Shown here piece after piece: positions 1 to 38,942 of a stretch of DNA of 38,942 bases. Under the pieces are notes generated by a model. It saw only the letters and a program-made list of their open reading frames with translations. It did no database searches and was not told where the DNA came from. The DNA is taken from NCBI GenBank assembly GCA_021442595.1, contig JABUST010000071.1, positions 1 through 38,942 of the forward strand. The letters run 5' to 3'. The stretch comes from Lachnospiraceae bacterium. GTDB lineage: Bacteria > Bacillota > Clostridia > Lachnospirales > Bianqueaceae. Position 1 is the stretch's first letter. The number at the start of each line of letters is the position of its first letter. The translations under genes were made by a program, and so were the position numbers.

Positions 1-1143
1 CTGGTTTTTACCGGCGATATCGGTTTTGACAGATATATGAACCGCCGCTGGGAGGATCCCGGATTTCTGGCTCCCGAGCTGGTGGATTTCTGCCGCAGCG
101 CCGACCATGTGGTAGCCAACGTGGAAGGAGCGTTGGCGGAAGCCTCCGATGACGGAAGCCGGGGCGTGTTCTTTCACTGCATGGACCCGGAGGCCACCTG
201 TATATTAGAACAGATCCGGGCGGACATCTGGAACATCAGCAACAATCACATCATGGACGCCGGCCGGGAGGGACTGGAGAACACCCTGCGGGTAGCCGCG
301 GATATGGGCTGCCGGACTATAGGGGCAGGCATCCATGAGGTTCAGGCCTCGGAGCCGGTATATCTGGAGGAAGCCGGGGGCCTCGGCATGTTCGGCGTGG
401 CCTACATGACGGAATGTGTTCCCGCATCCGCCACGGAGCCCGGCGTGTTCCGCTGGGACGACGAGGCCTACATCGCAGAGCGGATCCGGGAAGTCAAGAG
501 CCGCTGCCGCTGGTGCATCGTGGTGGCCCACGGCGGGGAAGAGTTTGCAGACATGCCCAACCCCTACACCCGGGAGCGCTACATCCGGTACCTGAACATG
601 GGCGCGGATGTGGTGGTGGCTCACCATCCCCACGTGCCGGAGAATTATGAGACCTTCCCCGGGGGCAAAGCCATCTTCTATTCCCTGGGCAACTTTATCT
701 TCGACACGGATTATCAGCGGGCTCACCCTTACACCGATGTGGGCGTATTGCTGAAGCTCATCTTCACCCCGGAAGCCTTCACCTTCGAGCCAATGGGGAC
801 GAAGATCGTGAGAGGTCGGGAGGTTCTGGAGTCCGGACCGGTGCCGGGGATTTTCGCAGATGTCTCTCCGGAAGAATATGAGAAGCTGTCGCCCCTGGCA
901 GCCACAGTGTTTCTAGAGGAGGAGCGGAAGAAGATGATCTATCTGGAGCCGGACAAATATGCAGATGCCTCAGAGGAGGTATGGAACCGGTATTTCTTCA
1001 GTGAAGATCCGGACGGATATGACAAAGGCAAGCATATGGATCTGGCGCTGATCGTTCCCCATGCTGCCAAGGTTTCCGAAGGAGCCTGGGAAAGCAGCTC
1101 CCTGGGGCAGGTGAAGGATTATCTGTTCAGAAAAGGACTGTAA
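1..1143 (+). CDS. CapA family protein (poly-gamma-glutamate/capsule-type metallophosphatase), 5' end truncated by window
   Basis: Frame is open from base 1 (LVFTGDIGFDRYMNRRW...). CapA-type motifs: FTGDIGFD, VVANVEGAL, ISNNHIMDAG, VVAHHPHVPE, YSLGNFIFD. Confidence 0.85.
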   Translation: MVFTGDIGFDRYMNRRWEDPGFLAPELVDFCRSADHVVANVEGALAEASDDGSRGVFFHCMDPEATCILEQIRADIWNISNNHIMDAGREGLENTLRVAADMGCRTIGAGIHEVQASEPVYLEEAGGLGMFGVAYMTECVPASATEPGVFRWDDEAYIAERIREVKSRCRWCIVVAHGGEEFADMPNPYTRERYIRYLNMGADVVVAHHPHVPENYETFPGGKAIFYSLGNFIFDTDYQRAHPYTDVGVLLKLIFTPEAFTFEPMGTKIVRGREVLESGPVPGIFADVSPEEYEKLSPLAATVFLEEERKKMIYLEPDKYADASEEVWNRYFFSEDPDGYDKGKHMDLALIVPHAAKVSEGAWESSSLGQVKDYLFRKGL

Positions 1144-1175
1144 AAGAAACCGGAGCAGATAGGCCGGAGATAAAA

Positions 1176-1273
1176 GATCAGGGAAGAAAGATCTGAGAAA
1201 AATGATCTGAGAAAATAGATCTGAGAAAATAGATCCGAGAAAATAGATCCGAGAAAAAAGATATGAGAAGAAA
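1176..1273. repeat. Imperfect tandem repeat, 14-bp unit (consensus GATCTGAGAAAATA), about 7 copies
   Basis: Direct reading: gatcagggaagaaa / gatctgagaaaaat / gatctgagaaaata / gatctgagaaaata / gatccgagaaaata / gatccgagaaaaaa / gatatgagaagaaa, all in 14-bp register. Confidence 0.9.
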
Positions 1274-1343
1274 GACCGCCGGACAGGATCCGGCGGGAAA
1301 CATAAAGGAACAGACTTCGAAAGGATACAGAGAGGAATATCTC

Positions 1344-2228
1344 ATGAACGATTATGTCATCAGAGGAACAGCGGCAGACGGTCAGGTTCTGGCCTTCGCC
1401 TGTTCCACCACAAATATGGTCGAAGAAGCCCGGCAGCGTCACGGCCTCAGCAAGGTGGCCACAGCAGCTTTGGGCCGCGCCATGTCCGGCGTGACCATGA
1501 TGTCTGTCGGTCTGAAAAAGCCCTATGAATCCATCACCCTCACCTTTTCCGGCAATGGTCCTCTGGGTACCGTGGTGGCCATGGGTGACGGCGGCGGTAG
1601 AGTCCGGGGTTATGTGGGGAATCCTCAGGTGGAGCTTCCCCTGAACAGCAAAGGAAAGCTGGACGTAGGCGGCGCCGTAGGTCTGGGCCTTCTGAACGTG
1701 GAGAAGGATCTCCATATGAAGGAGCCCTTTGTGGGGACCACCATTTTGGCTACCAGTGAGATCGCGGAAGATCTGGCCTACTACTTCACCACCTCCGAAC
1801 AGATCCCCTCTGCCGTGGCTCTTGGGGTTCTGGTACATGACAACGGTCAGGTGTGGACCGCCGGAGGCTTCATCATCCAGTTGCTGCCCGGGGCCTCCGA
1901 TGAGGTGGCCCAGGAGCTGCAGGACCGCTGCACGGCCTTTCCCCAGCTCACCTCCTACCTGGCAGAAGGACACACCCCCGAGGATGTGCTGGAAGAGCTG
2001 CTGAAGGGCATGGACTATATCCAGATGGATAAGCAGGAAGTCCGGTTCAAGTGCTTCTGCAATAAGCAGAAGGTGGAATCCGCCCTGGTGAGCATCGGAC
2101 GGGAGGAGCTGGATCAGCTCATCGCCGATGACGAGACCATCGAAATGTCCTGCCATTTCTGCAATGAAAAATATTATTTCACTCCGGAGGAGCTCCGCAA
2201 TATCCGGGCAGGCATGGATGTAGTATGA
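1344..2228 (+). CDS. hslO: Hsp33 redox-regulated chaperone
   Basis: MNDYVIRGTAADGQVLAFACSTTNMVEEARQRHGLSKVATAALGRAMSGVTMMS...; C-terminal CxC...CxxC zinc motif (KCFCNKQ...CHFCNEKYYF). Start chosen at 1344 from homology to the Hsp33 N-terminus. Confidence 0.95.
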   Translation: MNDYVIRGTAADGQVLAFACSTTNMVEEARQRHGLSKVATAALGRAMSGVTMMSVGLKKPYESITLTFSGNGPLGTVVAMGDGGGRVRGYVGNPQVELPLNSKGKLDVGGAVGLGLLNVEKDLHMKEPFVGTTILATSEIAEDLAYYFTTSEQIPSAVALGVLVHDNGQVWTAGGFIIQLLPGASDEVAQELQDRCTAFPQLTSYLAEGHTPEDVLEELLKGMDYIQMDKQEVRFKCFCNKQKVESALVSIGREELDQLIADDETIEMSCHFCNEKYYFTPEELRNIRAGMDVV

Positions 2229-3664
2229 GCCGCGTACTGATTCTGGGCGGCGGCGTCGCAGGCTTGGCCGCAGGCATCTTTGCAGCCAAGGCGGGACATC
2301 AGGTCACCGTGTGTGAGCAGCATGCCATAGCGGGGGGGAACCTGACCGGCTGGGACAGAAAGGGCTATCACATCGATAACTGCATCCACTGGCTTACGGG
2401 CACCAATCCCCATTGCTCTCTGTATGACCTGTGGGAAGAGCTGGGAGCTCTGGGAAAGGATATTCCCGTTTATCAGGCTCCCAGTCTGTATGCCTATGAG
2501 CATGAGGGCAGAAGGATCGCCCTGGAAAGGGACCTGAACAGCACCATCAACCGCATGCTCACCGCCTGTCCGAAGGACGCAAAGGAGATCATCCGCCTAC
2601 GGAAAGCGGTGGAGAATGTGATGTATCTGGAAAACGTGGGAGGAAGACACCATGACCTGGGGCCGGATGTTCTCCGGCTTCTGAAGATCGGAACCGCCCT
2701 TCTTCGCTACCACAGATACACGACCACCACCATCGAAAAGAAGTTTTCGGATCCTCTGATGAAGGGATTTTTCTCCTGCATGATGGGCCCTGATTTTTCC
2801 ATGGCTGCTTTTCTGTATGTGGCAGCCACCTTCTGCTCCGGAAACGGCGGCATCCCGGAGGGCAGCTCCACCGCCATGGCAGGCCGTATGGCAGACAGGC
2901 TGATTTCTCTGGGAGGGACCCTGCTCACCGGAAAAAAGGCTGTCAAACTGAATGTCCAGGGGAACGAAGTGGCTTCCGTTACCTTTTCCGATGGAGACGA
3001 AATTTCTGCGGATCATTTCATATGCACCATGGACCCCGCCATGCTTTTCGGCAGCAAACTGAAGGAACTCCCCATGCCCCGGTCCCTGAAGAGATTGTAC
3101 GAAAATAAACGCTTTCCCCGTTTCAGCGCCCTTCACGGCGCCTACGCCCTGGAGGGAGAGCTTCCCTTCAAGGGTACCCTGGTGTTGGATATACCCCGGG
3201 AAAAGAGAAAACTTCTGGGAGGGAATCAGCTGATCCTCCGGGAGTTCTCCCACGAAAAGAGCTTTGCCCCGGAAGGGAAGCATCTCATTCAGACCATGGT
3301 ATATAACGGAGAAAAGCAGGCAAGACGTCTGACACAGATGGCAGAGCACCGGGAAGAGTATCTGAAGGAGAAGCAGGCCATGGGAAAGGCTATGCAGCAG
3401 ATGCTGGAAGAAAGATTTCCTCAGCTGCAAGGCCGGCTTTCCGGATTGGACATCTGGACTCCCGCCAGTTATGCCCGGTATGTAGGCACAGAGATCGGGT
3501 CCTTTATGAGCTTTGTGCTCCCCGCCGGAGGAATTCCCAGAAGTCTGAGCCAGAAGGTGCCGGGACTGAAGAATCTGGTGCTTGCCGGTCAATGGCTGAC
3601 CCCTCCCGGAGGACTGCCCATAGCGGCCATGCAGGGAAAGCAGGCGGCTGCATCTCTCCATTGA
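2225..3664 (+). CDS. FAD-dependent oxidoreductase, phytoene desaturase-like
   Basis: N-terminal dinucleotide-binding motif VLILGGGVAGLAAGIFAAKAGHQVTVCEQ; C-terminal NLVLAGQWLTPPGGLPIAAMQGKQAA; ATGA overlap with the hslO stop. Confidence 0.85.
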   Translation: MSRVLILGGGVAGLAAGIFAAKAGHQVTVCEQHAIAGGNLTGWDRKGYHIDNCIHWLTGTNPHCSLYDLWEELGALGKDIPVYQAPSLYAYEHEGRRIALERDLNSTINRMLTACPKDAKEIIRLRKAVENVMYLENVGGRHHDLGPDVLRLLKIGTALLRYHRYTTTTIEKKFSDPLMKGFFSCMMGPDFSMAAFLYVAATFCSGNGGIPEGSSTAMAGRMADRLISLGGTLLTGKKAVKLNVQGNEVASVTFSDGDEISADHFICTMDPAMLFGSKLKELPMPRSLKRLYENKRFPRFSALHGAYALEGELPFKGTLVLDIPREKRKLLGGNQLILREFSHEKSFAPEGKHLIQTMVYNGEKQARRLTQMAEHREEYLKEKQAMGKAMQQMLEERFPQLQGRLSGLDIWTPASYARYVGTEIGSFMSFVLPAGGIPRSLSQKVPGLKNLVLAGQWLTPPGGLPIAAMQGKQAAASLH

Positions 3665-3760
3665 CAACCTGCAGAGGTTGTGATAATTTTGTGACGTCCG
3701 GTTTTTAATAGTCCTTTAATAAGGGCTTTATATCTACTTTTTGTTCATTTGGAGGTAATT

Positions 3761-4858
3761 ATGGCTGAAAAGATCAAGGTCGGTATCATCGGATGCGGTG
3801 GTATCGCAAATCAGAAGCATCTTCCTGCGCTGAAGACGCAGTTTGACCGTCTGGAGATCGTCGGCTTCTGCGACATCAAGCCCGAGAGAGCCGAGAAGGC
3901 TGCCAAAGAGTACGGCACTCCGGATGCCAAGGTCTACACCGACTATAAGGAAATGCTGAAGGACGAATCCATCGTCACCATTCATGTCCTGACGCCCAAT
4001 GTCAGCCATTGCCCTCTGACCTGTGATGCTCTTATGGCAGGCAAGCATGTCATCTGCGAGAAGCCCATGGCAGCTACTCCCGAGGATGCACAGAAAATGC
4101 TGGATGCCCAGAAAGCCAGCGGCAAGATCCTCACCATCGGCTATCAGAACCGCTGCCGTCAGGATTCTCTCACCCTGAAGAAAATGTGCGAGCGGGGCGA
4201 CCTGGGAGATATCTATTATGCCAAGGCTCACGCTGTGCGCCGCCGTGGCGTTCCCACCTGGGGCGTGTTCCCCAACAAGGCCCTGCAGGGCGGCGGTCCT
4301 CTGATCGACATTGGAACCCATTCTCTGGATCTGACTCTGTGGATGATGAACAACTATAAACCCAAGAGCGTTATGGGTGCTTCCTTCCAGAAGCTGGGAC
4401 GCTCCCTGCAGCCCGGAGAACAGGGCAACATGATGGGCGTGTGGGATCCCGAGACCTATGAAGTGGAAGATTCCGCCTTCGGCTTTGTTACCATGGAGAA
4501 CGGGGCTGTCATCGTGATCGAAGCCAGCTGGGCACTGAACACCCTGGATGTAAGCGAAGCTCTAACGGAGCTGTGCGGCACCAAGGCCGGCGCAGACATG
4601 AAGGACGGGCTGCGGATCAATACCGTGGTCTTTGATAAGATGACCACCATTAAGCCTGAGTGCAGAACCCCCAAGGGAGTGGATTTCTTTGCGGGCATGT
4701 CTGCTCTGCGCCCTGAAGTCTATGAGTGCAAGCGCTTCTACGATGCCGTAGAAGGTAAGGGTGAGCCTGTGGTCAAGCCGGAGGAGGCTTTTGTGGTCAC
4801 CCAGATCCTGGATGCCATCTATAAGAGCGCCCAGACCGGTAAACTCATTGAGTTCTGA
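3761..4858 (+). CDS. Gfo/Idh/MocA family oxidoreductase
   Basis: MAEKIKVGIIGCGGIANQKHLPAL (Rossmann), HVICEKPMA (EKP motif), IDIGTHSLDLTLWMM. RBS ggaggtaatt before ATG 3761. Confidence 0.92.
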   Translation: MAEKIKVGIIGCGGIANQKHLPALKTQFDRLEIVGFCDIKPERAEKAAKEYGTPDAKVYTDYKEMLKDESIVTIHVLTPNVSHCPLTCDALMAGKHVICEKPMAATPEDAQKMLDAQKASGKILTIGYQNRCRQDSLTLKKMCERGDLGDIYYAKAHAVRRRGVPTWGVFPNKALQGGGPLIDIGTHSLDLTLWMMNNYKPKSVMGASFQKLGRSLQPGEQGNMMGVWDPETYEVEDSAFGFVTMENGAVIVIEASWALNTLDVSEALTELCGTKAGADMKDGLRINTVVFDKMTTIKPECRTPKGVDFFAGMSALRPEVYECKRFYDAVEGKGEPVVKPEEAFVVTQILDAIYKSAQTGKLIEF

Positions 4859-4879
4859 TCTTAAACCATACATAACATG

Positions 4880-4905
4880 CCACCGGGGTGCCTGCACCTC
4901 GGTGG
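4880..4905 (+). terminator. Likely rho-independent terminator after the Gfo/Idh/MocA gene
   Basis: Stem CCACCGGGGTG/CACCTCGGTGG about 20 nt after the stop, followed by a weak T tract (tcttgtct). Confidence 0.5.
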
Positions 4906-5012
4906 TCTTGTCTATAGGCCAGCTGCAGCTAAGCTTCTGTTAAAGCGCCGCAGTGGCCGGTGAATTTGTCCGGTCTGCGGCGCAGACCGTAAATCCGGGA
5001 GGAAGAGAAAGA

Positions 5013-6077
5013 ATGAAAGATTTTTCAGTGCTGGACAGAATTACGGAAGAGTACAGGAGCAAGGGTTACTTCCCCTCCGCTGTAATCTCTGTGTTCGATG
5101 ATAAGAATACGCTTTACAGAAAGGCCTATGGGGAAAACCTTCTGCCGGACGGCACCATATCAGCGGTGGATGAACGAACGGCCTTTGATATGGCCTCCTG
5201 CACCAAGATCTGCACCTCCACCCAGATTCTGCTGCTGATCGATGAAGGAAAGCTTCGGCTGGAGGACCGTATTACCCGGATCCTTCCGGAAATCAAAAGC
5301 CGGAAAAATCTCTATGCCCGGCTGCGCTCCGTCACCATATACCAGCTGCTGACCCATACCTCCGGTATCCTGGACTGGTATCCTTTCTATACACAGAAGG
5401 GAAAAGATTTCTTTGACGTGTTCGAATCCTTCATCGGCAACACGGAGATCGTGGACGGCATGGAATATTCCGATATGAACTACATGCTGCTGGGTCTGGT
5501 CATTGCCAAAGTGAAGGGGAAACCTCTGGATGCCTGTCTGGAGGATCTGAGAATCGCTCTGGGAGCCGGAAGACTGGCCTACAGAATGGAGCAGGGGCAG
5601 GACAGAGACAATATGGCTCCTTCCTGCTATGGTAACTCCATTGAGGAACGTATGGTGGCCCAGAGAGGGCTCAGCTTTGAAGGCTGGCGCAGTAAGGATC
5701 AGCCGGTCATTGGGTGCAACGACGGTAATACCCATTATTTCTTTGATGATGTGGCAGGGCTGGCAGGCATCAGCGCAGAGGCAGATGCTTATGAGAGACT
5801 TTGCCGCCTGTATCTCACCACGGAGTCACCTCTGCTGCTGCGGTCCATGACAGAGCAGGAGCCGGAACGGGGTCTGGGATGGCAGGTGGGAGAAAATCTG
5901 TATCCGGAAGGCTGCGGCCACACAGGTTTTTCCGGCCCCTGGATCTATGTGTGCCGAAAGCACAACTTCGGAGTGGTAACTTTGGTAAACCGGCTGGCTT
6001 ATCCCACGGAGCACGGCACAAACACCGGTGACTACCGCAGAGCCATAGCGGCTGCGGTTCACGAAATGATGAAATAA
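5013..6077 (+). CDS. Serine hydrolase (beta-lactamase/penicillin-binding-like, class C fold)
   Basis: FDMASCTKICTSTQ (SxxK: SCTK), MEYSDMNYMLLG (YxN-like: YSD), GLGWQVG, GHTGFSGPWIYV (HTG motif). RBS gggaggaagag upstream. Confidence 0.85.
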   Translation: MKDFSVLDRITEEYRSKGYFPSAVISVFDDKNTLYRKAYGENLLPDGTISAVDERTAFDMASCTKICTSTQILLLIDEGKLRLEDRITRILPEIKSRKNLYARLRSVTIYQLLTHTSGILDWYPFYTQKGKDFFDVFESFIGNTEIVDGMEYSDMNYMLLGLVIAKVKGKPLDACLEDLRIALGAGRLAYRMEQGQDRDNMAPSCYGNSIEERMVAQRGLSFEGWRSKDQPVIGCNDGNTHYFFDDVAGLAGISAEADAYERLCRLYLTTESPLLLRSMTEQEPERGLGWQVGENLYPEGCGHTGFSGPWIYVCRKHNFGVVTLVNRLAYPTEHGTNTGDYRRAIAAAVHEMMK

Positions 6078-6187
6078 GCAGAGATTTTGTTGAAATAGTT
6101 ACAGAGCCATTACAAATTTGGCGTAGATATTTCGAATTGTTTCTGATAAAATACACATATCTGCAAAAAAGGCAACTATAAGCAGGC

Positions 6188-6209
6188 GTCCCGGATCTAT
6201 GTCCGGGAC
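6188..6209 (+). promoter_or_regulatory. Perfect 8-bp hairpin in the 5' leader of the large surface protein gene
   Basis: GTCCCGGA-tctatg-TCCGGGAC, 45 nt upstream of ATG 6255. Confidence 0.6.
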
Positions 6210-6254
6210 CGGAAACAATGACGGGAGAGTTATATCCGTAACGGGGATAACACT

Positions 6255-9200
6255 ATGCTGGATCTTAAGAAATCACTTGCATTTGTCGTAGCCTTTGTTG
6301 TTGCACTGAGCTGCGGGCAGTGGCTTAGGACACCGGCAAGGGCCTCCGCGACATATTCATTCACGGTCACAGATGACCGGGGCTTTGACATAGACTGCAC
6401 CACCGATCCGGTGGAGATCATCGTGGAAAAATACGATGAAACTGCGGATTCCTACGTGGATGCCGGTTGGGGAAGCCCTGCAGTGGAGGGAAACACCCTT
6501 ATCTTTTCACCCTCTGAAATCATTCCTGAGGGAGAGGAATACTCCTTCCGGGTGACAGCCCCCGGGGGTTATACAGCCCTGACTTCGGGAGGCACCTTGA
6601 CTTCCGGGACCACGAACACTTCTATCGTACTTCAAAGCACCGCTTCGCCGGTGAAGGATTTTGAATTCTGTTTTTCTATTGTCGGAGACGAGGGAAACAC
6701 CCTGATGGACCCCCAACCGGAATTTGTAACAGTTATTGCGAATTTTAAAGGAAACGAATTTACCGGTACCCTATCTGAAAGCAGTACCGAAGGATATACC
6801 CTGTTTACTTTTGATGAAGGACAGCTTCCCATTTATGAAGGAGAGACTCTTGACAGCCTGACAGTGAAGGCCGCAGGCTACCTTCGGGAGGTGATGGGTC
6901 CCCTTGTTCTGAATGAAAATTCTGTTTTTGAGCTGACAGATCATACTCTTATGAGCCGGGTCAGTCTGGTTCCTGTTGTGGAGGAGATCTCCGTGACCTA
7001 CGGAGAGACTATCTCCGGCATCAGCAATCTGTTTTCTTTCTCCATTCCGGAAAGAACCGATAAAATGAAGGATGTTCCCTATGACGGAGCCCTGACTTAT
7101 TATGCAGATCAGACCTTAATAGAGGGAGATTCTCTGCAGATGACCGGAGCCAACCGGGAGATGACCTCCATTGCAGCCGCGGCCTCCCAGACGGATATGT
7201 TTGCAGGAGCCCGGGTTCAGGTGCCAATCATCCTTCAGCCTAAAGCTCTGGCAGGTGCCGACTTTGTTTTTGTTATTGATTCAGCTCGCAAGACCTACGA
7301 TGGCACCACAGATGCTTATGTATCCGGTCATCTGGAAAATGCAGAGGGGAAAAATGCCCTTCTTCCGGGAGATTCCATTACTTTTACAGCCCGGGTGGTG
7401 ACCTCCGGAGCCAATGTGGGCACCTATTATCTGAGTATTTCCCCCGGCAGCGTGACCTGGGGCGGAGATATTGCCTATTACAGCGGTTATGATGCCCGGA
7501 ATATTCCCGTGGCCTTTTCTGTGCTGCCCCTGGCGGTAACGGTGAATGCATCTGAAGCCGTTGCCATGTACGGCTCTCCGGAATGGGGGGCCCTGAAGGA
7601 GGGCAAGCTTCCGGAATCCTGGACTCCCGGGACTTTGATCTCTCTGGAGGGAGGAGGAACCTCTCTGGCCGCTGAACTGGCGGCCCTGGATCTGAGTTCC
7701 CTGGTGCAGCTGTCTGTGATGGATCCGCAGCTGGCGGTGAATGCCTATAAAGATGTAGGCGTTACCTCCGGCGCTCTGCAGTTTACCCTTACGGGCAAAA
7801 GTATTTCGAATTTTACTCTGGTCCCGGGAACTCCGGGAAATATAGCCATTACCTCTCCCATTGTGACTGATGACGGCGGTCTGTGGAAGCAGGTGATGGT
7901 GGATCCTGCCTATTCAAATGAGGACAAGGGGTACTATGTCCATCCGGAGGGGGTCATCTATCTGGCTGAATCCGGAAGAGTTCACCTGACAACAGCTCAA
8001 GGCTCTGACTTTGTGACAGTTTCTCTGGCGGACAGCGTCGGCGCCATGGGCTCCGCAGCGGAGGGCTCCCGTCCTCCCTCTCGTGTGCATCTGGAAACAG
8101 CCCTGGGCACAAGGACAGATGCGGATCCCTTAACCGAAGGAGCGCAGGATAACATGATTCCGGAGGGAGCCCTGGTCATTGATGGGACTGCCCCGGCAGT
8201 AAGCTTCAACGAATGCGGAGCCTGGTCCCCCTATGTTAAGGCCGGGGATCTTCCCTGGGCGGTGGCTTCCGCATTTACTGTCAGTGTGTCCGACGCCCAA
8301 AGCGGTGTCAGCGCTGCATGGTATACGATTCTTTCTGTGGATCCTCAAGGGGATAAGACTCTGGCTGAACTGGCAGCCGGGGCTTCCTGGTCAGCCCTTT
8401 CGGGAGACGGAAGCATCTGTTTGCCGGATTCTCCCGGATATTATGCGGTTTTGGTGCAGTGCGCAGACCGGGTGGGAAACATCTCCACGGTGGCCTCGGC
8501 CGGATGTATAGTGGACACTGCGGCCCCCATCATCTATGTGCAGGGCCTGGGTAATGATACCCATTATAAAGGCGAGGTCTTTTATTCCATCACCGTACAG
8601 GATCCTCGATCCTCCGGTTCCGGCGGACAGGGACTTTTCAGCCCCGCAGCCGGATTGGAAACTCTGGAGGTCTGCATCTCTGTAGACGGAGTTAATAAGC
8701 CCTATGGTTCTCTGCAAATAGACAGCATCGGATACACCGGATCCTTCCTGCTTACGGCGGAAGATCTGGACGCACTTCTTGGCTCCGGCAGTCAGAACCC
8801 GGGAGCCGAGGGCGATAAGCGTGGAGAAGCCCTCAGCTTGAGCGCTGCCGTCCCCGCCTATGCGGACAGCGACACCGTGTTGGTGACTGTCATCGCCACG
8901 GACAAAGCAGGAAACCGGTCTGCATTCAGCAGAAGAATCTGTCTGGATGCCACGGCGCCTGCGGTCAGCCTGTCGCCTCCGGATCTCACTGCAGAAGCAG
9001 GGCCTTCTCTAACGATCTCTGTAGAAGAAAAGCATTTTTCCGAGGAGAACTTTGTCTACTCCCTTGATCTGGACGGAAAACCCATGACAAACCTGCCTGC
9101 CCTTCAGTGGATGCAGGAAGGAGATGTGTACAAGGCGGTCATTCCCCTGGAGAAGGACGGATATTACAGCCTCTCCTACAGCTGCTCCGATCCCGCAGGC

Positions 9201-10004
9201 AACGAGACTGCGGGCGCAGAAACCTTCAAGCTCAACCGGGGAGGCAGCAGTTTTAAGCCTGATTCGAGCACGAAGGAGCAGGTGGATCAATATTACCTGC
9301 AATCGGTCACGGATATGGTCATCCTGGAGGAGAACCTGGATAAACTCACCGTCTATCTGGTTCAGATCGATGTGAACGGCGTCCTTGTGACGCTGAAGGA
9401 GAACGAGGACTACACGGTGGAGGTCTCCCTCAACGGAGAGGGAAGGCAGGTGTATACCTACCGGATCTTTGCCTATAACTTCAGAAATACAGGCATCTAC
9501 GATGTGCTCATCACCTCTGTGGACGCTGCCGGCAACACCCAGACCAATCGCATGAAGGATGCCCTGGTTTGCTTCGCCGTGGACCGGGAGTATCCCCTGA
9601 TTCAGATCCAGGGGGCGGAAAACGAAGGGAAATACGAGGTTCCGGTGCTGGAGATCAGCGTCATTGCCTCGGACAACATGCTGCTCTCCCGGGTGGATAT
9701 TTATGTAGACGAAGTACTGGCCTATTCCTTTGATGAGGAAGAAATCCGGCGCCTGAAGGGCATCCTGCCGGTGAGCATTGAGGCATCGGACACTTACAGA
9801 AGCATCATGGCAGTGGCCACCGATGCGGCCGGAAATGTCACTCAGACAGATCCGGTGAAGATTCTGGTGATCGACGGTCCCCTTCTGCTGCCCGGAACCA
9901 ATATCCGGCTGAAGGGCATTCTGGGAGCCATCCTGAGTCTTCTGATCATCGGGCTATACCTGAGATACATGCACAGAGAAAAAAGAGAAAACAGCTCTGA
10001 TTAG
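6255..10004 (+). CDS. Large surface/secreted protein with Ig-like/YDG-type domains and a C-terminal TM anchor
   Basis: N-terminal signal-like hydrophobic segment (SLAFVVAFVVALSCG); YDG-type motif KTYDGTTDAYVSGHL; repeated DxTAPxV boundaries; C-terminal LKGILGAILSLLIIGLYLRYMHREKRE. Confidence 0.8.
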   Translation: MLDLKKSLAFVVAFVVALSCGQWLRTPARASATYSFTVTDDRGFDIDCTTDPVEIIVEKYDETADSYVDAGWGSPAVEGNTLIFSPSEIIPEGEEYSFRVTAPGGYTALTSGGTLTSGTTNTSIVLQSTASPVKDFEFCFSIVGDEGNTLMDPQPEFVTVIANFKGNEFTGTLSESSTEGYTLFTFDEGQLPIYEGETLDSLTVKAAGYLREVMGPLVLNENSVFELTDHTLMSRVSLVPVVEEISVTYGETISGISNLFSFSIPERTDKMKDVPYDGALTYYADQTLIEGDSLQMTGANREMTSIAAAASQTDMFAGARVQVPIILQPKALAGADFVFVIDSARKTYDGTTDAYVSGHLENAEGKNALLPGDSITFTARVVTSGANVGTYYLSISPGSVTWGGDIAYYSGYDARNIPVAFSVLPLAVTVNASEAVAMYGSPEWGALKEGKLPESWTPGTLISLEGGGTSLAAELAALDLSSLVQLSVMDPQLAVNAYKDVGVTSGALQFTLTGKSISNFTLVPGTPGNIAITSPIVTDDGGLWKQVMVDPAYSNEDKGYYVHPEGVIYLAESGRVHLTTAQGSDFVTVSLADSVGAMGSAAEGSRPPSRVHLETALGTRTDADPLTEGAQDNMIPEGALVIDGTAPAVSFNECGAWSPYVKAGDLPWAVASAFTVSVSDAQSGVSAAWYTILSVDPQGDKTLAELAAGASWSALSGDGSICLPDSPGYYAVLVQCADRVGNISTVASAGCIVDTAAPIIYVQGLGNDTHYKGEVFYSITVQDPRSSGSGGQGLFSPAAGLETLEVCISVDGVNKPYGSLQIDSIGYTGSFLLTAEDLDALLGSGSQNPGAEGDKRGEALSLSAAVPAYADSDTVLVTVIATDKAGNRSAFSRRICLDATAPAVSLSPPDLTAEAGPSLTISVEEKHFSEENFVYSLDLDGKPMTNLPALQWMQEGDVYKAVIPLEKDGYYSLSYSCSDPAGNETAGAETFKLNRGGSSFKPDSSTKEQVDQYYLQSVTDMVILEENLDKLTVYLVQIDVNGVLVTLKENEDYTVEVSLNGEGRQVYTYRIFAYNFRNTGIYDVLITSVDAAGNTQTNRMKDALVCFAVDREYPLIQIQGAENEGKYEVPVLEISVIASDNMLLSRVDIYVDEVLAYSFDEEEIRRLKGILPVSIEASDTYRSIMAVATDAAGNVTQTDPVKILVIDGPLLLPGTNIRLKGILGAILSLLIIGLYLRYMHREKRENSSD

Positions 10005-10018
10005 AACCAAATGGATCC

Positions 10019-10052
10019 AAGCCATCCGCTTTTCCGGCGGATGGCTTTTTTT
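10019..10052 (+). terminator. Rho-independent terminator after the surface protein gene
   Basis: AGCCATCCGC-ttttccg-GCGGATGGCT followed by T7. Confidence 0.9.
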
Positions 10053-10053
10053 A

Positions 10054-10082
10054 TTGAATTTGACTTGAAAAAAGGGTATAAT
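10054..10082 (+). promoter_or_regulatory. Putative sigma-A promoter for the lipoprotein gene
   Basis: TTGAAT-17 nt-TATAAT. Confidence 0.65.
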
Positions 10083-10164
10083 CAATCGTTACTATTATGG
10101 GCGCATTATAGAAACATGACGCCCGGAAAAATCGGAAATAACAATAAACCGGGAGGAGCACTCC

Positions 10165-10752
10165 ATGAAAAACATACACAGAAATCTTCAAAAAGGAACG
10201 GCCCTGCTGTTGGCAGGCATCCTGCTGTTTTCCCTCACGGCCTGCGGAGAATCCAATGACCTGATCCTTTACAGAGGCAAGCAGGACGTAATTCTCCAGG
10301 AGGTGGATCAGCTTTCCGGAGACATGCAGAGCATCATTGCCGAGCTGGATACCCAGATCAATAACCGGAACCGGGAGGCCTATGAGACCGCCCTTACCCA
10401 GCTGCAGACCTGCTGCCAGAGTCTGATCGATGATTATCATGCCCTTGCCAACCAGGTGCCCCCCTCAGAGTATTCTGAGCAGCAGAAGGAGCTGAAGCGC
10501 TATGCGGATGATATCGAGCTTATGCTCAGCGACACCCTCCGCATGTACACCCTGGCCCAGGCCAGGATCACCGGAGCTATCTCCGATGATACGGCAGACC
10601 AGCTGATGCGCCTTACCAAAGAGATCAGCGCCCTGACGGAGTCCGCCAAGGCCTTCGACAGCCTCCTGGGAGAGGTGATGGGCTTCACCGTCAGCGAGAC
10701 TCCCGCGGAGAATCCGGAAACTTCCGAAGAGAGCCCGGAAGAAGGGAAATAA
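10165..10752 (+). CDS. Putative lipoprotein, coiled-coil-like
   Basis: Signal peptide with lipobox: LLLAGILLFSLTACGES; RBS gggaggagc upstream. Confidence 0.75.
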   Translation: MKNIHRNLQKGTALLLAGILLFSLTACGESNDLILYRGKQDVILQEVDQLSGDMQSIIAELDTQINNRNREAYETALTQLQTCCQSLIDDYHALANQVPPSEYSEQQKELKRYADDIELMLSDTLRMYTLAQARITGAISDDTADQLMRLTKEISALTESAKAFDSLLGEVMGFTVSETPAENPETSEESPEEGK

Positions 10753-10770
10753 CGGACCGGAGGATGACAG

Positions 10771-11709
10771 ATGGAACGATCAGCCCAGCTGCTTCAGCAG
10801 GCAAAGGAAACCATCCAGGATGGCCTGGAAAAGGCAGGACTCTATGCGTACCGGTTTCTGGAACCTGAAAAAGAAGAAGCTTCAGAGACGATCCGGTCCA
10901 TCGTGGTCGTCCTTTTTCCGTATTATACCGGCCCCGCGCAGGGCAATCTGTCCCTGTACTGCCGGGGCAGAGACTATCATCTGGTGGTACCTCAGGTGCT
11001 GGAGCCCATCTGCAGGGAAGTATCTCTGCTGCTGCAGGATCCCCATGTCCGGGCTTACGCAGATACAGGTCCTCTGAAGGACCGGTACCTGGTGCTCCGG
11101 GCGGGTCTGGGGCGCATAGGACGGAACCAGATGATGATCAATAACCGTTACGGCAGCTATTTTTTCGCCGCCTATATGACCCTCAGCACACCCCTGGAGC
11201 CGGATCCGCCGGTGGTCTATGCCAATGGTATTTCCTGCCTTGACTGCGGAGCCTGCGTGAAGGCCTGCCCTGGGCAGGCCATGCTGCCGGACGGGGCCTT
11301 CCGACCGGAACGTTGCCGCAGCGGGATCACCCAGAAGAGCGGAGCCCTGGAACCCTGGGAGAAGGAGATCCTTCTCAAGGGAGACACCATCTTCGGCTGC
11401 GATGTATGCCAGCTGGTGTGTCCCCTGAACCGGGATGCGGAGCAGACGCCCCTGCAGACCTTCAGAGAGAACAGGATCGAGAGCCTGTATCCGGAGGATC
11501 TTGAAGGGCTTTCCCGGCGGGAATTCATGAAAAAATACGAAGACCGGGCCTTCAACTGGAAGGGTCCCGCAGTGCTTCGAAGAAATCTGTCCCTCATGAG
11601 TGAGAGACAGGAGGAGAGCAATGGAGATAGAGAGAAAATACCTGTTCGATCAGCTGCCGCCGGGGAAACACCCCTGCAAGCATCTGGTTCAGGCTTACAT
11701 CAGCCGTGA
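10771..11709 (+). CDS. Epoxyqueuosine reductase-like (QueG family) double [4Fe-4S] protein
   Basis: GRIGRNQMMIN, CLDCGACVKACP and CDVCQLVCPLN ferredoxin-type cysteines, typical QueG layout. Confidence 0.8.
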   Translation: MERSAQLLQQAKETIQDGLEKAGLYAYRFLEPEKEEASETIRSIVVVLFPYYTGPAQGNLSLYCRGRDYHLVVPQVLEPICREVSLLLQDPHVRAYADTGPLKDRYLVLRAGLGRIGRNQMMINNRYGSYFFAAYMTLSTPLEPDPPVVYANGISCLDCGACVKACPGQAMLPDGAFRPERCRSGITQKSGALEPWEKEILLKGDTIFGCDVCQLVCPLNRDAEQTPLQTFRENRIESLYPEDLEGLSRREFMKKYEDRAFNWKGPAVLRRNLSLMSERQEESNGDREKIPVRSAAAGETPLQASGSGLHQP

Positions 11710-12085
11710 TCCTGTGATCCGCATCCGCAGCAGCGAAGCGGAAGGGGGAGAAGCGAATGGAGAAAAGAAATATGTGCTTACCATTAAGGGAAGCGGACTC
11801 GTATACAGAGAAGAACATGAGCTGCTGCTGACCAAAGAGCAGTTTCTCTCTCTTCTGCCGAAAGCAGAAGGACGCATCATCCGGAAGACCAGGTATCTGA
11901 TTCCTCTGGAGGAGGGTCTTACCGCTGAAGCAGATGTGTTTCATGAGGAGTTGGAAGGACTTAAGCTGGTGGAGGTGGAGTTTCCCGATGAGGAGACCAT
12001 GGGGGGCTTCACGCCCCCGGCCTGGTTTGGAAAAGATGTTTCCGATACCGATCAATATCATAACAGTGTGCTGTCGAAGGGGTAA
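11621..12085 (+). CDS. CYTH domain protein (triphosphatase/adenylate cyclase-like)
   Basis: MEIERKYLF (ExExK-type motif), IRIRSSE, YVLTIKGSG, EADVFHEELEGLKLVEVEFPDE. Confidence 0.88.
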   Translation: MEIERKYLFDQLPPGKHPCKHLVQAYISRDPVIRIRSSEAEGGEANGEKKYVLTIKGSGLVYREEHELLLTKEQFLSLLPKAEGRIIRKTRYLIPLEEGLTAEADVFHEELEGLKLVEVEFPDEETMGGFTPPAWFGKDVSDTDQYHNSVLSKG

Positions 12086-12087
12086 GT

Positions 12088-13764
12088 ATGGATCAATACG
12101 AGCTTGAACGAAAGGCGCTGTACTACAAAGCCACCCAGTGCTACCGGCGCCGGGATAATCAGAGCCATGAGGAGGGTCTCTACTATCTGGAGCAGGCCTC
12201 TTCTCTGGGAAGCCCTGAGGCCTATAAGCTGCTGGGCATCCTGTATACCAGCGGACAGTATGAACCCTTCCCTGCCAGAAGCATGGAGCGGGCTGTTAAA
12301 TGCTACCGGAAAGCTGCGGAGCTGGGAGACGCGGAGGCTATGTACTGGCTGTCTCAATGTTATGAGATGGGCGCAGGCACAGACCTGGATCCCGGACAGG
12401 CAGCTCTGTGGCGTCAGATGGCTGTGGAAGCAGGCTTTGAAACAGAGGAAGAAGACGTGGCACCCGGAGCTGCTTCTGCAGCTAAGCCGAAGGCTCAGCC
12501 GGAAGGCAGGGAGGCGAATTCTTCCGCTCAAGCAGCCGTCAGCCCGGGAAAGACCGGCGCTCAGACAGGAAAAAGTCAACCAGACCCTATGGCCCAGACT
12601 GCGCCGGTTCGGCAGGCACAGGGGTCTGTTCCCGGCCGCATTTCCTTGAAAACAGAGCCCGTCCGGGTGGCGGAAATGAAGCCGGAGCCGGTGAAGAGGA
12701 TCTCCGGAGAGAAGGCAGAGAAGGATTTCCTGGAAGCCGACAGGGCCTATGAGGAAGCTGTGGCTAATGAGTGCAGTGAACGCATGAAGAAGATCCCCCG
12801 GAAGTGGGCTCTGGTATACGGAAGCTTTACTTTGGAGGCTGTGGTCATTTTCGTACTGCTGCTGTTTTTGCTCATGCGTCTGGCGGTGAAGGATTCGGCC
12901 GGGTCCGGAATCTTCTGGGTCACGGCGGCAGTCCTGGGCCTTGTTCTCACCGGGCTGGGATGCCTGGCCGGGCGGTCCAAGGGCCTCAGGGAAGCCGGAG
13001 AGACCAATGCCTACGAAAATTCCGCCTTCTGCAAAGGCTTCAGAGGGGCAGAACCTCCCAAGAAGGAGCAATCCCTGCCTTACCGCACCTACCGAGGAAT
13101 GCGCCGGAGATATATGGCCGCCAGGATCGGAAACCCGGTGGAGCTCTCCCGCCTGAATGAGGGAGCCCCGAGCCGCAAAGATGGTCTTATGATTCCAGGA
13201 TGGATCTTTACCACCAGGAGAGGCTTTGCCAGACCGGACTTTGTCATCCTGACCCAAAAGGCCTTCTATGTGGTGGCAGAGCTGGAACTGGAGGGACGTA
13301 TCAGCGGCACCCGCAGCGACGCCCTGTGGACATTGCGCTGGGAAAGCGCCGACAAGCGGGGGGGCATGGGAGGACAGTATGTCCGCACCCTGCCGAATCT
13401 ACTTGAAGAGAATGATTTTGCACTGCAGACCGTGAAATCCGACCTGCAGCTGCTGGATCCTTTGCCCATTGAGAACATTCCTTACTACAACGTGGTCATG
13501 TTCCCCCGGGAGCTGGATATCTCCGGGCTTCAGCTGGAGGACACCCCCGGCAGCGTGATGCTGATTCAGGGAGGGGCCGATCAGCTCATCAGCGCCATAG
13601 AGGCGAAGGATGCTCTGCTGCCCTGCCACGGAGTATCTCCGGAAGGGCTGGAGAGGCTGCTGAAAGCGCTGGCCGAAAAGCAGTATGTCCGGCGTGAGGA
13701 GAGAAAAGACGGGGCCAGGTCCTCCTACCGGGCTCTCAACCGGGCAGAATTCAAGGATAAATAA
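12088..13764 (+). CDS. Sel1-repeat membrane protein with C-terminal NERD-like domain
   Basis: Sel1-like repeats (AVKCYRKAAELGDAEAMYWLSQCYEMGAG), two TM helices around 12,800-12,975, C-terminal PDFVILTQKAFYVVAELELEGRISG resembling NERD. Confidence 0.7.
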   Translation: MDQYELERKALYYKATQCYRRRDNQSHEEGLYYLEQASSLGSPEAYKLLGILYTSGQYEPFPARSMERAVKCYRKAAELGDAEAMYWLSQCYEMGAGTDLDPGQAALWRQMAVEAGFETEEEDVAPGAASAAKPKAQPEGREANSSAQAAVSPGKTGAQTGKSQPDPMAQTAPVRQAQGSVPGRISLKTEPVRVAEMKPEPVKRISGEKAEKDFLEADRAYEEAVANECSERMKKIPRKWALVYGSFTLEAVVIFVLLLFLLMRLAVKDSAGSGIFWVTAAVLGLVLTGLGCLAGRSKGLREAGETNAYENSAFCKGFRGAEPPKKEQSLPYRTYRGMRRRYMAARIGNPVELSRLNEGAPSRKDGLMIPGWIFTTRRGFARPDFVILTQKAFYVVAELELEGRISGTRSDALWTLRWESADKRGGMGGQYVRTLPNLLEENDFALQTVKSDLQLLDPLPIENIPYYNVVMFPRELDISGLQLEDTPGSVMLIQGGADQLISAIEAKDALLPCHGVSPEGLERLLKALAEKQYVRREERKDGARSSYRALNRAEFKDK

Positions 13765-13790
13765 TTTGATATTGGAGAGGAGAGTAGATT

Positions 13791-16394
13791 TTGGCTAACA
13801 TTCTGCAAAAGTTATTTGGATCTACCAGTGAAAAGGAAGTAAAGAGACTGCAGCCTCTGGTCAACAAGGTCGTGGCTATGGAATCTGCCATGGCTGCCCT
13901 GACGGATGAGGAGCTGCGGAATAAAACTGCTGAGTTCAAGGCAGCCCTGGCTGATGGAAAGACCCTGGATGATATCCTTCCGGAGGCCTTCGCCGTGGTG
14001 AGGGAGGCAGCCTGGCGTGTGCTGGGGCAGAAGCATTACCCGGTTCAGATCACCGGAGGCATCATTCTGCACCAGGGACGCATCGCCGAGATGCGTACCG
14101 GTGAAGGTAAGACGCTGACATCAACTCTGCCTGTATATCTGAATGCGCTGGAGGGCAAGGGTGTTCATGTGGTCACCGTAAACGACTATCTGGCAGCCCG
14201 TGACTCCGAATGGATGGGTGCTGTGCACCGGTTCCTGGGGCTCACCGTGGGATGTATCCTGAACAGCATGAACAACGATGAGCGCCGGGAGGCCTATAAG
14301 TGCGACATCACCTACGGCACCAACAACGAATTCGGTTTCGATTACCTCCGTGATAACATGGTAGTCTATGAAAATAAGCTGGTGCAGCGGGAGCTCCATT
14401 TTGCGGTCATCGATGAGGTGGACTCCGTCCTCATTGACGAGGCACGTACTCCTTTGATTATTTCCGGACAGAGCGCCAAATCCACTTCTCTCTATCAGCA
14501 GGCAGATCTGCTGGCTTCTCAGCTTAGGAAGGGCCGCATCGTAGGCGATACCAGCCGCATGGCCCAGCTGATGCAGGAGGAAGTGAAGGAAGAGGGCGAC
14601 TTTATCGTGGATGAGAAGGAGAAGAGCTGCACTCTGACAGCCCAGGGCGTCAAAAAGGCGGAATCCTTCTTCCATGTGGACAACCTGTCCGACCCGGAGA
14701 ACGCAGAAATCCTGCATCATATCAACATCGCTCTGAAGGCCCATTATATGATGGCCCTTGACAAGGACTATGTCATCCGTGAGAACCAGATCGTTATCGT
14801 GGATGAGTTCACCGGACGTCTGATGCCCGGTCGTCGATACAGCGACGGTCTCCATCAGGCCATTGAAGCCAAGGAAAAGGTGGAGGTGAAGCGGGAGTCC
14901 AAGACTCTGGCCACCATTACCTTCCAGAATTTCTTTAATAAATACACCAAGAAGTGCGGTATGACCGGTACGGCCAAAACGGAAGAGGTGGAGTTCGAGG
15001 AGATCTACGGCATGGATGTTGTGGAGATTCCCACGAATCGTCCTGTGGCCCGGGTGGACCATCCGGACATGATCTACCGCACCCAGGTGGAAAAGTTCCG
15101 GGCCGTCATCCGGGACATTAAAGAGTGCCATGAAAAGGGTCAGCCGGTACTGGTGGGCACCATCTCCATCGAGACCTCCGAGATGCTCAGCAAGCTGCTG
15201 AAGCGGGAGGGCGTACAGCACAACGTGCTGAATGCCAAGTTCCACGAAAGAGAAGCTGAGATCGTGGCTCAGGCCGGACAGGAGGGGGCAGTGACCATTG
15301 CCACCAACATGGCAGGACGTGGTACGGATATCAAGCTGGGAGAAGGTGTGGCAGAGCTGGGCGGATTGAAGATCATCGGCACCGAGCGCCATGAATCCCG
15401 CCGCATCGATAATCAGCTCCGCGGCCGAAGCGGACGTCAGGGAGATCCGGGTGAATCCCGCTTCTATGTGTCCATGGAGGACGATCTGATGCGCATTTTC
15501 GGCGGCGAGCGCATGCAGAAGGTGCTGGAGACCTTCCGGTACCCCGAGGACCAGCCCATTGAAGATAAAATGTTCTCCAAAGCCCTGGAGAGCGCCCAGA
15601 AGAGGGTAGAAGAAAATAACTACGGTATCCGTAAACATCTGCTGGAATATGACCAGGTCATGAACGAGCAGAGAGAGACCATCTATGCCGAGCGCCGCCG
15701 CGTTCTGGCAGGAGAGAACCTGAAGGACGCCATTCTGCATCAGGCAGACGATCTGGTGGCTTCCATAGTGATGGAAGGTACCGCCGGGGCCAAATATCCG
15801 GAAGAATGGAACATGGAGCTTATTAACACAGAGCTTCGCCGGGTCATTCCCATTCGGGGAAATATCTCCGTGGAGGGAGAAGAGAAGACCATTGATCAGG
15901 AGGCCCTCATCACCCGCCTGCAGGATAAGACCCGGGAGCTGTATGAGGCCAAGGAGCAGGAGGTCACGGAGAATTCCGAAGGCAAGGTGGATATGCGTGA
16001 GGTTGAACGCATGATTCTGCTGCGCACTGTGGACAGCCTGTGGACAGAGCATCTGGACATTATGGATCAGATGCGCCAGGGTATCGGCCTTCAGGCCTTC
16101 GCCCAGAAGAATCCCCTGGATGAGTACCGTCTCATTGGCTTTGACATGTTCGAGGAGCTGAATGACAACATCATGCGCAACACCATCCGCAGCATCTTCT
16201 CCGTTAAGGTGAACAAGAACGAGGAAGTGGAGCGCAAGGAAGTGGCCAAGAACATTTCCACTAACCGGGGCGGCGACAAGAGCGCAGCCAAAAAGCCTGT
16301 GAAGCGGGCCGAAAAGAAGGTGGGAAGAAATGATCCCTGCCCCTGCGGAAGCGGAAAGAAATATAAAGCCTGCCACGGCATGTATGAAAACTAA
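13791..16394 (+). CDS. secA: Preprotein translocase ATPase SecA (TTG start)
   Basis: [51 protein letters not shown]-terminal SEC-C zinc motif [20 protein letters not shown] ggagaggag before TTG. Confidence 0.98.
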
Positions 16395-16423
16395 TAGTAT
16401 CGAAGACAGAAAGGACCAAACCC

Positions 16424-17548
16424 ATGCTTGAATTTGACAATTTTAAGATGGAGCTGGATAAATATAAGGACGCCCTTCCGGAACTGGCGGCCTCTCTGAA
16501 TCTGGAGAGGCTGAAGCTGAAGCTGGACGAGCTGGAAAGAAAGCAGGCGGAGCCCGGTTTCTGGGACGATCCCGACAAGAGCCAGAAGATCGTCCAGGAG
16601 GCCGGCACCATGAAGCGCCGTCTGGAGGAGTACGGCGCCATGGCCACTGCATATGAAGATGCCTGGGCCCTCATTGAAATGGGTGAGGAGGCAGAGGATG
16701 CATCCCTGGCAGAAGAGGTCGGTCCCCAGATCCAGCAGTTTAAGGCCATGTATGAAAAGCTGAAGATGTCCACCCTGCTGGTAGGAGAATTCGATCACAA
16801 CAACGCCATCGTAACCCTGCATCCCGGCGCCGGCGGCACCGAAGCCTGCGACTGGACGGCCATGCTGTACCGCATGTATACCCGCTGGGCAGAAAAAGCC
16901 GGTTATCAGGTGGAGCTTTTGGACTTCCAGGAGGGAGACGAAGCGGGCATTAAGTCCGTCACCATGCAGATCAACGGCGAGAATGCCTACGGCTTTCTGC
17001 GTTCGGAGAAGGGAGTGCACCGTCTGGTGCGCATCTCTCCCTTTGACGCTGCCGGACGCCGCCAGACATCCTTCTCCTCGCTGGAGCTGATGCCGGAGCT
17101 GGATGACTCCATCAACATCGAGCTGAATATGGACGAGCTGCGCATCGATGTGTTCCGTTCCTCCGGCGCCGGCGGACAGAAGGTCAACAAGACCTCCTCT
17201 GCCATCCGTATCACCCACATTCCCACCGGGTTTGTGGTCCAGTGCCAGAATGAGCGCTCCCAGTATCAGAACAAGGACAAGGCCATGGAGATGATGAAAG
17301 CCAAGCTGTACCAGTATGAACTGGAAAAGCAGAGCGAGAAATTCTCCGACATTAAGGGCACTGTCATGGACAATGCCTTCGGAAGCCAGATCCGCTCTTA
17401 CGTATTTCATCCCTATACTTTGGTAAAGGATCTGCGTACCGGAGAGGAAACCGGAAACATCCAGGCGGTCATGGACGGCGATCTGGACAGATTTATGAAC
17501 GCTTACCTGGCCTGGTACGCCAACAATACTGCAGCAGACAAGCAGTGA
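16424..17548 (+). CDS. prfB: Peptide chain release factor 2
   Basis: GGQ motif (SSGAGGQKVNKTSSAIRITHIPTG) and RF2-specific SPF (RISPFDAAGRRQTSF); downstream of secA. Confidence 0.96.
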   Translation: MLEFDNFKMELDKYKDALPELAASLNLERLKLKLDELERKQAEPGFWDDPDKSQKIVQEAGTMKRRLEEYGAMATAYEDAWALIEMGEEAEDASLAEEVGPQIQQFKAMYEKLKMSTLLVGEFDHNNAIVTLHPGAGGTEACDWTAMLYRMYTRWAEKAGYQVELLDFQEGDEAGIKSVTMQINGENAYGFLRSEKGVHRLVRISPFDAAGRRQTSFSSLELMPELDDSINIELNMDELRIDVFRSSGAGGQKVNKTSSAIRITHIPTGFVVQCQNERSQYQNKDKAMEMMKAKLYQYELEKQSEKFSDIKGTVMDNAFGSQIRSYVFHPYTLVKDLRTGEETGNIQAVMDGDLDRFMNAYLAWYANNTAADKQ

Positions 17549-17564
17549 TGGGAAGCATATACAT

Positions 17565-18986
17565 ATGAAAAAGAAATTGAAAACGCTGGTCGTCACGATG
17601 CTGATCGTGGCGATCGCTGTTTCCTGCTGCGGCTGCATTACCGGCAGGATCTACGGAAAGCCTCTGGATGAGGCCACGGCCCTGGATGTCAGTCAGGGAG
17701 TCCTGTATCTGGAGCAGATTACGGTCTATATGCAGGAGCATGATTTGGAAAGCATTCAAAAGATGGGCTACCACTACGGAAAGGCAGGAGCCGCAGAATT
17801 CGATGATTTCTGGCAGGATTATCTGGATCTGGAGGAGGAGTACGGAGCCATTACGGATAGGAACCTCTCAGAGTCCTACAGCTATGCGGACTGTCCTGCC
17901 TTTGTGGGAGAACTGATTACAGAGAGCGGCGCAACCCTTATGCTTCAGATGTATTTCAGCGCCTCCTACGAGCTGTACCGGCTGCATATCTACCTGTCAG
18001 CGGAGGATGCGGAAGCGAAAGTGTCCATGCCCGAGGATGTAACAGAGATCGATGTAGTGCTGAATGAGGGAGGCGAATTTGAACTCCCGGGAAAGATCAC
18101 CCTGCCTGCCGGGGCCATGGAAGAAGGCAAGCCTCTGACAGCAGCCGTCCTGGTGGGAGGCGACGGAGCCAACACCATGGACATGGATGCGGGAAATACT
18201 CACATGTACAGGGATCTGGCCTGGGATCTGGCCCAACAGGGCATCGTCACCCTGCGCTTTGACAAACGCACCCTGGTCTGGAGCGATGTGGCTCTGGATG
18301 AAAATGCGGACATTAGTGTATTCACAGTGGATTGGGAATATATCGACGATGCCAATGCTGCTGCCGCCATGCTGGCAGAGCTTCCCTATGTGGATGCAGA
18401 GAATATCTGGTATATCGGTCATTCTCAGGGCGCCCAGATGGCAGCCCGGGCTGACGAAGAGGCCGGAGGTCTGTATGCAGGCTTCGTCCTCATCAACACC
18501 TCTCCCAGAAACTGGGCGGAGGTCATTTACGACCAGTACATCAATTACGGCCTCTGCGACAGAGATTATGACCAGATCTACTATCTGGTCAGCAAGATCG
18601 ATACGGAGAAAAAATTCATCCTGGAGGGCAGCTGCGCCAAGATGCGGGAGGATGAGATGACCACCACCTTCATTCTCAGCCGGGCAGCGGGCTTCTGGGT
18701 GGACTATATGTCCTATGATTATGTGCAGGGACTCAAGGATCTGGCCAAGCCAACCCTAATCCTCCAGGGAGAGGCAGATTATCAGATTACCCGGGAGGTG
18801 GACTTTACCGCCTGGGAGCAGGAGCTGGAAGGCTGTGCCTGGGCCTCTCTGCAGTGCTTTGAGGGGCTGAATCACCTGATGACTCCCTCCGGGGGTGTGT
18901 TCGAAGGACATTACAAGGAGTTTGATATCCCCGGCTGTGTGCCGGAGGCGGTAGGAGAGGCCATTGCTTCCTTTATGGGGCAGTGA
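17565..18986 (+). CDS. Alpha/beta hydrolase (secreted/lipoprotein-like)
   Basis: N-terminal TM followed by CCGC; hydrolase nucleophile elbow GHSQGAQ; PTLILQGEADYQI; terminal GLNHLM histidine. Confidence 0.85.
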   Translation: MKKKLKTLVVTMLIVAIAVSCCGCITGRIYGKPLDEATALDVSQGVLYLEQITVYMQEHDLESIQKMGYHYGKAGAAEFDDFWQDYLDLEEEYGAITDRNLSESYSYADCPAFVGELITESGATLMLQMYFSASYELYRLHIYLSAEDAEAKVSMPEDVTEIDVVLNEGGEFELPGKITLPAGAMEEGKPLTAAVLVGGDGANTMDMDAGNTHMYRDLAWDLAQQGIVTLRFDKRTLVWSDVALDENADISVFTVDWEYIDDANAAAAMLAELPYVDAENIWYIGHSQGAQMAARADEEAGGLYAGFVLINTSPRNWAEVIYDQYINYGLCDRDYDQIYYLVSKIDTEKKFILEGSCAKMREDEMTTTFILSRAAGFWVDYMSYDYVQGLKDLAKPTLILQGEADYQITREVDFTAWEQELEGCAWASLQCFEGLNHLMTPSGGVFEGHYKEFDIPGCVPEAVGEAIASFMGQ

Positions 18987-19065
18987 GAGCTTTTTTAGCT
19001 AATTTGAAGGACGGCCGCCGGTAAATGTGCCCGGCATAGTCTCTGCAGGAAAGGAGATGACGCGG

Positions 19066-22000
19066 ATGACAGATACAGCTGTTTATGAGAATCAGAGGGT
19101 GGAAGCCGGTGCTGCAGTGAAAGAGCAGATCTCATTTACCCATCTGCATGTCCATACGGAGTATTCCCTGCTGGACGGCTCTTCCAAAATCAAAGAGATC
19201 GTCAAACAGGCAAAGGCGCTGGGTATGGACTCTCTGGCCATCACGGACCACGGTGTCATGTACGGCGTCATCGACTTCTACAAGGCCTGCAAGGCGGAGG
19301 GTATCAAGCCCATCATCGGCTGCGAGGTGTACATAGTATCCGATAACGGAAGCCGTTTCGAAAAAGAAGAGCGGGGAGGTGTCCGTTACGATCATCTGCT
19401 GCTGCTGGCGGAGAACATGACCGGGTATGAGAACCTGATGAAGCTGGTGTCCCGGGGATTTATTGATGGCTACTATTACAAGCCCCGCATCGACTTTGAA
19501 CTGCTGAAGCAGCATAAGGAAGGGCTCATTGCCACCAGCGCCTGCCTGGCCGGTGTGGTAGCCAGAGCCCTGCTGAACTACTCCTATGAAAAGGCAGTGA
19601 CGGTTGCCCGCCAGTACAGGGAGCTCTTCGGACCGGATAGGTTCTATCTGGAAATGCAGGACCATGAAGACGGAAGTGCCGATCAGCGGCGTCTGAACCA
19701 GGCCCTCATGCGTATGAGCAGAGAACTGGATATTCCCCTGGTGGTCACCAATGATGTTCACTATACCTTTGAGCAGGACAAGGCTGCCCATGATATTCTG
19801 CTGTGCATTCAGACAGGAAAGAAGCTGGAAGATCAGGACCGCATGCGCTATGAAGGCAATTACTGTCTCAGGTCCCCTGAGGAGATGGCAGAGCTGTTCC
19901 CCTATGCCCGGGAGGCCTTGACAAATACCCATAAAATAGCAGATATGTGCAGCCTGGAGCTCACCTTCCACGAGAGAAAGCTCCCTTCTTACCAAGTGCC
20001 GGAGGGATACACGGTCTCCTCTTATATGCGAATGCTCTGCGCCAATGGCCTGAAGGAGCGCTATGCAGACTGTGATCCTAAGGCCCCGGGATTTGACCCG
20101 GAGAAGGCCAGATACCAATGGAAGGACCTGACAGAGCGTCTGGAGTATGAGATCGGCGTCATCGAGAGCATGGGCTTCGTGGAGTATTTCCTCATCGTCT
20201 GGGATTTCATCAACTATGCCCGGGAAAAAGGCATCCGGGTGGGCCCCGGCCGCGGTTCCGCAGTAGGCTCTCTGGTTTCCTATACCCTCCACATTGCCAA
20301 CGTGGAGCCCCTTAAATACAACCTTATTTTTGAGCGCATGCTGAATCCTGAGAGAGTCAGCATGCCGGATATTGATACAGATTTTTGCTACCGGCACCGG
20401 CAGGATGTCATCGACTACGTGTCTGAAAAGTACGGAAGGGACTGCGTAGCACAAATAGTGACCTTCGGTACCCTTTCTGCCCGTCTGGTCCTGAGAGACG
20501 TGGGGCGGGTCATGGACATGCCCTACGGCGATGTGGATAAGATCGCCAAAATGGTGCCTAATGAACTGAATATTACCCTGGATCAGGCTCTGGAGAAGAA
20601 CCCGGAGCTGAAGACTGCCTATGAGGAGGACGATCAGATCAGAAGGCTGATCGACATGTCCCGCCGTCTAGAGGGACTCCCCAGACATACATCCACCCAC
20701 GCAGCCGGCGTCCTCATCTCCCAGTCTTCCACCACTAATTATGTGCCTTTATGTACTAATGACGGCAATGTAGTGACCCAATACACCATGACCACTCTGG
20801 AGGAGCTGGGACTTCTGAAGATGGACTTTCTGGGACTTCGCACCCTGACGGTAATCGAGGATACTCTGGACATGATTCGCCGTTCCGAGGGGACAAGTCC
20901 GGACATAGAAAACATTTCCATGGACGATATGAATGTGTATCAGATGATCGGACAGGGAAAAACAGAGGGTGTATTCCAGCTGGAATCCGCAGGCATGACC
21001 CAGTTCATGCGGGAACTGAAGCCCCAGAATCTGGAGGATATCATTGCAGGCATCGCCTTGTACCGGCCGGGCCCCATGGATTTCATTCCCAAGTATCTGA
21101 AGGGAAAGAAGGATCCCTCTAACATCACCTATAAGACTCCTCTGCTGGAGCCCATACTGAAGGCCACCTACGGGTGCATCGTCTATCAGGAGCAGGTCAT
21201 GCAGATCGTTCGGGATCTGGCAGGCTACTCTATGGGACGAAGCGATCTGGTGCGCCGTGCCATGTCCAAAAAGAAGGCGGAGGTCATGGCGGAAGAGCGC
21301 CGGAACTTCGTTTACGGAAATCCGGAACAGGGCGTGGAGGGCTGCGCAGGGAAGGGCATAGATCCCAAGGTGGCTGAGTCCATCTTTGACGACATGGTGG
21401 ATTTTGCCCGGTATGCCTTCAATAAGAGCCATGCTGCAGCCTATGCGGTGGTGGCTTATCAGACCGGCTGGCTCCGTTACTATTATCCTGTGGAATTCAT
21501 GGCTTCCATGATGAACATCTATCCCGCCAAGGTCACGGAGTACATCCAGCATCTGCGCAGCGAGAACGTGCAGCTGCTGCCTCCGGATATCAATGAAAGC
21601 TATACGGGCTTTTCTGTGGTCTGCAGCAAGGAGCTCGATGGCCGCCCGGTAAAGAAGATCCGCTACGGGCTTTCCTCCATTAAAAACGTAGGAGCAGCTC
21701 TGGTGGACAGATTGGTACAGGAGCGCGAAAGCAACGGCTCCTTCCGCAGCATGACAGACTTCTGTCGTCGCATGCAGGATCTGGATCTGAACAAACGGGC
21801 CATGGAAAATATGATCAAGGCCGGTGCCTTTGACACCCTTGGGGGAGCCCGATCTCAATATCTGCAGGCCTATCCTCTCATCATGAATGCATCCGCTCAA
21901 TGGAAGAAGACACTTATGAGCGGTCAAATAGATCTGTTTGATCTGGGAGCGGAACCGGGTGCGGAGCGGGGGAATGAGCTTGCGGCTGATCCCCTGCCCG

Positions 22001-22797
22001 TGGTGGAGGAATTCCCGGAGATGCTCCGTCTTACCTTTGAAAAGGAAGTGCTGGGGTTATATTTGACAGGGCATCCCCTGCAGGCAGACGAAGCCCTGTG
22101 GAGGGCCACCATCACGAATCCCGCTACGGACTTCGCCTACTCCCCTGTCGATGATGACGACGCTGCTGCTTTGGAGGCTCCGAAGCTGGAGGACGGCAGA
22201 GAAGTCATTGTGGGAGGACTGGTGGCTGCAAAGACCATTAAGTCTACCAAAACCAATAAGCTAATGGCATTTCTGACGATCGAGGATCTTTATGGTACTG
22301 TGGAAGTGCTGGTATTTCCCAATCGGTATGAGGAATACAAAGAGCTGATGGAAGAGGACAGAAAAATCTTCGTCAGGGGAAGAGTCAGCGCAGAAGAAGA
22401 GAGCGACAGCAAGCTGATCTGCGATGTGATTGCCCCCTTTGAGGATACATCTGCCCTGCAGAAGAGACGGTATACCGGACGCAGCTTCGGAGTATCCCGC
22501 GGACCCGGAAATGCCCTGGGAATAGAAGGTCCTAAAAGCCCCATGACGACTGCGGCTCAGACAGAAAACCCTGCGCCTAAGGCAGTATGGTTGAGATTGG
22601 AGAACATGGATGAACTCCGTAAAATGCAGGAACGTATTTTTAGTATATTGTCAAAAGAACCGGGAAGCAGGGATGTAAAAATATATTTAAAGCAGGACGG
22701 AAAGCGGCTGCAAGCACCTGAAAAGTACCGTACGACAGGTAGTTCGGCAATACTTGATGAACTTCGAAAGCTTCTTGGAACGGAAAATGTAGTTTGA
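19066..22797 (+). CDS. dnaE: DNA polymerase III subunit alpha
   Basis: PHP domain [80 protein letters not shown]; C-terminal OB fold. RBS aaggag at 19051. Confidence 0.97.
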   Translation: [1243 protein letters not shown]

Positions 22798-22847
22798 TTT
22801 GAGTGATGCAGTACATATGCCGTATATTTGGTTTGTATGGGAAATGA

Positions 22848-22876
22848 TTGACATAGATAAATGCACATGATATAAT
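22848..22876 (+). promoter_or_regulatory. Exact-consensus sigma-A promoter with extended -10, driving the RiPP operon
   Basis: TTGACA (22848-22853), 17-nt spacer, TATAAT (22871-22876) preceded by TGA (TGn extended -10). Confidence 0.9.
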
Positions 22877-23052
22877 TAAAAGCAGAAAGGGAGATTTTCG
22901 GTGATGTTTATTATCCGATATAAATGCTGAAATCGCCTTTGTTACAAAGTCAGGATAAATATGAAAATTGAACTACGGTCAAAGATGAGATGTACATGAA
23001 AAGGAGCTTTAGAAATACGAGTTTGTGAACAAAATGCTAAGGAGATGATAAC

Positions 23053-24018
23053 ATGGAAAAGTATTTTGACTTGCTACCCACCCCTAGTTTTAAGCTTGGT
23101 TCTTGCATCGAAGGAAGGATTGCAGCCGCTGTAGAGTTCTTGACAGAAGGAAGAAAAAAGGCAGAAGATTGTTGTGAAATATTGCGATATTGTACATTGG
23201 TAACTAAAAAATGCGACAAGAGTAATTGCGGAATTGACCCTTGGTTTTTGCAATGTACTGAATTTATGCTTGATGATGGTTCTTTATTAACATCAGAAAA
23301 AGGAGAATCTTTGTTCAATTATCTTAACGCGGATGAACACATCCTGTGTGAGACTATTATAATTGCTCCTATGTACCTCCTACCCGCAATAGAAAGGGCT
23401 TTTGAAAATAGGACGGTTGTCATTGTCTGGATTAATCGGGCAAAATATAAATATGAGAATGATCATGAAAAGAGATTACAACTTACCCATTCGTGGCTGT
23501 TAAAAGGTATCGATACCGTCAGAAAGAGGGTTTGGATTAGTGGGCAGATGGTAGATGGACCGATTAATCCTGTTTCCTTTGAGGAGTTAATGGAGGTATA
23601 TGCAGGTAAAATTACGATTATAAAAAAAAGAGAAGAAAACACTCACGTTATGATTCCGGATACCTTTTTAGCGAATAAAGATAGATTAAGAATAAGTATC
23701 AATACAATATCCCATGTTCTTCATGTTTGTCAAACAGTGACTAGCGAAAAAGAATACAAGAAGCAAATAGAGGGGGTGGTGCTTGACTGCAGATATAAGG
23801 TTAAACCTTATGTTATGATGCTGCTTATGGATAAAGAATTGCAAGAGATACTGGATGTGGATACGATTGAACTTAGTTTGTTTTCAGAGCAATTGGATAA
23901 ACTAATCCTGTTGATGATATGGAATAAGGAAGGAGAGAGACAGATAACACAGACAACTGAGGTTATTGCTTCTATGGTTAAATTCGCTGACCGAATGAGT
24001 GCAAACATGGAGGCGTAG
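23053..24018 (+). CDS. Uncharacterised 321-aa protein, first gene of the RiPP operon
   Basis: RBS aaggagatgataac-ATG; Cys-rich segment CCEILRYCTLVTKKCDKSNCGIDPWFLQC; position in operon. Confidence 0.8.
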   Translation: MEKYFDLLPTPSFKLGSCIEGRIAAAVEFLTEGRKKAEDCCEILRYCTLVTKKCDKSNCGIDPWFLQCTEFMLDDGSLLTSEKGESLFNYLNADEHILCETIIIAPMYLLPAIERAFENRTVVIVWINRAKYKYENDHEKRLQLTHSWLLKGIDTVRKRVWISGQMVDGPINPVSFEELMEVYAGKITIIKKREENTHVMIPDTFLANKDRLRISINTISHVLHVCQTVTSEKEYKKQIEGVVLDCRYKVKPYVMMLLMDKELQEILDVDTIELSLFSEQLDKLILLMIWNKEGERQITQTTEVIASMVKFADRMSANMEA

Positions 24019-24025
24019 AATTGAG

Positions 24026-24829
24026 ATGAGCTGCTTGAGTAACATGCTTCCAAAGGAATATGAAGATATTCAAAAAAGGCTTACGCTGGATTTAAATTAT
24101 ATCATAAAAATAGTGCTTGCAAATGACCTGATAAAACCAAACTCTTGTATCTTGGATATTGGGTGCGGCACGGGAGACCTGTGTGAGGAGCTGCAGCGAT
24201 GTAGGGACGACATTACAGTGTTTGGCATAGACAGCAATGCTAAGCTATCTGCGTATTTTGAACAGCGCAGTACAAAGCATGTACGTTTTAGCATCAGTGA
24301 TGCTGATAATCTTCCGTTCGGTAATGGCTCGATACATTTGATTTGTGCACGTATGGTATTATCCCTGTTATCACCGGAGGCGAGAAAGGGGATATATTCC
24401 GAAATAAGGAGACTTTTGACAGAAGAAGGGAGCTTTGTTGTATATGAAAACATGGATTCAGAATTAAGAACAGCTCAACCGATTAGATCGCAAGGAAGCG
24501 TTTTGGTAGCTGCTGCGAAAATGAGACGATATTTGCCGGGAGATAGACTTGCAGAGATTATGCAGGAGCTACAAGCATTATTTGATGTAACTGCACAAGT
24601 TATTATCAAAGATTCCTATAATCCGGGGAACGGGGCATTAGAAGACTATTACTGTTTTTCTGACGAAGAGAAAAAGAACCTGAAAGACAGTGTAGTCGTC
24701 CGTTCCGGTTGTGTAGATGCTGAACTGTTGTTGAACTATGACAACGAATTAAGGAAGTACCTACAGGGTGGAGGGTATGCAATGGGATCGCAAATTATTC
24801 TTGTATGCAAAGAAAGGAAGAGTATATGA
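24026..24829 (+). CDS. Class I SAM-dependent methyltransferase
   Basis: Motif I CILDIGCGTGDLCEEL; VFGIDSNAKL; FSISDADNLPFGNGSIHLICARMVLS. ATG overlaps downstream: ATGA junction with the radical SAM gene. Confidence 0.88.
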   Translation: MSCLSNMLPKEYEDIQKRLTLDLNYIIKIVLANDLIKPNSCILDIGCGTGDLCEELQRCRDDITVFGIDSNAKLSAYFEQRSTKHVRFSISDADNLPFGNGSIHLICARMVLSLLSPEARKGIYSEIRRLLTEEGSFVVYENMDSELRTAQPIRSQGSVLVAAAKMRRYLPGDRLAEIMQELQALFDVTAQVIIKDSYNPGNGALEDYYCFSDEEKKNLKDSVVVRSGCVDAELLLNYDNELRKYLQGGGYAMGSQIILVCKERKSI

Positions 24830-26148
24830 GTAAATCTCCATCCAGGTTTAATTGCTTCCGTCAAGTCTCTGAGGATTCCTTCTTGGTACTTAATACATTA
24901 AGCAGAAAGCTTGTTCTTTTAAGAGGATTAAAGAATCCTGATGAGTTGATGCCCATCTTTCAACGACAGAGTGAGCAGACATGTCATAAACTCTGCATGG
25001 ATGGTATCATCTGCGATCGAGATGAAGAATGGAATCAAGTTTTATATGAACTTCGTAAAAGAGAGTTTGGAAACGATGTAGTATCAGTAACAGTTCTTCC
25101 GACTATGGCATGCAATTTCAGATGCAGATATTGTTATCAGGATGGCACTGGAAATATGATACGGGATGATGTACTAGACGCATTAGGAAAATACATCAGA
25201 AAAAATGTCCGTAATTGTCGAGTCTTTAGGCTGAATTGGTTTGGCGGGGAACCTACACTATGTATAGATAAGGTTGTTCGATTTACTGAAAAAGCTAGGA
25301 GTCTGTGCGTTGATAATAAAGTTCTCTTCACCTCTCACATGACCACAAATGGTTATGGGCTGGATGCTGAAACATTTATGAGATGTGTTTCTGCGGGAAT
25401 CAGGTATTATCAGATAACAATTGATGGGCCGGAGGAAATACATAACTACCAAAGGCCACATGTCACAAATAAGGATTCATTCCAAGTGGTCATTAATAAC
25501 CTCAAGCAGATTAGTCAAATACCTCGTAATCACTATTTTGAAATTGGCATTCGCATAAATGTGTCGGCCAAAAGCGCTCCGCTTATGGATGATTTCATTG
25601 ACTCCTTGGCAAGAGACTTTGGAGACGATAGACGTTTTGTGTTTGTATGGCAATGGGTTAGAGACTGGGGAGGAGAGCGTATTGCAGATGATAAAGAAAA
25701 CTTGATTGGTGATGCACAAATTTGTACCATGCTATATGAACTTTCCGTGGAAAAAGGGCTTAGCTGTGCAACATGGTTGATGAATTCCGGAGATGACGGA
25801 GGATGCGATGCAAAGATGGAGGGTTCTTTCACAGTAGACCCGGAGGGGAATGTGTATAAGTGCTCTATGCATCTTGACGATCCCATTAATAGAGCCGGAA
25901 ATTTGCATTCTAATGGGGCCATTCATTGGAATTCTTCAATTGTTCCGCAATGGCATAATGGTGAAGTAAAGGTAGAAGAAAAGTGTGAAACCTGTCCGTT
26001 ATTTCCAATATGTCGGATAACTAGTTGTCCTTATCGGGAGATTAAGACCGGAAGCAACATTTGTATGGAGTATAGAGATATGATACAAGCTCACATGCTG
26101 ATGCTGCATCGGCAGAATAAATCTGAAGTAATATGTTTGGAGGTATGA
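24826..26148 (+). CDS. Radical SAM/SPASM peptide maturase
   Basis: CxxxCxxC in TMACNFRCRYCYQDG; FGGEPTL-like NWFGGEPTLCID; SPASM-type C terminus with CETCPLFPIC...CPYR...CMEYR. Confidence 0.93.
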   Translation: MSKSPSRFNCFRQVSEDSFLVLNTLSRKLVLLRGLKNPDELMPIFQRQSEQTCHKLCMDGIICDRDEEWNQVLYELRKREFGNDVVSVTVLPTMACNFRCRYCYQDGTGNMIRDDVLDALGKYIRKNVRNCRVFRLNWFGGEPTLCIDKVVRFTEKARSLCVDNKVLFTSHMTTNGYGLDAETFMRCVSAGIRYYQITIDGPEEIHNYQRPHVTNKDSFQVVINNLKQISQIPRNHYFEIGIRINVSAKSAPLMDDFIDSLARDFGDDRRFVFVWQWVRDWGGERIADDKENLIGDAQICTMLYELSVEKGLSCATWLMNSGDDGGCDAKMEGSFTVDPEGNVYKCSMHLDDPINRAGNLHSNGAIHWNSSIVPQWHNGEVKVEEKCETCPLFPICRITSCPYREIKTGSNICMEYRDMIQAHMLMLHRQNKSEVICLEV

Positions 26149-26150
26149 CA

Positions 26151-26381
26151 ATGAATGCAACAGAAAAGCTTTTAAGAGTATTTGAGTCATGCGGCATTTT
26201 TATAGTGGAAGACGAATGGAACGATGACTTAAATTTAGATTCGCTGCAATATGTATCCGTGTTGGTTAGGATAGAAGATGTGTTTTCATCTGAAATACCG
26301 GATGTATACATCTTTGAAAATACTTTGCACTCCTTTCAGGATTTTAGGGAATTAATCAAAGAGATTGAGAGCTCTAAATGA
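26151..26381 (+). CDS. Acyl carrier protein-like protein
   Basis: 76 aa acidic protein with DDLNLDSLQYVSVLVRIEDVF, matching the carrier-protein DSL phosphopantetheine site; RBS ttggagg. Confidence 0.75.
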   Translation: MNATEKLLRVFESCGIFIVEDEWNDDLNLDSLQYVSVLVRIEDVFSSEIPDVYIFENTLHSFQDFRELIKEIESSK

Positions 26382-26413
26382 ATGATGGGAATAAAAAGGG
26401 AAAGGAGGTAATC

Positions 26414-26506
26414 ATGAGAAGACTTCGCAAAAAAGGAAGAATCCTAAGGAAAGTCAGACTCTTTGGAGAAGGCCATGGCGGAAACTGCTCCTGCAGCGGT
26501 AACTGA
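26414..26506 (+). CDS. Putative RiPP precursor peptide, 30 aa (alternative in-frame start at 26378 gives 42 aa)
   Basis: aaaGGAGGtaatc-ATG; MRRLRKKGRILRKVRLFGEGHGGNCSCSGN*. Basic N-terminal leader, Gly-rich hinge, Cys/Ser C-terminal core; located among radical SAM, ACP, S8 protease, YcaO and exporter genes. Absent from the supplied ORF track because of size. Confidence 0.8.
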   Translation: MRRLRKKGRILRKVRLFGEGHGGNCSCSGN

Positions 26507-26512
26507 CGGGAA

Positions 26513-26540
26513 CCCCGGAGAAGGATACTCTTTTCCGGGG
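26513..26540 (+). promoter_or_regulatory. Strong hairpin between the precursor gene and the protease gene (attenuator or mRNA-stabilising element)
   Basis: CCCCGGAGAAGGATACTCTTTTCCGGGG; about 11-bp stem allowing one G-T wobble; no U tract follows. Confidence 0.7.
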
Positions 26541-26566
26541 CTACATTTGGGGTTATGGAGGCATAT

Positions 26567-28405
26567 ATGAAAACAGTAGTTATTATTGACTCGGGTATCA
26601 ATGTTGCTCATCCCGCATTTACAAAAAAAATCTTTAATATAGAGCATTATACAATCGAGGATGAGCATAAGGAAATGGACATGAGAAAAACTTCTGACCC
26701 AAACGTATTGTGTTTGCACGGGACGGGTGTTTTCTTCATTCTTTCAAGATATGAGGCTGCTTCAAAGTTTATAAGTGTCAATGCATTCAAAAATGACGAG
26801 TGCTCGGAAGATGGACTGCTATTTGCCCTAGAATATATACGAGATAATATCCCCGCAGATATGATAGTTTTGAGTGCCGGAATAACACAATGTGAACAGA
26901 TCAAACGGTTATCTCTTGTTTGTGAGCAACTTGATCATAGAGGAACAATTATCATAGCAGCCTATTCGAATGAAGGTTCACTAACATATCCTGCTGCATT
27001 GGATAGCGTAATCGGTGTTGATTATAGTCTTAGTATCTTTTCTGGCGATGAGTATCAATTGGTTGAAGATTCCCCAATCAATATTCGCGGAATAGGGCAG
27101 AAGCAGCGACTACCAGGAGATAAGGGACGTTTTTCATATCAAGGTGGGGCTAGTTTTGTGGTTCCTCATATTGCAGGGCACTTGCTGCGTGAAATGGAAA
27201 ACAACGAGGCAATAAGTGATCGAAAGACGGCCTTGGACTTCTTAAGAATACATGCTGACAAAGTAATTACAACTGCACAATCAATAAGGAAAGAGAAATT
27301 TATTACTACAAACAAGAAGGCGATAGTTTTTCCTGTGGAAAAAGAAACAACCCCTTTGTTTGTTTTTTCCGACTTGATTGACTTTAGTATTGTTGAGGCC
27401 CTGGATATCCGAATGTCCGGAAATTGCGAGAGAAAGATCAGCGAGGTAATTGATATTCCGGTTAAGAATGACTTGATTGTCAAAGCAATGGAATTATATA
27501 GAATTCCCGATGATATAGATTTGGTTATTGTCGGACATACCAATATGTATGATGCAATAACAAGACGCAAAATCAGAGAGTGGATCATGAAAGAAACTGA
27601 TAATAAGAACAGGAGGTTCTATTTTTACGATCCGTTCTGCTTTTCCGATCAAGAAAGAGTACAACTGGAAAGAAAAGAAAATTGTATTTTTCCGTTTGTT
27701 ACAGTCGCAAATGTGCCGAAAAACCGATATGGGAAATTACATATACCGGGAGCTCCCGTTCTTGGAATATTTGGCACGGGACCTAAGCAAGGAAAGTTTA
27801 CATTACAACTGAAAATGCGGAAGGAGATGATTGGCAGAGGGTATAAGACGGCAAGCCTTGTCACAGAACCTGCTGGTGAACTTCTGGGAATGGAAGCTGC
27901 AATAGCAATGGGCAGCAATTCTACATTCGAGATTAGCGGATATGAAGCGATTTGCTACATAAATGAACAAATCAGAATGATGGATTTTGAAGAACCCGAT
28001 ATTATCATGGTAGGGGCACAGTCTCAATCTGTTCAAAATGGATTCGGTAATACAAGCTTGTATAATCAACGGCAGCATGAACTTATTCTTGCAACACAAC
28101 CTGATGCATATATTCTATGTGTCTCATGCGAAGATGAGTATGAATATGTACTACGGACAATATCCTATTTGGAGTCAATCAACAATGCTAAAGTCCTATG
28201 TTTAATGGTTTTTCCTCTTGTTTATTCTAATGTTGACGGATATTTGACCGGAAAGCCAAAGAGAGTCAGTGAACAAAAGCTGAACAATTATATTGAACTG
28301 CTTGGCGAGGTTTGTCAGCTTCCCATCTTTGTACAAGATAAAGAGGAAAGCATTCGGAACGTAATTGACATTATTGAAGGAGAGTTTGCGGAAAATGAAT
28401 GTTGA
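26567..28405 (+). CDS. Subtilisin-like (S8) protease fused to a BioD/DUF1611-like P-loop domain
   Basis: S8 triad candidates: VVIIDSGIN (Asp), CLHGTGVFF (His), YSNEGS (oxyanion Asn), GGASFVVPHIAG (Ser). C-terminal half: GIFGTGPKQGKFTLQLKMRKEM (GTx4GKxT P-loop spacing). Start 26567 has GGAGG at 26557. Confidence 0.82.
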   Translation: MKTVVIIDSGINVAHPAFTKKIFNIEHYTIEDEHKEMDMRKTSDPNVLCLHGTGVFFILSRYEAASKFISVNAFKNDECSEDGLLFALEYIRDNIPADMIVLSAGITQCEQIKRLSLVCEQLDHRGTIIIAAYSNEGSLTYPAALDSVIGVDYSLSIFSGDEYQLVEDSPINIRGIGQKQRLPGDKGRFSYQGGASFVVPHIAGHLLREMENNEAISDRKTALDFLRIHADKVITTAQSIRKEKFITTNKKAIVFPVEKETTPLFVFSDLIDFSIVEALDIRMSGNCERKISEVIDIPVKNDLIVKAMELYRIPDDIDLVIVGHTNMYDAITRRKIREWIMKETDNKNRRFYFYDPFCFSDQERVQLERKENCIFPFVTVANVPKNRYGKLHIPGAPVLGIFGTGPKQGKFTLQLKMRKEMIGRGYKTASLVTEPAGELLGMEAAIAMGSNSTFEISGYEAICYINEQIRMMDFEEPDIIMVGAQSQSVQNGFGNTSLYNQRQHELILATQPDAYILCVSCEDEYEYVLRTISYLESINNAKVLCLMVFPLVYSNVDGYLTGKPKRVSEQKLNNYIELLGEVCQLPIFVQDKEESIRNVIDIIEGEFAENEC

Positions 28406-30095
28406 TTCCTGGAACCGTAAGGATAAAAGACCTGAGGACACAGTTAAGACTATTGTAGAATTGCTCGAAAAACATGGAATCAAGACGAAAGTAGTCAATG
28501 AGAATAACTATAAGGATTTGTGGTATTCCTGCAGAGTAGAGATTGAAGGACTCCCTTCTGTTGGAGCGAACGGAAAAGGAGTAACCAGAGAGTACGCATT
28601 AGCCAGTGCATATGGAGAGTTTGTGGAGAGATATCAATCCGGTTTTATGATTGATAAGCTATTTCGGTGTAAATTAAAAGCCAAAAGACCAAGCTCACAT
28701 AAGTTCTCGATAGAAGACATCCTGTTTTTCTTTCCTAATGTGTTCGTAAATGCATCTCAGGAAGAGATATTGGCATATTTTAAGGCAGAAACGGATGAAT
28801 ACATGTTTTTGTCTGACAAAGGGACCAACCGTAGGATATTGCCACGCAGATTGGTGGATATTTTGTGTGGTTCTAATGGATTGGCAGCCGGAAATACTAC
28901 AGAAGAGGCTGCTGTTCAGGGTACTGCTGAATTATTGGAGAGACATGTGCTCAGACAAATCTATAGCAGTTCGGGGGGATTATTTCCGGTATTAAGGAAA
29001 AAAAGCCTGCAAAATTTGAAATCATATAAGTTGATAGAAGCTATTGAACAAAAAGGATATCATGTGTTTGTTAGAGATTGCACTCTTGGAAATAATGTCC
29101 CTGTTTTAGGAGTGTTGATTTTTGATGCGTCCTACACCAAATATTATTTTAAATTGGGTGCGGAAATAGATGCGGATATATCCATTCAACGTAGTATCAC
29201 GGAAGTGTTTCAGGGATTGGATTTTAATTATTCCTTCAGATTTAAAATGCGGTCTTTATTTAAGGGAGAGGATGCGGAGGATATATTAGTTGGATGTAAG
29301 CCAGAGAAAGAATATGTTCGATCTCTGATTGACGGAAGCGGACTGTTGCCCAGGTCATTTCTTTTTGAAACGGAGGAGATAGACTCGCTACCATCGGTTT
29401 TTAAAATGGAGATAACTACCAATAAAGAGGCATTGAAAGAAATGAGTATGATGGTAGAACATTCTTTCGGAGAGCTATATTATGCAAAACTGAACACGAC
29501 AGATTTTCCGACGGTTAGAGTTCTTATTCCCGGGATTTCCGATGTCTTTTATACTGCAGGAGATGACGTTTTAAAGCTATTAAAAACCAATGGCGATATA
29601 GTGGAAATGTTTCAGAACCAGGAAGTTAATCATCCCAAAATGCTGGAATTATTGGACATAACAAAGCAATATATGAGTAATTCTTATTCACATGAGTTAA
29701 GAAATATAGTTGGAATAGTTTTAGACGATGAATTTTGGGGAAATGCAGTTCAAAGTTTCTGGCTGTTTTATGCTTTTTTGTCTATGCACCTTGGAGACAG
29801 AGCGCGCGTAAACCATGCTTTGACGGAATTGAATTCACAGAACCTTTTTGAGGAGAAGGATTTTGCTGAGATTTCAATTTTAATTAATGGTATTTTGCAA
29901 GGGAAAAGTCGAGAGGAGTGTCTGCATGTGATAGACAAGATTCTTTGCAGACCATCAAAATGGGAGAAGCTGATTTTTTATATAAAGGATAATGGCTTCG
30001 AAGGGATAGGTGGCGCTTGCAGCTCCTGTATTCTTCAGAAAATATGTTTAGTTGACAGATGGAAAAAACGTTCGCCAGAAAAGGAGGTCAAATGA
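28395..30095 (+). CDS. YcaO domain protein
   Basis: GVTREYALASAYGEFVERYQSG; SNGLAAGNTTEEAAVQGTAELLERHVLR; SITEVFQGLDF, all characteristic YcaO ATP-binding segments; C-terminal CSSCILQKIC. Confidence 0.92.
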   Translation: MNVDSWNRKDKRPEDTVKTIVELLEKHGIKTKVVNENNYKDLWYSCRVEIEGLPSVGANGKGVTREYALASAYGEFVERYQSGFMIDKLFRCKLKAKRPSSHKFSIEDILFFFPNVFVNASQEEILAYFKAETDEYMFLSDKGTNRRILPRRLVDILCGSNGLAAGNTTEEAAVQGTAELLERHVLRQIYSSSGGLFPVLRKKSLQNLKSYKLIEAIEQKGYHVFVRDCTLGNNVPVLGVLIFDASYTKYYFKLGAEIDADISIQRSITEVFQGLDFNYSFRFKMRSLFKGEDAEDILVGCKPEKEYVRSLIDGSGLLPRSFLFETEEIDSLPSVFKMEITTNKEALKEMSMMVEHSFGELYYAKLNTTDFPTVRVLIPGISDVFYTAGDDVLKLLKTNGDIVEMFQNQEVNHPKMLELLDITKQYMSNSYSHELRNIVGIVLDDEFWGNAVQSFWLFYAFLSMHLGDRARVNHALTELNSQNLFEEKDFAEISILINGILQGKSREECLHVIDKILCRPSKWEKLIFYIKDNGFEGIGGACSSCILQKICLVDRWKKRSPEKEVK

Positions 30096-31891
30096 TGAAG
30101 CCTATAAAAGGGTATTTTGCTCAACTAAAGAGGTTGCTGATGTTGATTAAAAAGAAGCAGCCCGGATTTATGGTGTCAGGAACGCTTTATGCACTGTTTA
30201 CAGGGATAACAGCCTTCCTATCTGTAAGAGGAGCGGGAATCGTTTTGGACTACTTACAAAATCAAAATGGCAATAACCCGTTTCCGATGTGGGTTCTGAT
30301 ATGCTGGGCAATTGGTGTATGTAACATTGCCTTTTGGGGATCCAAATATGAGAGTAGGATATTTGGGTTGTTTTTAAAATTTGTTGAAGATGTATCCAGA
30401 ACCAGTATGAGAATTAAGTACGCTTTGACCATGGATTCGGATACATTAAGCCTGGCTAATAAAGCCCAGACCGCTGTTTGCGGGACAGGAATAGGAATCC
30501 ACAAAACGTTAACAGGGTTATCTGAGATTGTTCAGAATTTGATGGGATGCATTCTGACGGGTACAATATTAGGAGAATGTGGTCTTTTGTTACCCTGTTT
30601 TTGCTTTTTTATGATTCTTGTTGTAGGTTACGGAAACAGAAAAATTGCAGAAATAACGGTGCGATATAAGGAAAAATCCAGCGAGAATCAGCGAAAGAAA
30701 TACAGAATGCACATGATTATGTCAGATTTTTCCTATGGAAAAGATGTGAGACTTTTAGATTGCGCTCCATGGCTGATGAGAAAACAGTTAAAAATCAATG
30801 AGGAAGGGATTGCGCTTAAGATTGCTGAGAATAAGGAAAAAATTGGTTATCAGATTTTGGTTGTAGCATTGATTTTTCTTCGGGAAGCAGTGGCGTTATT
30901 GGCTTTTATCATTCTATGGATTAACGGGAGGATATCAGCGGGGCAATTTGTTGCGCTTTTATTGGGCTTGAGAGCTTTTTCTGTCTATGGAGAAGGATTG
31001 TTAAAAGCAATAAATGATGTGGCTGCTGAGCAGGAATATGTGAAAAGCTATTTTGATTATGTTTCTTTGGCGGATGAAGAAACGGAAAGGACCCCAAGGG
31101 AATATAGCACACCCAAAATCGAGTTTAAAAATGTTACTTTTCGTTACCCGGGAACAAGTGAAAATGTGCTTGCTAATTTTTCTATGGTTATCCATCCCGG
31201 TGAAAAAATAGCCTTGGTGGGTTTAAACGGAGCAGGGAAAACTACGATTGTTTCCTTATTATGCAGATTTTTTGATCCTGACGAGGGTGAGATTCTTATT
31301 GACGATGTGCCTGTTTCAAATGGTTCTTTTGCAGAACATATGGATAGAATTGCGTCTGTTTTCCAGGATTCTGACCTATTTGCCTTTTCTCTTTGGAGCA
31401 ATATTACAATGAAGGAAGAAAAAGATCATTCTCCGGAAGAAGAAGAGAAGGTCAAAGCTATCTTGAGACAACTTAAGCTTACTGACAAGATCAGCGAAGA
31501 TGAAAATCTGGTTTTAAGACAGGTAACAAAACGCTTTGATGAGCACGGTTTCAATTTCTCCGGGGGAGAAAAATGTAAATTAGCATTGGCAAGGGCAATT
31601 TATAAAAATGCGGGAATCGTCTTGCTGGATGAACCGACGGCGGCACTGGACCCCATTGCAGAGGGAGAACTCTACAGTCTGTTTGATGAACTATGCTGCG
31701 GAAAAACGATGGTTTATATTTCACACAGAATGGCCAGTACAAAATTCTGTGACAGAATTCTATACCTGGAGCAAGGCAGAGTGATTGAGGAGGGCAGCTT
31801 TGGTTCCTTGATGGAATTGCATGGTAGGTTTAGTAATTTATACGAAACACAAAGCAAGTATTACCAGGAGGAACTTGCATATGAAAAATAA
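30092..31891 (+). CDS. ABC transporter, fused TM and ATPase (half-exporter 1)
   Basis: Walker A GLNGAGKTT, signature FSGGEKCKLALARA, Walker B IVLLDEPTAALD, H-loop ISHRM; ATGA overlap with the YcaO stop. Confidence 0.93.
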   Translation: MMKPIKGYFAQLKRLLMLIKKKQPGFMVSGTLYALFTGITAFLSVRGAGIVLDYLQNQNGNNPFPMWVLICWAIGVCNIAFWGSKYESRIFGLFLKFVEDVSRTSMRIKYALTMDSDTLSLANKAQTAVCGTGIGIHKTLTGLSEIVQNLMGCILTGTILGECGLLLPCFCFFMILVVGYGNRKIAEITVRYKEKSSENQRKKYRMHMIMSDFSYGKDVRLLDCAPWLMRKQLKINEEGIALKIAENKEKIGYQILVVALIFLREAVALLAFIILWINGRISAGQFVALLLGLRAFSVYGEGLLKAINDVAAEQEYVKSYFDYVSLADEETERTPREYSTPKIEFKNVTFRYPGTSENVLANFSMVIHPGEKIALVGLNGAGKTTIVSLLCRFFDPDEGEILIDDVPVSNGSFAEHMDRIASVFQDSDLFAFSLWSNITMKEEKDHSPEEEEKVKAILRQLKLTDKISEDENLVLRQVTKRFDEHGFNFSGGEKCKLALARAIYKNAGIVLLDEPTAALDPIAEGELYSLFDELCCGKTMVYISHRMASTKFCDRILYLEQGRVIEEGSFGSLMELHGRFSNLYETQSKYYQEELAYEK

Positions 31892-33641
31892 CACAACGCT
31901 TCAGCTGCTTAAGTTATGTAATAGAGCAAACCCGCGTTTTATTTTCACGGTTGCGTTTAAATCGGTTCTGGAGGCAGGAATCATTCTGATATGGACTTAT
32001 CTTCCATCAAGAATGGTTGATAGTTTTATTCGCAAGGATATACAGTCTATTGTTTTAATGGGAATTATAATGACATTAGGAACGGCAGTCCTGAGGGTTT
32101 TAGGTGAGTTTCTGAAGAATAGGATTGATCTTATGAACAAGGAGATCAAAAATCATATGGATCTTCAGCTTGATCAGAAGATTATGGACATCCACTTTGA
32201 AATGGCTGAAACACCGGCTATTATGGATCTGAAGGAAAAAGCGGTATGGACGTTTGAAAACTATGGCGGGGTTGCATACTTTGTGGAGTATATCATTTCT
32301 GCCATAACATCATTCTGTCTTGTTTCCGGTTTTTATGTAATTCTGTTTTCCACTGCAAATCCCATAATCTCTGCGATGGAAATCATATATGGGTTGACCG
32401 TTATCGGTGCAGGTGTTCTGTGGAGAAAAACGGGAGTGTTCTACTGGGACCGAGTGTCTTCTCTTAATAGAAGATTTTTATATTTGACCTGGGAAATAGC
32501 TCATAACTATAAGGTTGGTAAGGATATCCGTGTTTATTCCGCTGAAAATATGATTGGGGAACAGTTGGATAAAATGGCAGATTCATGGGATAAGGAGGAA
32601 AAGAAATATGTGTATACGCGAAAACATTCTGAGGGAGTGCTGCTATTGCTCCACATTGTGCTGTTGGGTACATCAGTTTTCTTGTTAATGAAAGGAAGGG
32701 CTCCTTTTAGTGTTTGCACATTGTGTGTAATGCTGATTACACAAATTTCAGACCAGCTGAAGCTTATGGTCAGGAATATATCCGATGTTATGCAGATGAG
32801 TTCTTATGGGCAGTATTTGCTTGATTTTCTCAACCTTGATAAAGGTTCGGATAGGAGTGAGAAGGATTCTTTGCTTAGTTGTGATGCAGACAAAGCTTAT
32901 ACTCTTACAGTAGATAATGTTTCTTTCAGGTACCCCGGAGAAGAAAAATATGCAATCAGCGATATCAGCTTTGAAATAAAAAAGGGAGAGACAGTGGCCT
33001 TTGTCGGGAAAAACGGATCCGGAAAGTCAACGGTTGTCAAGCTGATTTGCCGGCTCTATAGACCTACAAGCGGGAGAATACTGTTTAACGGGGTAGATAT
33101 AGAAAAGTATTCGGTAAGTGATTATCGGAAAATTCTCGGGGTATTATTCCAGGATTTTCAGCTTTTCCCGGCGACCATAAGAGAAAATGTTGTACTTGGT
33201 CGGGAAGAGAATGAAACGTTGCTGCGGTTCATATATGAAACATACGGAATTGACGGAATTATATCCAAAACCTCATTAGGAGATAAGACTAATTTAGATG
33301 TTTCTTTTGACGAAAACGGAGTTGAGTTGTCGGGAGGACAGAAACAGGATATAGCCGTGGGACGATGCTATTACAAAAAACCGGCAATGGTTATTCTGGA
33401 TGAGCCCAGCTCGAACCTGGATGCCATAGCGGAAGAAAAGCTGTATAATCACATTTTGGAAAATAACGGAAAGCAGGGAACAATCTTTGTGTCACACAGA
33501 CTGTCCGGCTGCAAGCTGTGTGACAGAATTCTGGTATTCGACAAAGGACTTATTAAAGAGACAGGGAGTCACAACGAGTTAATGAGTCTGGACGGAATAT
33601 ATGCTGCTCTGTACAGGGAGCAGATGAAGCTGTATGCGTAA
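31881..33641 (+). CDS. ABC transporter, fused TM and ATPase (half-exporter 2)
   Basis: Walker A GKNGSGKST, signature LSGGQKQDIAVGR, Walker B MVILDEPSSNLD, H-loop VSHRL; overlaps the previous stop; RBS ccaggaggaac. Confidence 0.93.
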   Translation: MKNNTTLQLLKLCNRANPRFIFTVAFKSVLEAGIILIWTYLPSRMVDSFIRKDIQSIVLMGIIMTLGTAVLRVLGEFLKNRIDLMNKEIKNHMDLQLDQKIMDIHFEMAETPAIMDLKEKAVWTFENYGGVAYFVEYIISAITSFCLVSGFYVILFSTANPIISAMEIIYGLTVIGAGVLWRKTGVFYWDRVSSLNRRFLYLTWEIAHNYKVGKDIRVYSAENMIGEQLDKMADSWDKEEKKYVYTRKHSEGVLLLLHIVLLGTSVFLLMKGRAPFSVCTLCVMLITQISDQLKLMVRNISDVMQMSSYGQYLLDFLNLDKGSDRSEKDSLLSCDADKAYTLTVDNVSFRYPGEEKYAISDISFEIKKGETVAFVGKNGSGKSTVVKLICRLYRPTSGRILFNGVDIEKYSVSDYRKILGVLFQDFQLFPATIRENVVLGREENETLLRFIYETYGIDGIISKTSLGDKTNLDVSFDENGVELSGGQKQDIAVGRCYYKKPAMVILDEPSSNLDAIAEEKLYNHILENNGKQGTIFVSHRLSGCKLCDRILVFDKGLIKETGSHNELMSLDGIYAALYREQMKLYA

Positions 33642-33659
33642 TTATATATACCAAAAATC

Positions 33660-33722
33660 CGGGGAGGATTCCCCGCAGAATCCTTGCATTTTTGACTTTG
33701 AGCATATAAAATATCAAGGATT
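33660..33722. repeat. Inverted repeats at the right edge of the AT-rich island
   Basis: CGGGGA-ggat-TCCCCG hairpin, then AATCCTTG (33679-33686) and CAAGGATT (33715-33722), 8-bp perfect inverted repeat. Confidence 0.65.
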
Positions 33723-33842
33723 GCAAAATTAAGTGATTTCCTTTTGGTTGCCATGATGCCGGAAGGAGATCTCATTGATAGCACTATCTCGGCCCAAGCC
33801 GGGGAAGCGGGGGAGAACTCGCAACAGAAAGAAGGAAAAACA

Positions 33843-34844
33843 ATGGCAAAAGAAATCAAGACCATCGGTGTACTTACCTCCGGCGGTGATGCTCAGGGAA
33901 TGAATGCGGCTATCCGTGCCGTTACCAGATGTGCGTTGAATAAGGGCATCAAGGTAAAGGGCATTGTTCGAGGCTACAGCGGTCTGCTGGACAATGATAT
34001 TATTGATATGGATGCTGTTACTGTAGGCAACATCATTCATAAGGGAGGAACCATGCTGTATACCGCCCGCTGTCCCGAGTTTATCGATCCTGATCCGGCA
34101 AAGGCGGAAGCCGCCATCAAGCGGGCCGCTAACATTGCCAAAGCTCACGGTATCGACGGTCTTGTGGTCATCGGCGGCGACGGATCCTGGAAAGGTGCCC
34201 AGAAGATTTCCAAGCATGGAATCAATGTGGTCGGACTCCCGGGAACCATTGATCTGGACATTGCCTGCACGGATTATACCATCGGATTTGACAGCGCAGT
34301 TTCCATTGCTCTGGAAGCCATTGTGCGTCTGAGGGACACCTCCAATTCCCATGAACGCTGCTCCGTCATTGAAGTAATGGGTCGCCACTGCGGTGAAATC
34401 GCCATCTGGGCAGGTCTGACGGGAGGCGCTGATGCCATCCTGATCCCCGAAAAGCCTGAAACCGCTGACTTTGATAACATCGTCCGCATCATTATGGAGA
34501 ACCGCGCCCGCGGAAAGAAGGATAACATCATCGTGGTATCTGAAGGTGTGGGCGGCAGCGTGGAGCTGGCCAAGCGCATTCAAAATGAGATCGGTATTGA
34601 AGCAAGAGCCACCATTCTGGGTCACGTTCAGCGCGGCGGTATGCCTACTGCAACGGATGTTAAGCACGCTTCCATGATGGGAACCTATGCTGTGGATCTT
34701 CTGGCTTCCGGTGCTAATAACCGTGTGGTGGCCTACAAGAACGGTCAATATGTAGACTACGACATTGATGAAGCCCTGGCCATGAAGAGACCTCCGTCCT
34801 TCGACATGGTGGAGTGCAACAGGAGCATTTCTACCTACAGATAA
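33843..34844 (+). CDS. pfkA: 6-phosphofructokinase
   Basis: MAKEIKTIGVLTSGGDAQGMNAAIRAV; VIGGDGSWKGA; GLPGTIDLDIACTDYTIGFDSAV; EVMGRHCGEIA. Confidence 0.93.
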   Translation: MAKEIKTIGVLTSGGDAQGMNAAIRAVTRCALNKGIKVKGIVRGYSGLLDNDIIDMDAVTVGNIIHKGGTMLYTARCPEFIDPDPAKAEAAIKRAANIAKAHGIDGLVVIGGDGSWKGAQKISKHGINVVGLPGTIDLDIACTDYTIGFDSAVSIALEAIVRLRDTSNSHERCSVIEVMGRHCGEIAIWAGLTGGADAILIPEKPETADFDNIVRIIMENRARGKKDNIIVVSEGVGGSVELAKRIQNEIGIEARATILGHVQRGGMPTATDVKHASMMGTYAVDLLASGANNRVVAYKNGQYVDYDIDEALAMKRPPSFDMVECNRSISTYR

Positions 34845-34872
34845 AACGCAACAGGAGTTATATAAGTTTTTC

Positions 34873-34906
34873 GGAGCAGCCGGATTGTCGGCTGCTCCTG
34901 TTTTTT
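34873..34906 (+). terminator. Rho-independent terminator after pfkA
   Basis: GGAGCAGCCG-gattgt-CGGCTGCTCC then tgTTTTTT. Confidence 0.93.
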
Positions 34907-34915
34907 AAAAAAGTG

Positions 34916-34943
34916 TTGAAAACCTCTGGCGATAGGCTATACT
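34916..34943 (+). promoter_or_regulatory. Putative sigma-A promoter for the DUF4838 gene
   Basis: TTGAAA-16 nt-TATACT, about 50 nt upstream of ATG 34992. Confidence 0.55.
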
Positions 34944-34991
34944 GGATATATCAGCAATCATTTCCCTGTGCCGGAAGGCAGGAGGTATATC

Positions 34992-36953
34992 ATGAATTAC
35001 AGAAGGATCCGTATTGTCCGTGTGGGTAACAGTCCCGTCATCGACTTTGCTGCCAAAGAGATGAAAAGGTATCTGCAGCTGGCAGATCCTTCCCTGGCTG
35101 TGGATGAAGTCATTCGCCAGGAGTTTCGCGGAGATGAAAAGACCATTACATTGAAGGTTTGTCCTGCTCTGCCTGCAGCGCTTCAGGTGGAGGATCCCTT
35201 CTGGGATGACGGATATGCCATCAATGTGCAGAATGATTACGGTATGATCCGGGGAACCAATGAACGCAGCGTTCTGCTGGGGGTGTACCGGTTCCTGAAA
35301 GAACTTGGTTTTGGATTTACAAGACCCGGAAAAGAGGGCGAACGCATTCCCGGACAGCTTCCGCTAAATTATGAGATCAAGGTCACCGAAAAGGCAGCTT
35401 ACCGCCACAGAGGTGTGACCATTGAAGGCGCCGACATGTACCAGAACATTGCCGACATGATTGACTTCCTCCCCAAGTGCGGTATGAATGAATATTTCAT
35501 TCAGTTCTGGGTGCCTTCTACTTTCTTTGAGCGCTGGTACTATCACCGGAGCACGGAGCAGCTGCCCAGAGAAGAGATCAGCCGGGAGGAGGTTGCCGGC
35601 TTCGTTGCTTCTCTTGAAGAGGAAATGGCCCGCAGAGGCATCCTCTATCACAAGACCGGCCATGGATGGACCTGTGAGCCCTTTGGCATTGAAGGCACCA
35701 CCTGGGATCATGACCGTGTCTATGAACTGACGGAGGAGGCCCGTTCCTATCTGGCTGAAGTGAAAGGAAAGAGGGAGCTGTGGGGCAACATTCCTCTGAA
35801 CACAAATCTTTGCTACTCAAATCCCATGGTCAGAGAGAAGATCGCTGCTGCCATTGGACAGTATGCGGTGGAGAATCCTCAGATCGATGTGATTCATTTC
35901 TGGCTGGCTGACGGAAACAATAACCACTGTGAATGTGAAAACTGCCGGAAGAAGAGACCCTCTGACTGGTATGCCATGATGCTGAATCAGGTGGATGCAG
36001 AGCTCGCAAAGGTTAACAGCCCGGCAAAGGTAGTATTTCTTATTTATGTTGATCTGCTGTGGGAACCTCAGGAGATCCGTCTGGAAAATCCGGATCGCTT
36101 TATTCTTATGTTTGCGCCTATTACCCGTTTCTACGGAGTGAATTATGCCGACAGCAAGCCCTTTGAAGGTGAGCTGCCGCCCTATGAACGGAATAAGCTG
36201 GAAATGCCCAAGGATCTTTCCCAGAATCTGGCCAGACTGGCCAAATGGCAGGAGCAGTTCAAAGGAGACAGCTTTATCTTTGATTATCATCTGCAGTGGG
36301 CATATCTGGCAGACCCGGGATGTGACCTGGCAGCCAGGAATATGTTTGATGACATGCTCTACTTGAAGAACATGGGTCTGAACGGCAATGTCAGCTGCCA
36401 GGTGCAGCGCTGCTTCTTCCCCAGTGGCCTTGAATTCAGAGCTTTGGCTGATGCCCTGTGGAAGGGAGAAGGAAGCTTTGAGGACATGAAGGCCGCCTAT
36501 TATGCCGAGGCATACGGAGAGAGAGGACAGGCGGTGTCTGATTATCTGACAGCCATTTCCAATCTGTTTACGATTTATCCTTATTACAGGAAAGAAAAAC
36601 CTGCCACCGCGGAGGAAGAGACAGAACATACCCGGCCCTACGGGCTTCCCTATGTGAAAGACATGAATCGCTTGGAGACTGTTCTGAAAGACTTTGCTCC
36701 CGTGATCGAAGAAGGACTTCAGGAGGGTGGTCAGGAGAAGGCTGACTGGACCATGCTGAAGCTGCATCAGGAGTATGTCCGGAAACTGGCGCTGGTTCTG
36801 CAGCTCACAGATGAGGAGAAAACCGAAGAGAGAGATGCAGCCATTGAGGATATGGCTAAGTACATCGGACAGATCGAACTGGATGTACAGAAAGCTCTGG
36901 ACGGAGAGAATGCCGCAAGACTGCTGAGGGGACATTATCAGGGAGCGTTTTAA
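34992..36953 (+). CDS. DUF4838-type protein, probable carbohydrate-active enzyme
   Basis: AAKEMKRYLQ, VLLGVYRFLKELGFGFTRPGKEGERIP, VIHFWLADGNNNHCECENCRKKRPSDWYAMMLNQV; RBS aggaggtatatc. Confidence 0.75.
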   Translation: MNYRRIRIVRVGNSPVIDFAAKEMKRYLQLADPSLAVDEVIRQEFRGDEKTITLKVCPALPAALQVEDPFWDDGYAINVQNDYGMIRGTNERSVLLGVYRFLKELGFGFTRPGKEGERIPGQLPLNYEIKVTEKAAYRHRGVTIEGADMYQNIADMIDFLPKCGMNEYFIQFWVPSTFFERWYYHRSTEQLPREEISREEVAGFVASLEEEMARRGILYHKTGHGWTCEPFGIEGTTWDHDRVYELTEEARSYLAEVKGKRELWGNIPLNTNLCYSNPMVREKIAAAIGQYAVENPQIDVIHFWLADGNNNHCECENCRKKRPSDWYAMMLNQVDAELAKVNSPAKVVFLIYVDLLWEPQEIRLENPDRFILMFAPITRFYGVNYADSKPFEGELPPYERNKLEMPKDLSQNLARLAKWQEQFKGDSFIFDYHLQWAYLADPGCDLAARNMFDDMLYLKNMGLNGNVSCQVQRCFFPSGLEFRALADALWKGEGSFEDMKAAYYAEAYGERGQAVSDYLTAISNLFTIYPYYRKEKPATAEEETEHTRPYGLPYVKDMNRLETVLKDFAPVIEEGLQEGGQEKADWTMLKLHQEYVRKLALVLQLTDEEKTEERDAAIEDMAKYIGQIELDVQKALDGENAARLLRGHYQGAF

Positions 36954-37047
36954 AAAATAATTATTCCGAAAGGCGGGACAGTTGCTTTCAGAGAAAGATA
37001 CTGAAAGTAAATAGGTCTGCAGGTCCGGTGAAACCGGAAAACCACAC

Positions 37048-37076
37048 TTGCAGAATAGGCAAAAGGCTGTTATAAT
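37048..37076 (+). promoter_or_regulatory. Putative sigma-A promoter of the rpsF operon
   Basis: TTGCAG-17 nt-TATAAT. Confidence 0.75.
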
Positions 37077-37169
37077 AGCAATTCGGATTCAATTTGATCC
37101 TTGCTCTCCGAAGTGAAGAGATATCTTCATCCATAAGAGGGCCACTAGACCAAAAGGAGGTAACAAACG

Positions 37170-37457
37170 ATGAACAAGTACGAAGTTGCAGTAGTTCTTT
37201 CTTCTACCCTCACCGACGAGGCACGCCTTGCCGAGCTGGAGATGGTAAAGGGCTACATTGCTAAGTATCAGGGTGTCGTTACGGATGTGGATGAGTGGGG
37301 CAAGCGTAAGCTCGCTTACGAGATCCAGCATCAGAGCGAAGGATACTACTACTTTATCAAAGTAGATGCAGAAGCTTCCATGGCTGTTGAGCTTGAGAAG
37401 GAAATGCGCCTGAGAAACGAAACCGTGCTCCGTTATCTGATTGTCCGTCAGGGCTGA
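37170..37457 (+). CDS. rpsF: 30S ribosomal protein S6
   Basis: MNKYEVAVVLSSTLTDEARLAELE...WGKRKLAYEIQHQSEGYYYFI; operon with ssb and rpsR. Confidence 0.97.
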   Translation: MNKYEVAVVLSSTLTDEARLAELEMVKGYIAKYQGVVTDVDEWGKRKLAYEIQHQSEGYYYFIKVDAEASMAVELEKEMRLRNETVLRYLIVRQG

Positions 37458-37487
37458 TAACAGCGAAGCCGAAAGGGGTTTTGTTTT

Positions 37488-37970
37488 ATGAACAAAGTAA
37501 TTCTGATGGGTCGACTCACAAGAGATCCCGAGATCCGCTACTCTCAGGGACCGAATGCGACAGGTGTCTGCCGCTATTCTCTGGCTGTCAACCGCTCTTA
37601 TAAAAGAGAGGGTGAGCCGGATGCGGATTTCATCAATGTGGTTGCCTTTGGCAATCGCGGTGAGTTTGCCAGCAAGTATTTCAAAAAGGGCATGATGGTT
37701 GCCGTCGTTGGAGAGCTTCGCACCGGAAGCTATACCGATAAAGACGGAAACAAGCGTTATACCACCGATGTCATTGCCTCTGAACAGCATTTCGCTGAGT
37801 CCCGTTCTTCCTCTGAAGGGCGCGATCAGGGAGCTGACTTTGCCGATGGAGGGAACAACTACTCCAAGGGCGGCTCCTATAATAACAGCGGAAAGAATCA
37901 GGGCGCTTCCGATGGAGGATTTACCCCCGTGGATATGAACATCGAGGGAGATGACGATCTGCCCTTCTAA
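37488..37970 (+). CDS. ssb: Single-stranded DNA-binding protein
   Basis: [21 protein letters not shown]...; acidic C-terminal tip [11 protein letters not shown]. Confidence 0.97.
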
Positions 37971-37993
37971 TTCGCGAAGAGGAGGATTCCGTA

Positions 37994-38251
37994 ATGTCTG
38001 AGAATACCGCAGCGGCTCCGCAGAGAAAGCGTCCGCCCATGAGACGTAAGAAGAAGGTTTGCATCTTCTGTGCCAACACCGCAGAGAAGATTGATTACAA
38101 GGATGTAGCCAAGCTCCGCAAGTTTGTTTCCGAGAGCGGCAAAATTCTTCCCCGCCGGATCACCGGTACCTGCACTCAGCACCAGCATGATGTCACCACT
38201 GCTATCAAGCGTGCACGTCAGATGGCACTGATCGCTTACGTTGAGGATTGA
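37994..38251 (+). CDS. rpsR: 30S ribosomal protein S18
   Basis: [67 protein letters not shown]. Confidence 0.97.
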
Positions 38252-38268
38252 TCATCAATAAAGATCAG

Positions 38269-38297
38269 GCGCAGCCGAAAGGCTGCGCTTTTTCTTT
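38269..38297 (+). terminator. Rho-independent terminator of the rpsF-ssb-rpsR operon
   Basis: GCGCAGCC-gaaa-GGCTGCGC then TTTTTCTTT. Confidence 0.94.
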
Positions 38298-38539
38298 GCA
38301 ATTACTATTCAATTACTCTTTCATCGGTAAGCGCCACGTAATCCGGCGTCCTGCCACAAGTTCACATGGTAAAATACCCTGACTTCATTACGAGTCCCAT
38401 TGATTCGGAATGTGATATAATAGGTTGTAAATCAATCTGCGGATTATGGAATCGATCATTTGCATATTCTTGGACGGGCAACATGAGAGGTAAGATTCCG
38501 TGCCTTGTATCAAAATGGCTTTGAAAGAAAGGAGAAATA

Positions 38540-38878
38540 ATGAAAGATTTGGTATCAGTAATCGTCCCGGTATACAACACGGAGAGTTATCTGGAACGGT
38601 GCTATGACAGTATTCGCCTTCAAGATTACTCTCTTTGGGAACTGATTATTGTTGATGATGGGTCAACTGACAATTCAGTAATGCTGACACGGGAATATAT
38701 CAAAAAGTATAGCCTGGACAAGCAAATGCGTATAATTCAAGCTGACCATGGCGGTGCAGGAGCCGCCAGAAACATTGGAATCAGTGCGGCAAATGGAGAA
38801 TATATATGCTTTGTAGACAGTGATGATTTTGTCACCTCGACCTACATATCAAAAATGCTTAACCAGGCAGTGCACTAG
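38540..38878 (+). CDS. Glycosyltransferase family 2, N-terminal part only (probably interrupted)
   Basis: MKDLVSVIVPVYNTESYLERCYDSIRLQDYSLWELIIVDDGSTDNS...ARNIGISAANGEYICFVDSDDFV; stops after 112 aa, before the rest of a GT2 fold. Confidence 0.8.
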   Translation: MKDLVSVIVPVYNTESYLERCYDSIRLQDYSLWELIIVDDGSTDNSVMLTREYIKKYSLDKQMRIIQADHGGAGAARNIGISAANGEYICFVDSDDFVTSTYISKMLNQAVH

Positions 38879-38942
38879 TCAACAAAAACTGGACAATTAA
38901 TGAAAAATTATGAGACGGCTTATGCCTCGGAATAAGACTCGC

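Follow-up and report, generated by a model that had tools for sequence, protein, structure and literature searches.

What does a single chain carrying both a subtilisin-like protease and a P-loop domain do for a peptide encoded beside it? The question is raised by a 612-residue protein encoded at 26567–28405 (+) in a 38,942-nucleotide stretch of DNA from a Lachnospiraceae bacterium (the whole stretch is called the window, and all coordinates are those of its + strand unless another locus is named). The open reading frame lies exactly where the first-pass annotation had placed it, and its start at ATG 26567 is well supported by an ideal Shine-Dalgarno sequence, GGAGG, at 26557–26561 (+); a second in-frame ATG (26555) is upstream of the GGAGG. 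Matches to NF049966 and to the subtilisin profile define an S8 (QhpE-like) domain at residues 1–235 (26567–27271), and a TIGR04066/DUF1611-fold domain was recognised by profile, AlphaFold model mdf3cb06107d1 and Foldseek at residues 250–604 (27314–28378). By sequence and predicted structure alike, the one chain combines an S8 site with a P-loop domain of the DUF1611/DgcN fold, both of them intact. A full-length AlphaFold model built from five fusions (pLDDT 72) resembles both subtilisins and DUF1611 structures, and D8, H51, N135, S196, G403, T404, Q408, G409 and K410 are invariant in five fusions collected without a motif filter. Our best explanation, taken as a whole and held with moderate confidence, is that the protein serves a RiPP cluster as a maturation factor with two domains, acting in the cytosol.

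The genes around the fusion encode, in order, a 321-residue protein without a family (23053–24018), a class I SAM methyltransferase (276 residues; 23999–24829), a radical SAM/SPASM peptide maturase (447 residues; 24805–26148), an acyl-carrier-like protein (82 residues, with the carrier motif DSL; 26133–26381), a precursor peptide and, after the fusion, a YcaO enzyme (28365–30095; PF02624, E 1.4e-38; 576 residues from the first start codon, with ATG 28395 also possible) and two ABC exporters (30059–31891 and 31821–33641). Neither exporter contains a C39 domain by Pfam scan, as had been noticed at the outset, and none of the scanned cluster genes was recognised as encoding an adenylating enzyme that would serve the carrier protein. 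Among 296 genomes searched, the family of the 321-residue protein occurs solely beside the two fusions of the window genome (the second copy is at 14961–15926 of the paralogous locus, L031). Its resemblance to the BtrH-like family, which centres on an H..GxD stretch, is not significant by hhalign and is suggestive with the HMMER filters off. A match of the same protein to NleE-type methyltransferases (E 0.0076) was judged spurious. The paralogous locus also carries, at 12126–13127 and 5952–6785, a second radical SAM gene and a transglutaminase-like protein of a neighbour family; no YcaO was matched there.

The S8 half has every element of a working subtilisin site. The catalytic residues are D8 (26588–26590), H51 (26717–26719) and S196 (27152–27154), with N135 (26969–26971) as the oxyanion residue, and both the profile (subtilisins, E 1e-12) and the fold are of the subtilisin type, so that the complete active site proposed from the letters alone stands. 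Residues 4–226 match the QhpE family NF049966 (E 4.9e-17), although at 62 bits the protein falls below the curated cut-off of 165; it does show the set of traits expected of the QhpE type, namely the catalytic D/H/S, the oxyanion N and the lack of a signal peptide. Neither a signal peptide nor a propeptide was found in the fusion protein, and with the catalytic Asp already at residue 8 there is no room for either, which bears out the suggestion of a cytosolic protease. A further trait of the QhpE type is single-turnover leader cleavage on a crosslinked peptide. QhpE itself works in the cytoplasm, where this subtilisin takes the leader off a radical-SAM-crosslinked peptide ahead of its export by an ABC transporter (PMC7876137). 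This protein of the quinohemoprotein amine dehydrogenase system is the nearest characterised relative of the S8 half: it provides the best S8 profile, and the two systems share a cytoplasmic S8 domain, a radical SAM enzyme and an ABC exporter, whereas the QhpE family model spans 219 positions and lacks a P-loop half, and the window protein scores below its cut-off. The idea that the S8 part is the leader peptidase thus gains a precedent. We consider it likely, on this analogy, that the S8 half would remove the leader before export, a proposal well supported by QhpE, by exporters devoid of C39 domains and by the precursor family described below.

Residues 250–604 align with positions 1 to 356–358 of the 361 of TIGR04066 (E 8e-17), but the score of 61–64 bits misses the curated cut-off of 200 despite the near-full alignment. 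Pfam DUF1611 (PF07755) is matched at residues 396–522 with 31.5 bits against a gathering score of 25. The Walker A motif GTGPKQGKFT (residues 403–412; 27773–27802) is intact, reading G403-T-x4-G-K410-F-T. An AlphaFold model of this half from 55 sequences (pLDDT 91.1, pTM 0.91) finds its best PDB matches by Foldseek in 2g0t, 2obn and 7xrj, the last being DgcN, deposited as an N-acetyltransferase. These DUF1611 structures and DgcN rank first and are aligned across both subdomains (374–405 columns), with cyclic 2,3-diphosphoglycerate synthetase and BioD next, and a profile comparison of the C-terminal half also finds 2g0t (E 1.7e-8), in an alignment that includes the P-loop. The earlier description of a BioD/DUF1611-type P-loop is therefore right as to the GTx4GKxT motif and as to DUF1611/TIGR04066, which extends over the whole half, and has to be amended as to BioD, which is not the nearest fold. 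Both halves hence have the folds anticipated for them: AlphaFold, Foldseek and profiles give an S8 fold with its triad intact and a P-loop fold of the nucleotide-binding type. The likeness to DgcN and the other DUF1611 structures, in whole-domain fold and P-loop, is accompanied by only ~15% identity; the DgcN profile (NF041892) matches 7 of 55 C-terminal halves of relatives and does not match that of the window at E<=0.01. The substrate of DgcN is a free amino acid rather than a peptide. Since the closest folds are DUF1611 proteins, one of them deposited as an N-acetyltransferase, use of ATP should not be assumed, and the earlier idea that this half could activate, ligate or energise a step on the peptide stays a proposal.

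The notion of a one-off fusion did not survive a wider search. A genome search found fusions in three further genomes and one truncated example; a single-sequence genome scan found none, unlike the alignment-based scan, which yielded 59 loci, a few of them with one domain alone or repeating a known locus. With both search sources combined and two duplicates removed, the distinct fusion loci number 59. The window genome itself encodes a paralogous second fusion (L031), counted among the 59, and the records of the alignment-based scan span Clostridia, Paenibacillus, Bacilli, Treponema, Latescibacterota, Gemmatimonadota and Bacteroidota. Among the bearers of the fusion that can be cultured are Acetatifactor muris (L069) and Paenibacillus (L065, L076). 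The catalytic D, H and S are kept in all 54 aligned fusions, a conservation inflated because most loci came from a scan that used patterns for the P-loop and for the S8 site. Of the 26 fusions negative for the S8 pattern, 23 have D/H/N/S and three D/H/E/S, so that three of the 54 aligned proteins have Glu in place of the oxyanion Asn; Walker A is kept in 12 of the 13 fusions negative for the P-loop pattern. Above the family cut-off, a survey of the order for DUF1611 yielded few proteins other than the fusions and those of one genome, G101. Its stand-alone DUF1611-type P-loop proteins (L044 9106–10194 and L142 9564–10628) each lie near very large, multidomain open reading frames, and the L044 protein is close to an NRPS (condensation-adenylation-carrier; one large open reading frame was confirmed as such).

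Gene content was compared at the 32 loci with at least 6 kb on either side of the fusion. ABC genes are present at all 32, carrier-like genes at 29, radical SAM genes at 27, BtrH-like genes at 22 and YcaO genes at two, the window and L045. Of all the loci, L045 is most closely related to that of the window; its record is assigned to Paludibacteraceae, its neighbours look Firmicutes-like, and the contig is possibly misbinned. At a few other loci (L034, 7347–7742; L052; L083) the fusion is followed by a protein of 131–135 residues with a receiver-like look and no Pfam match. The carrier Ser is retained in 41 of 42 aligned carrier proteins, and the one protein without it (L072_13) is apparently a spurious match. 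A neighbour family of ~340 residues is found at 36 of the 59 fusion loci, and 14 of 29 sampled members match BtrH_N. BtrH of butirosin biosynthesis is an acyl carrier protein:aminoglycoside acyltransferase (PMC10318531). The window differs in that no clear BtrH-like gene was found in its genome, the resemblance of the 321-residue protein being weak.

The probable substrate is the 30-residue peptide MRRLRKKGRILRKVRLFGEGHGGNCSCSGN (26414–26506), which was recognised by its leader pattern and by a similar peptide at L045. Its early identification as the precursor is supported, and it proves to belong to a family of leader-sharing peptides. Some 30 fusion loci encode a precursor with the pattern M[KR]KLxK+...VxLY and then a short core; such peptides are short and basic, with a variable and usually Cys-containing core after the VxLY-like motif. 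A motif-free scan for precursor-like short open reading frames gave 50 in sense against one in antisense, some of the 50 being chance occurrences. The conserved-to-variable boundary, from which the proposed cut site is solely read, divides the window precursor into MRRLRKKGRILRKVRLF and GEGHGGNCSCSGN, and we infer a cut after F17. The L045 precursor, MKKLVKPRMKKVAKLYGENHGGNCNCAGA, begins with GTG and has in common with the window the core GExHGGNCxCxG. At a Latescibacterota locus whose fetched stretch contains no radical SAM match, MQKLVKRKMHYETIMPVEAY leads into a hydrophobic core of unrelated sequence; a search across whole Latescibacterota-type genomes gave radical SAM matches at the level of the genome. 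At L080 (8788, +) the precursor-like peptide continues from the shared leader into a long hydrophobic stretch, rich in Gly, that looks like an unmodified bacteriocin. The leader thus stays constant while the core chemistry varies, as expected if the protease–P-loop protein and the carrier read the leader. A 12-bp hairpin (26513–26540; z −3.2), possibly an attenuator or mRNA stabiliser, is situated after the precursor stop codon and ahead of the protease gene.

In the mechanism that we propose, the peptide would be modified first, after which the S8 half would cut off the basic leader (M-R-R-L-x-K-K ... V-R-L-F), most likely directly after the Val-x-Leu-Tyr/Phe motif, and the released core, GEGHGGNCSCSGN, would be exported. 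More tentatively, the P-loop half may bind CoA or a nucleotide and, together with the phosphopantetheine-type carrier, take part in an acyl or CoA-linked step at the freed N-terminus or close to it; leader cleavage and the carrier-linked step would then be coupled on a single chain. Carrier-linked chemistry of this sort is the probable role of the P-loop half, given the near-constant carrier with its Ser kept, the BtrH-like neighbours and the related P-loop protein beside an NRPS. A more specific version is a cut-and-cap enzyme, in which the DgcN-fold half would modify the N-terminus freed by the S8 half with an acyl group from the carrier or CoA; this we regard as speculative and on balance improbable.

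Other roles for the P-loop half have to be weighed against carrier-linked chemistry. It is somewhat unlikely, though the best of the alternatives, that this half is a nucleotide-driven switch or chaperone of the MinD or SRP-GTPase kind, passing the peptide from protease to exporter with the carrier as a docking protein. The exporter gene near every well-flanked fusion would suit such a handover, as would the P-loop NTPases TRC40, HypB, MeaB and FtsY among the lower Foldseek matches, but it is the DUF1611 structures and DgcN that lead the ranking with both subdomains matched, and a mere docking protein would not need the Ser that the carriers almost always keep. An ATP-dependent ligase following the logic of BioD, which would activate a carboxylate on the peptide or charge the carrier, might account for a carrier-adenylating enzyme not being recognised among the scanned genes and for the second place of cyclic 2,3-diphosphoglycerate synthetase and BioD in the fold ranking; we think it unlikely, as BioD aligns over ~235 columns only and with E-values far weaker than those of DUF1611. 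That the S8 half is instead a PatG-like transamidating protease, cyclising the core rather than simply cutting, is highly improbable: PatA/PagA-type maturation proteases do occur among the S8 fold matches, but the PatA/PatG profile finds a single split-type relative and misses the window protein, and the precursors, with their very short cores, show no apparent C-terminal recognition sequence in common.

Leader removal coupled to a carrier-linked step can be set beside a known type of cluster. The CLI_3235/CcpM systems, whose families are TIGR04065, 04066, 04068 and 04069, likewise combine a radical SAM enzyme, a TIGR04066 protein, an acyl-carrier-related protein, a subtilase and an ABC exporter. 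SacP23 of Paenibacillus polymyxa belongs to this type; the published precursor begins MRKLVKRSTNVGDTIEAF, and the S8 gene product 23sacH has been proposed as the protease that removes its N-terminal sequence (PMC10731318). A Roseburia cluster also carries such parts as separate genes (PMC4573289). The short SacP23 precursor, beginning MRKLVK, resembles that of the window, but the S8 and TIGR04066 proteins are separate there and fused here, and the window adds YcaO and methyltransferase genes. The family cut-offs are missed by the window radical SAM enzyme (TIGR04068, 63 bits vs 500) and carrier (TIGR04069, 17.6 bits vs 70); its peptide has no match to the TIGR04065 precursor profile, which a relative at L076 matches below cut-off and SacP23 above it. 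Walker A is broken in all sampled stand-alone TIGR04066-type proteins (e.g. GTNERTNKF) except the two of G101, the sampled split-type S8 proteins carry a P-loop-less remnant of the TIGR04066-type domain, and in two genomes (G105 and G233) the S8 domain is fused to a P-loop-less version. Because the same parts are separate in the CLI_3235/SacP23 clusters and Walker A is broken in the sampled stand-alone TIGR04066 proteins, the window system is, by its sequences, a fused, P-loop-intact sister class of CLI_3235/CcpM. On one reading the split class would descend from a P-loop-intact fusion. The broken Walker A of the split class is also what speaks most strongly against a nucleotide- or CoA-dependent step common to all; carrier-like genes persist in clusters with a broken stand-alone TIGR04066 protein (L037, L139), which makes the link to the carrier independent of the P-loop. 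The cited papers on CLI_3235/SacP23-type clusters give no tested function for the TIGR04066 and carrier proteins.

The fusion is thus a real variant of a known, uncharacterised kind of peptide maturation and not an isolated oddity. In many peptide clusters from several phyla, protease, P-loop enzyme and acyl-carrier protein occur as a set; the leader is similar where a precursor was found, and the core chemistries differ. That ~60 clusters from several phyla share the fusion, usually a carrier and, where found, a similar leader suggests a common yet unstudied peptide-finishing route across these clusters. The fused form sets the P-loop-intact lineages apart from the P-loop-broken ones and offers one purifiable protein in which the roles of protease and P-loop domain can be tested together. 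If the cut-and-cap proposal were true, ribosomal peptides would be acylated via a carrier of the fatty-acid type.
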